Shown one piece after another: positions 1 to 63,571 of a stretch of 63,571 nt of DNA (within the stretch, counting starts at the first letter, position 1; each line of letters starts with the position of its first letter). Made by a program: the position numbers and the translations under genes. The stretch is from a virus: positions 1 to 63,571 of the IMG/VR virus record IMGVR_UViG_3300032214_000555. One strand, 5' to 3'. The notes beneath the pieces are model-generated. The model was not told where the DNA came from. It searched no databases and saw nothing but the letters and a program-made list of their open reading frames with translations.

Positions 1-99
1 TATATTCAGACAACCATTTGAGTATTACCAAAAACCAAATCGTACATTAATTAAAACCAATAACGAAACAACAGTTTCACTAACACTAAATTACAACCT

Positions 100-1302
100 A
101 TGAAAAAATTATTAGTATTATTCGCAAGTTTAACAATCTTCGGATGTTCAAAAGATTTAGGTGGAGAAGTTACACCAATAAATGTACCATCATCAACAAC
201 TTTGAGTGGGAACATTTCAGCAACAACAACCCTAACCTCTGACAAAGAGTGGGTATTAAAAGGTTATGTTTATGTAACCGATGGTGCAAAACTTATCATT
301 CAACCTGGAACAATAATCAAATCGGATATAAGTGAGAAAGGTGCTTTATGTATTGAAAGAGGAGCACAAATTATAGCAGAAGGAACTGCGGCAAAACCAA
401 TCGTATTTACATCAGGTAGAGCAGTTGGTGAAAAAACACCGGGTGATTGGGGTGGTATTGTAATATTGGGTAGAGCAAAAACCAATAGAACATCCGAACC
501 AACAATCGAAGGTGGTATTGGTAGAGCATATGGTGGAACAAACGATTTAGATAATAGTGGTGTTCTAAAATATGTAAGAATAGAGTATGCAGGAGTTGCA
601 GCAATGCCAAACTCTGAAATCAACGCACTAACATTGGGTGGGGTTGGTAGTGGTACAATCATTGAGAATGTACAAACTATCTACGCTAATGATGATGCAT
701 TTGAGTTCTTTGGTGGAACTGTATCACCTAAAAACTTATACGCATACGGAACTGCGGATGATGACTTTGATTTTGATTTTGGATATAGAGGTAAAGTATC
801 TAATTCAGTTTCTAAAAGAGACCCACAATTCGTAGATAATGGTGATGCGGGAAATGGTGTAGAATGTGATAATGATGGAACAGGTTCATCATCAGAACCA
901 TTCACACATCCTATATTAGATGGTGTAATTTTAATTGGACCAAACGATGTAGCATCTTTATCAAACCATAATTTGGCAATGAGATGGAGAAGAGCAACTC
1001 AATTTGAAGTGTATAACTCTACAATCATTGGATATATGAAAGGTGGTTTCTCAATGGAAAGTAATGAGACAGCACAATTCTACAAAGATGGTGTAAGTAA
1101 GTTTCAGAATAACAAAATTGGTTCTTACAATGGATTAAACTTTATCAGTAAAGTAACTACTATTATTACATCTGATTTAGTTAAAACAAAAGCATTGAGT
1201 GAGGGTAATACTGAAATCACTTTAACTAATGCTGAAATTGAAACATTGGCAAAGCCAATTTGGACAAATAGTTGGACAAGATTTCCAACAAAAGGAAACT
1301 AA
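100..1302 (+). CDS. Exported beta-helix lipoprotein of Bacteroidota type
   Basis: A 400-residue protein starting with a signal and a lipobox that ends at Cys16 (LTIFGC), so it should be exported and lipid-anchored. From about residue 35 it follows a family pattern common in Bacteroidota genomes: IIQPGTIIKS, then GDWGGIVILG, then GVLKYVRIEYAG and NALTLGGVGSGT, consistent with a right-handed parallel beta-helix. The family has no established function. A host-like outer-membrane lipoprotein in a phage gene array may alter the infected cell surface (inference). No promoter is visible in the 99 upstream bases. Confidence 0.75.
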   Translation: MKKLLVLFASLTIFGCSKDLGGEVTPINVPSSTTLSGNISATTTLTSDKEWVLKGYVYVTDGAKLIIQPGTIIKSDISEKGALCIERGAQIIAEGTAAKPIVFTSGRAVGEKTPGDWGGIVILGRAKTNRTSEPTIEGGIGRAYGGTNDLDNSGVLKYVRIEYAGVAAMPNSEINALTLGGVGSGTIIENVQTIYANDDAFEFFGGTVSPKNLYAYGTADDDFDFDFGYRGKVSNSVSKRDPQFVDNGDAGNGVECDNDGTGSSSEPFTHPILDGVILIGPNDVASLSNHNLAMRWRRATQFEVYNSTIIGYMKGGFSMESNETAQFYKDGVSKFQNNKIGSYNGLNFISKVTTIITSDLVKTKALSEGNTEITLTNAEIETLAKPIWTNSWTRFPTKGN

Positions 1303-1305
1303 ATG

Positions 1306-1314
1306 ATATTTATA
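1306..1314 (+). promoter_or_regulatory. AT-rich TATTTATA element (possible late promoter)
   Basis: ATATTTATA lies 21 bases before the TTG start at 1336. The same element recurs at 5981, 11258, 32562, 56747 and 62953 at a similar distance from start codons. No TTG element is seen 20 bases upstream. Promoter function is inferred. Confidence 0.3.
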
Positions 1315-1335
1315 TAAGTAACAAATATCAGATGG

Positions 1336-2886
1336 TTGAAAAGGTTAAAAATATTTTTAAGTGTATTGTTTATCTTATTTCTAGCTTCCAAAGCTAACGG
1401 ACAAACATATACACAAACATTCATAGATAAGTGTAGTGGCGAGGTAAAAGTTGCCACTACTACTTACGTCAATGGAAATGCAGTTGTTTCATTCTATAAT
1501 CAAGTTAAAGTATTTACTCCAACCGAAGTTCAAAGTGGAGCATTACAGATGTGGTTGCAAACTGTATATGTTGCATATTCAACAACAGGTTGTCCTACCA
1601 ATATAGTAGTTCAACAAACGGTACAACAAACGGTAAATCAGGCAGTACAACAAGCAGCATCGCAAGCAGCAACCCAAGCAGCATCACAAGCTGCAAGTTC
1701 TGCGGCATCAAATGCGGCAAGTTCGGCAGCAAGTTCAGCAGCTTCATCTGCGGCGAGTTCAGCAGCAAACAGAGCAGCAAGTTCTGTGGTTATACCACCA
1801 CCACCACCACCTGTAACACCACCTCCTGTAACACCACCACCAACAACTCCACCACCACCACCACCAACGGCAGGAACTCCACCTCCTCCACCTCCATCTG
1901 GTGGAAATAGTTCTTCTCCACCACCTGCACAAAGTGGAGGTAGTTCATCATCTTCATCGAGTAGTAGTTCTTCATCATCTTCGTCACAAAGTGAGGGTAA
2001 TTCTTCATCATCTTCGTCACAAAGTGAGGGTAGTTCATCTTCAAAATCGGAAACGAAGAGTGAAACTAAATCCGAATCTAAATCAGAAAGTAAGACTGAG
2101 GAAAAGAAAGAAGAATCTAAATCAGAAACTAAAAAGGAAGAGAAGAAAGAAGAATCTAAAAAAGAAGAAAAGAAAGAGGAGAAGAAGGAAGAGAAAAAAG
2201 AAGAAAAGAAGAAAGAAGAGAAGAAATCTCAAAACTTAAATCCTTTGTTATTGGCATCGGATTTAACAACCGCAGAAAGTGCTGATGGGGAATGGGCAGT
2301 AATCCTTTCAAATGGAATATCTCGTTCATCTATGGCAGGTGATGAAACATATTCGTTAAGTTCTATGGTTTGGAGTAATCTAAAACAATTTGCATTGAGT
2401 GGTGGATACACTAAAATGAACTTTGCAGATGGGGCATTGAAATCAATCAACTCATATTCAGTAACCGGTGCGTATCTATCTGGAAACTATATGGGATTAG
2501 TTGGTGCAACTGTAATCATACCACATCCTAAATTTGGAACATATGGATATAATGTTGGTGTTGTAAATCTATTTATAGATAGTGGTAGTGGTTCTGAATA
2601 TAGTATCAGTAGTTCGGGTGTTCTATTTTGGACAAAACCATACCCAGTAAGTAAGAAACTCACAGTATCACCTCAAATATTCACAATGCTTCCAGGTGGA
2701 AGTTGGAATACCAAAACAGGTGCTTATTCGTATAGTACAGATTTGGGGATAATGAGTGGTGCAAGTTTTGATTATAAAATCAGTAAAAGGTTTGGGTTGA
2801 GTATCAATTATAAAATCAATACTTCAACTACACCAGGAGCACCTATATTGAGTAATTTCTTGATAGGTTCAAGATTAATGCTTTAA
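1336..2886 (+). CDS. Exported low-complexity protein with C-terminal beta-barrel-like domain
   Basis: A 516-residue protein read from a TTG start (the nearby ATG at 1332 is in another frame and short). Residues 1-23 are a signal peptide ending ANGQ. After a small domain come Gln/Ala/Ser heptad-like repeats (about 89-151), a proline-rich stretch (153-185), a serine-rich stretch (190-236) and a highly charged Lys/Glu stretch (237-298). Residues 305-516 are rich in alternating aromatic and small residues and end in Leu-Met-Leu, as in outer-membrane barrels. The layout suggests an outer-membrane or surface protein with a long flexible spacer. Function unknown. Confidence 0.8.
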   Translation: MKRLKIFLSVLFILFLASKANGQTYTQTFIDKCSGEVKVATTTYVNGNAVVSFYNQVKVFTPTEVQSGALQMWLQTVYVAYSTTGCPTNIVVQQTVQQTVNQAVQQAASQAATQAASQAASSAASNAASSAASSAASSAASSAANRAASSVVIPPPPPPVTPPPVTPPPTTPPPPPPTAGTPPPPPPSGGNSSSPPPAQSGGSSSSSSSSSSSSSSSQSEGNSSSSSSQSEGSSSSKSETKSETKSESKSESKTEEKKEESKSETKKEEKKEESKKEEKKEEKKEEKKEEKKKEEKKSQNLNPLLLASDLTTAESADGEWAVILSNGISRSSMAGDETYSLSSMVWSNLKQFALSGGYTKMNFADGALKSINSYSVTGAYLSGNYMGLVGATVIIPHPKFGTYGYNVGVVNLFIDSGSGSEYSISSSGVLFWTKPYPVSKKLTVSPQIFTMLPGGSWNTKTGAYSYSTDLGIMSGASFDYKISKRFGLSINYKINTSTTPGAPILSNFLIGSRLML

Positions 2887-3008
2887 TCTAATTTAAGAGG
2901 TTCGTTGTGTTCTCTTTGTTTTTTAAAACCGTATTCGGTTGTTGTTTTAGAGATGATTGCTCCGAAAGAACTGCAAACTAAAATAAGGCCTACTAATAAG
3001 TGAATCAT
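2883..3008 (-). CDS. Possible 41-residue membrane protein on the minus strand
   Basis: The only minus-strand reading frame in a gap that looks gene-like: ATG at 3008, stop at 2883, overlapping the stop of the preceding + strand gene. It encodes a hydrophobic N-terminal segment (MIHLLVGLILVCSSFGAII) and a charged tail. Start context is A-rich. No clear minus-strand promoter was found, so this could be chance. Confidence 0.4.
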   Translation of the reverse strand: MIHLLVGLILVCSSFGAIISKTTTEYGFKKQREHNEPLKLD

Positions 3009-3159
3009 AATTGTGTTTTTTTGTTTATTATATAACTATTTGTATATAGATATAAGAAAAATACCAAAAAACACAAAAAAATAGGATTTTCCTAATAAGT
3101 TGATAAAGGTTCTTTTTATAATACAATTCTATACTTATTGGAAACAAAACGACTAATTT

Positions 3160-3786
3160 ATGAAACATTTTTTATTAATTTTATTACTAACATTTACTAC
3201 AAAAATACTTGCACAAGATATTGTAGTAATAAAACACACCAACTACACTACACATTTCAGTAAATCAAAAAGATATCCTGTATTGGTAGAATGGGAAACC
3301 ACTCACGCAATGGTAGGGTGTCCTACCCCATTAAAAAGAAAGGATAATTTCAAACCAGACCCACAATTACCAGTTGAAACTAACATAGGTGCTGATTATG
3401 TAAAGAGTGGATACGATAGAGGACACGTAATGCCAGCAGCAGACAATCTTTGTCAAACACCACAAGTACAAGATGAATGTTTCTATTTTTCAAATATGGT
3501 AGCACAAACTCACAGATTAAATGCGGGAGATTGGAAATCATTAGAAACGGCAACTCGTAATTGGGCATTAATAAGTGCAAAGGTAAAGGTATGGAGTGGT
3601 TCAATTGGAGAAGCAAAGAAAATAGGTAAAGTATCCGTTCCTACTCAATGTTGGAAAGTAGTAGAAATAGCAGGTAAGAAAACTGCATATCTATTCAACA
3701 ACGATTTATCTAATCCGGATGGATTTGCTAACAACGAAGTACCAGTATCCCAAATAGAAAAATTAACAGGTTTTACATTCAAATAA
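3160..3786 (+). CDS. Secreted DNA/RNA non-specific endonuclease
   Basis: A 208-residue protein with an N-terminal signal peptide ending near ILAQ (residue 19). It carries the DRGH motif of the NUC1/beta-beta-alpha-metal endonuclease family at residues 86-89 (YDRGHVMPAADN) followed by FYFSNMVAQTHRLNAGDW, which supplies the metal-binding Asn. His89 is the expected general base. These enzymes cut DNA and RNA with little specificity; the signal peptide places it in the periplasm or outside. It could degrade incoming competitor DNA or extracellular DNA (inference). It stops one base before the next gene. Confidence 0.9.
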   Translation: MKHFLLILLLTFTTKILAQDIVVIKHTNYTTHFSKSKRYPVLVEWETTHAMVGCPTPLKRKDNFKPDPQLPVETNIGADYVKSGYDRGHVMPAADNLCQTPQVQDECFYFSNMVAQTHRLNAGDWKSLETATRNWALISAKVKVWSGSIGEAKKIGKVSVPTQCWKVVEIAGKKTAYLFNNDLSNPDGFANNEVPVSQIEKLTGFTFK

Positions 3787-3787
3787 T

Positions 3788-4432
3788 ATGGCTTACTTAA
3801 ATCATAATATACCAACTACAAGGTGTATGATAAGAAACGAATTTCTTTTCAATCATACAAAAGGACACGGAGAATTTACCAATTGTGATGTACATATGGT
3901 AGCATCTATGGAGGGAATGACACCTGTATTTGAAGCATTTTTAGAGAATGGTGTGAATTGGACAAGAAGACCAATCAACGCATTTTGTTGGAAAACGGAT
4001 GCACCAACTTATTCATTAACCGAACATATATATTGGGATTGTTTCTCTAACTATTGTGATGTACAAATACGAAACAGACTGAGTGGATTGAGAGCAGAAC
4101 TTATTACACCATCGGGTGCTAAAAAAGAGGGTACATATATGTTTACAATAGATTGGGGATTTGAGAACAAAGCAGGTATGTTAGATGTATCATTTTCAGA
4201 AACATTTGAACATAAATGTGCTCATTTTTTTAAGATGGATGATGGAAATTTCTTTGCATATCCTAACAACAGAATAGTTTGGAAAGATAAAGCATGGACA
4301 TTCAATAGAATTAAAGAAAATCCTGGTTATATAATAGACCATAACATATATTCAGTTGAAGGTGAGGGTAAATATGAAACAGATAATAACTACTTTACAG
4401 AGTTTAAACCGGAAAAAATAATTAAAAAATAA
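3788..4432 (+). CDS. Conserved phage protein of unknown function
   Basis: A 214-residue protein starting at an ATG two bases after the nuclease stop, so probably co-transcribed and translationally coupled. It has several Cys and His residues (NCDVHM, FCWK, YWDCFSNYCD, EHKCAHFF) but no recognised motif, and no signal peptide. The general look resembles hypothetical proteins of marine T4-like phages; I do not recognise a family with confidence. Confidence 0.75.
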   Translation: MAYLNHNIPTTRCMIRNEFLFNHTKGHGEFTNCDVHMVASMEGMTPVFEAFLENGVNWTRRPINAFCWKTDAPTYSLTEHIYWDCFSNYCDVQIRNRLSGLRAELITPSGAKKEGTYMFTIDWGFENKAGMLDVSFSETFEHKCAHFFKMDDGNFFAYPNNRIVWKDKAWTFNRIKENPGYIIDHNIYSVEGEGKYETDNNYFTEFKPEKIIKK

Positions 4433-4444
4433 TTCAACTTTTGC

Positions 4445-4475
4445 TTGACTTTTTGCGCGGAATTTTGTACCTTTA
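4445..4475 (+). promoter_or_regulatory. Bacteroidota-type promoter
   Basis: TTG at 4445, 20 bases, then TACCTTTA. It drives the gene at 4521 through a GTGAGTGAGAG leader. The GCTTGACTTTTTGCGCGGAATT core is repeated at 22957. Confidence 0.8.
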
Positions 4476-4520
4476 TTATATGTGAGTGAGAGATGGTTCT
4501 CCTCTTTAACCCTTTCCGAT

Positions 4521-4814
4521 ATGAACGTTACAGAATTAAAATTGACTGATTTAGAATCAAAAACCTTAACTGCTTTCACTGGTTGTCTTTATGCTGAGCC
4601 TGGTTTTTCCGATGTGGATGTAAAAGATTTGAGTGAAGTGACCGGTATTTCTTCCAAAATTATCAGAGGTGCTTTGGGTTCATTGGTTAAGAAAGGTGTA
4701 GTTACTATCAACCCTAACGATGGTGGTTATGATATTATTGACCTGAATGTTCGTTACTGGCATTTAGTGAATGAAAGTTGGGCAGAAGAAGCTGAATATA
4801 TTTTGAAAAAATAA
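4521..4814 (+). CDS. Small winged-helix-like DNA-binding protein
   Basis: A 97-residue protein. The ATG at 4521 follows the leader sequence CTTTCCGAT that precedes several starts in this genome, so it is preferred over an in-frame GTG at 4482 lying at the transcript start. Residues 30-65 (VDVKDLSEVTGISSKIIRG, then LGSLVKKGVVTI) look like helix-turn-helix plus wing, as in MarR-like regulators. It could be a phage transcriptional regulator (inference). It has its own strong promoter. Confidence 0.75.
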   Translation: MNVTELKLTDLESKTLTAFTGCLYAEPGFSDVDVKDLSEVTGISSKIIRGALGSLVKKGVVTINPNDGGYDIIDLNVRYWHLVNESWAEEAEYILKK

Positions 4815-4826
4815 TTACGAAAAAGC

Positions 4827-4856
4827 TTGACTTGTGTTGATATTTTTTGTATATTG
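4827..4856 (+). promoter_or_regulatory. Bacteroidota-type promoter
   Basis: TTG at 4827, 20 bases, TATATTG. Followed by the leader GTAATTGAGAGTGAGAG and the gene at 4910. Confidence 0.75.
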
Positions 4857-4909
4857 TAAGGTAATTGAGAGTGAGAGTTAAAATTGTTAAAATCTAAAAT
4901 ATAAAAGTT

Positions 4910-5488
4910 ATGAAATCTAAAATTAAATTTGTTTGGTTAGGTGTTAATTTTGAATTACCATCTGAGTGTTTAAGAACTAAATCTTATTGGGGAGATACAT
5001 TATCAGAACCATTTATCAGCATCGGACGTAAAGAAGTTCCTTTGTTGTTCAAACAGTATGTAAAAGCTAAATACCCTGATATGCTAGTGTGGGGTAAATC
5101 ATCTACCTTTGCTAACGGTTCTTCATCTGATTTGTATGCTTGTAAAGCTAACGGAGATGAGTTAGAGTGGGGTTCTACTGAGTACAAAGAATTAAACTCC
5201 TTTGTTAATTCAATGAGTGGTGGGCATTACGATGGTATGCATGACATTTACGAATATGGTGAGCCAGGTGTTTCTGATAACGGAACTAAATTGGATTTCA
5301 ATTCCAAATATGTTCATTTCAACAACAAAGCTCCGTTCGGTTCTTGGCCAGATGTGAAGAGAATGTTGTTAGATATGCAAGCCGGTAAGTATGTGTGGGG
5401 TGTATTATCTTTGGAGCAGGCAATTGAAAAGGTTAAAACTTACAGTTGTAAAGACTCTGATATTCAGAAAGCATTACAATTTATTTAA
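4910..5488 (+). CDS. Hypothetical protein, own promoter
   Basis: A 192-residue soluble protein with no signal peptide or recognised motif. It is rich in aromatic residues and contains repeated GDxL and WG segments. Preceded by a strong promoter and a 50-base leader, and followed by a terminator-promoter overlap at 5511. Function unknown. Confidence 0.75.
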   Translation: MKSKIKFVWLGVNFELPSECLRTKSYWGDTLSEPFISIGRKEVPLLFKQYVKAKYPDMLVWGKSSTFANGSSSDLYACKANGDELEWGSTEYKELNSFVNSMSGGHYDGMHDIYEYGEPGVSDNGTKLDFNSKYVHFNNKAPFGSWPDVKRMLLDMQAGKYVWGVLSLEQAIEKVKTYSCKDSDIQKALQFI

Positions 5489-5510
5489 AAAAACTTAAAA
5501 ATAATTATCA

Positions 5511-5537
5511 AAAGGCTTGGATATTCCAAGCCTTTTT
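5511..5537 (+). terminator. Intrinsic terminator overlapping a promoter
   Basis: A 10-bp hairpin (arm AAAGGCTTGG, 5-base loop, arm CCAAGCCTTT) with a T run. The arm contains the TTG of the next promoter and the T run abuts its TATCTTTA. Confidence 0.8.
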
Positions 5538-5547
5538 CGTATCTTTA
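5517..5547 (+). promoter_or_regulatory. Bacteroidota-type promoter inside a terminator
   Basis: TTG at 5517, 20 bases, TATCTTTA at 5540. It drives the HAD gene at 5592; transcripts starting here would not include the upstream hairpin. Confidence 0.75.
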
Positions 5548-5591
5548 CTGGGTAGTGAGAGTGGTAATAACAAAAGATAAAATTTAAAATT

Positions 5592-5972
5592 ATGAAAAGA
5601 GAACAAAATTACAAAACGATTTTTAGCGATATAGACGGAACTCTAATTGAGCAAGTTAGGTTCGAAGATTTAAACCCTAACATAGTAAATGTGTTGCCAG
5701 GTGTTTTAGAGAAATTCAATGAGTGGTATGAAGAAGGACATTACATCGTTCTAACAACCGCAAGACCTGAGCATTTGAGAGAGATTACTGTTCATCAAAT
5801 GGGAGTGGCAGGGATTCGTTACCATCAGTTAGTAATGGGTATCGGTAGAGAGGAACGGATTCTAATCAACAACAACTCAAAAGGAGAACCAAACGCACCG
5901 AGAGCAATGGCAGTTGCCGTTGGTAGAGATGCCGGTTTCAACAATTCTAATTGGGAAAGTGTTGGATTATAA
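5592..5972 (+). CDS. HAD-superfamily phosphatase-like protein
   Basis: A 126-residue protein with the HAD nucleophile motif DIDGT at residues 13-17 (Asp13 nucleophile, Asp15 acid/base) and LTTARPEHLRE as motif II-like segment. A later RDAGFNNSNW replaces the usual GDxxxD acidic motif. It is short, without a recognisable cap domain, like many phage HAD proteins that act on nucleotides or polynucleotide ends. Substrate cannot be assigned. It is the last gene before the tagged internal-protein cassette but has a separate host-type promoter. Confidence 0.8.
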   Translation: MKREQNYKTIFSDIDGTLIEQVRFEDLNPNIVNVLPGVLEKFNEWYEEGHYIVLTTARPEHLREITVHQMGVAGIRYHQLVMGIGREERILINNNSKGEPNAPRAMAVAVGRDAGFNNSNWESVGL

Positions 5973-5980
5973 TTTTAATT

Positions 5981-5990
5981 TATATTTATA
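5981..5990 (+). promoter_or_regulatory. TATATTTATA element before the tagged cassette
   Basis: Perfect TATATTTATA 13 bases before the ATG at 6004. Possible late promoter for the cassette from 6004 to 11250; inferred from recurrence upstream of other late-type genes. Confidence 0.35.
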
Positions 5991-6003
5991 AGAAACATTA
6001 AAA

Positions 6004-6249
6004 ATGATTAAATTAGCATCACTATTAAAGGAAGTATCAATCAAAGTTGGTAAAAATGGAGAATCCATCAACGGATATGAAGTAGAATACTTTAAAGTTG
6101 CAAGCGGGGTTTATGCGAATATAGAAATACCTTCACCAAATCCTACTTTTGATGATGATATTCAAATAAAAGGGCATGGAAAAAATGAAAAGGATGCCTT
6201 TGATGATTTGAAAAAACAGTTCGAAAAATATCTAAAAAAGAAAAGATAA
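6004..6249 (+). CDS. Tagged putative internal head protein 1
   Basis: An 81-residue protein that begins MIKLASLLKE, then a small acidic/basic domain. The first ten residues match the N-termini of seven neighbours and have the length and L-x-E end of the T4 capsid-targeting peptide cut by the head protease. The rest (residues 11-81) has no recognised fold. Its stop overlaps the next start (TAATG). Likely packed in the head and injected (inference). Confidence 0.75.
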   Translation: MIKLASLLKEVSIKVGKNGESINGYEVEYFKVASGVYANIEIPSPNPTFDDDIQIKGHGKNEKDAFDDLKKQFEKYLKKKR

Positions 6250-6542
6250 TGATTAAATTAGCATCTTTATTAAAAGAGAGAAAATCAGATTATGAAACCT
6301 ATCATAATTCATATACATCTGCTATAACTGCGGCAAAAGAATACGCAGAAAAGCAAGGTTATGAGATAAATGATGATGATTCATTCACAAAGATTGGAAT
6401 GGGACCTCGTAAACCATCGGAGGGTAAGACTAATAGATTCAGTATCGAATTATCAAAAGATGGTAAGGTTAGTAGAAAACAACTTCACATTCAGGTATAT
6501 GGTATGAAAAACCAATACGAATTAAATGCTTATATACAATAA
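6249..6542 (+). CDS. Tagged putative internal head protein 2
   Basis: A 97-residue protein with the identical tag MIKLASLLKE followed by a charged domain with a Tyr-rich helix (about residues 14-40). Overlaps both neighbours by one base. No recognised function beyond the shared N-terminal peptide. Confidence 0.75.
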   Translation: MIKLASLLKERKSDYETYHNSYTSAITAAKEYAEKQGYEINDDDSFTKIGMGPRKPSEGKTNRFSIELSKDGKVSRKQLHIQVYGMKNQYELNAYIQ

Positions 6543-6871
6543 TGAAACTAAAAGATTTATTAAAGGAAGCATTCAAATCACCCGATTATATTATTACATC
6601 GGTTACTGAAAAGGATATTCCACCACAAGCTATACCCAGAGCAGATGTTATGTTAGGGTTAAAGATGGGTGGTGAATTTGGTACATATGGTACATTAACT
6701 AACAAACATTACAAATTAGGACATGAGAATGGTAAAGTTGTTTTAATATTATCTAACGATGGTAAAAGAGCAATAAGAGTTAGAAGTGAAAAAGAACCTA
6801 AATATTTGGATAAAATGCAAAAATTTGCTGATAAGTTTTTATCAGACTATGCTAAGAAAATAAATAAATGA
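6542..6871 (+). CDS. Tagged putative internal head protein 3
   Basis: A 109-residue basic protein beginning MKLKDLLKE, a nine-residue form of the tag. The body contains GGEFGTYGTLTNKHYKLGHE and a Lys-rich C-terminus, suitable for contact with packaged DNA. Overlaps the next gene by four bases (ATGA). Confidence 0.75.
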   Translation: MKLKDLLKEAFKSPDYIITSVTEKDIPPQAIPRADVMLGLKMGGEFGTYGTLTNKHYKLGHENGKVVLILSNDGKRAIRVRSEKEPKYLDKMQKFADKFLSDYAKKINK

Positions 6872-7143
6872 TAAAGTTAAAAGATTTACTAAAAGAAAAC
6901 TTTCCAGGTAAAGGTGCAACCGTATCGGCAAAAGATATTGACGATAAAATGATGGATTACTTTGATAGAATGAATGTGAAATTAGAAGTAACACCAATCA
7001 GCGGAAAGAAGTATAGTGCATCAGTAGGTCCTCAATTTGGTGATATTTTCTTTCATGGAGATGGAGCACCTGATAAAGCAAGTTGGCAATTACAATTAAA
7101 ACAAATCAAATCTGTAAAGATTTTAGGATACTACGGAGATTAA
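6868..7143 (+). CDS. Tagged putative internal head protein 4
   Basis: A 91-residue protein beginning MIKLKDLLKE, then a Gly/Lys-rich region and a short mixed alpha/beta domain with DIDDKMMDYFDRMNVK. No family recognised. Co-directional and overlapping the upstream gene. Confidence 0.75.
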   Translation: MIKLKDLLKENFPGKGATVSAKDIDDKMMDYFDRMNVKLEVTPISGKKYSASVGPQFGDIFFHGDGAPDKASWQLQLKQIKSVKILGYYGD

Positions 7144-7153
7144 CATATAGCAA

Positions 7154-7591
7154 ATGAAACTAAAAGACTTATTAAACGAAGACACCTGGAAACTTGAAAA
7201 AGGAGAAATCCTTTTCAATGGCAAAAAAGTAGGAACATTCGAATACGAATATGAAGCAGATGCGTTTTGGATTGATGATATAGATAAAAACGGAACAAAG
7301 GGATTTGGTAGTAAAGAAAAGGCTATTCAATGGTTGAAAAAAAATAAAAAAGCATATTTGGATAGACACAATAATGATTACCATCGTAAAGAACGAGATT
7401 ATTTAAGTCGATTTGATTATTACGATGAATCGGTAAATGAGGTGAAGATACATCACATGGCAAGAGAAGGAGCATTGGATAATCTTAAAGAAGTAATCTT
7501 AAACATTGGACCATTTAGTAAAGAGGTGGTTAAACATTGTGAAGCAGCAATTAAAATTATAGAAAAATTTGACTCCAATTATAAACGATGA
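7154..7591 (+). CDS. Tagged putative internal head protein 5
   Basis: A 145-residue protein beginning MKLKDLLNE. Residues 11-65 look like a small beta sheet (ILFNGKKVGTFEYEYEAD) with a following Lys-rich helix and a DRHNNDYHRKERDYLSRFDYYDE segment. The C-terminal half is helical. No enzyme motif seen. Overlaps the next gene by four bases. Confidence 0.75.
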   Translation: MKLKDLLNEDTWKLEKGEILFNGKKVGTFEYEYEADAFWIDDIDKNGTKGFGSKEKAIQWLKKNKKAYLDRHNNDYHRKERDYLSRFDYYDESVNEVKIHHMAREGALDNLKEVILNIGPFSKEVVKHCEAAIKIIEKFDSNYKR

Positions 7592-7863
7592 TATTAGCAT
7601 TTAAAGTAGATAGAAACGTATATAGAGTAGAGTTTCAAACATCTGTTTCCAAAAACAATGTTATATCTTGTATTCCAAAGACAACAAAAGATGCGGATAC
7701 TGTGCAAAGTATAATATCACAATCACAACCAATGGTGGTTCAGAAAGGAATACAACAATACATAGAAAAACAATTAAAATTACCTATTGAAATCGAAAGA
7801 GATTACAACGGACCTGGATTTGGTTTTACAGTTGATTTATACGATTTAGTGAAAAAATTATAG
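7588..7863 (+). CDS. Small untagged protein in the cassette
   Basis: A 91-residue protein that starts by ATGA overlap but lacks the LLKE tag of its neighbours. It has a predicted beta-rich N-terminus and a helical middle. No family recognised. Because it is untagged it may act in the cell rather than in the head. Confidence 0.65.
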   Translation: MILAFKVDRNVYRVEFQTSVSKNNVISCIPKTTKDADTVQSIISQSQPMVVQKGIQQYIEKQLKLPIEIERDYNGPGFGFTVDLYDLVKKL

Positions 7864-7864
7864 T

Positions 7865-8935
7865 ATGGGTAAATACATTGTTACATCTGGATGTTCATTT
7901 ACTAGACAATCTAAAAGAGTTGGATTAACTGGCAATGAATATGATTTTATGGATGATTATGTTTCTCAATGGAAATGGCCTCATTTTATAAAAGAAGAAT
8001 ATCCTAATTATGAAGTTATTAATTATGGTAATCCAACAAATGACAATACGGTAATTGCCAATTCTATTTTATATGGAGTAGATAAATTATTAAAAAATGG
8101 TGTATCACCATCTGATATAAAAGTAGTAATTCAATGGTCTGGTTGGTCGAGAAATTCTGCATTCATTTCACAATACAAACAAACTGAAATGAATTATGGA
8201 TTACATCAGGATATCAAAACGGCAGATGAAAACGATTATGCTCATATAAATGATTTTATAAATGTTCCTAAAAAGTATGCAGGGGAACATGGATATTTTA
8301 TATTAGCAGCTGGGTATAATTCACCTCATGTAAAAGTTAAATCAATTGATTATTTTACTGAATATGTTAAACACGTATTTTCAGCAGACGAAAGAATGAT
8401 TGAATATATTCGAAACATATTATTGGTTCAAAATTATTTTAAATCAAAAGGAATAGAATATAAATGCTTTACAATGCATAATAATTTTTCAAAAGAATAT
8501 GTAAATGATAACACGTTTCCAATGTGGTGTCCAGACGATTCAAATGAAACAGAAGCACATCATGTTATTTATGATAAATTTATTCCTATAACGTGGAAAT
8601 CGGATTTAGAAAATCAATTTGAAAATAATCCATATATTAGATATTTATATGATATGGTGGATTTTGATAATTTTTGGTTTTATAAAGAAGAAGGTATAAC
8701 TAAATATGGTGGGCAAGTTGAATGGTCTATAAAAAAATATAATTTTGATGAAATATCGGATAATGAAGATATACCAAATATTTTATGGATGGAGTGTATG
8801 ACAAATTGGGATAAAGGATATAGGAGTAAAAAAGATTGGGTTGATTTTTTAAACAAAACAGTATTTTGGCAACACACTTCTCCATACTTAAATAAAAAAT
8901 TTGTAGTAGAAGAATTAAAAGAGTTTTTACAATAA
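7865..8935 (+). CDS. SGNH-hydrolase-like protein
   Basis: A 356-residue protein whose N-terminus YIVTSGCSFT matches block I of SGNH/GDSL hydrolases (Ser in GCSF), followed by NYGNPTNDN as a block II/III-like Asn/Gly segment and VVIQWSGWSR. A typical C-terminal D-x-x-H block is not obvious. Related N-termini occur at 20037, 31201, 47287 and 61084. Such enzymes remove or add acyl groups on sugars. It interrupts the tagged cassette and carries no tag. Base composition is more AT-rich than its neighbours, like the sugar-enzyme genes elsewhere in the window. Confidence 0.65.
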   Translation: MGKYIVTSGCSFTRQSKRVGLTGNEYDFMDDYVSQWKWPHFIKEEYPNYEVINYGNPTNDNTVIANSILYGVDKLLKNGVSPSDIKVVIQWSGWSRNSAFISQYKQTEMNYGLHQDIKTADENDYAHINDFINVPKKYAGEHGYFILAAGYNSPHVKVKSIDYFTEYVKHVFSADERMIEYIRNILLVQNYFKSKGIEYKCFTMHNNFSKEYVNDNTFPMWCPDDSNETEAHHVIYDKFIPITWKSDLENQFENNPYIRYLYDMVDFDNFWFYKEEGITKYGGQVEWSIKKYNFDEISDNEDIPNILWMECMTNWDKGYRSKKDWVDFLNKTVFWQHTSPYLNKKFVVEELKEFLQ

Positions 8936-8949
8936 AAAATAAATTGTGA

Positions 8950-9498
8950 ATGATTAAGTTAAAAGATTTACTTCCAGAAAAAGAAAATTATTTTGAGATA
9001 CCAAAAAATAAGTGGACTCCAATTCTACGTTCTGAACTATCTCGTTTTAAGAAAATAATATATGATTTAATTTCAAATGCATATGCACCAATAGGTGGGC
9101 ACTCTAATGTGAAAGATTCCGATGATTTACCTGATGAGGGTGATTATTTTGATGTGATAGATGTAGATGGAGATAATGAGGTAGATGCAGCAACGGTAGC
9201 AAAACATAAACCAGCAGGTAAGAAGTTTGTTGCGTTAGGACACGATGGTTCATCAGCAGGTAAATCGGCAGCAGTAAATCACCAAATAGATAAGTTAAAA
9301 AGTGGTGGATACTATGTAGAAGTTTCTGGTAAAATGAAAGATATATTTATGGGTAAAGGGTTGGAACCTGTGATGGATGAAAAAGCAGTTCGTAAAGCAC
9401 TACCTGGAAAAGAAATTAAATGGAATGGTGATGGAACATACGATAGAAAAATCGGGGGTTCTATTCACACTAAAATGATGTTTGGAAAACCAAGATAA
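8950..9498 (+). CDS. Tagged phage protein resembling GNAT-like internal proteins
   Basis: A 182-residue protein beginning MIKLKDLLPE. The body contains GGHSNVKDSDDL, DVDGDNEVDAATVAKH, ALGHDGSSAGKS, YYVEVSGK and a C-terminal KIGGSIHTKMMFGKPR. This pattern occurs in hypothetical proteins of marine T4-like phages that I remember as GNAT-like, but catalytic function is unproven. The tag suggests head packaging. Confidence 0.75.
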   Translation: MIKLKDLLPEKENYFEIPKNKWTPILRSELSRFKKIIYDLISNAYAPIGGHSNVKDSDDLPDEGDYFDVIDVDGDNEVDAATVAKHKPAGKKFVALGHDGSSAGKSAAVNHQIDKLKSGGYYVEVSGKMKDIFMGKGLEPVMDEKAVRKALPGKEIKWNGDGTYDRKIGGSIHTKMMFGKPR

Positions 9499-9502
9499 TA
9501 TT

Positions 9503-9778
9503 ATGATAAAGTTAAAATCCCTATTGAAAGAAGGAAAAATTTCTATTTCGGAATTAAATCCAAATGACCAAAAACAAATTAAACAATTAGAAAGTATAAT
9601 TGGGGGAAAGCTCGATACTATTTATGTAGGTGGAAGTGAGCGTTTTGTTGCAAGTATAAGAATATCACCTGGATATAGTGCATACGAATTTACACTAGAT
9701 ATTATGAGAAAATTATTAAAATTTCCCATCACTCATGTTACGGGTGGTCATGATATTGTAAATATTTATTTTAAATAA
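9503..9778 (+). CDS. Tagged putative internal head protein 6
   Basis: A 91-residue protein. The start is placed at the ATG at 9503, which gives the exact tag MIKLKSLLKE; an in-frame ATG at 9482 would add seven residues, overlap the upstream gene and bury the tag. The body is a small alpha/beta domain. No function recognised. Confidence 0.75.
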   Translation: MIKLKSLLKEGKISISELNPNDQKQIKQLESIIGGKLDTIYVGGSERFVASIRISPGYSAYEFTLDIMRKLLKFPITHVTGGHDIVNIYFK

Positions 9779-9784
9779 GGAAAA

Positions 9785-10537
9785 ATGATAAAGTTAAAAG
9801 ACCTATTAAACCCATCAGTATTAAACGAAGGAGTTGATGACCCTGGTATCCTTAAATGCGTATTTTTGGCAGGAGGACCTGGTAGTGGTAAATCAAGAGT
9901 TGCGGGAGATTTGTTCGGTATTGGTAAAGGATTATCAAATGTATCATACACAGGCCTTAAATCTATTAATTCGGATACCGCATTTGAAGCGCAATTAAAA
10001 AAGAATGGTATTGACCCAAAGGATTTGGGTAAGATTGAAAAAGAAAATCCAGAATTATGGAATGCTATAACTGAAAAGCCAGGCTCACCAAGAGAAAGAG
10101 GTAAAGAAATAACCAATCAAATAAAAAGTTTCTATGAGGCAGGTAGATTGGGTATGATTATCGATGGAACTGGTGATGACACTGCTAAAATTAAAAGACA
10201 AAAAGAACACGCTGAATCATTAGGATACGATACTTATATGGTATTTGTAAATACATCATTAGAAGTTGCGCAAGCTAGAAACGCAAAACGGAGTAGAACA
10301 CTACCAGAAGATTTAGTAACTTCAATTTGGAAAGAATGTCAGCATAATTTAGGGGCATTTCAAACTATTTTTGGTGGTAGTTTCCGTATTATAGATAATA
10401 CCAATGATGGGGATAATCTTACACCAGAAATTAAAAAAGCAGTTGATGATTTTATTAAACAAAGATTATATAACCCAATTGGAATACAATGGGTAGCAAC
10501 TGCAAGAGCATTGAAGAACGCAAATTTAATTAAGTAA
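9785..10537 (+). CDS. Tagged P-loop kinase, zeta-toxin/AAA_33-like
   Basis: A 250-residue protein starting MIKLKDLL and reaching an L-N-E at residues 13-15 (SVLNE), a slightly longer version of the tag. A Walker A motif GGPGSGKS follows at about residues 31-38. MIIDGTGDD with a following KRQ segment, and ARNAKRSR as a lid-like arginine region, fit the zeta-toxin/polynucleotide-kinase-like group, which phosphorylates nucleotides, sugars or polynucleotides. Packed and injected it could act at the onset of infection (inference). Overlaps the next gene by one base. Confidence 0.8.
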   Translation: MIKLKDLLNPSVLNEGVDDPGILKCVFLAGGPGSGKSRVAGDLFGIGKGLSNVSYTGLKSINSDTAFEAQLKKNGIDPKDLGKIEKENPELWNAITEKPGSPRERGKEITNQIKSFYEAGRLGMIIDGTGDDTAKIKRQKEHAESLGYDTYMVFVNTSLEVAQARNAKRSRTLPEDLVTSIWKECQHNLGAFQTIFGGSFRIIDNTNDGDNLTPEIKKAVDDFIKQRLYNPIGIQWVATARALKNANLIK

Positions 10538-11250
10538 TGATAAAGGCAGGTAGATACGAATTGGATGAAGCATCGATGGGTAGAATATACCAACACATCG
10601 TTTCTAATCCTAAAACAAATAGTTGGGCAGTAATTACCGCAAGTAGGGGAGAAAACTCTTCTGCTGAAAACGCAAAAAGAAACAAAGATTTAGAGAACGA
10701 TTTGCGTAATTTAGGACTTGGGTTTGTCCATGCAGATGGTATGTGGAGAGAGTGTAAAAACCAAAGTATTGAATATAAAGATTGTCCAGAAGAATTAAAA
10801 GTACCATCGGAAGAGAAAGTTTTATTCATACCAAACATACCAAAAGATAAAGCAGTAGAGCTTGGTAAGAAGTATCAACAAGATAGTGTTTTGTACGCAG
10901 ATGAAGAAACGAAAGCAAGAGGTGAAGCAACTTTTATAGATTCTAAATCAGGAGAAGAATTCAACATTGGTAAATTTACACCTGGCAAAGTAGCACAAGG
11001 TTATACAAAAATGAAAGGTGATAAAGTATTCACTTTTTTACAACCTGGTGAAAAAGGGGAAAAACCAAAAGAAACTCCAAAGAAAGATGATATGAAATTA
11101 AAATCGTTAATTCCGAAAGATATTCTTGATAAAACGGTTAAGAACCCGGAAACAGGAAATATGATTAAATTAAAAACTGCATTAAAGCACGATAAGAATT
11201 CACCTGTTTATAAAACTGCGGTTGTAATGGTTAAACAATCGAAAAAGTAA
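10537..11250 (+). CDS. DUF3293-like phage protein
   Basis: A 237-residue protein. Residues 18-125 match the DUF3293-like layout: SWAVITASRGENSS, then an Asn-containing helix, HADGMWREC and KKYQQDSVLYAD. The last 60 residues (LIPKDILDKTVKNPETGN then LKTALKHDKNSPVYK) form a second small module that I associate with T4-like virion proteins, with low certainty. It has no N-terminal tag but an internal MKLKSLI. It overlaps the kinase gene by one base, so the two are coupled. Confidence 0.7.
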   Translation: MIKAGRYELDEASMGRIYQHIVSNPKTNSWAVITASRGENSSAENAKRNKDLENDLRNLGLGFVHADGMWRECKNQSIEYKDCPEELKVPSEEKVLFIPNIPKDKAVELGKKYQQDSVLYADEETKARGEATFIDSKSGEEFNIGKFTPGKVAQGYTKMKGDKVFTFLQPGEKGEKPKETPKKDDMKLKSLIPKDILDKTVKNPETGNMIKLKTALKHDKNSPVYKTAVVMVKQSKK

Positions 11251-11257
11251 AAAGTTA

Positions 11258-11265
11258 TATATTTA
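11258..11265 (+). promoter_or_regulatory. TATATTTA element
   Basis: TATATTTA 24 bases before the ATG at 11290; same element class as at 5981 and 32562. Function inferred. Confidence 0.25.
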
Positions 11266-11289
11266 ATATTGACAACCAAATAAAATAAA

Positions 11290-11742
11290 ATGAAAAAAGT
11301 ATCGTTTATAGTGGCTTTGATACTCGGAATAAGTATCTCAGCAAGTGCGCAAGAGTGGTTTATAACCGCTACCCGTAGGGGTGGACCATCTGATGGATAT
11401 ATTACAGGTGGATTTATGAAAAAAGGATGGGGATTTTATGCAGGATTACCATACGATGAAGTTAAATCTGCAAATTCAAGTGGTATTGTGATTCCTCCGG
11501 GAGTTAATACATCTACTGGAACAATCTCTGAAAATATGAAGTTTGGTGTTTTACGTCAATTGAAAGAAGATAAAGCGGTTGTAGGATTTGGTATCCAACC
11601 AACACTTGGAGGTAACAAACCAAACGTATTTTTAATGTATAACCCATTAAGACCATCAAGTGTTTTAAACTTATGGACAGTTGGTAATTTAGTAGGTAGT
11701 GATTTTACATTAGGATTAGGAATTTCCTACAAAGTAAAATAA
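11290..11742 (+). CDS. Exported outer-membrane barrel-like protein
   Basis: A 150-residue protein with a signal peptide (MKKVSFIVALILGISISASAQ, cleavage after residue 21). The mature part has glycine-rich alternating strands and ends in GLGISYKVK, typical of small outer-membrane barrels. Similar size and layout to the protein at 40699. The stop directly abuts the tmRNA 5' end. Role unknown. Confidence 0.75.
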   Translation: MKKVSFIVALILGISISASAQEWFITATRRGGPSDGYITGGFMKKGWGFYAGLPYDEVKSANSSGIVIPPGVNTSTGTISENMKFGVLRQLKEDKAVVGFGIQPTLGGNKPNVFLMYNPLRPSSVLNLWTVGNLVGSDFTLGLGISYKVK

Positions 11743-12098
11743 GGGGATGACTGGATTTTGACAGGAATCTTAATAAGTATAGTTGATGCAAGCAAGGTTA
11801 GATGGAAACCTTAAACCTATCACAGAGTAAAAGGCGAATATAATTACGCAATAGCTGCCTAATCCCAAAGGGAAAAGCGGTAACGGGGTTGAGAGGAGTG
11901 CCTAGGAACAGAATCCTCTCAAATTATTAAGGTCTCGTTGGAGGTGCTACCTATTAAAGTGAATCTCCCACATTTGAGAGTGGCAATGGCAAAATAGAAA
12001 CTCTATATTTTTTCAGTTTAGAAAAATTGAATAAGCTTGTGAATGAAACGTATTGGTTAATTCTTTGGACGTGGGTTCGAATCCCACCATCTCCACCA
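11743..12098 (+). ncRNA. ssrA: tmRNA (transfer-messenger RNA)
   Basis: Starts GGGGATGACTGGATTTTGACAGG and ends GGGTTCGAATCCCACCATCTCCACCA, the canonical tRNA-like ends with a 7-bp acceptor stem and encoded CCA. A tag reading frame runs from GGC at 11833 to TAA at 11862 and encodes GEYNYAIAA, close to the Bacteroidota GENNYALAA type. It would rescue stalled ribosomes and tag nascent chains. Rare in phages. Confidence 0.95.
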
Positions 12099-12117
12099 AA
12101 AAAATATTAGAAAAGAC

Positions 12118-12148
12118 TTGACATTGTTAAAAACTTTTCGTATATTTG
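12118..12148 (+). promoter_or_regulatory. Bacteroidota-type promoter for initiator tRNA
   Basis: TTG at 12118, 20 bases, TATATTTG. Starts just upstream of the tRNA at 12162. Confidence 0.85.
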
Positions 12149-12161
12149 TATCATAATAAAT

Positions 12162-12236
12162 CGCGGGGAGGATGTTGGTTTCCCACCGGTCTCATAAGCC
12201 AGGTCTACGATAGTTCGATTCTGTCTCCCGCAACCA
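12162..12236 (+). tRNA. Initiator tRNA-fMet (CAT)
   Basis: Begins CGCGGGG and ends CTCCCGCAACCA, giving the C1-A72 mismatch diagnostic of bacterial initiator tRNA. Anticodon loop CTCATAA at 12191-12197. CCA is encoded. The anticodon stem has one mismatch. Confidence 0.85.
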
Positions 12237-12257
12237 AAAAAGTTTTTTAAAAAAGAC

Positions 12258-12288
12258 TTGGATATATGAAAAAAGTTTCGTATATTTG
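12258..12288 (+). promoter_or_regulatory. Bacteroidota-type promoter for a small RNA
   Basis: TTG at 12258, 20 bases, TATATTTG, near identical to the promoters at 12118 and 12423. Confidence 0.85.
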
Positions 12289-12299
12289 TAAAACCTTTA

Positions 12300-12390
12300 A
12301 GAGTAAGTGTTGAAGCCAACATCTAATAAAACCGAATGTGTGACCACTTCCCAAATGTGGGGGGTTAATAAAGCCGGATACACTCACTCT
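12300..12390 (+). ncRNA. Small structured RNA of about 91 nt, unknown class
   Basis: Immediately follows a strong promoter and is closed by an 11-bp stem with one mismatch (AGAGTAAGTGT at 12300 with ACACTCACTCT ending 12390). Inside are a CCAC/GTGG hairpin and an AACC/GGTT pairing. It is tRNA-sized but has no TTCGA T-loop and no convincing cloverleaf. An A/T-rich run follows. Not a recognised family. Confidence 0.55.
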
Positions 12391-12422
12391 TAAAAAAAAT
12401 TAAAAAGTTTTTGTAAAAAGAC

Positions 12423-12453
12423 TTGTAAATACGAAAAAAGTTTCGTATATTTG
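12423..12453 (+). promoter_or_regulatory. Bacteroidota-type promoter for the large RNA
   Basis: TTG at 12423, 20 bases, TATATTTG. Predicted start near 12460, followed by about 1.17 kb without a credible gene. Confidence 0.85.
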
Positions 12454-12459
12454 TATTAA

Positions 12460-13635
12460 GAATTTGAAACCAATAGGTGATGAAAGATACTCGGTAATTC
12501 AGATTTAAAACGTTCTTTAAAATATAAGCACATAGTAGACTTGTTCTACATAGTGTACATCGGCAGCATATGGTCGTTAAATAAACTACGAAAGTAGGAT
12601 AAAGTGAAGTGTTTGGTTAAACACTTTGCGGCTTCGCAAGGAGCTCGGGTATGCAAGTGGAATATCATTAGACCTGTGTAGTGAGGGTAACTCCGTAGCG
12701 AAATGGTTAGATGACTGGGCTAAGTAGAAGTTCAGTTGAGGTAGGAATACCGATAAGAATAATCCATAGAATTATTGCAAGAAGTGAGAACTTAATCTCT
12801 TCTCATCATTGCGAAATTCAATATTAAAGGTTGCTTAAAACCGAAAGGTATGATGAAGTACGAGTGGTGTCGTTATCATCCTTACCTACATCTCACCAAA
12901 GAGTGGGTAGTGAAGTAATCTTAAAATATGGTGTTAGAGATAACACATCGAGTAGTTCAGTATTCTGTTGTTCAAAAGATAACGGAGCAGGTTGGTGAAC
13001 CACTACTTGAAAACATCTACAAACCAAAACTCAATTTGCAAATGACGTGCAAACTCAAAAACAAAAAGAGCAAAAGTGTTCACCAGTTACGGATGAAAGG
13101 TGCGTACATAGTAGGGAGTTGTTCCCTGCCACGATACCTCCGCAAGAGGTCTGTGATTCTTTCTAAAAGCTTCTAACATCGCGAGGTGCTAATCTGTTCG
13201 CAAAATAGAAGAAGTAGAGTAAAAAGAGAGTAGTTCGTAACTCAAAGATTGGTTAATCTATAATAACCCGCATTGAATCGTTACTATCCAAAAGATGGTG
13301 GAAAAGTTGGGAAACAATAATCCAACAAAAGATGGTTCGTTTTATGGAGTATTCTCATCCGTATCTTATCTAAATGGTTAAAGTTGGTTCGATTCCGATA
13401 TAGATAACTTCGTAGTGATTTTATAACAATAAAGTGCCTGAGCGGCAGAATTGATTTTTTCACTTAAACTAAAAATCGAATAACGGATAGCTTGGTTTTC
13501 AGTAGGGGATTTTCGCCTTAAACAATCTCAACAACGCGAATTTAGTTGATGGTAAATACGGAATGTAGCTAGTTCCATAGAAAGAACCACCCTACGAATC
13601 TTTCATTTTTAGCTGAAAATAAAAAAATTACATAT
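12460..13635 (+). ncRNA. Large structured non-coding RNA, about 1.1-1.2 kb (GOLLD/ROOL-like or new)
   Basis: A 1.2-kb stretch between promoter 12423 and the small gene at 13657 holds no convincing coding region but many perfect short hairpins: 12607-12626 (8 bp, GGTT loop), 12626-12639 (5 bp, GCTT loop), 12931-12946 (6 bp, GAGA loop), 13113-13127 (5 bp) and 13136-13150 (5 bp, CGCAA loop). A tRNA-like minihelix lies at 13366-13407. Size, structure and position beside phage tRNAs match the GOLLD and ROOL classes of giant phage RNAs, whose role is unknown. I cannot assign it to either from memory. The exact 3' end is uncertain; a weak hairpin precedes an A/T run near 13630. Confidence 0.65.
13366..13407 (+). 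other. tRNA-like minihelix within the large RNA
   Basis: TTATCTA (13366) pairs perfectly with TAGATAA (13401). The enclosed GTTGG-TTCGATT-CCGAT is a T-arm with a consensus T-loop. Acceptor plus T-arm without D and anticodon arms. Confidence 0.5.
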
Positions 13636-13656
13636 ATATTATTAAATAACAAAGAA

Positions 13657-13788
13657 ATGAAAACTCTTAACCTACATACGATTAGTTATCAACCGATGCC
13701 AACTTTGGCGTGGGGTGGCACAAACGTGTGTGATTTTAATTCGAAGAGAATTGAAATGCAGTTAGGGGCAGATATAATTTTAGGATAA
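13657..13788 (+). CDS. Small protein of 43 residues before a terminator
   Basis: ATG at 13657 after an AAAGAA purine stretch, 43 codons, TAA at 13786. The sequence has no recognised motif; it is neither strongly hydrophobic nor strongly charged. It is followed 26 bases later by a strong terminator, which supports a genuine transcript end. It could be a leader or be part of the large RNA transcript. Confidence 0.5.
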   Translation: MKTLNLHTISYQPMPTLAWGGTNVCDFNSKRIEMQLGADIILG

Positions 13789-13813
13789 AAGACTAAAATA
13801 TAATAGTGTAACA

Positions 13814-13846
13814 AACCCCTAACTTAATCAGTTAGGGGTTTTTTGT
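13814..13846 (+). terminator. Intrinsic terminator before the tRNA array
   Basis: AACCCCTAAC, 7-base loop, GTTAGGGGTT, then a TTTT run. A perfect 10-bp stem. Confidence 0.9.
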
Positions 13847-13851
13847 TGTTA

Positions 13852-13923
13852 GGGGTGGTAGCTCAGAGGCAGAGCAATTGACTGTTAATCAATAGGTCGA
13901 GATTTCGAAATTCTCCCTCCCCT
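13852..13923 (+). tRNA. tRNA-Asn (GTT)
   Basis: Cloverleaf with anticodon stem ATTGA/TCAAT and loop CTGTTAA; T-loop TTCGAAA; one acceptor mismatch. CCA not encoded. Confidence 0.85.
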
Positions 13924-13942
13924 CAGTAGAGTTCTTTGACAT

Positions 13943-14014
13943 GCAGGTATAGCACAACGGTTAGTGCTCTGGTCTTCCAAACCGGAGATTTCGGTTCGAA
14001 TCCGAATACCTGCT
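13943..14014 (+). tRNA. tRNA-Gly (TCC)
   Basis: Acceptor GCAGGTA/TACCTGC is perfect; anticodon loop CTTCCAA; T-loop TTCGAAT. Confidence 0.9.
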
Positions 14015-14019
14015 CATAT

Positions 14020-14091
14020 TGCCCGATGGTGTAATGGTTAGCATCACAGATTTTGATTCTGTTAGTTCTGGTTCGAGTCCAGGTCGGGTAA
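14020..14091 (+). tRNA. tRNA-Gln (TTG)
   Basis: Acceptor TGCCCGA/TCGGGTA; anticodon loop TTTTGAT; T-loop TTCGAGT. Confidence 0.9.
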
Positions 14092-14097
14092 CATTAT

Positions 14098-14171
14098 AGA
14101 AGATTAGCTCAGTTGGTTAGAGCATTTGGTTTACATCCAAAGGGTCATAGGTTCGAATCCTATATCTTCTA
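14098..14171 (+). tRNA. tRNA-Val (TAC)
   Basis: Acceptor AGAAGAT/ATCTTCT; anticodon loop TTTACAT; T-arm ATAGG-TTCGAAT-CCTAT. Confidence 0.9.
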
Positions 14172-14176
14172 CAATT

Positions 14177-14260
14177 GGGAGTAATGCACGAATTGGTTAG
14201 GCGCTAGACTGTAAATCTGGTAACCCGCATGGGTAGGTGGTTCGAATCCATCTGCTCCCA
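14177..14260 (+). tRNA. tRNA-Tyr (GTA)
   Basis: Acceptor GGGAGTA/TGCTCCC; anticodon loop CTGTAAA; long variable arm as expected for bacterial tRNA-Tyr. Confidence 0.9.
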
Positions 14261-14265
14261 CAATT

Positions 14266-14339
14266 GGAACTTTGGTATAGCTGGTGCGTACGTTGGTCTG
14301 AAAAATCAAAGGAGTGTGATTCGATTTCCACAGGTTCCG
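14266..14339 (+). tRNA. tRNA-Phe (GAA)
   Basis: Acceptor GGAACTT/AGGTTCC; anticodon loop CTGAAAA; T-loop TTCGATT. Discriminator base is G, which is unusual for Phe. Confidence 0.85.
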
Positions 14340-14398
14340 CATTTTTTAACAATTTAAACAATTTATATTATGGAAAGTGACAAGTATGATAAACAAAA

Positions 14399-14472
14399 GA
14401 CTTCGTAGCTCAGTTGGTTAGAGCACCTCACTTTTAATGAGGGAGTCGTGAGTTCGAGTCTCACCGGGGTCA
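14399..14472 (+). tRNA. tRNA-Lys (TTT)
   Basis: Acceptor GACTTCG/CGGGGTC with G-U pairs; anticodon loop CTTTTAA; T-arm GTGAG-TTCGAGT-CTCAC. Confidence 0.9.
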
Positions 14473-14478
14473 CAACAC

Positions 14479-14554
14479 AGGGTAGTAGAGGAGTTAGGTT
14501 TATCTCGCTTCGTTTGGGACGAAGAGCACGCAGGTTCGAATCCTGCTTACCCTA
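14479..14554 (+). tRNA. tRNA-Pro (TGG)
   Basis: Anticodon stem CTTCG/CGAAG with loop TTTGGGA; acceptor AGGGTAG/TTACCCT; T-arm GCAGG-TTCGAAT-CCTGC. Confidence 0.85.
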
Positions 14555-14559
14555 CACAT

Positions 14560-14633
14560 AGGAATATAGCTCAACTGGTTAGAGCATCTGTCTGATACGC
14601 AGAAGGTTGTAGATTCGAGTTCTACTATTCCTA
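14560..14633 (+). tRNA. tRNA-Ile (GAT)
   Basis: Acceptor AGGAATA/TATTCCT perfect; anticodon loop CTGATAC; T-arm GTAGA-TTCGAGT-TCTAC. Confidence 0.9.
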
Positions 14634-14636
14634 CAA

Positions 14637-14704
14637 TACGAATCATCCCCGTTCCAGACGTGAAAACAATGTGGTTAGAATCCACTACGGGGACAATGTT
14701 CGTA
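14637..14704 (+). ncRNA. tRNA-like RNA lacking D and anticodon arms
   Basis: Nested stems TACGAA/TTCGTA (14637/14699) and CCCCGT/ACGGGG (14647/14687) enclose GTGG-TTAGAAT-CCAC, which resembles a T-arm. Only 18 bases lie where D and anticodon arms should be. It sits between intact tRNA-Ile and tRNA-Trp genes. It could be a decayed tRNA, a processing element or a minimal tRNA. Confidence 0.5.
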
Positions 14705-14710
14705 TTAATT

Positions 14711-14781
14711 ATCTCTTTGGTGCAATGGTAGCATATCGGTCTCCAAAACCGCAGATGAAAGTTCGAATCTTTCAGGGGGTG
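14711..14781 (+). tRNA. tRNA-Trp (CCA)
   Basis: Anticodon loop CTCCAAA; acceptor ATCTCTT/AGGGGGT uses several G-U pairs; T-arm GAAAG-TTCGAAT-CTTTC; discriminator G as for Trp. Confidence 0.85.
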
Positions 14782-14787
14782 CATAAT

Positions 14788-14860
14788 AGTTCTATGGTGT
14801 AATTGGATAGCACCTTTCACTACGGATGAAAAAGTTAGGGTTCGAGTCCTTATGGAACTA
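14788..14860 (+). tRNA. tRNA-Arg (ACG)
   Basis: Acceptor AGTTCTA/TGGAACT; anticodon loop CTACGGA, so it would need A34-to-inosine editing by host TadA to read CGN codons. Confidence 0.85.
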
Positions 14861-14868
14861 CATTAAAT

Positions 14869-14941
14869 GTCAGGTTGACCGAGTTGGTTTAGGTGCTGGT
14901 CTGCAAAACCAGTTACATAGGTTCGAATCCTATACTTGACT
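14869..14941 (+). tRNA. tRNA-Cys (GCA)
   Basis: Acceptor GTCAGGT/ACTTGAC; anticodon loop CTGCAAA; T-loop TTCGAAT; discriminator T as typical for Cys. Confidence 0.9.
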
Positions 14942-14946
14942 CAGAT

Positions 14947-15020
14947 TGCGAAATGGTAGAGTTGGTTTCATACGGTGCTCTCATAAGGCATAGACTTAGG
15001 TTCGAATCCTAATTTCGCAA
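14947..15020 (+). tRNA. tRNA with CAT anticodon (Met or Ile2)
   Basis: Acceptor TGCGAAA/TTTCGCA perfect; anticodon loop CTCATAA; T-arm TTAGG-TTCGAAT-CCTAA. Elongator Met versus lysidine-modified Ile cannot be settled by eye. Confidence 0.85.
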
Positions 15021-15025
15021 CATAT

Positions 15026-15099
15026 GGTGTTTATAGTGTTAGTGGTTAGCACGTCAGTTTGTGGTACTGATAGCATGGGTTCGAATCCCATTAATCACC
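15026..15099 (+). tRNA. tRNA-His (GTG)
   Basis: Anticodon loop TTTGTGG; extra 5' G opposite C73 as required for His; T-arm ATGGG-TTCGAAT-CCCAT. One acceptor mismatch. Confidence 0.85.
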
Positions 15100-15104
15100 C
15101 CAAT

Positions 15105-15194
15105 AGAGAGTTACCCAAGTTGGTGAAGGGGTCTGTTTGCTAAACAGATAGGTCGGGTTATACCGGCGCAAGGGTTCGAGCCCCTTACTCTCTA
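15105..15194 (+). tRNA. tRNA-Ser (GCT)
   Basis: Acceptor AGAGAGT/ACTCTCT; anticodon loop TTGCTAA; long variable arm; T-arm AAGGG-TTCGAGC-CCCTT. Confidence 0.9.
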
Positions 15195-15202
15195 CTGAAT
15201 AT

Positions 15203-15275
15203 GTCCGTATGGTGGAATGGAAGACACGGTGGTCTTAGAAACCACTTTTTGCAGGTTCGAGTCCTGCTATGGATA
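15203..15275 (+). tRNA. tRNA-Leu (TAG) with a short variable loop
   Basis: Anticodon stem GTGGT/ACCAC, loop CTTAGAA; T-arm GCAGG-TTCGAGT-CCTGC; acceptor GTCCGTA/TATGGAT. The variable region is only about five T bases, whereas bacterial tRNA-Leu normally has a long arm. Confidence 0.75.
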
Positions 15276-15291
15276 CTTAAATTTGAATACT

Positions 15292-15747
15292 ATGGTTTAC
15301 AAAAGATTAAGTGATGGGAGTAAAGTTCAGTTAGATGAGTATATCAAAGAATATATGACTCAATTCGAAGATGTGGATATACTTATAGGTTGTGATTCAC
15401 AGAACTTTGCAAGAGGAACTGTATATGCGATTGTAGTTGCATTATACAGACCAGGTAAAGGTGCTCACGTTCTATTTAACAGATGGACTGCACCAAAAGA
15501 ATACACTCGTTCTATCAGATTGTTAAACGAAGTATGGTATGCAATTGAAGTTGCTGAAAAGTTAAGAGAAGCAGATGTTCCAAAAGTAAAATGGATTGAT
15601 GTGGATTTGAACCCAGACCCAAGATACAAATCTAATGAGGTGTTCAGACAAGCAGTTGGTATGGTTGAAGGAATGGGTTATCAGGTAAGATACAAAACAT
15701 TAGGTCCTATTGCAACTTATGCAGCAGACCATTTAGTAAGGGTGTAA
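15292..15747 (+). CDS. YkuK-like (DUF458) RNase H-fold protein
   Basis: A 151-residue protein. The ATG at 15292 is used because an earlier in-frame start lies within the tRNA-Leu gene. Residues 30-60 contain ILIGCDSQNFARGTVYAIVV, then LYRPGKGAHVLF, a pattern of the YkuK/DUF458 family, predicted RNase H-like. A second acidic segment WIDVDLNPD and a final DHLVRV may complete the metal site. The family's substrate is unknown. Its position inside a tRNA array invites a link to RNA processing, but that is inference. Confidence 0.75.
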   Translation: MVYKRLSDGSKVQLDEYIKEYMTQFEDVDILIGCDSQNFARGTVYAIVVALYRPGKGAHVLFNRWTAPKEYTRSIRLLNEVWYAIEVAEKLREADVPKVKWIDVDLNPDPRYKSNEVFRQAVGMVEGMGYQVRYKTLGPIATYAADHLVRV

Positions 15748-15766
15748 AATAAAATTGAGAAAAGAC

Positions 15767-15797
15767 TTGATTTTATCAAATAGTTTTCGTATATTTG
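15767..15797 (+). promoter_or_regulatory. Bacteroidota-type promoter for second tRNA block
   Basis: TTG at 15767, 20 bases, TATATTTG, upstream of tRNA-Glu. Confidence 0.85.
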
Positions 15798-15829
15798 TAA
15801 AAGTTCATTGAAATAGTGGTGATTAAATT

Positions 15830-15903
15830 GCTCCGTTCGTCTAATTGGTTAGGACATCCGCCTTTCACGTGGAAGCTTACGGGTTCGAGTCCCGTACGGA
15901 GTA
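15830..15903 (+). tRNA. tRNA-Glu (TTC)
   Basis: Acceptor GCTCCGT/ACGGAGT; anticodon loop CTTTCAC; T-arm ACGGG-TTCGAGT-CCCGT. Confidence 0.9.
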
Positions 15904-15976
15904 CAATGTATCAAATGTGCAGTGAAAATTGATGTAGGCATACATTGATGAGGTGGGTTCGAATCCCAACTTACTA
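15904..15976 (+). ncRNA. tRNA-like fragment with an intact T-arm
   Basis: A T-arm-like hairpin with TTCGAAT loop at 15953-15969 follows a region where CAATGTA (15904) can pair with TACATTG (15941). No conventional acceptor or anticodon arm could be drawn. Either a decayed tRNA or a different structured RNA. Confidence 0.4.
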
Positions 15977-16098
15977 ATACCCTTCAAACCAGGTGGGAGC
16001 CAAGTAACTGAAAACACATTATAGCCAGTTGGGTTGTGCACCTCGTCCGAGAAACCCTAATAGTTCCTAATAGGTTGGTATGGAACTGATACATATTT
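15977..16098 (+). other. Spacer of unknown content between tRNAs
   Basis: No gene or tRNA seen. Contains short inverted repeats such as AGTTCC/GGAACT flanking TAATAGGTTGGTAT, so it may be structured RNA within the tRNA transcript. Confidence 0.3.
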
Positions 16099-16171
16099 GC
16101 TTTCGTAGCACAATTGGTAGTGCAGCTGATTTGTAATCAGCAGGTTGTAGGTTCGAGTCCTATCGAAAGCT
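16099..16171 (+). tRNA. tRNA-Thr (TGT)
   Basis: Acceptor GCTTTCG/CGAAAGC perfect; anticodon loop TTTGTAA; T-loop TTCGAGT. Confidence 0.9.
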
Positions 16172-16360
16172 CAAAACAAATGACGACTGAGGAGAAACCC
16201 CTCGGTATATGAAATCCAAAATGGTCCTGTTGAAACCGGAATAGTCATACAGGTCAGGAGAGAGTTACTATAAGCAGGGAGTAATTAACCCGAAGCGAAA
16301 ATGTAACCACCAGTAATGGTCATGATGTGTAGAAGGGACACAAAAAGTTTGTTTTAATTT
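16172..16360 (+). other. Spacer of about 190 bases, possibly structured RNA
   Basis: No open reading frame or tRNA. GAGG/CCTC hairpin near 16191-16204 and CCTGT/ACAGG pairing near 16235-16255 are visible. A CTGAGGAGAAAC string recalls a ribozyme core but the needed stems are absent. Confidence 0.3.
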
Positions 16361-16436
16361 GGTTCATTGGTTGAATGGTCACAATACCACCCTGTCACGG
16401 TGTGTGGTACGGGTTCGAATCCCGTATGAACCGCCA
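16361..16436 (+). tRNA. tRNA-Asp (GTC)
   Basis: Acceptor GGTTCAT/ATGAACC perfect; anticodon loop CTGTCAC; discriminator G and encoded CCA at 16434. Confidence 0.9.
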
Positions 16437-16460
16437 TAGTTTAATTTAAATAAATAAAAA

Positions 16461-16802
16461 ATGAAAGAAGTAGGATTAAGCATTATGTTGTTTTTCAACA
16501 CTTTGTTGGGTGGTGTAGACCCGGCATTATCAAATGAAAGAGGTGCTATTGCAAACATTAAAAAAGAAATTAAAGTTTTGCAAAGGCAAATAGAATGGGA
16601 ATCTGTAACAACAACAGATTATGCAACCCGTTGGGTGAAGATTAAAAAGATTAATGATAAGATTGACAACCTTAAAAATCAGATTAAAACAATTGAAGTT
16701 CGTGCCAAAATAAAAGAGAAGTGGGCAGCAGAAGATTCATTGGAAATTATTAAACAATATCCACCGTTAAAGTTGGAAGAATCAAAATCTGAAAACATTT
16801 AA
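16461..16802 (+). CDS. Coiled-coil protein between tRNA genes
   Basis: A 113-residue protein with a short hydrophobic N-terminus (LSIMLFFNTLLGG) and a long charged helix from about residue 30 (NIKKEIKVLQRQIEW, DKIDNLKNQIKTIEV), predicted coiled coil. It could be a membrane-anchored coiled coil or lie behind a signal peptide. Its stop lies five bases before the next tRNA. Function unknown. Confidence 0.7.
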   Translation: MKEVGLSIMLFFNTLLGGVDPALSNERGAIANIKKEIKVLQRQIEWESVTTTDYATRWVKIKKINDKIDNLKNQIKTIEVRAKIKEKWAAEDSLEIIKQYPPLKLEESKSENI

Positions 16803-16807
16803 AGTAT

Positions 16808-16881
<74 letters not shown>

Positions 16882-16901
16882 CTAACCATCCAATTTAATT
16901 T

Positions 16902-17255
16902 ATGATTAACAAAGTAATTGTATGTTTATTAATTAGTTACAATGTATTTTCAACAGATATTGTTACAGTAACTACCTATTCAGCGAAAGCATCGCAAACG
17001 GATAGCACACCTCGAATTACTGCAAGTGGGTTCAAAATCAAACCAAACACTACACGCATTGTGGCAGTTAGTAGAGATTTAAAAAGAAAATACAAGTTTG
17101 GTACAAGAGTTAGGATTACGGGCATCGGTAAGCACAATGGTGTTTATGTAGTAAGAGACGTGATGAATAAACGATTTACCAAACGTGTGGATATTCTAAT
17201 CAGTAGAAAGGATAAACACACAAAATTTAAAAGAGCTAAACTTACAAGAGTGTAG
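16902..17255 (+). CDS. Exported 3D-domain protein (MltA/RlpA-like barrel)
   Basis: A 117-residue protein with a short N-terminal signal (VIVCLLISYNVFS). The mature part has TVTTYSAKASQTDSTP, ITASG, IVAVSRDL, FGTRVRITGIGKHNGVYVVRDVM and KRVDIL, matching the 3D (Asp-Asp-Asp) double-psi barrel found in MltA transglycosylases and related peptidoglycan-active proteins. The third aspartate is in RVDIL. Likely periplasmic and acting on peptidoglycan, perhaps in lysis or entry (inference). It lies between tRNA-Arg and tRNA-Leu. Confidence 0.8.
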   Translation: MINKVIVCLLISYNVFSTDIVTVTTYSAKASQTDSTPRITASGFKIKPNTTRIVAVSRDLKRKYKFGTRVRITGIGKHNGVYVVRDVMNKRFTKRVDILISRKDKHTKFKRAKLTRV

Positions 17256-17264
17256 GTTTAGTTT

Positions 17265-17351
17265 GCTTCGGTGGGGGAATAGGTAGACCCGCAAGACTTA
17301 AAATCTTGTTTTTGTAAAAGAGTGCTGGTTCGATTCCAGTCCGAAGTACCA
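17265..17351 (+). tRNA. tRNA-Leu (TAA)
   Basis: Anticodon stem CAAGA/TCTTG with loop CTTAAAA; long variable arm; acceptor GCTTCGG/CCGAAGT; encoded CCA. Confidence 0.9.
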
Positions 17352-17353
17352 AT

Positions 17354-17427
17354 GGGGATTTAGTTCAGTTGGCTAGAACGCTTGATTTGCATTCAAGAGG
17401 TCGTAGGTTCGAATCCTATATTCTCCA
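17354..17427 (+). tRNA. tRNA-Ala (TGC)
   Basis: Anticodon loop TTTGCAT; T-arm GTAGG-TTCGAAT-CCTAT; acceptor GGGGATT/ATTCTCC with one mismatch and no G3-U70 at the exact place being certain. Confidence 0.85.
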
Positions 17428-17468
17428 CATTACACCATCTCTAATTGACATATAGGAGGAAACAACTT

Positions 17469-17723
17469 ATGGACATATTATCATTCGGTTTAGGGATTGC
17501 AGTGGTTGTGATTATTGGATTATCAGTAATTTCGGTTATTGCTTTTGTTAAGTCAAGGAAAATAGGAAAACAAATAGAGCAATTGGAATCAGAAATTTAC
17601 AGAGAAATACACTCTCAAATAACTGATACGCATCGTAGAATCGATGACTTTGAAAAAGATGTTTATTCTCAATTAGATTCGAGATTAGACAAATTAGAAA
17701 ATAAACTAACAACTAAAAAATAA
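17469..17723 (+). CDS. Membrane-anchored coiled-coil protein
   Basis: An 84-residue protein. The start is the ATG at 17469, nine bases after a perfect AGGAGG at 17454, a rare strong Shine-Dalgarno in this genome. Residues 4-26 form one membrane segment (FGLGIAVVVIIGLSVISVIAF); the rest is a charged coiled coil (EQLESEIYREIHSQI, LDSRLDKLENKL). Topology resembles inner-membrane spanins or membrane scaffolds, but no evidence fixes the role. Confidence 0.75.
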   Translation: MDILSFGLGIAVVVIIGLSVISVIAFVKSRKIGKQIEQLESEIYREIHSQITDTHRRIDDFEKDVYSQLDSRLDKLENKLTTKK

Positions 17724-17752
17724 AGTTGATTAGGGGTGGTGTAAGAATATTT

Positions 17753-17860
17753 GCCGGTGTGGCGGAACGAATGGGAAGTACAACCATTAGACGTACCTAT
17801 ACTAGTGTGGTGGTGTAACCGAAAAGGACATCGTGTGAGTAACCAATCTCTCCACCGGCA
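17753..17860 (+). ncRNA. tRNA-like gene without a consensus T-loop
   Basis: GCCGGTG at 17753 pairs perfectly with CACCGGC at 17853. The 5' part (GGCGGAACGAATGGGAAG) resembles a tRNA-Leu D region and CATTAGACG could carry a TAG anticodon, but no TTCGA T-loop exists and the length is about 108. A degenerate or alternatively folded tRNA. Confidence 0.5.
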
Positions 17861-17867
17861 CCTCATT

Positions 17868-17944
17868 GGACTTGTAGCTCACTCGGTTAGAGCAACTGAC
17901 TCATAATCAGTAGGTACTTGGTTCGATTCCAAGCTGGTCCACCA
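17868..17944 (+). tRNA. tRNA with CAT anticodon (Ile2 or Met)
   Basis: Anticodon stem CTGA/TCAG with loop CTCATAA; acceptor GGACTTG/CTGGTCC; T-arm CTTGG-TTCGATT-CCAAG; encoded CCA. The CTGACTCATAATCAG arm resembles lysidine-type tRNA-Ile. Confidence 0.85.
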
Positions 17945-17960
17945 ATTAAAATTTAAACTT

Positions 17961-18527
17961 ATGGCAAATCATGTAGAGAATTACATTAGAGTTAAGAACT
18001 GTAATCAAGCAGTTATTGATGAGTTACAAAGAATCTTTTCTGTAAAGGATGAGATTGGAGATACACATACAATAGACCTTGTCAATGGTATATTTGATAT
18101 GGATTGGAAACAAGAAGATTATGATAGGGGTTGGATGCATGAATATGTAGGTTCTAAATGGGTATATGGGCAAATTGAGGGAGAGTGGGATACTGAAATT
18201 TCAATCAGTCTAACATCAGCATGGGATGCGGTAAATCCTTTATTGAAACAATTATGTTCTAAACTGATATGTATAAAAGAAAATGTTGTAATTGAAAACA
18301 GATTTGAAGATGAGAGTTTAGAACCAATGGGTGTAGCATATATTTCATCTGTATATGATTCAGTTGAATATCTTGATGAAGAAGTGGATGTATATAAGTT
18401 CTACGAAGATGAAGAATATAGAGATGAAGTTTATGAAATGCTAGAACAACTAATGGATGAAGAAAGAAGAATCCATCAGGAAGTTTTAGATGAATTAGAA
18501 GAAGAAAGAAAACAGAAAGAAGAGTAA
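17961..18527 (+). CDS. Api92/YubB-like ferredoxin-fold protein
   Basis: A 188-residue protein beginning MANHVENYIRV with later IDLVNGIF, YVGSKWVYG and ISISLTSAWDAVNPLLKQL, the pattern of the YubB/Api92-like ferredoxin-fold domain found on phages and plasmids. The last 60 residues are very acidic and helical (YEDEEYRDEVYEMLEQLMDE). The domain's function is not established. It is enclosed by tRNA genes, ending five bases before tRNA-Ser. Confidence 0.7.
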   Translation: MANHVENYIRVKNCNQAVIDELQRIFSVKDEIGDTHTIDLVNGIFDMDWKQEDYDRGWMHEYVGSKWVYGQIEGEWDTEISISLTSAWDAVNPLLKQLCSKLICIKENVVIENRFEDESLEPMGVAYISSVYDSVEYLDEEVDVYKFYEDEEYRDEVYEMLEQLMDEERRIHQEVLDELEEERKQKEE

Positions 18528-18532
18528 AATAA

Positions 18533-18618
18533 GGAGAGTTGGCAGAGTTGGTCTATCGCGATAGTCTTGAAAACTATTGACTGTTACAGGTCCATTGGTT
18601 CGAATCCAATACTCTCCT
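18533..18618 (+). tRNA. tRNA-Ser (TGA)
   Basis: Acceptor GGAGAGT/ACTCTCC perfect; anticodon stem ATAGT/ACTAT with loop CTTGAAA; long variable arm; T-loop TTCGAAT. Confidence 0.9.
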
Positions 18619-18623
18619 CACAT

Positions 18624-18797
18624 TGTGGTATGGTGAAAAATGATTAGCACGTGTGTTAATCTGGCAGACACACCCTCCTGTCTCGGGGGCGGGGATAAAG
18701 AAATAGATAAGTAATATGGGGTAGACCACCAAGCTGGCCAGCGGATGTTACTTATTGAATCTCCCTTTGGATGGTTCGAATCCTCCTACCACAGCCA
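18624..18797 (+). ncRNA. Oversized tRNA-like RNA with a long structured arm
   Basis: TGTGGTA (18624) pairs perfectly with TACCACA (18787), followed by G and encoded CCA. A GGTTCGAATCC segment marks the T-arm. Between them are a GTGTGT/ACACAC hairpin and a long arm closed by GGGGAT/ATCTCC (18691/18759) and the perfect 8-bp ATAAGTAA/TTACTTAT (18707/18748) enclosing a GCTGGCCAGC palindrome. About 174 nt, twice normal tRNA size. Identity of the anticodon is unclear. No group I or II intron core seen. Confidence 0.6.
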
Positions 18798-18801
18798 CTA
18801 T

Positions 18802-18832
18802 TTGGAAATGTAAAATATTTTCCGTATATTTA
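18802..18832 (+). promoter_or_regulatory. Bacteroidota-type promoter
   Basis: TTG at 18802, 20 bases, TATATTTA; drives the genes from 18852. Confidence 0.8.
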
Positions 18833-18851
18833 TATTAATAAAGGAAAAATT

Positions 18852-19109
18852 ATGGCAGAATTTAGCAAACAATGGTGTGAAATCCATGACCCCCAAATGC
18901 CTTGGGATTTTGATATTGAAGAAATTGCAACAGAAATACCAAGAGGGTATTACAAACTAATGATTTGTGAAGGTTTTGGATTTATCGGTATTGGTGTAGG
19001 AATGGATAGAGAAATACAATTGTTATTTAGAGATGGGGAAGACGGGTTTGATAAAATGAACTACAAACACTTCATCAAAAAACAAAAAGAATCATCGGAT
19101 GGAATCTAA
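18852..19109 (+). CDS. Hypothetical small protein
   Basis: An 85-residue protein from the ATG at 18852, chosen because an earlier in-frame start would sit upstream of the promoter start. Contains MPWDFDIEEIATEIPRGYY and GFGFIGIGVGMD. Acidic N-terminal half. First gene of a promoter-led unit that overlaps the next gene by 11 bases. Unknown function. Confidence 0.7.
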   Translation: MAEFSKQWCEIHDPQMPWDFDIEEIATEIPRGYYKLMICEGFGFIGIGVGMDREIQLLFRDGEDGFDKMNYKHFIKKQKESSDGI

Positions 19110-19302
19110 TGAAGCACAATATTTAGAGTTAATGGATAGAATACATATAGCATCCGTTAATTTAGATGACCACATTTTAAATCACCCTATTTCATTAGCA
19201 AATCCTGATGTGAAACATCATTTATCAGTTGCATTGGATAATTTACTAATCGCATATTCAAATTTAGGTTATATAGAAGATGAGAATAACTCACATAAGT
19301 GA
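19099..19302 (+). CDS. Small helical protein
   Basis: A 67-residue, largely helical protein with several His residues (DDHILNHP, VKHHLSVALDN). It overlaps both neighbours (11 and 23 bases), indicating translational coupling. No family recognised. Confidence 0.65.
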   Translation: MESNEAQYLELMDRIHIASVNLDDHILNHPISLANPDVKHHLSVALDNLLIAYSNLGYIEDENNSHK

Positions 19303-20035
19303 TACACACAATCACCACTCAAAATTACAGGAAGATTTACCAGGCGGAGACCTTTTAATCCATAGTGGTGATTTCACGTCCATTGGTAGAAAATCCGAAG
19401 TAGAACGATTTATCAAATGGTTCAACAATGTGGATAATTACACATACAAAGTTTTCATCGCAGGTAATCACGACTTAACATTTGAATCGGAAGCACTACA
19501 CCGTCAGAAATCGGAATGGTTTGATGGTCCGAGAGCATACGATACTAAACCTGGTATTGGAAAACCTTATTGGTTATGTGAGATATTGGAAGTAGGATTA
19601 GCAGGTTCTGTATTCTATTTGGAAAATGAAACAATTGATATTGAAGGTGTGAAGATTTGGGGTTCTCCTTGCTCTCCTACATTCGGTAGAGATTGGGCAT
19701 TCAATGTGGATAGGGGTGAGCCATCTGAAAAACTTTGGAGTACAATTCCAATGGATACTGATATTGTAATTACACATGGACCTATGTATGGTGTATTGGA
19801 TGTAGCATACAATAGTGGATTGCCAGTTGGGTGTGAAGATTTGTACAATAGATTACAAATAGTAAAACCAAACCTACACTTTTGTGGACACGTTCATGAG
19901 GGATACGGTTACAAACAATTAGGAGATATGTATTCATTTAATGGTGCATCTGTATCTTTGGAGTATCAGTATAAAAATAAACCAATCAGTTTTGATTACG
20001 ATTTTAATACAAAAGAGATAAACTTTTTAATGTAA
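19280..20035 (+). CDS. Calcineurin-like metallophosphoesterase
   Basis: A 251-residue protein with all metallophosphoesterase blocks: SDTHNHH at residues 7-13, GGDLLIHSGDFT, GNHD, ITHGPMYG and CGHVHEGYG. Two metal ions would be held by Asp, His and Asn residues of these blocks. Phage members hydrolyse phosphodiesters or cyclic nucleotides, including signalling nucleotides; the substrate is not predictable here. The start overlaps the preceding gene by 23 bases and the stop abuts the SGNH gene. Confidence 0.9.
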   Translation: MRITHISDTHNHHSKLQEDLPGGDLLIHSGDFTSIGRKSEVERFIKWFNNVDNYTYKVFIAGNHDLTFESEALHRQKSEWFDGPRAYDTKPGIGKPYWLCEILEVGLAGSVFYLENETIDIEGVKIWGSPCSPTFGRDWAFNVDRGEPSEKLWSTIPMDTDIVITHGPMYGVLDVAYNSGLPVGCEDLYNRLQIVKPNLHFCGHVHEGYGYKQLGDMYSFNGASVSLEYQYKNKPISFDYDFNTKEINFLM

Positions 20036-20036
20036 T

Positions 20037-20876
20037 ATGAGAAACATTGCTATATTTTCAGGAGCATCTAATACATTTGGATTAGGTTTAGAAATTCAAT
20101 TTAGAGATAAATACAATGATGATAAATGGTTGAAAGAAAATGGTATGATGTTACCGTTACCAAGAGAACCAGAAGATATTCCATTTTGGAAAGAACATAG
20201 GTGGTCAAAATTGGTATGTGATGAATTGGGCTTGATTCAATATAATATTCACGATGATTACGTTCATAAATCACATCCACTAGGGGGTAATGCAATTGAA
20301 ACACTTTGGATGCTAAATAAAAAAGACCCAAGTTTAAAAGAAACATTAAAAAATACAAAGTATATATTTTTAGAAATATCATATTTGAGATGGTGGGATG
20401 AATTTTTACACGGTTCAGGTGATGGAAAAGAATACCCAAACACTATTAGAGAAATTATAGATTTGATAAATAATAAAAATAGTGATGGTCAGACTGTTGC
20501 AAAAGCATTAGAATGGGTTAAAAACGTTGATGAAGAAATCTATTTTAAAGAATCTTTTAACAAATTTAAAGATTTTAAAGATGAAAATCCTGATATAGAA
20601 TTTGTATTTGTTCCTTGGTATGAAGGCATTCCCATTAGTATAATTAATTCTTTTAAAGATGAATTTGTAAATTTGGGAGAATATGTTGGAATGCATAAAT
20701 ACATTCAACTTAATAAATTATCCATTGGTGATGCTGCAAAAGCATACAATGGTAATTATAAATATAATTATAAAGATGACCACCCATCTAAATTAGGACA
20801 CAGACATGTTGCTAATTTTGTAATTAACCACATAAATAAAAATAATGATTTGGAAACCATTCCATTTAAAAAATAA
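20037..20876 (+). CDS. SGNH-hydrolase-like protein
   Basis: A 279-residue protein. The N-terminal AIFSGASNTFGLG is a variant of the GDS block, GGNAIETLWML resembles the block II/III helix start, and DDHPSKLGHRHVA near the C-terminus gives the catalytic Asp/His block (D-x-x-H variant). Predicted acyl-esterase or acyltransferase on sugars, soluble. It ends FKK rather than the LI tail seen in other sugar-enzyme genes. Confidence 0.75.
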   Translation: MRNIAIFSGASNTFGLGLEIQFRDKYNDDKWLKENGMMLPLPREPEDIPFWKEHRWSKLVCDELGLIQYNIHDDYVHKSHPLGGNAIETLWMLNKKDPSLKETLKNTKYIFLEISYLRWWDEFLHGSGDGKEYPNTIREIIDLINNKNSDGQTVAKALEWVKNVDEEIYFKESFNKFKDFKDENPDIEFVFVPWYEGIPISIINSFKDEFVNLGEYVGMHKYIQLNKLSIGDAAKAYNGNYKYNYKDDHPSKLGHRHVANFVINHINKNNDLETIPFKK

Positions 20877-20878
20877 AT

Positions 20879-21502
20879 ATGAAAGTAGAATTTAAGGATA
20901 CATTTTTTGAAAGTGTAGAAAAATTAGTTTGGTACAATACTAAACTATACAAAGTATGGGAATTTTTCAGAAGAGGAATACCTACATTTATTGGCAACAT
21001 TTGGAGATTCCGTAAAGAGTTGTATAATCACCAATGGTGGGATTATAGATACACATTGGAAATGTTACGTCGTTCTTTGATAATTATGGAAAAGAATTTA
21101 CAATCAAAGGGAATCGAAGAACCATTAAACAGAGCTAAGAAACTCAATAAGATTCGTAGAGCAATTAAATTGTTAAACAATAGATTAGATGATAACTATG
21201 TTGACCAAGCAGAAGCAGAACTAGGGAAGTTATTTTTAAGAGAACCTGAATTTGAACCATTGGAAAATGGAACATATCGTTTAATAAATGACCTAAGTAC
21301 GGAAGAAACTGTTCATAATAAAAAAGTATTTAAATTAGCATCTACAATAGATGATAGAGAGTGGAGAGAATTATGGAATATCTTCAAAGGACAATCTGGT
21401 TTGGATTATAAAAAATATTTAAAAACTCTACCAAAAGAAGAATGGGGAACTGCTTGGGATAAATGGTTCAATGGTTCTGATATGAGAGGTTGGTGGGATT
21501 AA
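20879..21502 (+). CDS. Conserved phage protein, unknown
   Basis: A 207-residue, Trp-rich helical protein (RRGIPTFIGNIWRFRKELY, HQWWDYRYTLEMLRRSL). It resembles hypothetical proteins frequently seen in large marine phages; no enzyme motif is visible. Starts two bases after the SGNH stop. Confidence 0.75.
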   Translation: MKVEFKDTFFESVEKLVWYNTKLYKVWEFFRRGIPTFIGNIWRFRKELYNHQWWDYRYTLEMLRRSLIIMEKNLQSKGIEEPLNRAKKLNKIRRAIKLLNNRLDDNYVDQAEAELGKLFLREPEFEPLENGTYRLINDLSTEETVHNKKVFKLASTIDDREWRELWNIFKGQSGLDYKKYLKTLPKEEWGTAWDKWFNGSDMRGWWD

Positions 21503-21513
21503 ATTAACATATT

Positions 21514-21681
21514 ATGATACAAAGTATATTAATAGTAGGATTGATATTATTTCCAGCTTTGGCATATCTTTGTTGGATGTGGATAAAGGGAATTGATTAT
21601 ATGAAAGAGAATCATCCAGACTATAAAGGTGATGATTTGTTTGGTGAATTTGATGAAAATGACAAGAATCAAATAGGGTAG
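21514..21681 (+). CDS. Small single-pass membrane protein
   Basis: A 55-residue protein with a membrane helix at residues 2-24 (IQSILIVGLILFPALAYLCW) and an acidic tail. Its TAG stop shares one base with the GTG start of the next gene. Function unknown. Confidence 0.65.
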   Translation: MIQSILIVGLILFPALAYLCWMWIKGIDYMKENHPDYKGDDLFGEFDENDKNQIG

Positions 21682-22775
21682 TGGAAAATTTAATAGCATT
21701 TATAGGTTATGGAAACCAACTACCAATAATGCTTGGTATGTTTGGTAAAGAAAATGTAGAATATTTATCTGAATTCGATGCCAGAGCATTTGATAATTCA
21801 CATGAACAAATATATTATCATAATAAATTAAATGCAAAGATATATTTTTTTAATCATCCAACTGATTTTTTAAAACAATCAAATGAATTTTTTAAAAGTT
21901 TTAACAGATGTGTGATATTTGTAGAAGATTTAGAAAGTAGATTGATTGATGATAGGTTGTTTCAATTGAACATATCTTGGCCTAATATAAAAAAGGTATT
22001 CATTTGGCATTACGGTGAAGTATTTGAACCTAGATTTATAAAAAGAATAAAAGAAATAGAATACGATTTAATTCTTTCTGGTTCAAAAAGACCTTTATTA
22101 GAAAAAGAACCTAATTTTTATTTTGATTTACTATTTCCGTTTAGATATTTCAGATATTATATAGGATATTATTATTTAGAAGATTTGGTAAAAAATATAC
22201 CATTACCAAAATATGACAAATTAAAATCAAAGTTGTTTTCTTATGTAAGAGCACGTGGTACGGGAAATTGGAGAACAGAAATTCTTAATGAAAATCCTAA
22301 AATTGCTAAAATGTTAAATCCAAAGGATTCTGCCAATGATGCATATGATTTGTTATATCCTAAATACAAACACTTTGAAGCAATAAATGATTACTTGTAT
22401 TGTAATTATAATTTAGTATTCGAAACATTAAATTACGCAAACGATACGGAACGATTTATTACAGAGAAGACATTTAAAGGATTATTTTTTGGAAAACCAA
22501 TATTTCTTGTATCTTCTTATGAAACTTTAAATCAACTCAAAGAAATGGGGTTTTACTTATTAAATTTTGATTTTATGGAAAACATAAATTCAAGATGGGA
22601 TGTAAAACAAAGTATAACTTTATTTACAGAGTGGTTGGATAGTGCATCCGATGATGAAATAGAAAAACGATATAATGAATCATTAGAAAAATCTATACAG
22701 AATAGATATAAACTGATGCAGTATCTAAATGACTATTCGGAAATGGAAAGCATATTTAAGAAACTATTAAACTAA
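21681..22775 (+). CDS. Glycosyltransferase, GT10/exostosin-like
   Basis: A 364-residue protein from a GTG start. The C-terminal part has RFITEKTFKGLFFGKPIFLVS and LNQLKEMGF, the conserved nucleotide-sugar-binding region shared with the proteins at 28727 and 59145 and with fucosyltransferase-like enzymes. Likely transfers a sugar from an NDP-sugar to a glycan or virion protein. The N-terminal half is divergent. Ends KLLN. Confidence 0.75.
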   Translation: MENLIAFIGYGNQLPIMLGMFGKENVEYLSEFDARAFDNSHEQIYYHNKLNAKIYFFNHPTDFLKQSNEFFKSFNRCVIFVEDLESRLIDDRLFQLNISWPNIKKVFIWHYGEVFEPRFIKRIKEIEYDLILSGSKRPLLEKEPNFYFDLLFPFRYFRYYIGYYYLEDLVKNIPLPKYDKLKSKLFSYVRARGTGNWRTEILNENPKIAKMLNPKDSANDAYDLLYPKYKHFEAINDYLYCNYNLVFETLNYANDTERFITEKTFKGLFFGKPIFLVSSYETLNQLKEMGFYLLNFDFMENINSRWDVKQSITLFTEWLDSASDDEIEKRYNESLEKSIQNRYKLMQYLNDYSEMESIFKKLLN

Positions 22776-22939
22776 TGGAGCAAAAACAATACGAAGACAT
22801 CAAAAAGTTGTTAGAAGAAATCAGAGATTTACTGGCAACTACACAATCACAACCTACTACCAAAATTACAGTCGTTGGTAATGGGCAGGGGCAGAAAACA
22901 ACGAAGGGATTGAAATCAGAAGAAGATTTTTCTTTTTAA
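22775..22939 (+). CDS. Small coiled-coil protein
   Basis: A 54-residue protein whose ATG overlaps the preceding stop (TAATG). Residues 1-20 are a charged amphipathic helix (YEDIKKLLEEIRDLL); the remainder is polar and glycine-rich. No family recognised. Confidence 0.6.
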   Translation: MEQKQYEDIKKLLEEIRDLLATTQSQPTTKITVVGNGQGQKTTKGLKSEEDFSF

Positions 22940-22959
22940 AAATATATTTTAAGTTTTGC

Positions 22960-22989
22960 TTGACTTTTTGCGCGGAATTGTGTATATTG
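22960..22989 (+). promoter_or_regulatory. Bacteroidota-type promoter
   Basis: TTG at 22960, 20 bases, TATATTG. Core almost identical to 4445 and 44588; leader has GAGAGTGAGAG and ends CTTTCCGAT before ATG. Confidence 0.8.
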
Positions 22990-23040
22990 TAAGGTAATTG
23001 AGAGTGAGAGACGTTTCTCCTCTTTTAACCCCTTTCCGAT

Positions 23041-23259
23041 ATGACTTTTTTAAAAATGTGTGCTTCCTACGATTCTTATTTCAATTACTTATTTGGTGAT
23101 AAAGAATCTATTTCAGGTTTTAAATCAATTTCATCTAAAAAAGATATTGTTGATTTGATTATCAAAAATGACTTGATGTATCACAACGATTACATCTCCA
23201 AACCAATCTACAAACGAGCAGAAAAACATTTAATAAAATGTTTAACAATTATTTCGTAA
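23041..23259 (+). CDS. Small early-type protein
   Basis: A 72-residue protein preceded by the promoter-leader module ending CTTTCCGATATG. Mixed helix, aromatic-rich N-terminus, basic C-terminus. Function unknown. Confidence 0.65.
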   Translation: MTFLKMCASYDSYFNYLFGDKESISGFKSISSKKDIVDLIIKNDLMYHNDYISKPIYKRAEKHLIKCLTIIS

Positions 23260-23264
23260 AATGC

Positions 23265-23294
23265 TTGACATTACGGATATTTCTTCGTATATTG
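23265..23294 (+). promoter_or_regulatory. Bacteroidota-type promoter for VWA gene
   Basis: TTG at 23265, 20 bases, TATATTG; the leader ends TTTCCGAGCTATG. Confidence 0.8.
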
Positions 23295-23329
23295 TAGAAT
23301 AATTAATAAACAACATAAATTTCCGAGCT

Positions 23330-25552
23330 ATGAGTTTTTTCAACAAATTTAAGGGTACTGATTCAAAGAAATCGGCATCTTCCTATTGGTTTGATGAGCA
23401 CGATTCATCCTATGATTATTTGGATTTATATTCAGATTGGGGTAAAGATGAGTTGGCATCATATAAGAAAACCAATGACCTTTACAAATTATCAGCAACC
23501 CGCAGAGCAGTTGCTAACTTTGTGAATATCGTAACACAGAAAAACATTCCTGTTACTTTCGCTACCAAATCTAACTCCTGCACAGATGGAGAGAGAGTTA
23601 TTTTATCTGCCGATGTGGATAATAACTTTGACGTTTCTGTGGGTTTAGCATTACACGAAGGTTCTCACATTGTTTTATCTGATTTTGGTTTATTAACCGA
23701 AATGAATACGGCATTCGATACATTCCGATATGCTCAACGAGAGGTTGCGGCAAGCGGTGGTGATTTGGATTCTAAAATAGAATACACAATCAACAACTGT
23801 AAGTTCCGCGATGGTTTAGGTGAAATGTACTATTCTACCGGTAAGATTGGTGGTAAGGTTGCGGTAAATGATGAAATCAAAAATCTAATCGGTTCTTTAA
23901 CCAATTGGATTGAAGACAGACGTATTGACCGTTACATTTACAATTCAGCACCTGGTTACAGAGATTACTACACATCTATGTATGATTTCTACTTTAATGA
24001 TAAAGCAATCACAAAGGGTATCGAATCAGACGAATACACAGAAGAGGATATTGAATCTTATATGTTCCGTATCATCAACTTACACAACGAGAAAACAGAC
24101 CTTTCTAAACTAAAAGGTTTGAGAGCAATCTATCGTTTGATTGACCTTAAAAACATTGACCGTTTGAAATCAACAGAAGATGTATTTAACCTTTCTATTG
24201 ATGTTGCTTCTATCATTTTAGATAATATTACAATCGGTGATGGTAAAGGTGGTGATAGTGGTAAAGATGCCGGAAAAGGTGATGGCCAAGCAAGTGATAC
24301 TACGGATTCTAATGGTGAATCATCTGATGGTGAAGGTAATGATGGAGATGGTATCCAAATGGAAGCAGGTGATGACTTCGAGGGTTCTGATTCAGATGGT
24401 GATTCTGATGGAGATGCTTCTTCTACCTCTGATATTAAGAAAGGTAAAGAATCTTTAAGTGCTAGTGCTAAGAAACAATTGGATAAGAAAATCCAAAAGC
24501 AAAAAGACTTCTTAGATGGCAAGGTTAAGAAGAAACAAATCTCCAAAGGAGAAGCTGAGAAATTACAGAACATTGCAGATTCTGACTCACAGGTTGTTAG
24601 GGTTGGTAATGATTATGAGCATAAATATTCAGTTACCAAAGGTGTGGATTGTATCGTAGTTAAGAACTTAACAGAAAAATTGCTTGAACAAGATGACTTT
24701 CCTTTCTCTCGCATTGATTGGAAAACTAAGAAACCATCTGAATGGGCACGTGAAGAAGTAACCAAAGGTATTACATTAGGAACTATTTTAGGTAAAAAAT
24801 TGCAAGTTCGTAATGAGAATCGTGAAACGGTTTATAGCCGATTGGTTAAAGGTAAGATTGATGGTAGAATGGTTGCTTCATTAGGATACGATAATGAGAA
24901 TGTATTCTACACCAAAGAAGTTGACCAATATAAGAAAGCAAACTTACACATCTCAATTGACTACTCCGGCTCTATGCATGGTGATAAGTTGCGCAAGGCA
25001 ATCACTTCTACGGTGGCAATCGTTAAGGCTTGCGAGATGGCAAGAAACATTAATGTGCAAGTATCTATCCGTTCTACGGATGCTAGTAACAGAGCACTAC
25101 CTTACATTGCAGTTGTGCATGATTCCCGTAAGAATTCATTCAGACAGTTCTGTAAGTATATGAGTATCTTACAAGCAAACAATACAACACCAGAAGGGTT
25201 GTGTTTCGAAGCAATTCAGAAGCAACTGATTCCTACATCAAATGATATGGATTCTTATTTCTTAAACTTCTCAGATGGGCAACCGTGTTACTCAATTGGT
25301 ACTAACGATGACTCTATTAACTATCAAGGAGAAGCAGCAGCAGAACACACCAGAAAGCAGGTAAATAAAATGAGAAATGCCGGAATCAATACTCTATCAT
25401 ATTTCATTTCAGATTATTCAGAAGAAAGAATGATGAGTTCATCCGATTGGAGAATCTTCCAAAAGTGTTACGGAAAGGATGCCAAATGTGTCAATGTAGA
25501 GAATATGATGCAGGTAGCCAAAACGATGAATGAATTATTTCTTAAAAAGTAA
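23330..25552 (+). CDS. CobT-like VWA protein with HExxH-like metalloprotease motif
   Basis: A 740-residue protein. Residues 109-113 are HEGSH within ALHEGSHIVLSD, a zincin-like helix. Residues about 300-390 form a Gly/Asp/Ser-rich acidic linker. The C-terminal third is a von Willebrand A domain with MIDAS motif DYSGS at 544-548 and NFSDGQP later. This layout resembles CobT-like partners of MoxR AAA+ ATPases and lies directly before such an ATPase. MoxR/VWA pairs act as metal-insertion or protein-remodelling machines; in phages the target is unknown. Own promoter, own terminator, and CGT-rich codon use suggest high early expression. Confidence 0.85.
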   Translation: MSFFNKFKGTDSKKSASSYWFDEHDSSYDYLDLYSDWGKDELASYKKTNDLYKLSATRRAVANFVNIVTQKNIPVTFATKSNSCTDGERVILSADVDNNFDVSVGLALHEGSHIVLSDFGLLTEMNTAFDTFRYAQREVAASGGDLDSKIEYTINNCKFRDGLGEMYYSTGKIGGKVAVNDEIKNLIGSLTNWIEDRRIDRYIYNSAPGYRDYYTSMYDFYFNDKAITKGIESDEYTEEDIESYMFRIINLHNEKTDLSKLKGLRAIYRLIDLKNIDRLKSTEDVFNLSIDVASIILDNITIGDGKGGDSGKDAGKGDGQASDTTDSNGESSDGEGNDGDGIQMEAGDDFEGSDSDGDSDGDASSTSDIKKGKESLSASAKKQLDKKIQKQKDFLDGKVKKKQISKGEAEKLQNIADSDSQVVRVGNDYEHKYSVTKGVDCIVVKNLTEKLLEQDDFPFSRIDWKTKKPSEWAREEVTKGITLGTILGKKLQVRNENRETVYSRLVKGKIDGRMVASLGYDNENVFYTKEVDQYKKANLHISIDYSGSMHGDKLRKAITSTVAIVKACEMARNINVQVSIRSTDASNRALPYIAVVHDSRKNSFRQFCKYMSILQANNTTPEGLCFEAIQKQLIPTSNDMDSYFLNFSDGQPCYSIGTNDDSINYQGEAAAEHTRKQVNKMRNAGINTLSYFISDYSEERMMSSSDWRIFQKCYGKDAKCVNVENMMQVAKTMNELFLKK

Positions 25553-25573
25553 AGCTCGGAAAGCGGTAAGATT

Positions 25574-25600
25574 GGGGACCTAAAAAATCCCCTTTTTTAT
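25574..25600 (+). terminator. Intrinsic terminator after VWA gene
   Basis: GGGGA/TCCCC stem with a 9-base loop and a TTTTTT run. Confidence 0.75.
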
Positions 25601-25621
25601 TAAAAGTTTTTCACAAAACGC

Positions 25622-25652
25622 TTGTTTTTTTGCTCACAATTTTGTATATTTG
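25622..25652 (+). promoter_or_regulatory. Bacteroidota-type promoter for MoxR gene
   Basis: TTG at 25622, 20 bases, TATATTTG. A GAGAGT/ACTCTC hairpin (25663-25680) lies at the predicted 5' end of the transcript. Confidence 0.85.
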
Positions 25653-25721
25653 TTATATGTGAGAGAGTGATGTAACTCTCCCCATTTCAACCTTAAATTT
25701 TTTAATCTTAAACATACCATT

Positions 25722-26948
25722 ATGGCTACTACCAAAAAATCCGATGTTATTGTAGGTTTCACTAACGAAATTTACCAAGTTATCAAAGTAGGACGTACGT
25801 TCGCAATGCTTACTGCTGATAACCAAACTGCTACAAAAGTGGCAGGTATTACTAAGACCCGTATGAAAGCGGCTCATGACCTAAACAAAGCCATTCGTGG
25901 TTATGTTTCTAAATCTGGCAAAACAACTTACAAACTTGTTGAAATCGATGAGTTCCGTAATCTTGCTCACCAAGCACCAACAGTTAATTCTGAATCTGTG
26001 ACCGAAGCATTCGAAACGCACGAAGCACTTAAATCATTCATCCACGACAAAGGATATGAATTCAAACCGAAGGGTTTATTTATGGATGAGTTAAAGTGGA
26101 AGTATCTATTACGTTCAGCAGTTCGTGGTAAGAACATTATGATGACAGGACCGACCGGTTGTGGTAAGACCTTAGCTGCTCAATCATTGGTTAAATCACT
26201 TAACCGCCCTGATTTCTACTTCAACTTAGGAGCAACGCAAGACCCGAGAGCAACCTTAATCGGTAATACTCACTTCGATAAACAAAGAGGTACATTCTTC
26301 TCCGAATCTGCTTTCGTTAAAGCAATCAAAACTCCTAACTCTATCATCTTACTAGATGAGTTGAGTAGAGCACATCCAGAAGCATGGAATATCTTAATGA
26401 CGGTATTGGATGCAGGACAACGTTACTTACGTTTAGATGAGGCAGAAGGTTCTCCAATCGTTAAGGTAGCAGAAGGTGTTACATTCATCGCAACTGCTAA
26501 CATTGGTAATGAATACACTTCAACCCGTATTATGGACCGCGCGATGATGGACCGTTTCGTAACAATTGAAATGAGCTTGTTAGATAAAGATTCAGAGTTC
26601 GATTTGTTAAAACTTATCTATCCAGAAGCCGATGAATACTCACTAAATGCATTAGCAGAAATTGCTTCTACCACTCGTGAGTTAATCAAAACGGAAGCAA
26701 GTAAGATTTCAACAATCTTATCAACCCGTACTAACGTAGAAGCTGCCGGTTTGATTTACGACGGTTTCACTTTAATGGAAGCTGCTGAGATTGCTATCTT
26801 ACCTTACTTCTCTGCTGATGGAGGTTTAGATTCAGAGAGAACTTTTATGAAACAATTGGTTCAGAAATACATCAAAACCGAAACAGGTGAGAGTGACAAA
26901 CTCTTCAACGATGTAGATGACTCCAATGAAGATACTATTGTGTGGTAG
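25722..26948 (+). CDS. MoxR/CobS-like AAA+ ATPase
   Basis: A 408-residue protein. The AAA+ core has Walker A GPTGCGKT at residues 143-150, Walker B with Asp212-Glu213 (IILLDELSRAH) and sensor/arginine-finger regions (FIATANIGNEYTSTR, MDRAMMDRFVTIEM). Residues 1-100 form a separate N-terminal domain. It matches the MoxR family called CobS in T4-like cyanophages. Expected partner: the VWA protein upstream. It would use ATP to remodel a substrate bound through the VWA domain. Confidence 0.9.
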   Translation: MATTKKSDVIVGFTNEIYQVIKVGRTFAMLTADNQTATKVAGITKTRMKAAHDLNKAIRGYVSKSGKTTYKLVEIDEFRNLAHQAPTVNSESVTEAFETHEALKSFIHDKGYEFKPKGLFMDELKWKYLLRSAVRGKNIMMTGPTGCGKTLAAQSLVKSLNRPDFYFNLGATQDPRATLIGNTHFDKQRGTFFSESAFVKAIKTPNSIILLDELSRAHPEAWNILMTVLDAGQRYLRLDEAEGSPIVKVAEGVTFIATANIGNEYTSTRIMDRAMMDRFVTIEMSLLDKDSEFDLLKLIYPEADEYSLNALAEIASTTRELIKTEASKISTILSTRTNVEAAGLIYDGFTLMEAAEIAILPYFSADGGLDSERTFMKQLVQKYIKTETGESDKLFNDVDDSNEDTIVW

Positions 26949-26965
26949 TGATAGTAATGGTAGAT

Positions 26966-27003
26966 AAAGGGGGGTGATTAGTTTTACTCCCCTTTTCTTT
27001 TTT
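26966..27003 (+). terminator. Intrinsic terminator after MoxR gene
   Basis: AAAGGGG/CCCCTTT stem, 16-base loop, then a T-rich run. Confidence 0.7.
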
Positions 27004-27024
27004 TCACAAATAAACTTTATAGAA

Positions 27025-27285
27025 ATGACAACATTTAACGATTTAATATTTAACAAATTGCCAGATGGTATGGGCATTCAATGCCGTATCAAATTTCCAA
27101 ACGGATATGGGGCAAGTATAGTGAAAGGTCCTTATACCTATGGTGGACGAGATGGTTTATTCGAACTCGCAGTATTGGACTCAAACGATGAAATAGCATA
27201 CGACACACCGATTACAGATGATGTAGTTGGGTATTTGACAGAAGATGGTATAACGGCATTATTAGCAGAAATTGAATTACTATGA
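27025..27285 (+). CDS. Hypothetical protein
   Basis: An 86-residue protein from the ATG at 27025; an upstream in-frame start would lie inside the terminator. Beta-rich with GYGASIVKGPYTYGG. Overlaps the next start by four bases. Function unknown. Confidence 0.65.
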   Translation: MTTFNDLIFNKLPDGMGIQCRIKFPNGYGASIVKGPYTYGGRDGLFELAVLDSNDEIAYDTPITDDVVGYLTEDGITALLAEIELL

Positions 27286-27656
27286 TAATGAGACGTAAAG
27301 AATATAGTAAAGATAAGGTAAAACAACTTCGTGCTCAAAGAAACTTATTGAAAGCAAAAGACCAATTAGTTGCTGATTTATATGACAAAAAAGTTGGTAA
27401 GTTGAGAGCAGCAGGACACTTTACAATTGGCGGGTTTAATAAACTTATCAAATCGGAACATGGTGACCTTACATTTGATAATGGTAAAATTTATGAAACA
27501 CAAATATCATTCAGAACACTTCAAAAGGATGGATTCGGTGATGCACCACATATTAGTGGTTATTTAGAATCTGCCTCCGATGTAGACAAAGGTAAGTATA
27601 GATTGAAAGGGTGGTTTAATGAGGATGGTACAATTAGAATAGAACTTGTAGACTAA
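27282..27656 (+). CDS. Hypothetical protein with basic N-terminus
   Basis: A 124-residue protein with a basic helix at residues 3-30 (RRKEYSKDKVKQLRAQRNLL) and a beta-rich C-terminal half. The ATG at 27282 overlaps the previous stop; an ATG two codons later is possible. No family recognised. Confidence 0.65.
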   Translation: MIMRRKEYSKDKVKQLRAQRNLLKAKDQLVADLYDKKVGKLRAAGHFTIGGFNKLIKSEHGDLTFDNGKIYETQISFRTLQKDGFGDAPHISGYLESASDVDKGKYRLKGWFNEDGTIRIELVD

Positions 27657-27662
27657 TAAGAT

Positions 27663-27854
27663 ATGTGGTATATAGTTACAGTAGTATGGTTGTTGTTATG
27701 TTTGCCTTTGGCAAGAGATGTGGATAAAGAACTACAATCCGTTCCAAACAAATACAACATATTAATGAATTTGATTATATTTGTAAGAACTTTGATTGTA
27801 ATGCCGTTTTTTTACTTAATGGTTATTAAAAACTTACTTACTAGAAAGAAATAA
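27663..27854 (+). CDS. Small two-pass membrane protein
   Basis: A 63-residue protein with membrane segments at about residues 2-17 and 40-58, separated by a charged loop (ARDVDKELQSVPNK). Unknown role; lies just before a lipoprotein gene. Confidence 0.65.
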   Translation: MWYIVTVVWLLLCLPLARDVDKELQSVPNKYNILMNLIIFVRTLIVMPFFYLMVIKNLLTRKK

Positions 27855-27855
27855 T

Positions 27856-28401
27856 ATGAAACGGATACTATTTGGATTTTTGGTTTTATTTGGATTAAGT
27901 AGTTGTACGGGTGAAAATCCGTATTACCCATTTATGGATTCATTACTTAAACCAACTGAAAATGTTGAATTGGTTGCTATTAAGAATCTACCAAAGGACA
28001 AGAATGGTTTTTATTATTTTGAATTATACAATCGAACAGGTCAGAACTTACAAACTCTAACTGGTTCAATTCGTATCAACGGAAAGGTGCCAGATAATCC
28101 ACGAGTTAAAGTAGATTGGGAAAACAACTTATACTGGCATTTACGCAAAGGAGATGTGGTAGCAACTATCACAAAGACATACCTAAACAAATACACCGGT
28201 CAATTCACAATCGTTCAGCTTCCACCTCTAATCAACAATATTGATGCATTAGTACCAACCATCAACAAGACCTGTTATAACTCCGTAGATGGAAGCATAA
28301 ACACTGTCATTGCTCCTATTTGGGAAATGAGAGGTGATACTATGCAAGTTGTGGTAAAATATAATAAAACATCAAAAATTGAACGGATAATTTTGAAATA
28401 A
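27856..28401 (+). CDS. Lipoprotein, unknown
   Basis: A 181-residue protein with a lipobox LSSC ending at Cys17 after a hydrophobic signal. The mature domain is beta-rich (FYYFELYNRTGQNLQTLTGSIRINGKV). It should be anchored in the envelope. No family recognised. One base follows the stop of the previous gene. Confidence 0.75.
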   Translation: MKRILFGFLVLFGLSSCTGENPYYPFMDSLLKPTENVELVAIKNLPKDKNGFYYFELYNRTGQNLQTLTGSIRINGKVPDNPRVKVDWENNLYWHLRKGDVVATITKTYLNKYTGQFTIVQLPPLINNIDALVPTINKTCYNSVDGSINTVIAPIWEMRGDTMQVVVKYNKTSKIERIILK

Positions 28402-28422
28402 GAAATATTTTTTGTATATTTA
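28393..28422 (+). promoter_or_regulatory. Bacteroidota-type promoter
   Basis: TTG at 28393, 19 bases, TATATTTA; overlaps the end of the lipoprotein gene and drives 28444. Confidence 0.7.
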
Positions 28423-28443
28423 GATTTATAAAACAAACATATT

Positions 28444-28743
28444 ATGGGAGCTATTAAAAAAGCATTTGAAGACCAGATAAACACAGGTTCAATCGGTGGT
28501 GATGAAGACTATGGATACGATGGTTGGACAGAAGAATTAGAAGAACAATATTGGAGAGAACAACCTCCATATCCATTTGCTACCGAAGAAGATTTGGCAG
28601 AAATCAACAAACGAATCCAACCAAAATATTCAGATATGGATGTGGATACTGTTTTGGGTGTATTAAATGACCCATTTTTGGCAAGTATGTTGAGAGAAGA
28701 GTTTGATAACATATATAATTTAAAGAATGGATACTTTGAGTAA
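28444..28743 (+). CDS. Acidic hypothetical protein
   Basis: A 99-residue, strongly acidic protein (GDEDYGYDGWTEELEEQYW). Promoter immediately upstream. Overlaps the glycosyltransferase start by 17 bases. Unknown function. Confidence 0.7.
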   Translation: MGAIKKAFEDQINTGSIGGDEDYGYDGWTEELEEQYWREQPPYPFATEEDLAEINKRIQPKYSDMDVDTVLGVLNDPFLASMLREEFDNIYNLKNGYFE

Positions 28744-30151
28744 AAAATTTATACTTGGGTACGATGTGATGACATACAATGGGGAAATACCTAATTGTTT
28801 GCCACATAAATTTTTACCTACAATACATAATGCATCTGATTTTTATTACTCAAACTCAGGTGAAGGATACCAAAAACGATGGAATAGGCATTGGTTTTTA
28901 TATAATAGCAACTTTTATAACGATTTTGCTATTAAAAAATCAGTATATGATATTTTACACTATCATGGAAAAGAAACGTGGTTTTATATTGTAGAACCAT
29001 TTGCTTCACTAGAAAACTTTTTTGGTAATGATGAGTTTTACAATACATTTGCATTGAATAATATGTCCAAAATAGCATTGGATGCTATTAAAAATGGACA
29101 CGGTAATTTACTAATAAATTATATCATAGACGGTGGGTTGGGTATAAATGTTCCAAATTTCCAAAAAATTATAGATTTTACCAGAGGTAATGGTATTGCG
29201 GATGAAAAAGTTCATTTGGTTTTTCAAGACTTCAAATTAAAAGATAATATTAAAAAATTGGGAGTTGATTATAATGTATATGATTTCAATATGGCATTAC
29301 AATCTAAATCGCAAGAATTTAATAAAACAATAAATGACCCAAACTTTTCATTTTGGGGACCAGATAGTCACGAATCGCAAGTTGGTAAAATGCAACGAAA
29401 TGTAAATAGTGTTGCAACATATTCTGAATTTGAAGAAAGTATTGGTAAAGATAAAAAGGATTTTCTATTTTTATGTAGACATTGGAAACTACATAGATTA
29501 ATTTTAATGAATGAATTGTATAAATTAGGAATAGATAATAATTTAGTTTCGTGGGATAATAAATTTTATCATGACCATATTGTAGATAATTTTCAAAATT
29601 ACGAAGAAAGTCCTGAATTTGTTGAGTTGATTAAAACAACATCCAGAACTTTGGATATAGATGATTTGACCAGAATTGCAGGATATGGATTTGAAAATAA
29701 AGATATGTACCTAAATTCGTATATCAGTTTAGTATCCGAATCTATATTCTTTCAAGAAAATTCGGATGAAAATGGTATTTCACAATTTCCAACAGGATAT
29801 TTAAGTGAGAAGATTTGGAAACCAATAGGGCATTCACAACCTTTCATATTAGCAGCACCATCTAAATCATTAGAATATTTAAAAACACTTGGATTTAAGA
29901 CATTTTCTCCGTATATTGATGAAAGTTATGATTTAGTAAATAATGATTCAGAAAGATTGGAATTAATTATTCAAGAGATACGAAAATTTGCGAACAAAAC
30001 AAAGGAAGAAAAAGACCAATTCTTAAAAGATGTATCACATATAGTTAAACATAACTACGAATTGTTTCTAAATTACACTTCAAATGAAGTTCATATAAAA
30101 GATTGCAAAAATATTATATATAATTTATTAAGAATAAAGACAATAGTATGA
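28727..30151 (+). CDS. Glycosyltransferase-like protein with C-terminal T-I-V
   Basis: A 474-residue protein. The region at about 370-420 (GYLSEKIWKPIGHSQPFIL then LKTLGFKTFSPYIDESYD) is the conserved core of a phage-associated glycosyltransferase family also seen at 21681 and 59145. LSEKIWKP would contact the NDP-sugar. The N-terminal domain is unique. It ends K-T-I-V, a near match to the LI tails of the 53-61 kb island. Confidence 0.75.
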   Translation: MDTLSKKFILGYDVMTYNGEIPNCLPHKFLPTIHNASDFYYSNSGEGYQKRWNRHWFLYNSNFYNDFAIKKSVYDILHYHGKETWFYIVEPFASLENFFGNDEFYNTFALNNMSKIALDAIKNGHGNLLINYIIDGGLGINVPNFQKIIDFTRGNGIADEKVHLVFQDFKLKDNIKKLGVDYNVYDFNMALQSKSQEFNKTINDPNFSFWGPDSHESQVGKMQRNVNSVATYSEFEESIGKDKKDFLFLCRHWKLHRLILMNELYKLGIDNNLVSWDNKFYHDHIVDNFQNYEESPEFVELIKTTSRTLDIDDLTRIAGYGFENKDMYLNSYISLVSESIFFQENSDENGISQFPTGYLSEKIWKPIGHSQPFILAAPSKSLEYLKTLGFKTFSPYIDESYDLVNNDSERLELIIQEIRKFANKTKEEKDQFLKDVSHIVKHNYELFLNYTSNEVHIKDCKNIIYNLLRIKTIV

Positions 30152-30390
30152 TACACTACGACCCAACAAGAGAACTAACGGCAAACGAATTGAATACATT
30201 GGATGAAAAAGATTTCTTTGCTTATTTGGATGCGAGAACAAAACACTTAAAGCAATTTACTAAACCTTTATCAGAACATCACACCAAACACTATTCAGCA
30301 ATGGATGCAGCAATCGGTGGTAGAGAATTTACAGACGAACATTATAAAACGGCTAAACAAATAGCAAAACAAAACAGTTATGAATATTAA
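30148..30390 (+). CDS. Small hypothetical protein
   Basis: An 80-residue helical protein starting by ATGA overlap with the upstream stop. Contains HTKHYSAMDAAIGG. Overlaps the next gene by 11 bases. Unknown function. Confidence 0.65.
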   Translation: MIHYDPTRELTANELNTLDEKDFFAYLDARTKHLKQFTKPLSEHHTKHYSAMDAAIGGREFTDEHYKTAKQIAKQNSYEY

Positions 30391-30718
30391 AAAACAACCA
30401 AGCAGAATAAGTGCAACCCAATGGGGTAAGACAGTTACAATTGAAGTAGAACATTCTGATACAGATTTATACGAGTTTATGGAAATGTTCAAAGGTGTTG
30501 TAGTTGGACTAGAATATAGTGAAAGTAGTTGGAGAAGTGTAATCAAAGAGTTGGGAGAATTATATGCAGAAGAAGATGCCGATACAGATGAGGAAAAGTT
30601 CCCCAATTCAGTAAAGAATGAATTTTATAATTATGTTGCCAATTTACCAGAAGAATATATTGATGAAGCATTGGCACAACACAACAAAGACGAAGAAGAT
30701 TTAGAAGATGGGTTATAA
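30380..30718 (+). CDS. Small acidic protein
   Basis: A 112-residue protein with a short basic N-terminus and very acidic C-terminus (YAEEDADTDEEK, NKDEEDLEDG). Overlaps both neighbours. No recognised domain. Confidence 0.65.
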   Translation: MNIKKQPSRISATQWGKTVTIEVEHSDTDLYEFMEMFKGVVVGLEYSESSWRSVIKELGELYAEEDADTDEEKFPNSVKNEFYNYVANLPEEYIDEALAQHNKDEEDLEDGL

Positions 30719-31199
30719 CAAATATAGATGGTGGACAAAAGGAAGAGTAAACAAACCTTTAAAAGAAGATGCACCTCTGTTATTAAAAATACGAAATGGT
30801 GACTTTGATTATTCTTATATGTTTAGTGAAGCTAGGGATACTAGGCAATCCGCCAAAGTGGCTAGTGAGAATGCTTATAAGAATTATAGGGGTACGGATG
30901 ACAAAAACCGTAATGAGGTTGCTATGGAAGCGGGTAGAATGAAACGTATCAAAGCAATCAAATTAGAGTTGGAAGCATTTGCTAATGAGAACAAAATCTT
31001 ATGGAAATTGCAAGGTGATTTGAAGAAAGAGTTTGGTAAGGATTTGTGGGAGAAAGCAATGAATGCTAAACGTGGATTCAAAACGGTAGAAGATTTGTAT
31101 TGGTGGTGTAAGAAGCAAGTAAAAGAAGTAACTACCAAATCTGAAATGGATATTCAACTTAAAAGAGTAAACACAAAAGGATTACAACGATTGTTTTAA
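30708..31199 (+). CDS. Conserved phage protein, basic helical
   Basis: A 163-residue basic, helical protein (YNKYRWWTKGRVNKPLKED, MEAGRMKRIKAIKLELEAF, GDLKKEFGKDLWEKAM). Possibly nucleic-acid binding from its charge; no motif confirms this. Overlaps upstream gene by 11 bases. Confidence 0.7.
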   Translation: MGYNKYRWWTKGRVNKPLKEDAPLLLKIRNGDFDYSYMFSEARDTRQSAKVASENAYKNYRGTDDKNRNEVAMEAGRMKRIKAIKLELEAFANENKILWKLQGDLKKEFGKDLWEKAMNAKRGFKTVEDLYWWCKKQVKEVTTKSEMDIQLKRVNTKGLQRLF

Positions 31200-31200
31200 T

Positions 31201-31848
31201 ATGTCAACTGTTTGGACATTTGGTGATAGTTTAACCGAACGATACAATCCAAAACAGGATTGGGCAGAAGAATATATAAAGTTTAAAGGATACCACCCAA
31301 AAGTTTATGGTGATTTCATTTCAGAAAATTTAGGTTATGATTTACAAAATTTAGGAAAATGTGGGTGTGATAACTATACAATCTTCGAAACCTTTTGTAA
31401 AACATATCCTTTAATAAAAGATGGAGATATTATTATATTTGGTTGGACATCTTGTTTAAGATTTAGAATGGTAAACGAAGATAATGGGTGGCAATCTATA
31501 CTCCCATACTATGAAAATCGTCTAAAACATTTTAATTTTTTATCAGAAAATACAATAAATGAAATTCTTATAAATAGAAGTAATTTACCATATATAGAAG
31601 AGTTGAATATTAAGATAGATTTTATAAACGAACTATGTAAAAATAAAAAAGTAATACATTGGACCAATTTTCATACGGAATTGAATGCATTCTTTTTTGC
31701 AGAACATATAGAAAAAATCAGAGATGAAACTTTAAATAAAATTGATGACTCTCATTTTTCAGAAAACGGACATATAAAATTATCAAAAGAATTATTATAT
31801 ATAATGGTAAATAATATACCGTTTGAAACTAATACAAAATTAATATAA
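31201..31848 (+). CDS. SGNH/GDSL hydrolase with C-terminal KLI
   Basis: A 215-residue protein. GDSLT has its serine at residue 10, NLGKCGCDNYTI gives the Gly/Asn blocks, IIIFGWTS block III, and DDSHFSENGH the Asp-x-x-His pair. Very similar in layout to 61084 (NLGKNGASNDY, DTHFSFNGH), so these two are probably paralogues. Predicted esterase or acyltransferase on carbohydrate. Ends T-K-L-I. Confidence 0.8.
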   Translation: MSTVWTFGDSLTERYNPKQDWAEEYIKFKGYHPKVYGDFISENLGYDLQNLGKCGCDNYTIFETFCKTYPLIKDGDIIIFGWTSCLRFRMVNEDNGWQSILPYYENRLKHFNFLSENTINEILINRSNLPYIEELNIKIDFINELCKNKKVIHWTNFHTELNAFFFAEHIEKIRDETLNKIDDSHFSENGHIKLSKELLYIMVNNIPFETNTKLI

Positions 31849-32219
31849 TGAAGAACCAACCAATGATTTTGCACATAGATTTAGGCAATCAATCATTATA
31901 TGGTTGGGTTAAAGAAAACAATTATATTATATTTTCAGAGTTGATTAGATATGCTGAAAAACTAATTAAAGAAGATTTGGAAGAGGTTCAGGCATTGATG
32001 ATTTCTAATTTGTTAGACAATATAGTATTTCTTTTAAGAAAGCAAGATGTTGAAATTACCTTACAAAAAGCATTAGATTACTTTTTATCAATAGAAGAAT
32101 ACGAGCAATGTGTCAAAATTCGTAATTTGTTTATACTTATTGAAAAAGTTAAAAACAATGAAACAGAGAATATTACGAATAGTAAACGAAATCAAAGACA
32201 CATTAAAGGAAATAGATAA
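31848..32219 (+). CDS. UVR-motif-like small protein
   Basis: A 123-residue helical protein overlapping the upstream stop by one base. Residues about 80-102 (ALDYFLSIEEYEQCVKIRN) resemble the UVR motif of UvrB/UvrC/ClpC, a protein-protein contact element. The C-terminal tail is basic. A similar tail occurs in the gene at 53317. Partner unknown. Confidence 0.65.
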   Translation: MKNQPMILHIDLGNQSLYGWVKENNYIIFSELIRYAEKLIKEDLEEVQALMISNLLDNIVFLLRKQDVEITLQKALDYFLSIEEYEQCVKIRNLFILIEKVKNNETENITNSKRNQRHIKGNR

Positions 32220-32334
32220 TGATGTCCAACACCCATTATTAGATGAAGTCTATGAATACCTTTCAGAAATAGAAGAGGAAATCTATGAAGATGATGAAGA
32301 AGATGGTATAGATATTCAGGATTATATGGATTAA
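32158..32334 (+). CDS. Small acidic protein overlapping the upstream gene
   Basis: A 58-residue protein from ATG 32158, overlapping the preceding gene by 62 bases in another frame. Amphipathic N-terminal helix and an extremely acidic C-terminus (EIEEEIYEDDEEDGIDIQD). The long overlap makes the start slightly uncertain. Confidence 0.6.
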   Translation: MKQRILRIVNEIKDTLKEIDNDVQHPLLDEVYEYLSEIEEEIYEDDEEDGIDIQDYMD

Positions 32335-32347
32335 AGTTAAATAGGTT

Positions 32348-32554
32348 ATGAGAAAAGCGGAGTTATTAAATGTAAACGGTGAGTTATACGAAATCGTTCG
32401 TAAATTCCCATACACCAAATTTAAGACTACAATCTCTTCTGATGATGCTACTATATTGAAAGAATACTATGGTGTAGATAAGATTTTAAGACATAATCAG
32501 ACACAAGAATATCTTTTTGTAAATCTAATAGAAGAAGCTATTATTGTTTCCTAA
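32348..32554 (+). CDS. Small hypothetical protein
   Basis: A 68-residue protein, ATG at 32348 after AATAGGTT. Mixed alpha/beta (LLNVNGELYEIVRKFPYTKF). Unknown function. Confidence 0.65.
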   Translation: MRKAELLNVNGELYEIVRKFPYTKFKTTISSDDATILKEYYGVDKILRHNQTQEYLFVNLIEEAIIVS

Positions 32555-32561
32555 ATATTTT

Positions 32562-32571
32562 TATATTTATA
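32562..32571 (+). promoter_or_regulatory. TATATTTATA element
   Basis: Exact TATATTTATA 21 bases before the ATG at 32593. Confidence 0.35.
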
Positions 32572-32592
32572 TGTAAATAAACTAATTAAAAA

Positions 32593-32904
32593 ATGGAAGA
32601 ACAACAAGGATGCATGTTTAGAAATATGTATAATGAGCAAAGATTTAATGAGGAAGATACTGCAAAAATAGCAGAAGGTCAATTTCCTCTAATACTTGCA
32701 AAAGATGGTGTATTTACAAAATTATATGTAACTAATGAAGAGTTAGATAATTATGGTATTTTTGATGCATTGGATTCCGATGTGGAAGCACAACAGGAAT
32801 TGCATGGTTTAAATGTACCAATAGTTTGGGTAAGAGCAGAAGATGGTAGTGGTATGCACCCAACAGGATTTGACCACAAAATTTTCGAACCAACGGAAGA
32901 GTAA
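32593..32904 (+). CDS. Hypothetical protein after a TATATTTATA element
   Basis: A 103-residue acidic protein (LDSDVEAQQELHGLNVPIVWVRAEDG is its central part). Preceded by the AT-rich element rather than a host-type promoter, so it may be expressed late. Unknown function. Confidence 0.65.
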   Translation: MEEQQGCMFRNMYNEQRFNEEDTAKIAEGQFPLILAKDGVFTKLYVTNEELDNYGIFDALDSDVEAQQELHGLNVPIVWVRAEDGSGMHPTGFDHKIFEPTEE

Positions 32905-32905
32905 A

Positions 32906-33004
32906 ATGACACATAGAGAAGAAAAGAATCAAAATCGAAAGAAGATTGCTAAAAAGATTATAAAGGAACAACAGAAGATTGGAATTTATAAGAAAAAATC
33001 ATAA
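32906..33004 (+). CDS. Very small basic protein
   Basis: A 32-residue, highly basic helix (MTHREEKNQNRKKIAKKII). ATG begins one base after the previous stop and a terminator follows directly. Could bind nucleic acid; evidence is only composition and position. Confidence 0.5.
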   Translation: MTHREEKNQNRKKIAKKIIKEQQKIGIYKKKS

Positions 33005-33010
33005 CCAAAT

Positions 33011-33038
33011 AAGGGGATACGAAAGTTTCCCCTTTTTT
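33011..33038 (+). terminator. Intrinsic terminator
   Basis: AAGGGGA stem with TTCCCCTT, 9-base loop, TTTTT run. Confidence 0.8.
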
Positions 33039-33040
33039 AT

Positions 33041-33071
33041 TTGGAAAAATGGAAAATTATTCGTATCTTTG
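33041..33071 (+). promoter_or_regulatory. Bacteroidota-type promoter for thyA unit
   Basis: TTG at 33041, 20 bases, TATCTTTG, directly after the terminator. Confidence 0.85.
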
Positions 33072-33093
33072 AAACAATCTAAAATAGAATATA

Positions 33094-33465
33094 ATGAAAC
33101 CAATTCACAAATTTAACGGAGGTATCGGAGCAACACTATGTAATGAGTGTAGTAAGATTATATCAGAAGGTATGACCGATGATTTGTTCTGCGATGAGCA
33201 TGGTGGTAAAACATTCAAATATACACTAATCAGAGAACGAGATGGTTTAACTATTGGTGCAAACAAGATAGCTTGGATAGAATGGAGTGGTAATGGTACA
33301 GGTAAAGCAATGCACGAAGAACCCGCAGTTGATATGAGTTTGATGTTAGAGCCATCTATCAGTTATAAGTGGATGACAACTACTGTAACCGAAATTGTAG
33401 AACAGAGAGAGGGTTATGTTAAATTTAAAACACTAAACAGTATTTACGAATTAAAATATGAATAA
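33094..33465 (+). CDS. Hypothetical protein with CxxC...C..H cluster
   Basis: A 123-residue protein. Residues 16-40 contain LCNEC then FCDEHGG, a possible zinc site. The rest is beta-rich. First gene of the thyA unit and overlapping thyA by eight bases. Unknown function. Confidence 0.65.
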   Translation: MKPIHKFNGGIGATLCNECSKIISEGMTDDLFCDEHGGKTFKYTLIRERDGLTIGANKIAWIEWSGNGTGKAMHEEPAVDMSLMLEPSISYKWMTTTVTEIVEQREGYVKFKTLNSIYELKYE

Positions 33466-34624
33466 TATAGACAAATCATATCAGGCATTACTGAAAGATA
33501 TTTTAGAGAATGGTGTAGAGAAGCAGGATAGAACCGGAACTGGCACCATATCTGTATTCGGCAGACAAATCAGACATAAGATGAGTGAGGGATTTCCTTT
33601 ACTCACTACAAAGAAGATGGCTTGGAAGACAATTGTTACAGAACTCCTATGGTTTCTACGTGGTGATACCAACATCAAATTTCTATTAGATTACGATTGC
33701 CACATTTGGGATGGTGATGCGTTTAAAAACTATACTAATGCGGTTGAAGATATTATTGACGGTTATAGATGTGGTGACATTATGGGAATACAACCACATA
33801 TTGAAGCGATGTTTAGTAATACCGATGAATTAATTCCCTTAACAAAAGAAGAATTTATTAGTAAAATAAAAAATGATAAAGATTTTGCCAAAAAGTGGGG
33901 TGATTTAGGACCAATCTATGGTAAGCAATGGAGACAGTGGCAAGGTTGGATGGATATGAATGGTAATGAGAAAGGTTCATTATGGTACGACCAGATTTTG
34001 GAAGTAGTTCATTCTCTAAAAACAAATCCAGATAGTAGAAGATTGATGGTATCGGCTTGGAATGTAGCAGAGTTGCATCAAATGGTATTACCACCTTGCC
34101 ACTATGGATTCCAATTCTACACCAGAGAGTTGAGTAACAAAGAAAGATACAGAATTTGGTTCAATAAGAATTACGAGAGTGGCATGGAATATAACGATGA
34201 ACTAATACCTGATTTTGATGACAAGTATTATGATTCAACCCCAAAGAGAGCAATATCTTTAATGTGGAATCAAAGGAGTGTGGATACATTTTTAGGATTA
34301 CCGTTTAACATTGCTTCCTACGGATTACTATTACAGATTGTAGCAAAGGAAGTGGGGATGTATGCAGACGAACTTATTGGTAATTTAGGAGATGTTCATT
34401 TGTATTCTAATCATTTAGAACAGGCAAAAGAACAAATCAGTAGAGAACCATTCAAATTACCTAAATTAGAAATAACAGAACGGAATTGGTATTTACACGC
34501 AAAGGTTAAAGAACATTTAGGTGAGAAGACATTCAAAGATAAGATATTATCTTACAGACCTGATTGTTTTGAAATAAGAAATTACCAATCACATTCAAAA
34601 TTAAGAGCACCTTTATCGAATTAA
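33458..34624 (+). CDS. thyA: Thymidylate synthase ThyA
   Basis: A 388-residue enzyme that methylates dUMP to dTMP using methylenetetrahydrofolate. Family motifs are intact: DRTGTGTISVFG, GFPLLTTKKM, ELLWFLRGDTN, the catalytic Cys214 in LPPCHYGFQF, NQRSVDTFLGLPFNIASY and NLGDVHLYSNH. It is about 120 residues longer than the usual 264, with insertions near residues 90-145 and 240-265. Phages use it to raise dTTP for replication. Overlaps the upstream gene by eight bases. Confidence 0.97.
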   Translation: MNNIDKSYQALLKDILENGVEKQDRTGTGTISVFGRQIRHKMSEGFPLLTTKKMAWKTIVTELLWFLRGDTNIKFLLDYDCHIWDGDAFKNYTNAVEDIIDGYRCGDIMGIQPHIEAMFSNTDELIPLTKEEFISKIKNDKDFAKKWGDLGPIYGKQWRQWQGWMDMNGNEKGSLWYDQILEVVHSLKTNPDSRRLMVSAWNVAELHQMVLPPCHYGFQFYTRELSNKERYRIWFNKNYESGMEYNDELIPDFDDKYYDSTPKRAISLMWNQRSVDTFLGLPFNIASYGLLLQIVAKEVGMYADELIGNLGDVHLYSNHLEQAKEQISREPFKLPKLEITERNWYLHAKVKEHLGEKTFKDKILSYRPDCFEIRNYQSHSKLRAPLSN

Positions 34625-34625
34625 A

Positions 34626-35249
34626 ATGAAAAAACTAATAACACTATTACTTATGCTATCGGGAGTGTTAGCATATGGTCAGACCTTAACATTCAAATCA
34701 TATAAGGATGGAAAGGTAGTTGCAACTAAAACTATTCCATATCCTACAAAGGTTATAACAAGAGTAATTTATAAGACTGTAACGGTTGAGAAGATTAGGA
34801 AAGTAAATGTACCAGTTCCTAAAATTGAATACAAAATCGTAGAAGTTCCAACAAAAGCAACTGCATTGGACACGGTGGCAATATTACAACAATACTATCC
34901 AAAGAATGTATTTACAGATGTGTTGGTTTTGGAGAAAGGACAGGGTAAAGTAACGGTGATTGATACAGTATCTCATAATAGATTAGTAGGTAGAACATTT
35001 ACGGCAGATATTAAACCTAAATTGGTGAGAGAAAGAGTAGAGGTAGTTCAGCCTAACGTTAGAGAGTATTACTTAGGACCTGAACTAACAACTAACTTCA
35101 ATGGTATAAACAACTGGTACGGACTAAATGCGTTGCTTAAAACGAAAGAAAACACCATATATAAGTTAGGTGCGGGTATAAATATGAGAGATGGTTTGGA
35201 TGGTCCGAAACCATATTTAGTAGGAGGAATTTACATAAAGATTAAATAA
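34626..35249 (+). CDS. Exported protein with Val/Lys repeats and beta-rich C-terminus
   Basis: A 207-residue protein with a signal peptide ending LAYGQ (residue 19). Residues 40-75 have alternating VEKIRKVNVPVP and EYKIVEVP segments; the C-terminal 65 residues are glycine/aromatic strands ending GGIYIKIK, as in envelope barrels. Perhaps a periplasm-spanning or outer-membrane protein. Not recognised. Confidence 0.75.
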   Translation: MKKLITLLLMLSGVLAYGQTLTFKSYKDGKVVATKTIPYPTKVITRVIYKTVTVEKIRKVNVPVPKIEYKIVEVPTKATALDTVAILQQYYPKNVFTDVLVLEKGQGKVTVIDTVSHNRLVGRTFTADIKPKLVRERVEVVQPNVREYYLGPELTTNFNGINNWYGLNALLKTKENTIYKLGAGINMRDGLDGPKPYLVGGIYIKIK

Positions 35250-35525
35250 ATGAAAAAATTAGTAGTATTACTACTGTTATTGGGAGTAATGACAGTAGAA
35301 GCAAGACCGAAGTATCGTATTGTTGTAAAGAAAATTGAGGGAACTTTGTATTATATCCCCCAAGCAAAAAAGAAAGTTGAAGGATTGGCAATTAGACAGT
35401 GGGTTGATTTATCTAACCAACCATTGAAAACTCAAAATGAGGCAGCAAATTATGTGAGAGAAGCATTAATTATAAACGACCAGATAAGACAAGCACAAAT
35501 TATTCAATATATAAACATCAAATAA
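35250..35525 (+). CDS. Small exported protein
   Basis: A 91-residue protein with a signal peptide (LVVLLLLLGVMTVEA). The mature part is basic (RPKYRIVVKKIEGTLYYIP). Directly abuts the upstream stop. Function unknown. Confidence 0.7.
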   Translation: MKKLVVLLLLLGVMTVEARPKYRIVVKKIEGTLYYIPQAKKKVEGLAIRQWVDLSNQPLKTQNEAANYVREALIINDQIRQAQIIQYINIK

Positions 35526-35526
35526 A

Positions 35527-35805
35527 ATGGTATTAGAAGTTACACAATTAGAGTTAGTTGAAAAGTTACAAAACGAAGTAGTATCTGTAACATTCACAAA
35601 AGCGGATGGTTCTGATAGAACTATGTTATGCACCAAAATGATTTCCAAAATCCCAACGGAGTTTCATCCAAAAACGGATAGAGAAGTAAATCCAAAGTTG
35701 GACGAGAATGGTAATCCAATCATTTCAGAAAACATCACCGTATGGGATGTAGAGAAAGAGGGATGGAGAAGTTTTAATTTCAGTAAAATAAAAGAAATCG
35801 CGTAA
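35527..35805 (+). CDS. DUF2693-like small protein
   Basis: A 92-residue protein. EVVSVTFTKADGSDRTMLCTKM and a C-terminal WDVEKEGWRSFNFSKIKEI fit the DUF2693-like beta domain known from phages. The inserted middle lists PKTDREVNPKLDENGNPI. Function not established. Confidence 0.7.
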   Translation: MVLEVTQLELVEKLQNEVVSVTFTKADGSDRTMLCTKMISKIPTEFHPKTDREVNPKLDENGNPIISENITVWDVEKEGWRSFNFSKIKEIA

Positions 35806-35806
35806 T

Positions 35807-36193
35807 ATGGATACGAATACAAAATTAAAAATAACATTGTTTGTAATATTAGTGGTAGGGATAGTAGTAGTGGGGTTGAGTATGAATCAAAGAGATAAGC
35901 CCGTTGTTGCATTAAGTAAAGAAAACTATGAAAGTAAAATCAAAACAATAGATTCTTTGACAAATGTAGTTGATAGTTTGCAAATGGAAATATTTAGTTT
36001 GGAAGATGGTTTTGATTCAAAAGAACATAGATATGAAGATGTTTTATTTGAATACGAATTGGGCATTTCGTATCTAAAAGATTATCACCCAAAAGCATAC
36101 AAAGATTTCCATAGAATAATCGGAATGAAAGAAGATTATACACACGAACTTGAAAGAGAAAACAGTAAAAGATTAAAACAAAACAATTTATAG
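35807..36193 (+). CDS. Membrane-anchored coiled-coil protein
   Basis: A 128-residue protein with one N-terminal membrane segment (residues 7-26, LKITLFVILVVGIVVVGLS) and a long acidic coiled coil (KTIDSLTNVVDSLQMEIFSL). This topology resembles inner-membrane spanins, with two exported proteins just upstream, but assignment is tentative. Confidence 0.7.
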   Translation: MDTNTKLKITLFVILVVGIVVVGLSMNQRDKPVVALSKENYESKIKTIDSLTNVVDSLQMEIFSLEDGFDSKEHRYEDVLFEYELGISYLKDYHPKAYKDFHRIIGMKEDYTHELERENSKRLKQNNL

Positions 36194-36194
36194 T

Positions 36195-36362
36195 ATGTCA
36201 GTAGAATCAGAACTAGAAGAAATCCTGAAAAAATTAGAGTATTGGGAAACTATGGAACCTGTAAATAATATGGGTAAGATGGCACAGAAAACCGCATTAG
36301 AAAGTTTGAGTAAGAAGAAACTAAAACTTGAAAAAAAGCTAGGAATTCTCCAAAAAAATTAG
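36195..36362 (+). CDS. Small coiled-coil protein
   Basis: A 55-residue charged helix (SELEEILKKLEYWETME, then SLSKKKLKLEKKL). ATG one base after the previous stop. No family recognised. Confidence 0.6.
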   Translation: MSVESELEEILKKLEYWETMEPVNNMGKMAQKTALESLSKKKLKLEKKLGILQKN

Positions 36363-36395
36363 TATATTGTGGAACAATTAAAACTTAAAAGCAAT

Positions 36396-36596
36396 ATGGA
36401 AAATACATTAAGAGTAAAGTATAGCACTTTTCAGACAGAATTGTCATTCAATGAGTGGGCACAACACATTCAAGCATCTACACTATGGGACGAGGCAACA
36501 AACGAAAGAAACCGTCAGTTCATAGAGCAGTACCGAAACTTTAAGTTTGCAGAAGCATTCCCACCAACAAAACAAACCCACGAATATGCAGTATAA
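36396..36596 (+). CDS. Small hypothetical protein before apt
   Basis: A 66-residue protein from ATG 36396 (a GTG nine codons earlier is in frame). Aromatic-rich, mostly helical. Its last 11 bases overlap the apt start, so translation may be coupled. Confidence 0.6.
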   Translation: MENTLRVKYSTFQTELSFNEWAQHIQASTLWDEATNERNRQFIEQYRNFKFAEAFPPTKQTHEYAV

Positions 36597-37098
36597 AGAT
36601 TTTATTACAGATGTGCCTAATTGGCCAGCAGAGGGTGTCTTATTTAAGGACATCACCCCATTACTATCTTGTGCACAACCATTCAATTTGGTTTTGGATG
36701 ATTTATCTATAATGATTGGTGAAATGGGTGACAATATTGAATGTGTTGCAGGTATTGAAAGTAGAGGATTCATATTTGGTGCAGCAGCATCTGCTCTAAA
36801 TGGTTTAGGATTCATTCCTGTCCGTAAAGAGGGGAAACTACCACCACCTGTTGAGTACATAGATTCCACTAAGGAATATGGTAATGAGGTATTAGAGGTG
36901 AAAACAGGTTCAGGTGATGTAATCATTGTAGATGATGTGTTGGCAACCGGTGGAACTTTAAGAGCAACTGAGCAATTGTTAATCGAAGCAGGATATAATG
37001 TGGTAGGGGCAATTGTAGTAATAGATTTGACATATTTGCATGGTGAAATCCTAATTGGTGGAAAACCTGTGCAATCTTTAATTAAATACGATGAGTAA
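36586..37098 (+). CDS. apt: Adenine phosphoribosyltransferase
   Basis: A 170-residue enzyme converting adenine and PRPP to AMP. Start ATG 36586 gives MQYKDFITDVPNWPAEGVLFKDITPLL, the usual APRT N-terminus. AGIESRGFIFGAAAS and VRKEGKLP bind substrate, and VIIVDDVLATGGTLRAT is the PRPP motif. Near the family's usual length. It overlaps the next, nucleosidase-like gene by eight bases, which could supply the adenine. Confidence 0.95.
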   Translation: MQYKDFITDVPNWPAEGVLFKDITPLLSCAQPFNLVLDDLSIMIGEMGDNIECVAGIESRGFIFGAAASALNGLGFIPVRKEGKLPPPVEYIDSTKEYGNEVLEVKTGSGDVIIVDDVLATGGTLRATEQLLIEAGYNVVGAIVVIDLTYLHGEILIGGKPVQSLIKYDE

Positions 37099-37654
37099 GC
37101 ATATCATATTATTTGTAGCATTAGAAAGTGAATTACCACGAGAATTAGTACCACCAAATGTAAGTGTATATTACACAGGTGTAGGTAAAGTAAATGCTGC
37201 AATCAGAGCAACGCAAGTAATAACTGGTTTCCAAACGGCAGGATGGGTAGCAGAAGATGTAGTTGTACTAAACTATGGTTCAGCAGGTTCTAACACTCTA
37301 CCAAAAGGTACATTAGCAGATTGTAGATATTTCATTCAGCAAGATATGAATACTCCATTTGGTAAGCAACACGAAACACCATTTGATGAATTGGTATATC
37401 CTACATTAAAAGAACCAACGATTGAATTTGGTACTGGTTATGTGTGCAGAACGCAGGATAAGTTTGAGGATAACCCACAAGGTGTATTCGATATGGAAGC
37501 ATATGCAATTGCAAAGGTATGTAAGATATATGGGTTTAACTTTACTGCATATAAATTTATTAGTGATGGTGGTGATGTAGATGATTGGCAAGAGAATCAT
37601 TCAAAAGGAAAAGAGTTGTTTATAGAACAATTAAATAAGATACTCAATGGATAG
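37091..37654 (+). CDS. Nucleoside phosphorylase/MTA-SAH nucleosidase-like protein
   Basis: A 187-residue protein of the PNP_UDP_1 fold: FVALESELP at the start, YYTGVGKVNAAIRA, VLNYGSAGSN, FDMEAYAIAKVC (Met-Glu of the ribose site) and FKFISDGG-like YKFISDGGD. Members cleave the N-glycosidic bond of purine nucleosides such as methylthioadenosine or SAH. With apt next door this forms a two-step adenine salvage route. It is somewhat short for the family. Exact substrate uncertain. Confidence 0.85.
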   Translation: MSKHIILFVALESELPRELVPPNVSVYYTGVGKVNAAIRATQVITGFQTAGWVAEDVVVLNYGSAGSNTLPKGTLADCRYFIQQDMNTPFGKQHETPFDELVYPTLKEPTIEFGTGYVCRTQDKFEDNPQGVFDMEAYAIAKVCKIYGFNFTAYKFISDGGDVDDWQENHSKGKELFIEQLNKILNG

Positions 37655-37916
37655 GAGACAGATGATTGCTGACATCAATCCAGATGCACATATTTGGGAT
37701 GATTTGGATGATTGTATCATTGGTATAACCGAAGAGGGTTGTGCGGTATATGACATCCACAAAATGGAAAAGGAGTTGATGAAACAAAACGATTGGGATT
37801 GGGAAACGGCAGCAGAGTTCGTTGAGTTTAACATATTAAGAGCATACATAGGAGAATTTACACCTGTGCATGTTTGGACAATACCTGATGAAAATTTTGA
37901 AAAAAAGACTATTTAG
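37647..37916 (+). CDS. Small acidic hypothetical protein
   Basis: An 89-residue protein (DINPDAHIWDDLDDCIIGIT, then NDWDWETAAEFVEFNILRAY) overlapping the nucleosidase gene by eight bases. No family recognised. Confidence 0.7.
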   Translation: MDRRQMIADINPDAHIWDDLDDCIIGITEEGCAVYDIHKMEKELMKQNDWDWETAAEFVEFNILRAYIGEFTPVHVWTIPDENFEKKTI

Positions 37917-37918
37917 TA

Positions 37919-39763
37919 ATGAGTAGAGAAGAGCATTTGATGCGTACATTCCCTATGAAAGACGGTACAACTTACATACAAAATTTAGATAATCATATGG
38001 GTAACATTAATGCTGAAAACAGATTAGGGGAGCAAGTAGAAGACGGCAGAGAGGTATTTGACTTAAAAGTTGATTTGCTAGAATACATGCGACAAAACGT
38101 ATTTGTAGAAAGAAGCAAATTAAAAGTAGAACATCAATTTCAGTTTGAAACAATTGAAGAGCAAGATGCATTACTAATTCAAGTTCCTAATATAAATGAG
38201 AGTGGATACTATGCAGGTATAGTTGCATTGAAATCTTATATAGATAAATACTCACCTGAAATACGAGTTGCAATTGTAGACCCGGTGATTGATTACTTTT
38301 TTATAAATCCACCAGATAAACAAGGTGAGTTTTTTAATATGTTTAACACATATTCTAAACAAAGTCAATTTCATTTATTATATGAGCATCAAGAGATATA
38401 TGATATTGCATATGGGTTTGTAGGTAGATATATTGAGAAAGCAAACCCAAAGGTTTTAGGATTTAGTATTATAGATGGGAATATAGATGCTACTCTTGCT
38501 ATATCTAAACTGATAAAGGAAAAATATCCTAACATCAAAATCCTAATAGGTGGTAATGGTGTTGAATGTTTAGAGTTTGGTAGATTACCTAATTCAAATT
38601 ATAGAATAGATGATTATGATTTTATAGATGCAATCGTTAGAGGTGATGGGGAGCTGACATTCATAAACTTATTAAAATCAGATTGGAGTGATGAATCTTT
38701 ATCCGAAATTAAAGGTATAGTTTGGAGAGCAGAGGGTAGTTGGGTTCATAACACTACGAGTGATTATGTTGATATGAATACATTACCAGTTCCCGATTAC
38801 TCTTCATTAGAAGAAAACTATTATTACAAATCGGTTTATCAGGATACTAAACCATTATCAATGAGTACGGGTTGCCCTTACAGATGTTCATTCTGTTCGG
38901 TGCCAGAATATATACCTGAATTTAGACAGAAGAACATTTCTACTGTATTGCAGGAGATTGAGAGTTGGGTAGCAAAAGGACACAGATATTTCTTCTGTCA
39001 TGATAGTATCATCAACGGTAATCCAAAGTGGTTAAAGAACCTATGTGAAGCTATTGTAGAAAAGGATTTAGATATTAGTATAGGAGCTAATATTAGATTA
39101 TCATCACCTATGAGAGATTTGGATACGATGAGATTATATCGTAAAGCGGGTTTAACTAAAATGATTACGGGATTTGAATCGGCATCCGAACCGGTGTTGA
39201 GGCATATGAAGAAATACACCAATGTAGAGGGTGTTAGGGAAATATTTGAAAATGTAAGACAAATCAATAAAGAAAACATAGGGACTAAATATGAATTTCC
39301 ATTATTGTTTGGTATGCAACTTATCATTGGATATTTAAATGAGGGAGAAGATGATTTCCAAAAAACAATGGACTTCATTGAAGAGTTCAGAGATTGTATG
39401 GAGGAAATAGTAACCTGTTCAGCATTCCTTATACATCAACCATTACAGAAACGATGGATAAGAGAGGGAGAATATTTAAACTATATAAATGGTGTTAATT
39501 TTGCAACACTATACAATACACCAAAAGATAGATTGGATAGATTGGATAGAGCGGAGCAAACATTTAAAAGAATTGGAATTCCATACTCAATATACAACAG
39601 AGGGTTATATGCTGAATTGGATGCAAAGGGAGAATTAGGACAAGTTGGAGAAGAGTTCAACAAAAGAGTTGTAGAAGAACCAATAGTTGAGCAAGTTGTA
39701 GAAGAGATACCTATTATATCAAATATTATAGTAGAAGAACCAGTAAAAAGAAAATTGATATAA
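37919..39763 (+). CDS. B12-binding-type radical SAM protein with C-terminal KLI
   Basis: A 614-residue protein. Residues about 80-260 resemble a cobalamin-binding Rossmann domain (VLGFSIIDGNIDATLAISKL, ILIGGNGVE, VRGDGELTF). The radical SAM cluster motif is C319-x3-C323-x2-C326 (GCPYRCSFCS). A GANIRLSS strand and a TGFESASE segment continue the barrel. Such enzymes do methylations or rearrangements. Residues 580-614 are a Glu/Val-rich tail ending R-K-L-I. Substrate unknown; possibly modifies a glycan, lipid or peptide. Confidence 0.85.
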   Translation: MSREEHLMRTFPMKDGTTYIQNLDNHMGNINAENRLGEQVEDGREVFDLKVDLLEYMRQNVFVERSKLKVEHQFQFETIEEQDALLIQVPNINESGYYAGIVALKSYIDKYSPEIRVAIVDPVIDYFFINPPDKQGEFFNMFNTYSKQSQFHLLYEHQEIYDIAYGFVGRYIEKANPKVLGFSIIDGNIDATLAISKLIKEKYPNIKILIGGNGVECLEFGRLPNSNYRIDDYDFIDAIVRGDGELTFINLLKSDWSDESLSEIKGIVWRAEGSWVHNTTSDYVDMNTLPVPDYSSLEENYYYKSVYQDTKPLSMSTGCPYRCSFCSVPEYIPEFRQKNISTVLQEIESWVAKGHRYFFCHDSIINGNPKWLKNLCEAIVEKDLDISIGANIRLSSPMRDLDTMRLYRKAGLTKMITGFESASEPVLRHMKKYTNVEGVREIFENVRQINKENIGTKYEFPLLFGMQLIIGYLNEGEDDFQKTMDFIEEFRDCMEEIVTCSAFLIHQPLQKRWIREGEYLNYINGVNFATLYNTPKDRLDRLDRAEQTFKRIGIPYSIYNRGLYAELDAKGELGQVGEEFNKRVVEEPIVEQVVEEIPIISNIIVEEPVKRKLI

Positions 39764-39770
39764 ATACGGA

Positions 39771-39803
39771 GATTCCCCAAAGGGGGCGGGGGTTGGGGGA
39801 ATC
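39771..39803 (+). repeat. G-rich hairpin element (copy 1)
   Basis: GATTCCCC (39771) pairs with GGGGAATC (39796) around a G5-C-G5-TTG core. The 17 bases GGGGCGGGGGTTGGGGG recur inverted at 53204. Extremely GC-rich against the local background. Confidence 0.6.
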
Positions 39804-39858
39804 GCAGTCGAAAAAGGAAAATTTTATAGATAGTGCTTTGATTATTTAATTTAGAAAG

Positions 39859-40056
39859 ATGAATAAAAACGATGTGATTGCAACCTTAGCTTCGATAGGA
39901 TTAATATTAGGGTTATTTGGTGTATTATGGATATTAGGACATTATCCATTAGTTGTAGTATTTCTTTGTGTTGCAATCCTCATATGGGGTTTGTTTAAGG
40001 CAACCAAATCTATAATCAAAGACCATTTAGATGCGAGAGATGGAGAAAGCAAATAA
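39859..40056 (+). CDS. Small two-pass membrane protein
   Basis: A 65-residue protein with two hydrophobic helices at about residues 8-28 and 30-48 and a charged tail (KDHLDARDGESK). Unknown function. Confidence 0.65.
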   Translation: MNKNDVIATLASIGLILGLFGVLWILGHYPLVVVFLCVAILIWGLFKATKSIIKDHLDARDGESK

Positions 40057-40165
40057 GAACGGTTGGGTAGATGCCTTTTTGATATTTGCCATTATGTATT
40101 TAATTTCAAACGGTTACAACGGGTGGGGTTGGTTAATCTTCATCCTTATATTAAGAAACGGGTAG
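40040..40165 (+). CDS. Small membrane protein
   Basis: A 41-residue protein with a central membrane helix (AFLIFAIMYLISNG and GWLIFILILRN). Overlaps the upstream gene by 17 bases. Too short for family assignment. Confidence 0.55.
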   Translation: MEKANKNGWVDAFLIFAIMYLISNGYNGWGWLIFILILRNG

Positions 40166-40166
40166 T

Positions 40167-40328
40167 ATGAGTTGGATAAAAAGTAGATGGACAATGAGAA
40201 AAACCGGTAACTCATTTAGAGATGATGTTAGTTGGAATATAGTTTACCAATGGCAGGATTGTTATGGTGATGTATGGTTGGCGGAAAGTAGATGGGGATT
40301 TAGAGTTAAAACAAACGAAAACAGATAG
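40167..40328 (+). CDS. Small Trp-rich protein
   Basis: A 53-residue protein with five tryptophans (SWIKSRWTMRK, VYQWQDCYGDVWLAESRWG). Stop shares one base with the GTG start of the next gene. Unknown. Confidence 0.55.
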   Translation: MSWIKSRWTMRKTGNSFRDDVSWNIVYQWQDCYGDVWLAESRWGFRVKTNENR

Positions 40329-40669
40329 TGTTAAACATCAAAAATCAAGACAAACTATTGGGTAAAACAATCTATTCTAAATTCCTACCACAAATGGGGG
40401 AATGGAAGGTGTTTAGTGTTTTAAGAGATGAACGTACGTTCGATATACGAATCCAAAACACCAAAACCCGCGACATGGATAGAATCTATTTAGATAGACA
40501 ACCCTACTTTGACCCAACTTCTTTTGAACCTAAATACAGGCTGATAGGATACTGTAAAATCAAAGGTGAGGAAAAATCGAAATTGATTGGGAAACATCAA
40601 ATTCAAGATATGGATATGCTTTTAATCCAAATGGTAACGGTGTTAAATAAAATGAGACCTACGACATAA
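40328..40669 (+). CDS. LTI-family paralogue 1
   Basis: A 113-residue protein from a GTG start. It opens LNIKNQDKLLGKTI and continues GEWKVFSVLRDERTFDIRI, the pattern shared by nine small proteins between 40.3 and 49.6 kb: L-x-I-x-N-x-E-K-L followed by W/Y-containing strands and a C-terminal helix. Function unknown. Confidence 0.65.
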   Translation: MLNIKNQDKLLGKTIYSKFLPQMGEWKVFSVLRDERTFDIRIQNTKTRDMDRIYLDRQPYFDPTSFEPKYRLIGYCKIKGEEKSKLIGKHQIQDMDMLLIQMVTVLNKMRPTT

Positions 40670-40698
40670 TAAAGAATTAAAAAATAAACAAAAAAGTT

Positions 40699-41202
40699 AT
40701 GAAAAAATTATTAGTAATTGCAGGAGTATTAGTATCATCCTTATCTTATGGACAGGATAAACACAATCATAAACTAATCCACACAATTGGTGGAGTGAGT
40801 GGATTTACAACAAATTCTCAAAATCCCTCAATGATTTTTGGTGGGTGGATTGATTTTGGAAAAGTAGGTATTGAATTTAAACGTGGTATGACTTTGGGTG
40901 ATGAAGACTTTACAAACCTTACTAATACAAACATACATACTATTAGTAGCACTTTTAGAAATCTAGGTATATTTGTTCCTCTATTCAGTATATCACGCCA
41001 CAGAGATGCAAATGTGTTTGTTTCTATGGGTGGGCAACTTGCTGATAATATTACCACAAAAGGAAATAAAAAATCTAATAGTCCTTATGGTGGGTTTGGT
41101 ATTGATTTTTCTTTTGGTCCTGATAATAGAGCAATCATTAGAACGGAATATCAGATTTCCAAAATATCAACCATAGGATTGGGAGTTGGATATAAATTTT
41201 AG
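40699..41202 (+). CDS. Exported outer-membrane barrel-like protein
   Basis: A 167-residue protein with a signal peptide ending SYGQ (residue 19). The mature chain has amphipathic strands (GIEFKRGMTLGDEDF, GYKF at the C-terminus) and ends in aromatic Phe, typical of outer-membrane barrels. Similar in design to 11290. Role unknown; it may modify the host surface. Confidence 0.75.
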   Translation: MKKLLVIAGVLVSSLSYGQDKHNHKLIHTIGGVSGFTTNSQNPSMIFGGWIDFGKVGIEFKRGMTLGDEDFTNLTNTNIHTISSTFRNLGIFVPLFSISRHRDANVFVSMGGQLADNITTKGNKKSNSPYGGFGIDFSFGPDNRAIIRTEYQISKISTIGLGVGYKF

Positions 41203-41204
41203 AG

Positions 41205-41555
41205 ATGATTAAAATAGAAAATTATAAGGGTTTAATTGGTGAAGATTTAAATGAATGGTATTCGGTATCCGAAGCATTTGAGTTAGAGGATGCGTATGTA
41301 TTTGTTATTAAATCGTATTTAGACCACCTATCGGAATTTACTTATAGATTGAGTAGAACTCCTAATCATGGGTTCTATCAGTTATCTATTTCAAACGACG
41401 TTCCAGCAACTCCTTTTCATTCTACGACTAAGGTATTGGGTGATTTGTTGATAAATCATGCTAACATATCAAACAAGTTTATGATTAAACGTAATATGTT
41501 ATCTCTTGCACAATCAATCCCATCTATTCTCAATACTAAAAAAGAACGTCAATGA
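41205..41555 (+). CDS. LTI-family paralogue 2 (divergent)
   Basis: A 116-residue protein opening MIKIENYKGLIGEDLNEWYSV, a divergent form of the LTI-family N-terminus. The C-terminal helix is basic. Overlaps the next small gene by four bases. Unknown function. Confidence 0.6.
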   Translation: MIKIENYKGLIGEDLNEWYSVSEAFELEDAYVFVIKSYLDHLSEFTYRLSRTPNHGFYQLSISNDVPATPFHSTTKVLGDLLINHANISNKFMIKRNMLSLAQSIPSILNTKKERQ

Positions 41556-41641
41556 TTAACACCTGTATAATAGGACTTGGTGTTTTATTTGTAGGGTTCT
41601 GTTTGGGAATGATTTTGATGTGGTTAATAGAAGATGAATAA
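41552..41641 (+). CDS. Very small membrane peptide
   Basis: A 29-residue single membrane helix (IIGLGVLFVGFCLGMILMW) started by ATGA overlap. Real but minimal, or a by-product of the overlap. Confidence 0.45.
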   Translation: MINTCIIGLGVLFVGFCLGMILMWLIEDE

Positions 41642-41660
41642 AAAATAATTCAGAAAGTGC

Positions 41661-41691
41661 TTGTTTTTTTGCTCACAATTTCGTATCTTTA
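41661..41691 (+). promoter_or_regulatory. Bacteroidota-type promoter
   Basis: TTG at 41661, 20 bases, TATCTTTA. Core TTTTTTTGCTCACAATTT matches 25622. Confidence 0.8.
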
Positions 41692-41738
41692 ATACGTGGT
41701 TGAGAGACAACGAATCATCCCCTCCCTCCACTTCTGAT

Positions 41739-42008
41739 ATGAATAATATGACCGTTAATTTTGAGAACGAACGTAGAAATGCCATTCAAGAGTTGAAAGG
41801 TGTAATTGGTAAAGAGTGTAGTGAAAACTTCTCTCCTACCCTAAGAGCTAAGTTAGTTGATTTTGATGAGTTCCATGATGTATGTACTATGGAGGTTGTT
41901 AAATCCCCTTATACATCTATGAAAAGTATGGGTTCTCTTAATGAGGATAGAGTAGGTGAGAAATACACCGCTCCCGCATCTCGCATTTGGAACGCATTTT
42001 TCTTCTAA
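41739..42008 (+). CDS. Early-type hypothetical protein
   Basis: An 89-residue protein from ATG 41739, after a leader ending CTTCTGAT; an earlier in-frame start lies in the promoter. Charged N-terminal helix, C-terminus IWNAFFF. CGT-type Arg codons as in other promoter-module genes. Unknown function. Confidence 0.65.
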   Translation: MNNMTVNFENERRNAIQELKGVIGKECSENFSPTLRAKLVDFDEFHDVCTMEVVKSPYTSMKSMGSLNEDRVGEKYTAPASRIWNAFFF

Positions 42009-42027
42009 TCTTTAAACCCCCTATATT

Positions 42028-42276
42028 ATGAGTTACGTTAAATTTGATAGACATGCCAATATGAGTTCGGAAACCCGTCGAGAGATATTGGATATTATTG
42101 GTGAGGTTGATTACAATACAGGCTTCGACCTTATGAATATGTTGTATGGGTTATTTGATGGATACCTTTACGATGATTTACTACCTGTGGTAACTAGACA
42201 TCCCGACCAATTACTTTACAATAGAGTAAAAAAGGTGGTTTTAACTGTCAAAAAATATCCAAAAATAAATGGGTAA
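42028..42276 (+). CDS. Hypothetical protein
   Basis: An 82-residue helical protein (SSETRREILDIIGEVDYN, RVKKVVLTVKKYP). Co-transcribed with 41739. No family recognised. Confidence 0.65.
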   Translation: MSYVKFDRHANMSSETRREILDIIGEVDYNTGFDLMNMLYGLFDGYLYDDLLPVVTRHPDQLLYNRVKKVVLTVKKYPKING

Positions 42277-42280
42277 ATGC

Positions 42281-42311
42281 TTGAATATATGAGCAGAATT
42301 TCGTATCTTTA
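42281..42311 (+). promoter_or_regulatory. Bacteroidota-type promoter
   Basis: TTG at 42281, 20 bases, TATCTTTA; overlaps little with the preceding stop and drives 42370. Confidence 0.8.
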
Positions 42312-42369
42312 TTATATGTGAGGTTCGTAGTACCCCACTTTAAAACTTAAAATCTAAAACAAAATTATT

Positions 42370-42840
42370 ATGGCTACTTCAAATTTTCACAACGTTAATG
42401 CTTCTCACATCTTCGCAGTTCAATTAGAAGATACCTATGAGTACGATGATTTAATCGACAATATCAAATCCGGTCTTAAAGAGACAGGTGAGTTCAATTT
42501 ACTTACAAAATCAGACCCTAACGAATTACGTTCTTACCCATCTACCGGCATTGGTTCATTAGACTGTTATGTTGAAGATAATGATGGTAATGGTATTGTG
42601 GTTACAGTTACGGCAGTTGTTCGTTCTGGTTACTACGATGGTGTTAATTTAGATTGGCATCTACACTTTGAAGAGTATGGTGAATCTGTTGAACATTTAC
42701 TACCACAAGCAGAGATTGAGCAAAATCGTTTGATAGAGTTAGTTGAAACGGTGTTCGCAGAATACACTACTCCATTAGGAGTTACTGCTCAATTCTCCAA
42801 TGGAGAAACGATTTATCATTCAACAACCTATCAAAAATAA
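42370..42840 (+). CDS. Early-type hypothetical protein
   Basis: A 156-residue acidic protein with its own promoter and, downstream, a terminator-promoter overlap, so it is a single-gene unit. Beta-rich centre (IVVTVTAVVRSGYYDG, LDWHLHFEEYG). No recognised family. Codon use is of the CGT-rich, high-expression kind. Confidence 0.7.
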   Translation: MATSNFHNVNASHIFAVQLEDTYEYDDLIDNIKSGLKETGEFNLLTKSDPNELRSYPSTGIGSLDCYVEDNDGNGIVVTVTAVVRSGYYDGVNLDWHLHFEEYGESVEHLLPQAEIEQNRLIELVETVFAEYTTPLGVTAQFSNGETIYHSTTYQK

Positions 42841-42847
42841 ATGAAAT

Positions 42848-42876
42848 AATGCTTGACTTTTTGCCAAGCATTTTGT
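42848..42876 (+). terminator. Hairpin terminator overlapping a promoter
   Basis: AATGCTTG (42848) pairs perfectly with CAAGCATT (42865), then TTTT. The first arm contains the TTG of the next promoter, as at 5511. Confidence 0.7.
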
Positions 42877-42883
42877 ATCTTTA
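42853..42883 (+). promoter_or_regulatory. Bacteroidota-type promoter inside a hairpin
   Basis: TTG at 42853, 20 bases, TATCTTTA. Leader GTAGTTCGGGTTGAGCTAC forms a 7-bp hairpin and is repeated exactly at 44622. Confidence 0.8.
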
Positions 42884-42924
42884 CTATGTAGTTCGGGTTG
42901 AGCTACTTTAAACCCCTTTCCGAT

Positions 42925-43206
42925 ATGATTACTGAAACCCCAATTCCCGCTTTTAAACCTGTTTCTTTCTTAACTGACCTTCATTTGTTCATTGAGTATT
43001 GTAACGATTTCTACAACATTAAGACCGGTATGTACCCAGTTGCTACCAAAAAGGAAATCGTTGCCGCAATCGGTGAGTATCTTACAGAACCTCATGAATT
43101 TGAGATTCAGTTTGATTCCATAGATAGAGAGAATGTTCGTATGATATTAGAACCTTCTTACTCTCCGTTCGGTCCTGCTATCGAATTTACAGTTGTTGAA
43201 TCCTAA
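42925..43206 (+). CDS. Early-type hypothetical protein
   Basis: A 93-residue protein from ATG 42925 after CTTTCCGAT. Pro-rich start (ETPIPAFKPVSF) and acidic beta-rich end. Drives a unit with 43218-44569. Unknown function. Confidence 0.65.
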   Translation: MITETPIPAFKPVSFLTDLHLFIEYCNDFYNIKTGMYPVATKKEIVAAIGEYLTEPHEFEIQFDSIDRENVRMILEPSYSPFGPAIEFTVVES

Positions 43207-43217
43207 TCCCTACTATT

Positions 43218-43442
43218 ATGAATAAGTTTTCTAAAATTGAGTTACAAACTATTGCTGCCAATACAGATGCAGTTGGATTTGATAAGTTTTGTGAAGATAA
43301 TGGCATCAGAAACGTATGGTTAGATGTTACATTAACTGATTTCAACGATGGATACTACAATGTTGAATTGCCAGAGTACGGTATCAATGTTGCTTACTAC
43401 GGTGGTGTGTTAGATTTTATAGATGATTTAGAAGAAGAATAG
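43218..43442 (+). CDS. Hypothetical protein
   Basis: A 74-residue acidic protein (DKFCEDNGIRNVWLDVTLTD, YYGGVLDFIDDLEEE). Part of the unit from promoter 42853. No family recognised. Confidence 0.65.
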   Translation: MNKFSKIELQTIAANTDAVGFDKFCEDNGIRNVWLDVTLTDFNDGYYNVELPEYGINVAYYGGVLDFIDDLEEE

Positions 43443-43444
43443 AT

Positions 43445-43678
43445 ATGTTAGAAATAATTGGCTATGTTGCAATGGGATTGAGTATCCTATCATTTGCTTT
43501 CTCTAAACAGAAATTGGTTAGAACTACTAACGCAGTTGCTTGTTTGGTATGGGTATGGTATGGGTTCTTAATTCAGAACAATCCAACCATAATTGTCAAT
43601 ATTATGGTATGTATGGTACATATCCATTGGTTTGTTAATAGATGGTGCAGAATAAATAAGTTAAACCGTAAATCCTAA
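43445..43678 (+). CDS. SemiSWEET/YgjV-like three-helix membrane protein
   Basis: A 77-residue protein with three predicted membrane helices (IIGYVAMGLSILSFAFS, then AVACLVWVWYGFLI, then PTIIVNIMVCMVHIHWFV). Size and the small-residue first helix resemble SemiSWEET-type half-transporters, which dimerise to move sugars, or YgjV-like proteins. No diagnostic PQ motif is present, so this is tentative. Stop overlaps the next start by one base. Confidence 0.55.
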   Translation: MLEIIGYVAMGLSILSFAFSKQKLVRTTNAVACLVWVWYGFLIQNNPTIIVNIMVCMVHIHWFVNRWCRINKLNRKS

Positions 43679-43875
43679 TGAAAAAAAACAACGATGTAAT
43701 AGGTGAGGGATTGGGGATACTAATCCTTTTCACATTTATAGTTTTGGTAATAGTAAAGCTTGAATGGTATATCGATATACCTTGGATAGTTGTATTTGCT
43801 CCTATATGGTTGCCTCTTATAACTGTTTTTATAGTCGGTTTCATTATGGGATTTACAGAACCACCTAAAAAGTAA
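43678..43875 (+). CDS. Small two-pass membrane protein
   Basis: A 65-residue protein with two membrane helices (LGILILFTFIVLVIVK, then WIVVFAPIWLPLITVFIVGF). Coupled to the upstream membrane gene. Function unknown. Confidence 0.65.
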   Translation: MKKNNDVIGEGLGILILFTFIVLVIVKLEWYIDIPWIVVFAPIWLPLITVFIVGFIMGFTEPPKK

Positions 43876-43879
43876 AGTA

Positions 43880-44170
43880 ATGCTAACTATAAAAAACATA
43901 GAGAAATTAGAGAACCAAAAGGTAAACCAAGATTGGGAGGTGGCTTCGATTTATGAAGCACCATCTACATATCGTATAACCATACGAAGCGTATTTTTTC
44001 CATACCAAAGGGTAGCGGAGTTAAGTAGGTTTGTTGAGTTTAACAATAATGGTATAGGTCATTATTACTTTTTTAATGAGCAAGGAAGAAAAACCCATAC
44101 TTCTTTGGTATTAGAACAAATTAAATATATGGGTAATATAGTAAATGCACTAAATTGGTTTACCTTATAA
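43880..44170 (+). CDS. LTI-family paralogue 3
   Basis: A 96-residue protein opening MLTIKNIEKLENQKVNQDW, then YEAPSTYRITIRS. The C-terminal helix LVLEQIKYMGNIVNALNW closes the fold. One of the clearest members of the nine-gene family. Unknown function. Confidence 0.7.
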   Translation: MLTIKNIEKLENQKVNQDWEVASIYEAPSTYRITIRSVFFPYQRVAELSRFVEFNNNGIGHYYFFNEQGRKTHTSLVLEQIKYMGNIVNALNWFTL

Positions 44171-44173
44171 GAT

Positions 44174-44569
44174 ATGCTAACAATACAAAACCCTCGTAAG
44201 GATGTACATCACATCAACGGATTTGAAAGTGGTGGGTATAGATTGGTAGATGGTGGATTGAGTGGTGAAGGTTTAGACCATTTATCACCAGAAGCTCCAT
44301 ACTATACATTTTTCTGGTCTTATGGTGATGAGCCAGTAAGAAAGATTAAAGTTAGAATAAAGAGAACCCCTATAACTGATGACCCAAATCGCATATCACG
44401 ATATGGTATCAGCTATGGTATCAAATTTTACAAAAAGATAGAGAATAGTCCAACTTGGGAAGAGATATGGAAAGATATTATCAACAGAAACGATATAATA
44501 GATTCAAAGAAATTCTACCTTAAAATGCTTGCTTCAATTGAGTGGTTAAAAAACAGAGGATTATTTTAA
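44174..44569 (+). CDS. LTI-family paralogue 4
   Basis: A 131-residue protein opening MLTIQNPRK and ending with the family-type helix FYLKMLASIEWLKNRG. The middle (GDEPVRKIKVRIKRTP) is basic beta structure. Adjacent to paralogue 3, suggesting tandem duplication. Confidence 0.65.
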   Translation: MLTIQNPRKDVHHINGFESGGYRLVDGGLSGEGLDHLSPEAPYYTFFWSYGDEPVRKIKVRIKRTPITDDPNRISRYGISYGIKFYKKIENSPTWEEIWKDIINRNDIIDSKKFYLKMLASIEWLKNRGLF

Positions 44570-44587
44570 AAATAATTAAAGTTTTGC

Positions 44588-44618
44588 TTGTTTTTTTGCG
44601 CGGAATTTCGTACTTTTA
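44588..44618 (+). promoter_or_regulatory. Bacteroidota-type promoter
   Basis: TTG at 44588, 20 bases, TACTTTTA; the 5' leader hairpin is identical to that at 42888, ending CTTTCCGAT before the ATG. Confidence 0.8.
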
Positions 44619-44658
44619 CTATGTAGTTCGGGTTGAGCTACTTTAAACACTTTCCGAT

Positions 44659-45018
44659 ATGAGCTTACCATTTAACCTTAGTTCCCTTTTAGAAACCGCT
44701 TCTCTTGTAGAAGGTTACGGTGTTATTAAAAATGCTTTCCCTGTTAAGGGACAGTTTGTTGATAGGGTTATTACCTATCCAGAAGCAGTGTTCGATGCAC
44801 TTGCGGATGTTGCAGAAGATTACCAAGATTGGCCTGAGGACCAAGGGTTTGGTTCTTCTGATATGGCTTATGCCCGTAAGTCATTCATCGATACGATGAT
44901 TTCTATTGCTAATTTACGTGGTTATTACGAAACCAAATTCCAACCTTACTTAAAAGTGGTTGAGTATTCAGAGGTTGAGTATCATGAACAACAACTGCGT
45001 AGAGAGCAGGGATTGTAA
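44659..45018 (+). CDS. Early-type hypothetical protein
   Basis: A 119-residue protein after the CTTTCCGATATG module. Helical and acidic (YPEAVFDALADVAEDYQDW). No domain recognised. Confidence 0.65.
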   Translation: MSLPFNLSSLLETASLVEGYGVIKNAFPVKGQFVDRVITYPEAVFDALADVAEDYQDWPEDQGFGSSDMAYARKSFIDTMISIANLRGYYETKFQPYLKVVEYSEVEYHEQQLRREQGL

Positions 45019-45052
45019 TTCTATTATTTGTTAAACCTTAAAATCTAAAATT

Positions 45053-45379
45053 ATGTTATACGATTCTTATGATGTTGAAGTTCTTGCTGACCGTTTAGAG
45101 ATGGAAGCAGAGGTTATTAGAGAGATGAATGAGCTCTGTGCGTTTGAATTTACCTTTAAGACCGGAGCCGAATATCTTTCAGCACGTCTAAATGGTTATA
45201 TTGAGGCATACAGAAATGTCCGTATTGAGGTAATCACTTCCGAAGGTTGGAATATTGATTTTCCCGCACATAGTGAAGAGGAATACTTTCAATGTTTAAA
45301 TAGTGCATATAAAAATGGTGATAAAATCATCAAAGTATATGCTAATTTAGACCATTATGAACCAAAAGATTGGTACTAA
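45053..45379 (+). CDS. Hypothetical acidic protein
   Basis: A 108-residue protein, N-terminal helix VLADRLEMEAEVIREMNELC and a beta-rich C-terminal half. Same unit as 44659. Unknown function. Confidence 0.65.
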   Translation: MLYDSYDVEVLADRLEMEAEVIREMNELCAFEFTFKTGAEYLSARLNGYIEAYRNVRIEVITSEGWNIDFPAHSEEEYFQCLNSAYKNGDKIIKVYANLDHYEPKDWY

Positions 45380-45380
45380 T

Positions 45381-45617
45381 ATGGAAATGGTAGGATGTAT
45401 AAAATGCGGGTATGATATGCCCGCATTACGATTTGCTTTATATGGGTTCAAATCCTGTGTAAATTGTAGCACAACCGAAAGGGTTGGTGGTGTCCCTATA
45501 ACAAACCACAAAACAGGAAATACTATTCAGATTGTCCCTAAATCAGTAGCTGAAAATCTTATACGTTTATCACAACGACAAGGTTACGGTGTATGTAAGG
45601 GAATGAAACATAACTAA
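45381..45617 (+). CDS. Small zinc-ribbon-like protein
   Basis: A 78-residue protein from ATG 45381, two bases after the previous stop; an in-frame ATG at 45357 would overlap it. CIKCGYDMP and SCVNCSTTER give a CxxC...CxxC zinc site. The C-terminal half is basic. Function unknown. Confidence 0.65.
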   Translation: MEMVGCIKCGYDMPALRFALYGFKSCVNCSTTERVGGVPITNHKTGNTIQIVPKSVAENLIRLSQRQGYGVCKGMKHN

Positions 45618-45618
45618 T

Positions 45619-45954
45619 ATGAAACTATTAAACGGTATAGGGATTATCATTATTGCCCAAGTAATCTCTTTTATACAATTGCAAGGACAAGTGAAATGGC
45701 CCTGGGCAAAAGACCATCCGTTAGCAATGATGTTATTCGGATTACCCATTGGTTATATGTTTATCAAATCTACCGGCATTATAAATGAGGTGACCGGTGA
45801 GACCTGGCCTGGTCGTTTAATCGGACAAGCAGTAGGTATTGTTATATTCTCTATAATGAGCTGGGTTCTATTCAAAGAGCCACTAACAATCAAAACAAGT
45901 GTGTGTATTGCACTAGCATTATCTGTGGTAGTTATACAGATATTTTGGAAATAG
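45619..45954 (+). CDS. Four-helix membrane protein
   Basis: A 111-residue protein with four hydrophobic segments at about residues 4-20, 34-50, 70-88 and 92-110. The last ends VVIQIFWK. Small-transporter-like, as seen in hypothetical proteins of large marine phages; function unknown. Confidence 0.7.
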   Translation: MKLLNGIGIIIIAQVISFIQLQGQVKWPWAKDHPLAMMLFGLPIGYMFIKSTGIINEVTGETWPGRLIGQAVGIVIFSIMSWVLFKEPLTIKTSVCIALALSVVVIQIFWK

Positions 45955-45956
45955 AC

Positions 45957-45987
45957 TTGTAAAAGTGGAAAATTTGTCGTATATTTA
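45957..45987 (+). promoter_or_regulatory. Bacteroidota-type promoter
   Basis: TTG at 45957, 20 bases, TATATTTA; ATG of 45995 lies only eight bases downstream, so the mRNA is nearly leaderless. Confidence 0.75.
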
Positions 45988-45994
45988 GAACAAT

Positions 45995-46456
45995 ATGGAA
46001 ACAGAAGACGGGGTATATAACCCAAATCATTGGCAAGATTTATTACTACAAGCACTCAAAGATGATGAAGATTCTAGTGCATTATTAGGTGCTATGGCAT
46101 CTGTGCTCGGACCATCTGCTTTGCTTGATAAAAAACCTACATCGGAAAAGTCCAATTTTGTAAAACTATCCAACCCTGAAAAGTTGGCAAGTGATTATGC
46201 TCTATTAAGTGGGGATAGTGTTACAATAAAATATATGGGAGAGAATTCGGATTCATACAACTATCTGTATAGGGTAAGAACTAAACCTACTAATGCGGGA
46301 GAAATGCGTATAATGAAGAAAAAAAAGTATGGTTGTGTATATGTTGAGTTTGATTGCCAAAACGGAGGTAGAGATGGTAGACGATATGAAATGGATGAAT
46401 TTTCCGATTTTCAAAAGTTTATGGGATTGATTACAGATGTGATTTATAAATTTTAA
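45995..46456 (+). CDS. LTI-family paralogue 5 with N-terminal extension
   Basis: A 153-residue protein. Residues 1-47 are extra; residues 48 onward (FVKLSNPEKLASDYA, VTIKYMGENSDSYNYLYRV) match the family core. C-terminal helix DFQKFMGLITDVIYKF. Nearly leaderless transcript predicted. Confidence 0.65.
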   Translation: METEDGVYNPNHWQDLLLQALKDDEDSSALLGAMASVLGPSALLDKKPTSEKSNFVKLSNPEKLASDYALLSGDSVTIKYMGENSDSYNYLYRVRTKPTNAGEMRIMKKKKYGCVYVEFDCQNGGRDGRRYEMDEFSDFQKFMGLITDVIYKF

Positions 46457-46461
46457 AATAT

Positions 46462-46542
46462 ATGGATACAATTATAGTAGTTGCTCTATGTGTGGGTATA
46501 GTTTTATGGTTTGATTATTTGGATACATTTGATAAGAAATGA
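46462..46542 (+). CDS. Very small membrane peptide
   Basis: A 26-residue peptide with a single membrane helix (TIIVVALCVGIVLWF) and a charged end; overlaps the next start by four bases. Confidence 0.45.
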   Translation: MDTIIVVALCVGIVLWFDYLDTFDKK

Positions 46543-46733
46543 CATTAGAACAGGCAGAATTTGTTAAAGAATTTAGAGTTGTATTAGGGTATAGTTGGAG
46601 AGCAATCCATATTGAGTGGTGTGACCAATATGAGAATAATACAATTCAGAAAGGAAATCAGTTGAAAGGTATGGAGTTGTGTAAAGAAGCAATGAAACTA
46701 CTAAATGAGAAAATGGAAGATGGTTGGAGCTAA
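46539..46733 (+). CDS. Small hypothetical protein
   Basis: A 64-residue protein started by ATGA overlap. Helical, with LGYSWRAIHIEWCDQYEN recalling small phage helix-turn-helix-like proteins of no known function. Confidence 0.6.
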   Translation: MTLEQAEFVKEFRVVLGYSWRAIHIEWCDQYENNTIQKGNQLKGMELCKEAMKLLNEKMEDGWS

Positions 46734-46734
46734 T

Positions 46735-46851
46735 ATGTTATATAAAATAGGAGTTGTAATTGGAATATTTGTCAGCATTACCTTACTAAAATGGTTTGAA
46801 AATGGTAGTGTAAAAAGAAGAAAAGCAAAGAAATGGAACAAAAACCGTTAA
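46735..46851 (+). CDS. Small membrane protein with basic tail
   Basis: A 38-residue protein: membrane helix (IGVVIGIFVSITLLKWF) followed by a strongly basic tail (KRRKAKKWNKNR). Overlaps the next gene by 19 bases. Confidence 0.5.
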   Translation: MLYKIGVVIGIFVSITLLKWFENGSVKRRKAKKWNKNR

Positions 46852-47042
46852 GTTTAGGCATCGAAGTGATGACCGGAATACAGAATGAATCTAATAAATT
46901 CATCGAATCCTTAAAGCAAGCAAACGAACACTTTTTGATATGTAAATCTGAGGAGTGGTATGAGGGTTGTAAGGAGGGATACGAATTAGGATTGATACAA
47001 ATGCACTTAAATATAATTAGAAATGAATCAGAAACTGAATGA
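46833..47042 (+). CDS. Small hypothetical protein
   Basis: A 69-residue helical protein (NESNKFIESLKQANEHFLI, YEGCKEGYELGLIQMHLN). Overlaps both neighbours. Unknown. Confidence 0.6.
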   Translation: MEQKPLSLGIEVMTGIQNESNKFIESLKQANEHFLICKSEEWYEGCKEGYELGLIQMHLNIIRNESETE

Positions 47043-47139
47043 TTTTAAAGATTTTGGCATAGGTTGCCTGATATATGTTGGTGGTGTTCTTGCCACTATT
47101 TGGATATTGGAGGTAATATTAACATTATTATTTGGATAA
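47023..47139 (+). CDS. Small membrane protein
   Basis: A 38-residue protein with one membrane helix (IYVGGVLATIWILEVILTLL), starting inside the upstream gene in another frame and ending two bases before the next ATG. Confidence 0.5.
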   Translation: MNQKLNDFKDFGIGCLIYVGGVLATIWILEVILTLLFG

Positions 47140-47141
47140 AT

Positions 47142-47348
47142 ATGAAAAAGAAAATAGATTATATCATAAGAAAATTTGATGAATGGACGGCAATTTGGGT
47201 AGTATTTGGAATACTAGCATCTGCCGTATCATTCCAAATGTTCTATATTTTACACCTAAAATCACAACTTAAACTGTTTCAAACACATGAAAAAACTGCT
47301 CCTATTGCTGGGACTGACTCTGTCCTCATTCAAAAACGAACCCGATAA
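47142..47348 (+). CDS. Single-pass membrane protein
   Basis: A 68-residue protein from ATG 47142. Basic N-terminus (MKKKIDYIIRKFDEW), membrane helix at about 17-38, polar tail. Overlaps the SGNH gene start by 62 bases. Confidence 0.6.
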   Translation: MKKKIDYIIRKFDEWTAIWVVFGILASAVSFQMFYILHLKSQLKLFQTHEKTAPIAGTDSVLIQKRTR

Positions 47349-47871
47349 AATCCTATTTGTAGGTGATTCACTAACCGCATATAGTGGTGGGTGGCAACAC
47401 CAAATGAGTAGAATGCTACACGCAAAATACACCAATATTTCAAAGGGTGGGAAGCGGACTAAATGGATGGTAAATGAGTTAAAAAAACACGCAGATAATT
47501 CAGCAGGTTATACCAAAGTGGTAATCTACGGGGGTATTAACGACTCATTTAGTAGTGTTAAAGAGGACGATACGATTGACAACATAGCAAATATGGTTTA
47601 TATTGCAAAGGAAATGGGTGCAGAACCTATTGTCGTTGTAGGATATAACCCACAAAAGGTGAATGTTCGAACGATGTATTCAAACGAAATCGAAACGAAA
47701 TGCCGGAATAGATACATCAAATTACAGAAACGTATCCAAAAGGATATAACGATGTGCAATGTAATACCTATGGAGAATACAATAGACCGAACTGATTCTG
47801 ATGATGGTATTCACTTAAAGGCAAGTGGACATCAAAAATTCTATAAATGGGTGGTTAAAAACTTAGAATAA
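47287..47871 (+). CDS. Exported SGNH hydrolase
   Basis: A 194-residue protein. Hydrophobic residues 4-14 form a weak signal peptide, then GDSLT with catalytic Ser28, ISKGGKRTKWM (block II Gly), YGGINDS (block III Asn) and DDGIHLKASGH (Asp/His). A complete SGNH catalytic set. Likely a periplasmic esterase on sugars or lipids, unlike the other SGNH proteins here, which lack signals. Overlaps the upstream membrane gene. Confidence 0.85.
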   Translation: MKKLLLLLGLTLSSFKNEPDKILFVGDSLTAYSGGWQHQMSRMLHAKYTNISKGGKRTKWMVNELKKHADNSAGYTKVVIYGGINDSFSSVKEDDTIDNIANMVYIAKEMGAEPIVVVGYNPQKVNVRTMYSNEIETKCRNRYIKLQKRIQKDITMCNVIPMENTIDRTDSDDGIHLKASGHQKFYKWVVKNLE

Positions 47872-47872
47872 A

Positions 47873-48232
47873 ATGCAAAAAATACAGATAACAAACCCTG
47901 AAAGACTCAATGAGTTTAAGTTCCAAATAGATGGAGCACCATTTGTTGTCAAGTATTTAGGGACTAATGCAACGTTGGGTGGAGATAACATCTATTGGTC
48001 TATCTACCAGAAAGATGATATATCTAAGGATTATCGTATTAGTTTGATGAAACAGGCAGAACCTGACGAGGATGGACGTGAAATAAAACATAGAGTTATT
48101 ATCAATAATCCAGATAACGGTTATTCTCGTGCAATATTTGTATATGGTTCTACCTTATGGGATATGGCAGAGTTCTGTAATATCCTAATGAAAGAGGTTA
48201 TTAGGTTTGAACAGAAATATTTACCGTTTTAG
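47873..48232 (+). CDS. LTI-family paralogue 6
   Basis: A 119-residue protein opening MQKIQITNPERLNEFKF; strands with VVKYLG and DNIYWSIYQKDD; C-terminal helix WDMAEFCNILMKEVIRF. Clear family member. One base after the SGNH stop. Confidence 0.7.
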   Translation: MQKIQITNPERLNEFKFQIDGAPFVVKYLGTNATLGGDNIYWSIYQKDDISKDYRISLMKQAEPDEDGREIKHRVIINNPDNGYSRAIFVYGSTLWDMAEFCNILMKEVIRFEQKYLPF

Positions 48233-48234
48233 AA

Positions 48235-48753
48235 ATGAAAGGTTTGGAGTATTCAGAAATGATGATGGAGTTGGCAAAAGCAACTACCGAACTAAATATG
48301 GCACATAAACAAGCAGTAGCAACAATGCAAGCAATGGCAAACGAAGTAGATGAAACAAGCAAACTAACGATACAGGGTTACACCAATATAATAGGTGGAA
48401 CTATGGGTAAAAGATTGGTAGTATCGGATGTCAAAGTAAATACGAATACCTATATATTTGAAGTCCAAAACAGAGATACATTTGAGTCACAAATAGTGCA
48501 TTTGGATAGAATGCCTGAGGTAGAAAAACGTGGAAATGGATTTGATGCATATAGATTGCACATTCCGTATGGTATGTTACCACCTGGTGCATCCGTTAAT
48601 GAAAGTTGGACGTTGGTAGGTAAAGGGTTGATAAGAGATAAGAATAGTGTATTAAACTGCCTGTGGAAAATAATAGGTAACTCTACCGATTTGGACGATG
48701 ATAAGGAAGCAATAGGATACGACCCAAATACTTTCACTATAACATACAGATAA
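48235..48753 (+). CDS. LTI-family paralogue 7 with helical N-terminal extension
   Basis: A 172-residue protein. Residues 1-40 form a helix (YSEMMMELAKATTELNMAHK); the family core begins near LTIQGYTNIIGG, with NTYIFEVQNRD. The extension could mediate oligomerisation. Unknown function. Confidence 0.65.
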   Translation: MKGLEYSEMMMELAKATTELNMAHKQAVATMQAMANEVDETSKLTIQGYTNIIGGTMGKRLVVSDVKVNTNTYIFEVQNRDTFESQIVHLDRMPEVEKRGNGFDAYRLHIPYGMLPPGASVNESWTLVGKGLIRDKNSVLNCLWKIIGNSTDLDDDKEAIGYDPNTFTITYR

Positions 48754-48756
48754 TAG

Positions 48757-49212
48757 ATGCTGACAATACCACATCCTGAGAAACTAAACGGTCAAATCCA
48801 AATTGACGATATGAAATACGATTTGAAATGGAAGTATGATAATGCAAACTTCTATATCTTTTCGGTAGACCAGGTAAGACCTACACTATATCATGCTGGC
48901 ACACCTGACCCTAGATTATTCACACTTAAAATCCATAGAAATTACGCAACAATAGATGATATTGGTGAGGACATATATAATAATATAGGGGTAAAAAAGA
49001 TAGTGACAATTAGATTGCAATATTTGCAGGAAAAGGTAGTGCATATGATAAGTCTGACTGACCTAAAAGATTTACAGAGATTTAAAAGAGTAATAGAAGG
49101 AATGATAATAGGTTTGAATGAAAAACTGGATAAAAATTGGAAATTACCACTACCACCACTAACCCAATGGGGTACTGCTATGACACATTCAACATCACAT
49201 GGAACATGGTAG
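48757..49212 (+). CDS. LTI-family paralogue 8
   Basis: A 151-residue protein opening MLTIPHPEKLNGQIQID, then YDLKWKYDNANFYIFSVDQ. C-terminal helix KRVIEGMIIGLNEKLDKNW and a Pro/Thr tail. Overlaps the next paralogue by seven bases. Confidence 0.7.
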   Translation: MLTIPHPEKLNGQIQIDDMKYDLKWKYDNANFYIFSVDQVRPTLYHAGTPDPRLFTLKIHRNYATIDDIGEDIYNNIGVKKIVTIRLQYLQEKVVHMISLTDLKDLQRFKRVIEGMIIGLNEKLDKNWKLPLPPLTQWGTAMTHSTSHGTW

Positions 49213-49613
49213 ATAATAAACGACTTACGATAAAGAACATAGAGAATATATCAGGAGCTAAACTACCTAATTTGGACGGATGGACAATAGGATATATTCA
49301 GGACAAAGGACATATCTACGAAATAGATATACAACAAAACCATACACTCAAAATGGTACTGCATGTAAGTAGAGATAATCCATATTTTGGATGGAATAAA
49401 GATATTTATACCTGCACTTTATTAGGGGCAAATGGTAGTAAATACAAATGGGAATTACAAAGGGAGATGTTCAAAACCAAATTAGGATTCATCAAATGTG
49501 TAGGGGATATGGTATTGAAATTGAAACGAGATATAGACGAACAGAATTTCATTGCTAGTTTACCGTCTGTATCTGCGGGTACGCATATAACACAATCCTA
49601 TAATCCGTTTTAA
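49206..49613 (+). CDS. LTI-family paralogue 9
   Basis: A 135-residue protein from ATG 49206, which gives KRLTIKNIENISGAKL close to its start; a longer in-frame start would overlap the upstream gene by 76 bases. GWTIGYIQDKGHIYEIDI is the family strand pattern. Last gene before a non-coding stretch. Confidence 0.65.
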   Translation: MVDNKRLTIKNIENISGAKLPNLDGWTIGYIQDKGHIYEIDIQQNHTLKMVLHVSRDNPYFGWNKDIYTCTLLGANGSKYKWELQREMFKTKLGFIKCVGDMVLKLKRDIDEQNFIASLPSVSAGTHITQSYNPF

Positions 49614-50291
49614 CATTCAAAACCAAATCTGACACATATAATAAAAATAATTCAGCAAGGACTACAAATACTAACCTGAATAAAGAATAAGATATATAAG
49701 ATAGTAGTATAGATACATAACATAACGTACATACATAAGGGAGTATAGACACCTATCCGTATAAGGATACACCATTCAGTACCCTACTTTCCCTGCTATC
49801 TACACTCAAAGCAATAGAGTATATCAAATCATTACTGAGAGTATAGCACAATCCATCTATTACACAAAATCATTAAAAATGGTTATAAAGTGTGGTAGGT
49901 GGATTCTGTGTGTCAATATAAGAGATGATATACTAACACACTACAAAGAAAGGTTAAAGAGATAAAAGTATGGCATGAGAACTCTAAGCATCCCACCCAT
50001 TCATGCTTCGCAAGCAGAAAAAAATTTACATAAGTAACCAAAATTTACAAATGTAACACCCCTACACCCCTATGCTTTTGTACTATTCCAAGCCTGATTA
50101 GATATTTAAACAAATGTCTAAACGTTCATAGCAGCTCATACGATTAGATTCCCCCATACCGAGATAAAAAGATTTCTACAAAGCAGAAATTGTATTATTC
50201 CGATGTAGTTCTGTTATATAATTTACATTATGTTAAGTAGAAAAATTATTCTAAGAAGTTATTTAACGGTTAAAAATAATTGCTGAATGGC
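49614..50291 (+). other. Non-coding stretch with short repeats
   Basis: About 680 bases with no credible gene on either strand, unusual in this compact region. Seen in it: a hairpin TGCTT-CGC-AAGCA at 50004, a tandem pair of 18-base units AAATTTACA..GTAAC at 50022 and 50041, and CACCCCTACACCCCT next to them. No promoter of the common type before 50292. Could be an origin, RNA gene or decayed genes. Confidence 0.5.
50022..50058 (+). repeat. Tandem 18-base repeat pair
   Basis: AAATTTACATAAGTAACC at 50022 and AAATTTACAAATGTAACA at 50041, separated by one base. Confidence 0.5.
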
Positions 50292-50321
50292 TTGATTATA
50301 TCAGAATTATTTCGTATATTG
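50292..50321 (+). promoter_or_regulatory. Bacteroidota-type promoter without a clear gene
   Basis: TTG at 50292, 20 bases, TATATTG. The next 90 bases hold no gene, so it may give a short RNA (GGAGTGGAGGGCGGG...CCCCC could pair). Confidence 0.65.
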
Positions 50322-50407
50322 TGGGAGTGGAGGGCGGGTTCTTAAACTCATTATATATCCCCCAGCTCTGTATGACACATTGTCAGTAAAAATAAATTAA
50401 AAAAGAC

Positions 50408-50438
50408 TTGACTTGAATCGATTATTTTTGTACCTTTA
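50408..50438 (+). promoter_or_regulatory. Bacteroidota-type promoter
   Basis: TTG at 50408, 20 bases, TACCTTTA; flanking sequence from 50373 is duplicated at 50743. Confidence 0.8.
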
Positions 50439-50442
50439 TTGT

Positions 50443-50571
50443 ATGAGAGAGAGATTGACAGCCCTTCTGATTGTGTTCCTTATGATTACAGAACACCCTT
50501 GCCGTATGCGTGTGAGAGCGATTGAGGTTGAACCTTTACCTAAATCTGAAATTAGTTTTAAACCTGAATAA
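50443..50571 (+). CDS. Possible 42-residue leaderless peptide
   Basis: ATG five bases after the -7 element, 42 codons to TAA at 50569, ending just before ATG 50573. Hydrophobic start (LTALLIVFLMI) then Cys/Arg-rich. Other copies of this leader class are non-coding, so this may be chance. Confidence 0.35.
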   Translation: MRERLTALLIVFLMITEHPCRMRVRAIEVEPLPKSEISFKPE

Positions 50572-50572
50572 T

Positions 50573-50764
50573 ATGAATGATGACTTTTTAATTTTAGACG
50601 ATACAGATATTGAAGTGTTTAATACTTTCTATTACTTCGGTGGTAGGGTGTGTAGTGATGGTACAGAGATGACTCGCTTAGAGAAGTTATTAAGACCTGA
50701 TGAGTCCATTGATAGAATCATTTATTCTTCCTTAAAAAAGAATGACACATTGTCAGTAAAATAA
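50573..50764 (+). CDS. Small acidic protein
   Basis: A 63-residue protein from ATG 50573 (DDFLILDDTDIEVFNTFYYF). Its last codons (DTLSVK) are duplicated as a remnant at 50373. Unknown function. Confidence 0.6.
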   Translation: MNDDFLILDDTDIEVFNTFYYFGGRVCSDGTEMTRLEKLLRPDESIDRIIYSSLKKNDTLSVK

Positions 50765-50776
50765 TTTATGATTTGC

Positions 50777-50807
50777 TTGACTTGTATTGATTTATTTTGT
50801 ATCTTTA
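50777..50807 (+). promoter_or_regulatory. Bacteroidota-type promoter
   Basis: TTG at 50777, 20 bases, TATCTTTA; leader GAGTGAGGGACGTTCCTCCTC forms a hairpin. Confidence 0.8.
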
Positions 50808-50851
50808 TTGTATAGAGTGAGGGACGTTCCTCCTCTGAGATTTTTTGAGTT

Positions 50852-51052
50852 ATGACTAATGCAGAGATTGTTGAGATGAGTGTTGTTGAGTATTGTGATT
50901 TGTTAGTTGCTATGGCTGAGTTCAACGGTCATAACGACCCCCATAAGACCAACTGGGATTACTGCCGTTGGTGGGGTGTAGTGAGTGAAGAGCGTTATGA
51001 CGAGGCGATTGCCGAGTTAGCATCGCGTGGGTATGAGAGTTGGAATAACTAA
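50852..51052 (+). CDS. Small early-type protein
   Basis: A 66-residue acidic helical protein (AEIVEMSVVEYCDLLVAM, YCRWWGVVSEERYDEAIAEL). Higher GC and CGT codons than neighbours. Unknown function. Confidence 0.65.
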   Translation: MTNAEIVEMSVVEYCDLLVAMAEFNGHNDPHKTNWDYCRWWGVVSEERYDEAIAELASRGYESWNN

Positions 51053-51418
51053 TTCGGACATGAGTAGAAATAATATTACCTAAGTCCACAGTAGTAGACA
51101 CAGTAGGTATATAAGATATGTGTTTGGTTTAATTTGTTTTTTTAAATGGTTTTAGTATAGAAAGCGGGAGGGCATTGCTCTTCTGCTTTTTTTTATACAT
51201 TTGTATATTTAGTTAAAAGGCTAAATGTGACAACTGAATATCGTGTAACTAAGAATATGACAAGTTGTCATACACCGGTCGGACTCGTTTAAATATCGGG
51301 GCCGAAATTTTTGTGGTGGAAACCCTTTTTGACATAATAGTGTGATACACTACAACTGTAAAACCCCCTCTATTTAACGTATTGAGGGTATTGAGGTAAA
51401 ACTAAAAGAGCTAGGATT
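51053..51418 (+). other. Intergenic region with terminator and palindrome
   Basis: No gene seen in 366 bases. Contains a terminator at 51162, the palindrome TGACAAGTTGTCA at 51258, and a CACCGGTC/ACTCG-containing stretch. ACATTTGTATATTTAG at 51189 resembles a -7 element without a proper TTG partner. Confidence 0.5.
51162..51194 (+). terminator. Intrinsic terminator
   Basis: AAGCGGGAG pairs with CTTCTGCTT-side bases (9 bp with two G-U), followed by an 8-T run. Confidence 0.65.
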
Positions 51419-51784
51419 ATGATAAGACCAGAAGTGTATGAGAAAGTATCGGATACGTTTGGAGTATCCATAGGTGTAGCAAACTTAATGAATGTATCTC
51501 CTATAACTGAAATAAAGGAGGAGGTAGATAAAAAGGTTTACAATGGGTTCAGAAACGAATTAAAGATTAATGGGGTTATAGGAAGAGCAATAGATACTCT
51601 CAGATATAAGGATTTACAAAGAGAATTGTATAAGTTAAAGAGAGAGTACGATGGTAAGAAAATCTCCGAATTAACTATTTATAACAGAGCATGGGGTAAC
51701 GTAGTAAACAAACCCGATAGTGTAAGAAATGGAAATAACAAAACAAAATCAGAATCCGGAGAGGTACTCAAAGCAGAACAGTAA
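51419..51784 (+). CDS. Hypothetical protein
   Basis: A 121-residue basic, helical protein (YEKVSDTFGVSIGVANLM, DLQRELYKLKREYDGK). Overlaps the next gene by 56 bases. No family recognised. No host-type promoter; may belong to a late unit with 51729. Confidence 0.65.
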   Translation: MIRPEVYEKVSDTFGVSIGVANLMNVSPITEIKEEVDKKVYNGFRNELKINGVIGRAIDTLRYKDLQRELYKLKREYDGKKISELTIYNRAWGNVVNKPDSVRNGNNKTKSESGEVLKAEQ

Positions 51785-52766
51785 GTGGAGAATCTCTGCT
51801 TTACCTACACCTGCTACCTCAAAAGAACAACGAGAAATCAAACCCCTTACATTCGATGTAGGATTACCGTTAGATAATATCAAAGCAGTATTAGATGTTG
51901 ATGGGATTGTGGTTAAAGTAGGTACGGATTATTTGTGTTCTAAGAAAACCTTAAAGGTTATAACCGATTCGGATAATCCACACTACGATATAGTAGCAAA
52001 CGGAAGGATACCCGTTAAAACAAAAGAGGTTACGATAGGGAAGACTATCCCCATAATTTCGATTGATAATACTCAGTTCTCAGTAATAGGTACTCAGAGA
52101 GATACCGTTAATCAGAATGCAGGTGTTAAATCAGTAGATTACATATATGAGGGAAAACAAACTCAGGGTGTATCAAATAATCTAATCAAACAAATTAATT
52201 ATACATTAGGTGATGGTACAAGACCCGGTGATTCTTTTGAGTTGTACGACCTCAAATTAGCTGACCCGATGGCATACTCCGTTGCACCTCTAATCGTTTC
52301 TACAACGCAAGAGGATGGTAAGTTTGAGAAAGGAAAATTAGAATCCTTTTTGATGGGAACTAAGGAGAGATTGAAGATTCTACAATCGGATTTCGATATG
52401 ATAAGAGAAACCTTCTATAACGGTGCTCCTCCCCAATCCAAAGGAATTCTTAAAATAGATAACCAAGTAGCTTCTGCGCAAGATGATACAACCTTTGAGG
52501 GCTCATACACTAAGAAGAGTTCTGAAACTGTATCCGTACAACAAACACCTGGTGATAAAGCAATCGATGCTCAAAAGAAAGCAACCGAAGAACTGGCTAC
52601 CAAAGCTGCCGATGCTCTCAAATTGGAAACCGATGCATTGAAGACTCAACAAAAATCTCTAAAAGAGAGAATTGCGGATGCGGGTGGTATAACCGATTAC
52701 ATCCGTCAACAAGGTGGTTGGGACAAATTTAGACAATCGTTAAGAGACGAGAAACAAACTAAATAA
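51729..52766 (+). CDS. Hypothetical 345-residue protein, possibly structural
   Basis: Beta-rich N-terminal 200 residues (LDVDGIVVKVGTDYLCSKK, KEVTIGKTIPIISIDN), then a region with Gly/Pro turns, and a long C-terminal helix (DAQKKATEELATKAADALKL). Layout suits a phage structural or morphogenesis protein, but no family is recognised. An in-frame later ATG is not obvious, so the 56-base overlap with 51419 is kept. Confidence 0.65.
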   Translation: MEITKQNQNPERYSKQNSKWRISALPTPATSKEQREIKPLTFDVGLPLDNIKAVLDVDGIVVKVGTDYLCSKKTLKVITDSDNPHYDIVANGRIPVKTKEVTIGKTIPIISIDNTQFSVIGTQRDTVNQNAGVKSVDYIYEGKQTQGVSNNLIKQINYTLGDGTRPGDSFELYDLKLADPMAYSVAPLIVSTTQEDGKFEKGKLESFLMGTKERLKILQSDFDMIRETFYNGAPPQSKGILKIDNQVASAQDDTTFEGSYTKKSSETVSVQQTPGDKAIDAQKKATEELATKAADALKLETDALKTQQKSLKERIADAGGITDYIRQQGGWDKFRQSLRDEKQTK

Positions 52767-52773
52767 CTAAGTT

Positions 52774-53013
52774 ATGTTAAATGAAAAACAAATCAATTTT
52801 TTGGAAGGATTAGGGGTAGCAATGAGAATCCTTGCCTTTGGTGTTCTATCTATTATGAATAAAGATACACCGTTCCTTGCTATGTGGATTGTGAATACAA
52901 TCGATGCCGTTATACTTACTTATTGTGCTTGGTGGAGACGAAACACTGCCTACATCGCTCTCAATCTATTTTGGTTACTCGTTGGTATTGTTGGTATATG
53001 GAACTCGCTCTAA
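52774..53013 (+). CDS. Small three-helix membrane protein
   Basis: A 79-residue protein with hydrophobic segments at about 10-27, 33-52 and 58-76 (YIALNLFWLLVGIVGIW). Seen-in-phage type; function unknown. Confidence 0.65.
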   Translation: MLNEKQINFLEGLGVAMRILAFGVLSIMNKDTPFLAMWIVNTIDAVILTYCAWWRRNTAYIALNLFWLLVGIVGIWNSL

Positions 53014-53159
53014 TGTGGTTTTGGATTAAGAATATTGTAATGGGTATTCTCTCTATACCTTTTATCCTTATGGGGGTACTTGCTTTCGTTATAGGGGGAA
53101 TATTCCATTTTCTACCATGGTACATCAAACGATGGTTAAAACGAAGATACTATCAATAG
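53013..53159 (+). CDS. Small membrane protein with basic tail
   Basis: A 48-residue protein; ATG 53013 overlaps the previous stop by one base (an in-frame ATG at 52998 is possible). Two hydrophobic stretches (IVMGILSIPFILMGVLAFVIGG) and the tail KRWLKRRYYQ. Confidence 0.6.
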   Translation: MWFWIKNIVMGILSIPFILMGVLAFVIGGIFHFLPWYIKRWLKRRYYQ

Positions 53160-53202
53160 GGTAAAGATATTTCTTTACGACAAATTTTCTTTTTGACGAA
53201 TT

Positions 53203-53223
53203 TCCCCCCAACCCCCGCCCCTC
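53203..53223 (-). repeat. G-rich element (inverted copy 2)
   Basis: On the minus strand this reads GGGGCGGGGGTTGGGGGG, matching the element at 39782 over 17 bases in opposite orientation. Confidence 0.6.
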
Positions 53224-53254
53224 AAAATAATCCTAAAAATAAAGGTTCATTTTT

Positions 53255-53285
53255 TTGGAAATGTGGATAATTATTAGTATATTTA
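53255..53285 (+). promoter_or_regulatory. Bacteroidota-type promoter
   Basis: TTG at 53255, 20 bases, TATATTTA; drives 53317 and possibly the modification island. Confidence 0.75.
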
Positions 53286-53316
53286 CTATATTCCTACAAC
53301 TACATTTTCGTTACTA

Positions 53317-53619
53317 ATGAACATCTCTGCGTTACATAAACTTGAAAAGGGTTACATCAAGTTAAATTGGAAATCTTACATCCACAAAATCGAATTATCC
53401 AAAGACCATATGGAAACCATCATCGATATGATTGATGTGTTTAAGTTTAATAAGAAAACTGATGAATTGGTTATATTCAGATTTGAAGGTATTCCTGCTT
53501 ATATAACCATTCCCAAAGAAGAGTATAAGGAGTTGTTAGATTGGATGTATGAGAAAATGATACAGTATGAATTTTTCGAAAATTGTCAAAGAATTAATGA
53601 TTTAATAAAAGTGTTATGA
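53317..53619 (+). CDS. Small protein with UVR-like C-terminus
   Basis: A 100-residue protein: a beta-rich centre (LVIFRFEGIPAYITIP) and a C-terminal YEFFENCQRINDLIKVL resembling a UVR motif, as in the gene at 31848. Overlaps the next gene by four bases. May act as an adaptor (inference). Confidence 0.6.
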   Translation: MNISALHKLEKGYIKLNWKSYIHKIELSKDHMETIIDMIDVFKFNKKTDELVIFRFEGIPAYITIPKEEYKELLDWMYEKMIQYEFFENCQRINDLIKVL

Positions 53620-53834
53620 GTGATATAAAAGACATCGTTAAGAGTTGGTGGACATCCTTTAACCCAACCGAAGAACAATCAAAAGAGGGTGAGAGAAGAT
53701 TATTAATATGTGCCGGATGTGAGAAACGTCAGGAATCAATAGTGTTTGGTTATGTATGTGGACAATGTGGTTGTCCTTTGGGTAAGAAGATATTTTCAGA
53801 TGTTGAGCAACCCTGTCCTCTAAATAAGTGGTAA
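53616..53834 (+). CDS. Phage zinc-ribbon protein 1
   Basis: A 72-residue protein. Four to five cysteines in LLICAGCEKR, CGQCGCPLGKK and CPLNKW form a zinc ribbon. Paralogous to 56452 (same SxxxxFNPTxEQ start and CP..KW end). Such ribbons occur near fibre and hydroxylase genes of large phages; role unknown. First gene of the modification island. Confidence 0.75.
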   Translation: MSDIKDIVKSWWTSFNPTEEQSKEGERRLLICAGCEKRQESIVFGYVCGQCGCPLGKKIFSDVEQPCPLNKW

Positions 53835-53835
53835 T

Positions 53836-54405
53836 ATGGAAAAGATATATTTTGATAATATAGACATATTCGAAAACTTCTTATCAATCGAAGAATGTAA
53901 TTTTATTTTAAATAAATGTAAAAAAGAATTAACATTATCAGAAGCTCAAGTTAGCACTAATAACCCCAACCCACCGTATAAAAGAAGAAAATCATCAGTT
54001 GGTTGGATTTCGGATTTAGAGTTTTTAAATGAAAGGTTGGAAAACAAATTAAGAGAAACTTTTAATATAAATGGTATGGAAGTTACCGGATTAGGAGATT
54101 ATCAATTTACTGAATATAAAGAAGGTGAATATTTTGATTGGCACACCGATAGCACCGATAGCGTATTTACACATAGATTTGCTTCTGTGGTGATTCAATT
54201 AAATGATACATATTCCGATGGTATACTAGAAATTAAAAATATTAAAGAAGAACTAGTACCAATTCAAAATAAAATTGGAACGTTGTATATTTTTAATTCA
54301 AAATTATTGCATAGAGTAACACCTGTAACCGATGGTGTTAGATACTCATTAGTAAATTGGGTATCATTGGTTAGAACAAATTCAGGTAAGCAAAATTTAA
54401 TATGA
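53836..54405 (+). CDS. 2OG-Fe(II) oxygenase, prolyl-hydroxylase-like
   Basis: A 189-residue enzyme of the P4H-like fold. Iron ligands: His103 and Asp105 (FDWHTDS) and His159 (LLHRVTPV); Arg169 (GVRYSLVNW) would bind 2-oxoglutarate. FASVVIQLND supplies core strands. It would hydroxylate a protein or small molecule in the cytoplasm. Ends Q-N-L-I. Stop overlaps the next start. Confidence 0.85.
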   Translation: MEKIYFDNIDIFENFLSIEECNFILNKCKKELTLSEAQVSTNNPNPPYKRRKSSVGWISDLEFLNERLENKLRETFNINGMEVTGLGDYQFTEYKEGEYFDWHTDSTDSVFTHRFASVVIQLNDTYSDGILEIKNIKEELVPIQNKIGTLYIFNSKLLHRVTPVTDGVRYSLVNWVSLVRTNSGKQNLI

Positions 54406-55019
54406 TAGATGGATACCATATATTTGATGATATAATTTCGGAAACATATCAAACTAAATTAGAAGAATATGTAAAACTTTCAAATTTAAAATGGAATTAT
54501 CAACATAACATAACCGGTGGATATGGGGGTACTGATTCATTAGAATTACCTGCAAATGTTTTAAAAGGTGTTGATATTACAGATACTAATATTCTTAATA
54601 TAATACATTCTATAAAGTTAAATTTACTCAATAAACTTAATTTGGAATTTGTAATGGATTATAGATATAAGATAAATTGGACTACTCCTTTAAGTAAAAA
54701 TTATGATTTTGAAAATCTAATACACATTGATATGGATGTTGACCATATTGCTATTGTTTATTATATAAATGATACCGATGGTAATACCGTTTTTTTAAAC
54801 AACAAAAAAGGAAATTCAGCAGAATCTCATCAAAGTAATCTTAAAGGTATTAAATTGGATGATTTTGAAATAGTAAATAGAATATCTCCTAAAAAGGGAA
54901 GGGCAATTATATTTGATGGTAACATTTATCACTATGGTGAATACCCAACTACAACCGATAGATTTATAATTAATTTTGATTTAGTTGGTAAATGTGGAAA
55001 TATTAATAAATTAATATAA
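54402..55019 (+). CDS. 2OG-Fe(II) oxygenase-like protein
   Basis: A 205-residue protein with the same fold elements: His108-x-Asp110 (LIHIDMDVDH), His177 (IYHYGEYP) and Arg187 (TTDRFIINFDL). VYYINDTDGNTVFLN is the typical core strand. Divergent from 53836 outside the site. Substrate unknown. Ends N-K-L-I. ATG overlaps the upstream TGA. Confidence 0.75.
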   Translation: MIDGYHIFDDIISETYQTKLEEYVKLSNLKWNYQHNITGGYGGTDSLELPANVLKGVDITDTNILNIIHSIKLNLLNKLNLEFVMDYRYKINWTTPLSKNYDFENLIHIDMDVDHIAIVYYINDTDGNTVFLNNKKGNSAESHQSNLKGIKLDDFEIVNRISPKKGRAIIFDGNIYHYGEYPTTTDRFIINFDLVGKCGNINKLI

Positions 55020-55020
55020 T

Positions 55021-55677
55021 ATGGAAAAGATATATTTCGATGACACTACTTTTTTATGGAAAACTAAATTAAATAAATTAGATGATAGGTCATCTTTTTT
55101 AAAAGAAGCCTACTCTGTTATAGAATCACAACCTGATACTAAAACGGATGGATTTGGATATATAAAATACGATAAAACTATTATAAATTTTATTGGTGAA
55201 ATTAATATTAATAGCAAATTAGATGAAGTTGTTCAATTGGGTATTAACATGTGTAAAGAATTATATACACAATCAAATAATAATATATTCAATCGAATTA
55301 ATACCGATTCGTGGGTAAATGTAGTTCGTTCTAAAAATCCGGTTCAACTTGAATTTACATATGAAAAAAATAAAAGGGTAGATAAATTCCATTCTCATAC
55401 CGAAATAAATAAAAGATTTGATTTATTTGTTCCTGATTACACTTATGTATATTACATTCAAATGCCAGATATTATGAATGAAGAAGACGGTGTTTTATAT
55501 TTTAGAGGTGAGAACAAAAAAGAATATTGGATAAAACCAGAAGAAGATGATTTAATTATAATGCCAGGTTGGATGCCACACGCTCCAAACAACGCACCAA
55601 ATGCAACAATTGATAGAGTGGTATTAGCTGGAAATGTTGGGTTTGAATTTATTAAAAAAGAAAAATCCATAATATAA
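55021..55677 (+). CDS. Phage-type 2OG-Fe(II)/cupin-fold protein
   Basis: A 218-residue protein. His126-x-Glu128 in FHSHTEINKR replaces the usual HxD; His187 lies in PGWMPHAPNN. YTYVYYIQMPD and DGVLYFRG are typical of the phage 2OG-Fe oxygenase family that flanks fibre genes. The Asp-to-Glu change may alter metal binding. Ends K-S-I-I. Shares one base with the next start. Confidence 0.7.
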   Translation: MEKIYFDDTTFLWKTKLNKLDDRSSFLKEAYSVIESQPDTKTDGFGYIKYDKTIINFIGEININSKLDEVVQLGINMCKELYTQSNNNIFNRINTDSWVNVVRSKNPVQLEFTYEKNKRVDKFHSHTEINKRFDLFVPDYTYVYYIQMPDIMNEEDGVLYFRGENKKEYWIKPEEDDLIIMPGWMPHAPNNAPNATIDRVVLAGNVGFEFIKKEKSII

Positions 55678-56450
55678 TGTTAATAGATAATAAATTTATA
55701 TATTTAAGTTTACCGAGAAGAGGTTCTACTTCATTTCATTATTCTTGTATATTACATAATTTAGAAATTCAAACTTTAAATGGTTGGAATTTTATGAATA
55801 CAAATGTAGATTTCACTAAAATAGATGAAAATATAATAATGGACCATATTTTTCACGGACATGAATCTTTACTAGAATTGGGTAAAAAGTTCGGATATGG
55901 TTATCCAACGATAGCAGTTAAACGTGATAGGCATGAAACATTTTATTCATTATATAAACATCTACTTTTTGAATTTGAACGTATAGGTGCTAATGAATTT
56001 TATGAACATTTTATAAATATTACATTAGATGATTTATTTTTTTATAAAACAGAACAATTACTAACTAAAAAAGATAGATGGGATATTATATGTGAATATT
56101 TAATAGATAAAAATTTATTACCAAATCGTATTAAAATTCCAATTGGTATTTACGGAACTCCAATTAGCTTAGATTTAGAACAATATATTATTAATGTTAT
56201 TGACCTATTAATAACGCCATCTTCATATTGGCATAACAACGACCCAAATGTTATATGGTTTGATATGAAAAATTTAAAAGTTATGGAAGAATGGGTTTCA
56301 AATATTACAAAAAAACCATTTATATTAAGTAATGTAAATTCAAGCAAACACATGGAAAGTAAATTGGAATTAAATTCCGATTTTATTGAAAGATATAATA
56401 GTATTTATGATTTTTATGATTTACCAAAATCAATTAAAACTTTAATATAA
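55677..56450 (+). CDS. Sulfotransferase-like protein
   Basis: A 257-residue protein. The N-terminal FIYLSLPRRGSTSFHYS resembles the 5'-phosphosulfate-binding loop of PAPS-dependent sulfotransferases. AVKRDRHETFYSLYKHLL fits the R...S 3'-phosphate motif. It could sulfate glycans or proteins, given PAPS from the host. Ends K-T-L-I. Confidence is limited because the loop is degenerate. Confidence 0.65.
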   Translation: MLIDNKFIYLSLPRRGSTSFHYSCILHNLEIQTLNGWNFMNTNVDFTKIDENIIMDHIFHGHESLLELGKKFGYGYPTIAVKRDRHETFYSLYKHLLFEFERIGANEFYEHFINITLDDLFFYKTEQLLTKKDRWDIICEYLIDKNLLPNRIKIPIGIYGTPISLDLEQYIINVIDLLITPSSYWHNNDPNVIWFDMKNLKVMEEWVSNITKKPFILSNVNSSKHMESKLELNSDFIERYNSIYDFYDLPKSIKTLI

Positions 56451-56451
56451 T

Positions 56452-56739
56452 ATGATTAATTATAAAGAAATATTTGAAGCTTGGAAAATATCAATGAATC
56501 CAACTAAAAAACAAGAAGAGTTAGCTGAAAAAAGATTGGGGGTGTGTATTGGATGTGAATATAGAACTGAGATAGTAACTGGTCTAAAATGGTCCGAATT
56601 ATGTAGTGCATGTGGGTGTCCTCTAAATAAAAAAGTATTTGCCACAACGTTTAATGCATGTCCAAAGAAAAAATGGGAAGATGTGGATTCGGGATATTTA
56701 GAACCAATACCTGATAAAGATAAAAATTCATTAATTTAA
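56452..56739 (+). CDS. Phage zinc-ribbon protein 2 with LI tail
   Basis: A 95-residue paralogue of 53616: MNPTKKQEELAEKRLGVC, CIGCEYRT, LCSACGCPLNKK and CPKKKW supply the zinc ligands. A 22-residue extension ends N-S-L-I; the shorter paralogue lacks it. It directly precedes the fibre-like gene. Confidence 0.75.
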   Translation: MINYKEIFEAWKISMNPTKKQEELAEKRLGVCIGCEYRTEIVTGLKWSELCSACGCPLNKKVFATTFNACPKKKWEDVDSGYLEPIPDKDKNSLI

Positions 56740-56746
56740 TTGAATG

Positions 56747-56760
56747 TATATTTATAAATA
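56747..56760 (+). promoter_or_regulatory. TATATTTATAAATA element before fibre gene
   Basis: TATATTTATA at 56747 overlaps TATAAATA at 56753, the exact T4 late-promoter consensus, 17 bases before the ATG. Late-promoter role inferred. Confidence 0.4.
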
Positions 56761-56777
56761 AAATATAAAGAAAAACT

Positions 56778-58472
56778 ATGAAAGGAATTATTCTTGGAAC
56801 AGACCTATTAGAACATAATGGTGATGTTAAAATATTAGAAACAAATACAAATACTACAACATTTAATGAAGGCTCAGACCTATTGGATTACGATGCCTTA
56901 TTTACTATGTTGGTATCAAATTCAATAACTGAATTTCATTATATATGGACGGAGCAATCTGCGTATCTACCTGGAAACCAACCTTACAGATTTAAAGCAA
57001 TATTAGAACAAAAATGTTCCGAAAATAATATAACATTTACCGATTACATTGTATCATATGGTTCAGTTACAGTTCCGTATATTGAAGATGCTTCCCATAA
57101 ATTTATTTTAAGACAATCATACGATACAACTGCATTGGTAGATGATACTTATTGTGCGGATAAATTTGAATTTTTCTCTTTAATGAGTGGTTCTTCATAC
57201 ATCCCAAATACATATCAAAATGATGAAACATTAGGTATTGACACTATCAATACAATAACCGATAATGGTAGTAATCCAAACGTTTTAATAAAATCTAGAT
57301 ATCCAACGTATGATACTGGATTGTATCCAGAATTGCATATATTATCAACCGATGAGGAATTAACTGCATTAAAATCTGAAACTCCTGCAAATTATTTATT
57401 ACAAGAATTTATATTTGATGAAACAAATTTAGTAGAAGGTAGATACTCAATTATTAGAAGTATGGATATTATATATGGTAGCAATTTAGATGTTATCAAT
57501 ATGGGTGGATATAAACAATCTACCGTTCTCCCACTTGAATTTACTCCAACTGAATTATTAACCGGTACTACTAAACTAAATCAAAAAAGTAAATACAAAT
57601 ATATTACAAAAGAAATAGGTAGACAAAAAGGAGTTGAGTTTCATACCGATGATGATAGTATGATATTAGATTATACTGGTTCATTGATAGATGTTGATAC
57701 TATAAAATTAGGTGATTACGTTAAATCTATAAATTTTGAAGATAAAGGTGGTTATAACGCTGCCGATTTTACAGCAGATATTACGACTTACAGATGGGAT
57801 TCCACTCTGCAATTATCAAATGAAACTTTAACACAAACATCATCTAGTTTGCAAGAAATCATTTCAACATCGGTTGATACTTTATATATAAGATTAACAT
57901 TAGAAGATGGTAGAACATGGGTTGATTCACCAGCTTGTACATATTATATTGAAGAATCGGGCTCATTAGTTACAAGATTTGAAAAATTAAATAAAATGTA
58001 TGTTGGTGATAAGTTGGTAATAACGGATTCTACTACAAACGCATTAACTACGATTGCTATTGCCGGACTAGAAATGGAACACGCTCAAAAAGTAATTTAT
58101 ACATTAAATTTTGAACCATCGGATTTATTTTTAGTGGATATTGATGGTGGTGATTTTGGTATAATGCACAACGGTTGTTGGTGTCCATCTTCATACTGTG
58201 GAAATTATTGTCTTGAATATACCTGCCCTTTTTGTACAGGTGGATTTAAATCAGATATATCATTTAAAGAAAATGTAAATTTAATTGGAAAGTCATCGTT
58301 GGGAATTAACATATATCAATTCAATTATATAGGTGAAGAGGGATTATATGAAGGTATAATAGCACAAGAATTAATAGGGACTGAATATGAATCTGCTTTA
58401 TCTTTAAATGAAGATGGAAAATATTTAGTAGATTATAATAAAATTGATGTTGAATTTAAAAAAATAAATTAA
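56778..58472 (+). CDS. Fibre-like protein: ATP-grasp-like, degenerate Hint and S74 chaperone
   Basis: A 564-residue protein. The N-terminal 270 residues (VKILETNTN, KFILRQSYDTTALVDD, NVLIKSRYPTYDTGLYPE, LLQEFIF, GRYSIIRSMD) resemble an ATP-grasp-type fold, tentatively. Residues about 285-455 look like a Hint domain (TGSLIDVDTIKLGDYVKS, MYVGDKLVI, IMHNG at its end) but lack the N-terminal Cys, so splicing is unlikely. After a Cys-rich CWCPSSYCGNYCLEYTCPF stretch comes a C-terminal S74 intramolecular chaperone (SDISFKENVNLIGKSSLG, IIAQELIG, VDYNKID), which normally trimerises and self-cleaves at SD in phage fibres. Central to the modification island. Confidence 0.75.
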   Translation: MKGIILGTDLLEHNGDVKILETNTNTTTFNEGSDLLDYDALFTMLVSNSITEFHYIWTEQSAYLPGNQPYRFKAILEQKCSENNITFTDYIVSYGSVTVPYIEDASHKFILRQSYDTTALVDDTYCADKFEFFSLMSGSSYIPNTYQNDETLGIDTINTITDNGSNPNVLIKSRYPTYDTGLYPELHILSTDEELTALKSETPANYLLQEFIFDETNLVEGRYSIIRSMDIIYGSNLDVINMGGYKQSTVLPLEFTPTELLTGTTKLNQKSKYKYITKEIGRQKGVEFHTDDDSMILDYTGSLIDVDTIKLGDYVKSINFEDKGGYNAADFTADITTYRWDSTLQLSNETLTQTSSSLQEIISTSVDTLYIRLTLEDGRTWVDSPACTYYIEESGSLVTRFEKLNKMYVGDKLVITDSTTNALTTIAIAGLEMEHAQKVIYTLNFEPSDLFLVDIDGGDFGIMHNGCWCPSSYCGNYCLEYTCPFCTGGFKSDISFKENVNLIGKSSLGINIYQFNYIGEEGLYEGIIAQELIGTEYESALSLNEDGKYLVDYNKIDVEFKKIN

Positions 58473-58473
58473 T

Positions 58474-58608
58474 ATGGCAATTACAACAGTAGAAAGACCT
58501 ACAACGGTCATAAAAAACATAGTAGCACCAATTTCTTCCGCAGAAAAAACACAAATTGCAGCTGCGGTTCAAGAAATTGTTAATAGAATTAAAGCTAAAC
58601 ATTTGTAG
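58474..58608 (+). CDS. Small protein after fibre gene
   Basis: A 44-residue protein, ATG one base after the fibre stop. N-terminal Thr/Val-rich segment and a C-terminal helix (TQIAAAVQEIVNRIKAKHL). Possibly a fibre accessory or chaperone by position only. Confidence 0.6.
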   Translation: MAITTVERPTTVIKNIVAPISSAEKTQIAAAVQEIVNRIKAKHL

Positions 58609-58611
58609 TTT

Positions 58612-59136
58612 ATGAATGTTTTGATTATATCTTTGCCTAGAACGGGTTCTACCGAATTGGGCAAAGATATATCTATTAAGCGTAAAATAAAATACGAGTG
58701 TGAACCATTTAATGGTGGGAATGTGTTATTAACTAATTTCGATTTAAACAATATAGTTTTAAAAACAATCTTATTTCATTTACCATCGTATGTAAATGAA
58801 TCCAATCGAATCAATTGGCTAATTGAACTTTCTAAAAATTTTAATGAAGTAATTTTACTATCACGTAGAAATTTAATTAATTGTGCCGAAAGTTGGGCAT
58901 ATTTGCAATATAACGAAAAACAAAAAAGTTTTAAAGCAGATGAACCGTATCTTTGGGAAAGAACTCCAAACTTTGATAAGGAATTTGAATTTATTCAAAA
59001 GTGTAATGATGAATTGGTGTATATATCTAAAAAATTAAATATCCCAATAACATACTATGAAGATATATATAATGAGAATGATTCAAATAAATTGAGGAAA
59101 GGTAATAGATTTGATTATTCTAAAAATATAATCTAA
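58612..59136 (+). CDS. Sulfotransferase-like protein 2
   Basis: A 174-residue protein with a clear PAPS-loop start (LIISLPRTGSTELGKDI) and an R..N...S 3'-phosphate-like segment (LLSRRNLINCAESWAYLQY). Short for the family (usually 250-300), so perhaps a minimal form. May sulfate fibre, glycan or a small molecule. Ends K-N-I-I. Confidence 0.7.
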   Translation: MNVLIISLPRTGSTELGKDISIKRKIKYECEPFNGGNVLLTNFDLNNIVLKTILFHLPSYVNESNRINWLIELSKNFNEVILLSRRNLINCAESWAYLQYNEKQKSFKADEPYLWERTPNFDKEFEFIQKCNDELVYISKKLNIPITYYEDIYNENDSNKLRKGNRFDYSKNII

Positions 59137-59144
59137 TAAAAGTT

Positions 59145-60392
59145 ATGAAGTTATACATACATCATTATTATCAAAAATCTATATTTTACAAAATAGCACA
59201 CAATACCACAGATAGAGAATACTTTATTGAAAATGGTGAAGGTATTGTAAAATGTAAATATAATGGTGTTGATATTGAAATAGTATTCAAACAAGAAATA
59301 AGTTTTGAAGATGATGGATACCATATATTAGATTACTTTACTGCTCTTTTCTACGGAAGCAATGACCCAAAGATTGGATATATCCATAGGGATGAGCATT
59401 ATATGGAAAGAGAAACTCAACAGATTCTATCTATATATAAAAATCTTTTAAAAGATGTTCCTAAAAATCAAAAATGGATATTCACCTATTTTAGAACAGA
59501 AAAGATATTTCAAACAAACGATGCATCTATATATGATGAAAAGTGGTTTGAAATAGAACAGATGCTTTCTAATTTAGGTAATCACCATATTATAATTGAT
59601 AATGTGTTTTTGACAAATAGTTCGGAGAGTAAATATCCCAATCTACATTTTTCTTTAACTAATACTATTTTCCAATGGAATGAAATAATTGCAATCCGTT
59701 GGTTCTATGAATTTAAGCAAATTTATAATAAGTTGAATTTTGATTATGATTTAATGTATAGTATTAAAAATCATAAAATAAATCGTGTGAATATTATAAA
59801 TGAATTAGGAAAGCTGAATCAACCTAAATTATTATTACAACACACAGATGCTCTTCAAAATCCAGATTATCAAAAACGTTCACCTCAATTAAAAAATATT
59901 CACACTAACTCAATATACGGAGATACTGATTTTTCCGATGTTAGTTGGATTGAAAATCATAGAGGATATATGGATATGTTTTTTAGAGTTTTACCAAAAG
60001 CCAAAATGCAAATTCTTTGTGAAAGTTGGTCGTGGGATAATAGAGAATTTGCATCACAATATCTTTCCGAAAAAACATTTGCATTTATTTTAGCAGGTAT
60101 CCCATTCATATCAACGCACGAATATCCATTACAAATTCTACAAAAAATATTAGATTTACCACCACATCCGTTCTATAAAGAATCTGTTAAATTTAAAACA
60201 AATGGTAAGTTGTTTGCAGAGTTTGTATCTGAGTTTTTGAATAACTTTGATGAAAATTACATCCTATGCAAAGAATGGTCTGATTTGGCACATACTAAAT
60301 TAATAGAATTGGTTGAGAGTAAAAATTCACTATTAGATTTAATTTCAAAAAATTTTCAAAAACCAAACATATCTTCTAAATCTATAATATAA
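59145..60392 (+). CDS. Glycosyltransferase, GT10/exostosin-like, with LI tail
   Basis: A 415-residue protein. The C-terminal region ASQYLSEKTFAFILAGIPFIS then HEYPLQILQKI corresponds to the NDP-sugar region of 21681 and 28727. The N-terminal half, with HH motifs (MKLYIHHYYQKS), is unique. It would add a sugar to an unknown acceptor. Ends K-S-I-I; shares one base with the next start. Confidence 0.75.
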   Translation: MKLYIHHYYQKSIFYKIAHNTTDREYFIENGEGIVKCKYNGVDIEIVFKQEISFEDDGYHILDYFTALFYGSNDPKIGYIHRDEHYMERETQQILSIYKNLLKDVPKNQKWIFTYFRTEKIFQTNDASIYDEKWFEIEQMLSNLGNHHIIIDNVFLTNSSESKYPNLHFSLTNTIFQWNEIIAIRWFYEFKQIYNKLNFDYDLMYSIKNHKINRVNIINELGKLNQPKLLLQHTDALQNPDYQKRSPQLKNIHTNSIYGDTDFSDVSWIENHRGYMDMFFRVLPKAKMQILCESWSWDNREFASQYLSEKTFAFILAGIPFISTHEYPLQILQKILDLPPHPFYKESVKFKTNGKLFAEFVSEFLNNFDENYILCKEWSDLAHTKLIELVESKNSLLDLISKNFQKPNISSKSII

Positions 60393-61084
60393 TGGATGTT
60401 ATATTTACATACCTACCAATTAGATTAAAAGATATTACTGAAATTTATTTGAAGTATAGTATTGATAATCTAAATAAACAAAATATTGAACCAATTATAT
60501 ACTCTGATATAGATTATTTTAATCACACCAACTTAAAGTATAAATGGATTCGGTTTGATGTTGATGATAGGTATAAGGTAGATGGGTTGTGGTCTTATCC
60601 TAAATTAAAAGTATTATCAATAATCGATAAACCATTTATACATTTGGATAATGATTTGATTGTAGAAGATTTTAGTAAGTTAATTAAAATACTAAATCCA
60701 AAAGAATTAAATATATGCTATAAACATTTGGTTAATGATGTTAATAGTTTTATTGAAATTTTTAAAAAATATTCAAACAAAAAACTTAACTTTGAATATT
60801 TGAATAATACATCTATTATAGCTACGGAACAATATCAATTAGTTAATAAATCATATATAGAGGTGTTAGATGTTATAGATTCGAATTATGATTTCTTTTT
60901 GAATAGATATAATACCATACCACCTATTACTCTAAATCAGCAATATCCAAATTTATATTTCAATAACATACATTATTTATTTGATGAAAACCCACCCTAT
61001 GGTAATTTAAATATAAATGGAATATGCCACCTGGCAGAAAAGCAAATGGAAAAAATATTTATTACAGATAACAAACTTATATAA
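60392..61084 (+). CDS. Glycosyltransferase-A-like protein with LI tail
   Basis: A 230-residue protein. Predicted Rossmann start (VIFTYLPIRLKDITEIYLKY) and a D-x-D metal site in PFIHLDNDLIVEDF, as in capsule-type glycosyltransferases. FNNIHYLFDENPPYGNL follows. Probably cytoplasmic. Ends N-K-L-I and overlaps the next ATG. Confidence 0.7.
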   Translation: MDVIFTYLPIRLKDITEIYLKYSIDNLNKQNIEPIIYSDIDYFNHTNLKYKWIRFDVDDRYKVDGLWSYPKLKVLSIIDKPFIHLDNDLIVEDFSKLIKILNPKELNICYKHLVNDVNSFIEIFKKYSNKKLNFEYLNNTSIIATEQYQLVNKSYIEVLDVIDSNYDFFLNRYNTIPPITLNQQYPNLYFNNIHYLFDENPPYGNLNINGICHLAEKQMEKIFITDNKLI

Positions 61085-61773
61085 TGAATACAATTTGGGC
61101 ATTTGGTGATTCTATGACATTTGGACATGGTTGCAATATAGAGTGTGAATCTGAAACTAAAATCAATTATTTACCTTTCAAAAAAGATGGAGATGATATT
61201 TGGACAAATCATTTGGCTAAACTATTAAATTATAATGTTGTAAATTTAGGAAAGAACGGGGCATCAAATGATTATATTTTAGATTGTATAATAGATAATT
61301 ACGATTCTATACAACCAAATGATGTTGTAGTAATTAATATGACACTACATGGTAGAATGGAAGTTCCGTTTAAAAGTGGAACGTATAGTATATTATCTGG
61401 CTATGAAAAGAATAAAACATTTATGGATGATATAGAACCACAGATATATCATGCAAAAAAACAAACAAAGGAGGAGGATGATGAGAAGATAGAATCACTA
61501 ATTAATTTCCAATATCATTTTTCAAATCATCAGTTTTACAAAGATAGACATACTAAAAGATTTAATTTTATTAAAGATAGGTTATTGAACGAACGCAAGG
61601 TAAAATGTGTGTATTTATGGTCTTTGGAAGATGATGACGGAGTATATGCTTCATTTGAAACTATACAAGATGCGACAAACGGTTTAGTAAATGATACACA
61701 TTTTTCATTTAATGGTCATTTTAACTTTGCTCATTTCTTAAATAAATTGGTTTCTACCAAAAGGTTAATATAG
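61084..61773 (+). CDS. SGNH/GDSL hydrolase with LI tail
   Basis: A 229-residue protein: GDSMT with Ser10, NLGKNGASNDY, VVVINMTLHGR and DTHFSFNGHFNFA give the SGNH blocks. Close to 31201 in order and spacing of motifs. Probably an O-acyl esterase or acyltransferase for sugars made by the adjacent transferases. Ends K-R-L-I although no gene starts at its stop. Confidence 0.8.
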   Translation: MNTIWAFGDSMTFGHGCNIECESETKINYLPFKKDGDDIWTNHLAKLLNYNVVNLGKNGASNDYILDCIIDNYDSIQPNDVVVINMTLHGRMEVPFKSGTYSILSGYEKNKTFMDDIEPQIYHAKKQTKEEDDEKIESLINFQYHFSNHQFYKDRHTKRFNFIKDRLLNERKVKCVYLWSLEDDDGVYASFETIQDATNGLVNDTHFSFNGHFNFAHFLNKLVSTKRLI

Positions 61774-61779
61774 AATAAT

Positions 61780-61810
61780 TTGTAAATTTAACATTTTTTT
61801 CGTATATTAG
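61780..61810 (+). promoter_or_regulatory. Bacteroidota-type promoter
   Basis: TTG at 61780, 20 bases, TATATTAG; ATG of 61815 lies five bases beyond, so the mRNA is nearly leaderless. Confidence 0.75.
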
Positions 61811-61814
61811 TAAT

Positions 61815-62132
61815 ATGATTATAGTTCCACAAACCCTTATAACAGAGTCTAGCTTCAACAAATGGAAGTGCCACAGACTCGAAGTAGAAGATGGAGAAGA
61901 CTCCTATCACTACTATGTAATCCCTTTAATTGATATTGATGAAGATGAAATACCTGAAATGGAATTTGCTCCCGTATTATTTAGTTCGGAATCAGATGCC
62001 TTTGTAGGAGAAGATGGCGAACCGGTATATACAATTAGGTTATTTGATGAAGATATGCCTGAATTAGAAACCGAAGAGGAAGTAGAAATACTTTACAAAA
62101 TTTTAACAAAAAAAGATTTATTTCTGAAATGA
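61815..62132 (+). CDS. Acidic hypothetical protein
   Basis: A 105-residue, very acidic protein (LIDIDEDEIPEMEF, FDEDMPELETEEEVEIL). Nearly leaderless start after its promoter. Function unknown; such acidic proteins may mimic DNA, but that is speculation. Confidence 0.7.
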   Translation: MIIVPQTLITESSFNKWKCHRLEVEDGEDSYHYYVIPLIDIDEDEIPEMEFAPVLFSSESDAFVGEDGEPVYTIRLFDEDMPELETEEEVEILYKILTKKDLFLK

Positions 62133-62133
62133 T

Positions 62134-62164
62134 TAGGAAAAGTAAAATATTTTTCGTATATTTG
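62134..62164 (+). promoter_or_regulatory. Variant promoter
   Basis: TATATTTG at 62157 with TAGG rather than TTG 20 bases upstream. A 70-base leader with AGCAGCTT repeats precedes 62238. Confidence 0.55.
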
Positions 62165-62237
62165 GGGTATCTTTTTATAGTAGCTTAAAGCAGCTTAGCA
62201 GCTTCACAACTTAATATTCAATTTAAACTTTCAAACA

Positions 62238-62891
62238 ATGAGACAAAAAACAGAAGAAGAATTAAAACAAAACTACACAAGGTTCATAGGAATCATTAAC
62301 AAATACTTTACAGGAGAAAGATTGGAGAAATTACTCCATATGTATTCAGAATCAGAGTTGGGTATCAACCTAACATTAGCACCAGCAAGTGGAAACGTAA
62401 ATTATCATAATGCTTATATTGGTGGGTATATTGACCATATTTTTAATGTTACAAAGAATGCTTTAAGAATGAAAGAAACTTTTGCTGCCGCAGGTGGTGA
62501 AATCGACTTTACTGATGAGGAGTTAGTATTTACTGCTTTGCATCATGATTTAGGTAAGTTAGGAACAAAAGATAATTTACATTATATTCAGAACGATTCT
62601 GATTGGCATATTAAAAACAGAGGTGATGCTTTCAAAATGAATTCAGATAATTCATATATGACACTTACTGATAGAACTTTCTTTACTCTAAATCATTATG
62701 GTATTACTTACAATGAGAAAGAGTATTTTGGAATTAAACTTACGGATGGTATGTTTGATGAGGAAAATATTAAATACTACAAAACGCACGATATTTCTAA
62801 AAGTTTGAGATACAACATTCAGTACATTATGCATTGGGCAGATTATATGAGTACCATTATAGAACGACAAAATTTCCGAAATTCACAATAG
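62238..62891 (+). CDS. HD-domain hydrolase
   Basis: A 217-residue protein. The HD motif is in FTALHHDLGKLG; an upstream His (YIDHIF) and a downstream His-containing HYGITYNEKE and MHWADYMS complete the metal-binding set of HD phosphohydrolases. Phage members often act on nucleotides. Substrate not predictable. Followed by a strong terminator. Confidence 0.85.
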   Translation: MRQKTEEELKQNYTRFIGIINKYFTGERLEKLLHMYSESELGINLTLAPASGNVNYHNAYIGGYIDHIFNVTKNALRMKETFAAAGGEIDFTDEELVFTALHHDLGKLGTKDNLHYIQNDSDWHIKNRGDAFKMNSDNSYMTLTDRTFFTLNHYGITYNEKEYFGIKLTDGMFDEENIKYYKTHDISKSLRYNIQYIMHWADYMSTIIERQNFRNSQ

Positions 62892-62902
62892 TAGGAGTAG
62901 AA

Positions 62903-62930
62903 AGTATGACAAAGTGTCATACTTTTTTTA
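62903..62930 (+). terminator. Intrinsic terminator
   Basis: AGTATGACA, AAG loop, TGTCATACT, then seven Ts. A perfect 9-bp stem. Confidence 0.9.
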
Positions 62931-62952
62931 TTTGGTATAGAAATTGAACCTT

Positions 62953-62960
62953 TATATTTA
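62953..62960 (+). promoter_or_regulatory. TATATTTA element before hsp20
   Basis: TATATTTA 20 bases before ATG 62981. Same class as at 5981. Confidence 0.3.
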
Positions 62961-62980
62961 AACTTTAAACACTTAATATT

Positions 62981-63373
62981 ATGAGCACATACAAAAGCAA
63001 AACAACCTACACATCAAATTTAGATGATTTATTTTTAGATTGGGATAATTTATTCTCCCATGCTAAACAAAATGTATTTTCTGATTACACTACAAAAGAA
63101 TTAGAAGATGGTAAAGTTGAATTAACAGTAAATGTATTAGGACACGACCCTAAACAAATCAATTTGGAAGCAACAGAAGACCGTATTACAATTAAATCAA
63201 CCAAACCAGATGGAGCATCTGCTTTAATTAAAGATATTGATTTTAGCTTTAAATTAGGTAAAGATTACGATGGTACTAAATCGGAAGCTAAATTCAACAA
63301 TGGGGTACTTTCTATCATCATAGATAAAAAAGATGAAAGAAAGGCAAAAAAATTATCTATTAATATTAGGTAA
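62981..63373 (+). CDS. hsp20: Hsp20/alpha-crystallin small heat-shock protein
   Basis: A 130-residue protein. Residues 35-130 form an alpha-crystallin domain: KVELTVNVLGHDPKQINLEA, ITIKSTKP, a central DFSFKLG strand, and FNNGVLSIIIDKKDE, the G-V-L motif. The C-terminal I-x-I appears as INI. It holds unfolding proteins in soluble form. Small heat-shock proteins are common in T4-like cyanophages near structural genes and may assist virion assembly. Confidence 0.9.
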   Translation: MSTYKSKTTYTSNLDDLFLDWDNLFSHAKQNVFSDYTTKELEDGKVELTVNVLGHDPKQINLEATEDRITIKSTKPDGASALIKDIDFSFKLGKDYDGTKSEAKFNNGVLSIIIDKKDERKAKKLSINIR

Positions 63374-63397
63374 TTTGGGTTATTTTTCGTATATTTG
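63367..63397 (+). promoter_or_regulatory. Variant promoter followed by a hairpin
   Basis: TATATTTG at 63390 with TAGG-type upstream element as at 62134. The next bases form the hairpin at 63398. Confidence 0.55.
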
Positions 63398-63431
63398 ATG
63401 AGTGGGGCAATTATGTTCCACTCATTTTTTA
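63398..63431 (+). terminator. Hairpin with T run at a transcript start
   Basis: ATGAGTGG pairs with CCACTCAT (63418) and is followed by TTTTTT. It may end the hsp20 transcript, attenuate the new one, or be a 5' hairpin. Confidence 0.55.
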
Positions 63432-63451
63432 TATATAAAATATTTATTACT

Positions 63452-63571
63452 ATGAGTATGATGTACAAACAACAGGTTCTCAACCTAACAGAAGTAATGG
63501 CAGGTAAATTGAGAATCATCGAAGGAGCTGCTAATGGAGCAATGCAGTTATCACACGCTGAAATCCTACAA
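63452..63571 (+). CDS. Start of a gene cut by the window edge
   Basis: ATG at 63452, 40 codons with no stop at the end of the window (MSMMYKQQVLNLTEVMAGK..., mostly helical). No family can be assigned from this part. Confidence 0.6.
   Translation, partial: MSMMYKQQVLNLTEVMAGKLRIIEGAANGAMQLSHAEILQ

What the first reader, a model, noticed from the sequence alone, without database searches (positions are those of the whole stretch)
12460..13635. Giant structured RNA of about 1.2 kb between tRNA genes
It has its own strong promoter, no credible gene, and many perfect hairpins with stable loops (GGTT, GCTT, GAGA, CGCAA). GOLLD and ROOL, the giant phage RNAs of unknown function, occupy the same setting. 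This one may be a divergent member or a new class.
Basis: partly seen in the sequence, partly recalled or inferred. Interest (0 to 1): 0.85.

Follow-up and report, generated by a model that had tools for sequence, protein, structure and literature searches.

The report
Phage GOLLD RNA with tRNA-like tail
This stretch of a phage genome encodes a genuine member of GOLLD, a known family of giant phage RNAs that can build hollow RNA cages, and in this phage group the RNA is directly followed by an overlooked tRNA-shaped element that can usually no longer read codons.

Summary
Rfam's GOLLD model matches 12948-13361 end to end (282.8 bits, threshold 150, E 1e-79). The ~490 nt upstream form GOLLD's 5' domain, shared by 35 diverse phage GOLLDs. 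Of its 98 predicted pairs, 81 show compensatory change. It is therefore a member, not a new class.

What is new here is the 3' tail, which the Rfam model does not cover. Of 81 distinct 3' flanks, 35 have a tRNA or tRNA-like structure (TLS) starting about 6-29 nt past the GOLLD end, and 22 of these are aberrant. Gly-type TLSs (22 copies) keep the glycine identity elements (G1-C72, C2-G71, G3-C70, U73, C35, C36). Their anticodon stem covaries strongly, but U33 or the 7-nt loop is lost in all but one. Of 429 other tRNAs in the same loci, 97% are canonical. Window, L035 and L080 keep only an acceptor/T-arm mini-TLS; the window's folds weakly.

Most likely mechanism: the promoter at 12442-12455 starts GOLLD, and the TLS marks its 3' end for RNase P. 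Cage formation is inferred from the solved homologue. Nothing here shows transcription, processing or charging.

The parts
12417..12461 (+). Promoter of the GOLLD transcript (TTG ... TATATTTG type, as in Bacteroidota); start of transcription near 12462 is inferred
   Evidence: TTCGTATATTTGTA exact at 12442-12455, one of 4 exact copies in the window (10 matches with up to 2 mismatches against 1.85 expected); the ~54-nt module is 91% identical to the one at 12237-12290 and is conserved in L006, L010, L023, L028
12462..12947 (+). GOLLD 5' domain (cap-forming domain in the solved GOLLD)
   Evidence: Conserved in 35 nonredundant GOLLDs; 81 of 98 pairs with compensatory changes, 96.4% of cells paired. 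The first ~90 nt are variable outside close relatives
12948..13361 (+). GOLLD 3' domain, including the A-rich linker at about 13012-13068 (no tRNA in it here)
   Evidence: Rfam RF02032, 282.8 bits against a gathering score of 150, E 1.1e-79, model 1-416 of 416
13366..13407 (+). Mini tRNA-like element: acceptor TTATCTA/TAGATAA, D-loop remnant AATGGTTA, T arm GTTGG-TTCGATT-CCGAT, no anticodon arm
   Evidence: 7/7 acceptor pairs and T-arm motif; same element at the same offset in L035 (CTTTCTC/GAGAGAG) and L080 (TAGAAGT/ACTTCTA), expected by chance 0.006. Weak in the window: z -0.26 alone
13408..13605 (+). X element, a possible pseudoknotted RNA (GTAGGG with CCCTAC in the loop of GAAAG/CTTTC), not in Rfam
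   Evidence: nhmmer finds it only directly after the TLS in window, L028, L079, L084; 78% identity, few compensatory changes; no Rfam match; MFE z -0.07
13657..13788 (+). Micro-ORF of 43 aa (MKTLNLHT...W.G..VCDF) downstream of the RNA tail, probably cotranscribed
   Evidence: Same position and start (MKTL.LHT) in L006, L010, L033, L035, L040, L047, L079, L083, L084, L085 and, as MKTLTQHT, L049; dN/dS about 0.2-0.9; no Pfam match
13813..13846 (+). Intrinsic terminator
   Evidence: 12-pair stem plus T tract, the only one in 12380-13860
12162..12236 (+). Degenerate tRNA-Met(CAT)-like gene with its own copy of the same promoter (neighbour, not part of GOLLD)
   Evidence: Rfam tRNA 16.3 bits, below threshold; not called by ARAGORN; aligned and almost unchanged in L010 and L023
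12297..12395 (+). Small structured RNA with its own copy of the promoter (neighbour)
   Evidence: Terminal stem TAAGAGTAAGTG/CACTCACTCTTA becomes TAAGAATGGTTG/CAACCAATCTTA in L028 and L006

Best explanation
The locus encodes a GOLLD RNA of about 900 nt in a phage with a Bacteroidota-type promoter. Shown here: its family, its two domains, the covariation of its structure, its promoter module, and the recurrent tRNA or tRNA-like element about 6-29 nt past its 3' end in part of the family. Inferred from the solved homologue: its copies assemble into a closed RNA-only cage. Inferred from anatomy: one transcript starts near 12462 and runs through GOLLD, the tRNA-like element, element X and the micro-ORF to the terminator at 13813-13841. 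The tRNA-like element is cut at its 5' side by RNase P, which releases GOLLD with a defined 3' end, much as a tRNA-like element sets the 3' end of the animal lncRNA MALAT1. Related GOLLDs without the element mostly end at an intrinsic terminator. In the Gly-type lineages selection also keeps the glycine identity elements while decoding is lost, so there the released (or tethered) tRNA-like piece is probably recognised by glycyl-tRNA synthetase without serving the ribosome.
For: GOLLD membership. 5' domain covariation. tRNA or TLS directly after GOLLD in 35 of 81 distinct flanks: read (the categories were assigned by eye). Aberrant loops against canonical controls: (Gly-type 13/14 aberrant against 0/11 for Gly(TCC) tRNAs elsewhere, p 3e-6; 417/429 other tRNAs canonical). 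Gly-type arms: anticodon stem 109/110 paired with five to six pair types per position, and GCG..CGC, U73 and CC in the loop in 22/22. Mini-TLS at +6/+7/+7 in three lineages, P 3e-8 before correcting for relatedness. A tRNA or tRNA-like sequence at about 10-20 nt also follows GOLLD in two Acinetobacter phages. Cage formation by a homologue: PMC12286853.
Against: No transcript, processing, charging or assembly data exist for this phage. About half of the GOLLDs examined have no tail element, and the close relatives L006 and L023 have lost it, so GOLLD does not need it. The window's own mini-TLS folds weakly (z -0.26) and may be a decayed remnant. Several Gly-type TLSs (L008a, L047, L049, L079, L127) have lost the usual T-loop sequence, which should weaken RNase P recognition. 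Conservation of C35-C36 would not be needed if the element were only a processing signal.
Confidence: 0.5

Rival explanations
1. The tail elements are only decaying tRNA genes that happen to be the first members of the tRNA array behind GOLLD; they have no function of their own.
For: tRNA arrays are close by; the tail is variable, and is deleted in L006 and L023; the window copy is reduced and folds weakly.
Against: Stems are kept by compensatory change (anticodon stem 109/110 paired, five to six pair types per position) and identity bases are invariant in 22/22, while the other 429 tRNAs of the same loci are 97% canonical. Decay should hit stems and identity bases as much as U33.
Confidence: 0.2
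2. The tRNA-like element stays attached to GOLLD and is a tethered cargo or handle of the RNA cage, comparable to the tRNAs or pseudo-tRNAs found in the GOLLD linker elsewhere.
For: tRNAs occur in the linker of other GOLLDs and were proposed as cage cargo (PMC12286853); a pseudo-tRNA lies inside mycobacterial GOLLD (PMC6582537). Here the linker has no tRNA but the tail has a tRNA-like element.
Against: A tRNA-shaped element with a free 5' leader is expected to be cut by RNase P; the 3' tail is not the linker, and its place relative to the cage interior is not known to me.
Confidence: 0.2
3. The tail elements are decoys that absorb host tRNA-targeting defences (anticodon nucleases or similar) or titrate a tRNA-binding factor.
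For: Altered anticodon loops on intact tRNA bodies, in phages that also carry full tRNA arrays.
Against: A decoy should keep the target loop rather than change it; no defence gene or partner was examined; mini-TLSs lack the anticodon arm altogether.
Confidence: 0.08
4. The whole interval 12479-13608 is one 1.15-kb RNA closed by a terminal helix (GATGAAAGAT / ATCTTTCATT), a new class of giant RNA.
For: The MFE fold of 12462-13615 forms this helix.
Against: The helix is not kept in relatives: the 3' strand lies in element X, which L010, L023 and L006 lack, and the same CTTTC pairs inside X in the four clear X copies. The core is GOLLD.
Confidence: 0.02

Closest known systems
GOLLD RNA (Rfam RF02032; Weinberg et al. 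2009; cryo-EM of env-38, Kretsch et al. 2025, PMC12286853)
   Same: Full-length match of the 3' domain, a separate 5' domain upstream, size near 900 nt, A-rich linker, phage genome, tRNA island.
   Different: Followed by a 3' tRNA-like element, by element X and by a micro-ORF. The linker carries no tRNA. The tail lies outside the Rfam model, and I found no description of it in the papers I could read.
Pseudo-tRNA inside mycobacterial GOLLD (PMC6582537)
   Same: A degenerate tRNA associated with GOLLD.
   Different: There it lies within the GOLLD gene; here it follows the 3' end. In the Gly-type lineages the stems covary and identity bases are kept.
MALAT1/mascRNA 3'-end processing (animal lncRNA)
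   Same: A tRNA-like element directly after a long noncoding RNA could set its 3' end through RNase P (works-like comparison only; basis: general knowledge).
   Different: Unrelated in sequence and organism; no processing was shown here.
ROOL RNA
   Same: Giant phage cage RNA near tRNA islands.
   Different: Different family; no ROOL match in the Rfam scans.
Non-ribosomal tRNA-Gly of staphylococci and tRNA-like structures of plant RNA viruses
   Same: tRNA bodies that keep synthetase identity but not normal decoding (works-like comparison; general knowledge).
   Different: No homology tested; charging of the phage elements is not shown.

Membership tests
GOLLD (RF02032) | Covariance-model match above the gathering score over the whole model | tested here: met
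   282.8 bits against 150, model 1-416 of 416
GOLLD (RF02032) | Extensive secondary structure supported by covariation | tested here: met
   5' domain: 81 of 98 pairs with double changes, 0/500 shuffles reach the score; the 3' domain through the Rfam model
GOLLD (RF02032) | Separate, less conserved 5' domain upstream of the conserved 3' domain | tested here: met
   Present in all 35 nonredundant relatives; weakly recognisable in an Acinetobacter phage (E 8e-8)
GOLLD (RF02032) | Phage or prophage location near tRNA genes | tested here: met
   IMG/VR virus record; tmRNA and 24 tRNAs nearby; 642-kb and 634-kb phage records hold relatives
GOLLD (RF02032) | Homo-14-mer cage and its intermolecular bridges | not testable with these tools
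ROOL | Match to the ROOL covariance model | tested here: not met
   No ROOL match at the gathering threshold in the window or up to E 10 in 12100-13850
Decoding tRNA (tail elements) | 7-nt anticodon loop with U33 | tested here: not met
   Window, L035, L080: no anticodon arm; Gly-type: only 1 of 22 has both
tRNA-Gly identity (tail elements of Gly-type relatives) | G1-C72, C2-G71, G3-C70, U73, C35, C36 | tested here: met
   22 of 22. Does not apply to the window's own mini-TLS, which lacks the anticodon arm
RNase P substrate | Cleavage at the 5' side of the acceptor stem | not testable with these tools
   Biochemical assay needed

The most novel reading that the evidence does not exclude
Part of the phage GOLLD family carries a 3' tRNA-like domain that is selected for recognition by glycyl-tRNA synthetase but not for decoding. 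A glycylated tRNA-like structure, released from or attached to an RNA nanocage, would then be a functional partner of GOLLD.
Probability: 0.2. Interest if true: 0.85.

Novelty: new variant of a known kind. Interest (0 to 1): 0.6.

Why it matters
GOLLD forms one of the largest known RNA-only assemblies and its function is unknown. A recurrent tRNA-like element about 6-29 nt past its 3' end, with intact identity bases but usually a non-decoding loop, gives a concrete and testable link between the cage and the tRNA machinery (RNase P, synthetase, or tRNA-targeting defence). It also suggests where the transcript unit ends in these phages.

Tried and rejected
(1) New class of giant RNA: rejected by the full-length GOLLD hit. 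(2) One 1.15-kb RNA closed by a terminal helix: rejected because relatives lack the 3' strand. (3) ORF 12928-13176 as a gene: early stops in most relatives. (4) Element X as a known family: no Rfam match; a DNA pattern for X found only L028 and an unrelated contig, L128. (5) My first tRNA control (regex detector) was too noisy, so I replaced it with ARAGORN calls. (6) The same motif in bacterial genomes gave 23 coincidental matches and no GOLLD, so I could not test prophage GOLLDs. (7) Papers by Weinberg 2009 and 2017 and Morgado 2020 are not held, so an earlier mention of a 3' tRNA-like tail cannot be ruled out. (8) Protein-family scans of 20 window proteins gave no terminase or major capsid assignment and hence no firm taxonomy.

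Full report
What is there. The window is a 63,571-base IMG/VR virus record. A scan against Rfam finds GOLLD, RF02032, at 12948-13361 on the + strand with 282.8 bits (gathering score 150, E 1.1e-79), covering the model from its first to its last position. The Rfam model describes only the conserved 3' domain. The 12462-12947 stretch upstream is the 5' domain: it is present in all 35 nonredundant relatives that I aligned. The consensus fold has 98 pairs, of which 81 show compensatory changes on both sides. In the control count 96.4% of cells pair, against 38-42% when partners are slid by 1-3 columns, and the covariation score of 0.633 compares with 0.237 in shuffles, none of 500 reaching it. Because the structure was derived from the same alignment, the slid control favours it, but the size of the difference leaves no doubt. 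The 900-nt RNA folds 5.5 sd better than shuffles, although only 20 shuffles were run.

Relatives. A pattern from the GOLLD core found 35 viral contigs. Of these, 33 are GOLLD by Rfam; the other two (L016, L039) are cut by the contig end, but their upstream DNA aligns to the window. A looser pattern found about 80 more, most confirmed with a profile built from the first set. Two phage records of 642 and 634 kb carry GOLLDs about 66% identical to this one through both domains. Several other carriers lie on contigs of 150-300 kb, so this fragment may come from a large phage; that is an inference.

Start of the transcript. The sequence TTCGTATATTTGTA at 12442-12455 fits the TTG ... TAnnTTTG promoter type of Bacteroidota (general knowledge). 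Four exact copies occur in the window. Those at 12137 and 12277 precede a degenerate tRNA-Met-like gene and a small structured RNA, so tRNA-like gene, small RNA and GOLLD each have their own copy of the promoter. Close relatives keep the promoter and vary the small-RNA cassettes. A start near 12462 is inferred, not shown. The ORF 12928-13176 is cut by early stops in most relatives, so no gene lies inside.

The 3' tail. The region after 13361 is where this locus differs from the textbook GOLLD. In close relatives, DNA downstream of the GOLLD end is exchanged as cassettes: L025, 93% identical to the window across its GOLLD, has two tRNA-like elements where the window has a mini element plus element X, and L006 and L023 have nothing. 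Across 81 distinct flanks (with sequences, categories by eye) I count 14 Gly-type tRNA-like elements, 5 other aberrant ones (L027, L037, L041, L042, L064), 3 mini elements (window, L035, L080) and 13 ordinary tRNAs (11 Met, 1 Thr, 1 Leu). All 35 start about 6-29 nt past the GOLLD end. Most other flanks have an intrinsic terminator. Two Acinetobacter phage GOLLDs are also followed at about 10-20 nt by a tRNA or tRNA-like sequence that the records do not annotate.

Are these elements real and unusual? ARAGORN distinct tRNAs elsewhere in the same loci; 417 have a 7-nt anticodon loop with U33, and all 11 Gly(TCC) tRNAs among them are canonical. In the GOLLD tail 13 of 14 ARAGORN-callable Gly-type elements are not (p 3e-6), and neither are L027, L037 and L041. 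I parsed 22 distinct Gly-type elements by arm and verified them letter for letter. The anticodon stem is paired in 109 of 110 cells with five to six pair types per position, the acceptor in 145 of 153, the T stem in 102 of 105. All 22 keep GCG...CGC, U73 and CC at positions 35-36, the main glycine identity elements of bacterial tRNA-Gly (general knowledge). Only one (L030) keeps U33 in a 7-nt loop. About six have lost the usual T-loop sequence. Structure and identity are conserved; decoding is not. The loci are related, so the p-values overstate the evidence.

The window's own element is of the mini type: acceptor TTATCTA/TAGATAA (13366-13372 with 13401-13407), a D-loop remnant and a T arm, but no anticodon arm. 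The pattern occurs 12 times in 2.47 Mb of both strands, three of them at +6, +7 and +7 of a GOLLD end where 0.006 would be expected. In L035 the same stem is CTTTCTC/GAGAGAG and in L080 TAGAAGT/ACTTCTA, so the pairing is kept while the letters change. Folded alone, however, the window copy is no better than shuffles (z -0.26) and L035 is only moderately so (z -1.7). The window copy may therefore be a remnant.

Element X (13408-13605) follows the element in window, L028, L079 and L084 and nowhere else among the loci by nhmmer. A GTAGGG/CCCTAC helix whose 3' strand lies in the loop of a GAAAG/CTTTC hairpin would make a pseudoknot. Similar pairings with different letters can be drawn in L008 and L049, but those alignments are uncertain. 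MFE folding gives no support (z -0.07). It is a candidate, not a demonstrated RNA. After it come a 43-aa micro-ORF found in the same place in at least 11 relatives (dN/dS 0.2-0.9) and the only terminator-like site (13813-13841).

Mechanism. The solved GOLLD (env-38, 833 nt) forms a 14-mer RNA cage, and tRNAs present in the linker of other GOLLDs were proposed as cargo (PMC12286853). A pseudo-tRNA lies inside mycobacterial GOLLD (PMC6582537). Here the tRNA-like element is at the 3' end instead. I think RNase P maturation of the GOLLD 3' end is the most likely role: the element lies a few nucleotides past the last hairpin, ordinary tRNAs and reduced acceptor/T-arm elements occupy the same place, and GOLLDs without it mostly have a terminator. 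The conserved C35-C36 and U73 in the Gly-type elements need something more, most simply recognition by GlyRS. Decay, tethered cargo and decoy functions remain open, with the weights given in the rivals.

Verdict. A bona fide GOLLD, not a new class; a new variant because of its tail, with the caution that the key original GOLLD papers could not be read here.

Noticed in passing
13657-13788: A 43-aa micro-ORF (MKTLNLHTISYQPMPTLAWGGTNVCDF...) with relatives of 41-53 aa at the same place behind GOLLD in at least 11 phages; no Pfam match.
   Followed up: partly
13408-13605; L028, L079, L084: Element X: ~200-nt conserved noncoding element, possibly pseudoknotted, always directly behind the tRNA-like element.
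   Followed up: partly
12297-12395 and the same place in L028, L006: Small structured RNA with its own copy of the GOLLD promoter; terminal stem with compensatory changes. Relatives carry other small-RNA cassettes at the same place (e.g. AATGAGGTTAGTATGCCGGTGTGG... in L010, L028, L006).
   Followed up: partly
12162-12236: tRNA-Met(CAT)-like gene that ARAGORN misses (Rfam 16.3 bits), with its own promoter copy; nearly unchanged in L010 and L023.
   Followed up: partly
11743-12098: Phage-encoded tmRNA with a short predicted tag (GEYNYAIAA); most relatives have predicted tags of 24-26 aa at their tmRNA.
   Followed up: no
L035 oriented GOLLD end +1332, L037 +6024, L076 -4403: Further mini tRNA-like elements (acceptor plus T arm only) away from GOLLD, so reduced tRNA-like elements may be more widespread in these phages.
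   Followed up: no
L047, L079, L084 behind the tail elements: Another conserved stretch (GAGGCTGATAATAACCAGAGCATGACTTGG...TTACTTTTTT) before the micro-ORF; L035, L008, L083, L085 have a different one (CAAC...GTTGTT...CATATCTT).
   Followed up: no
33458-34624: Thymidylate synthase (phrog_160, E 8e-111) with extra length relative to the profile (388 aa against 279 profile positions).
   Followed up: no
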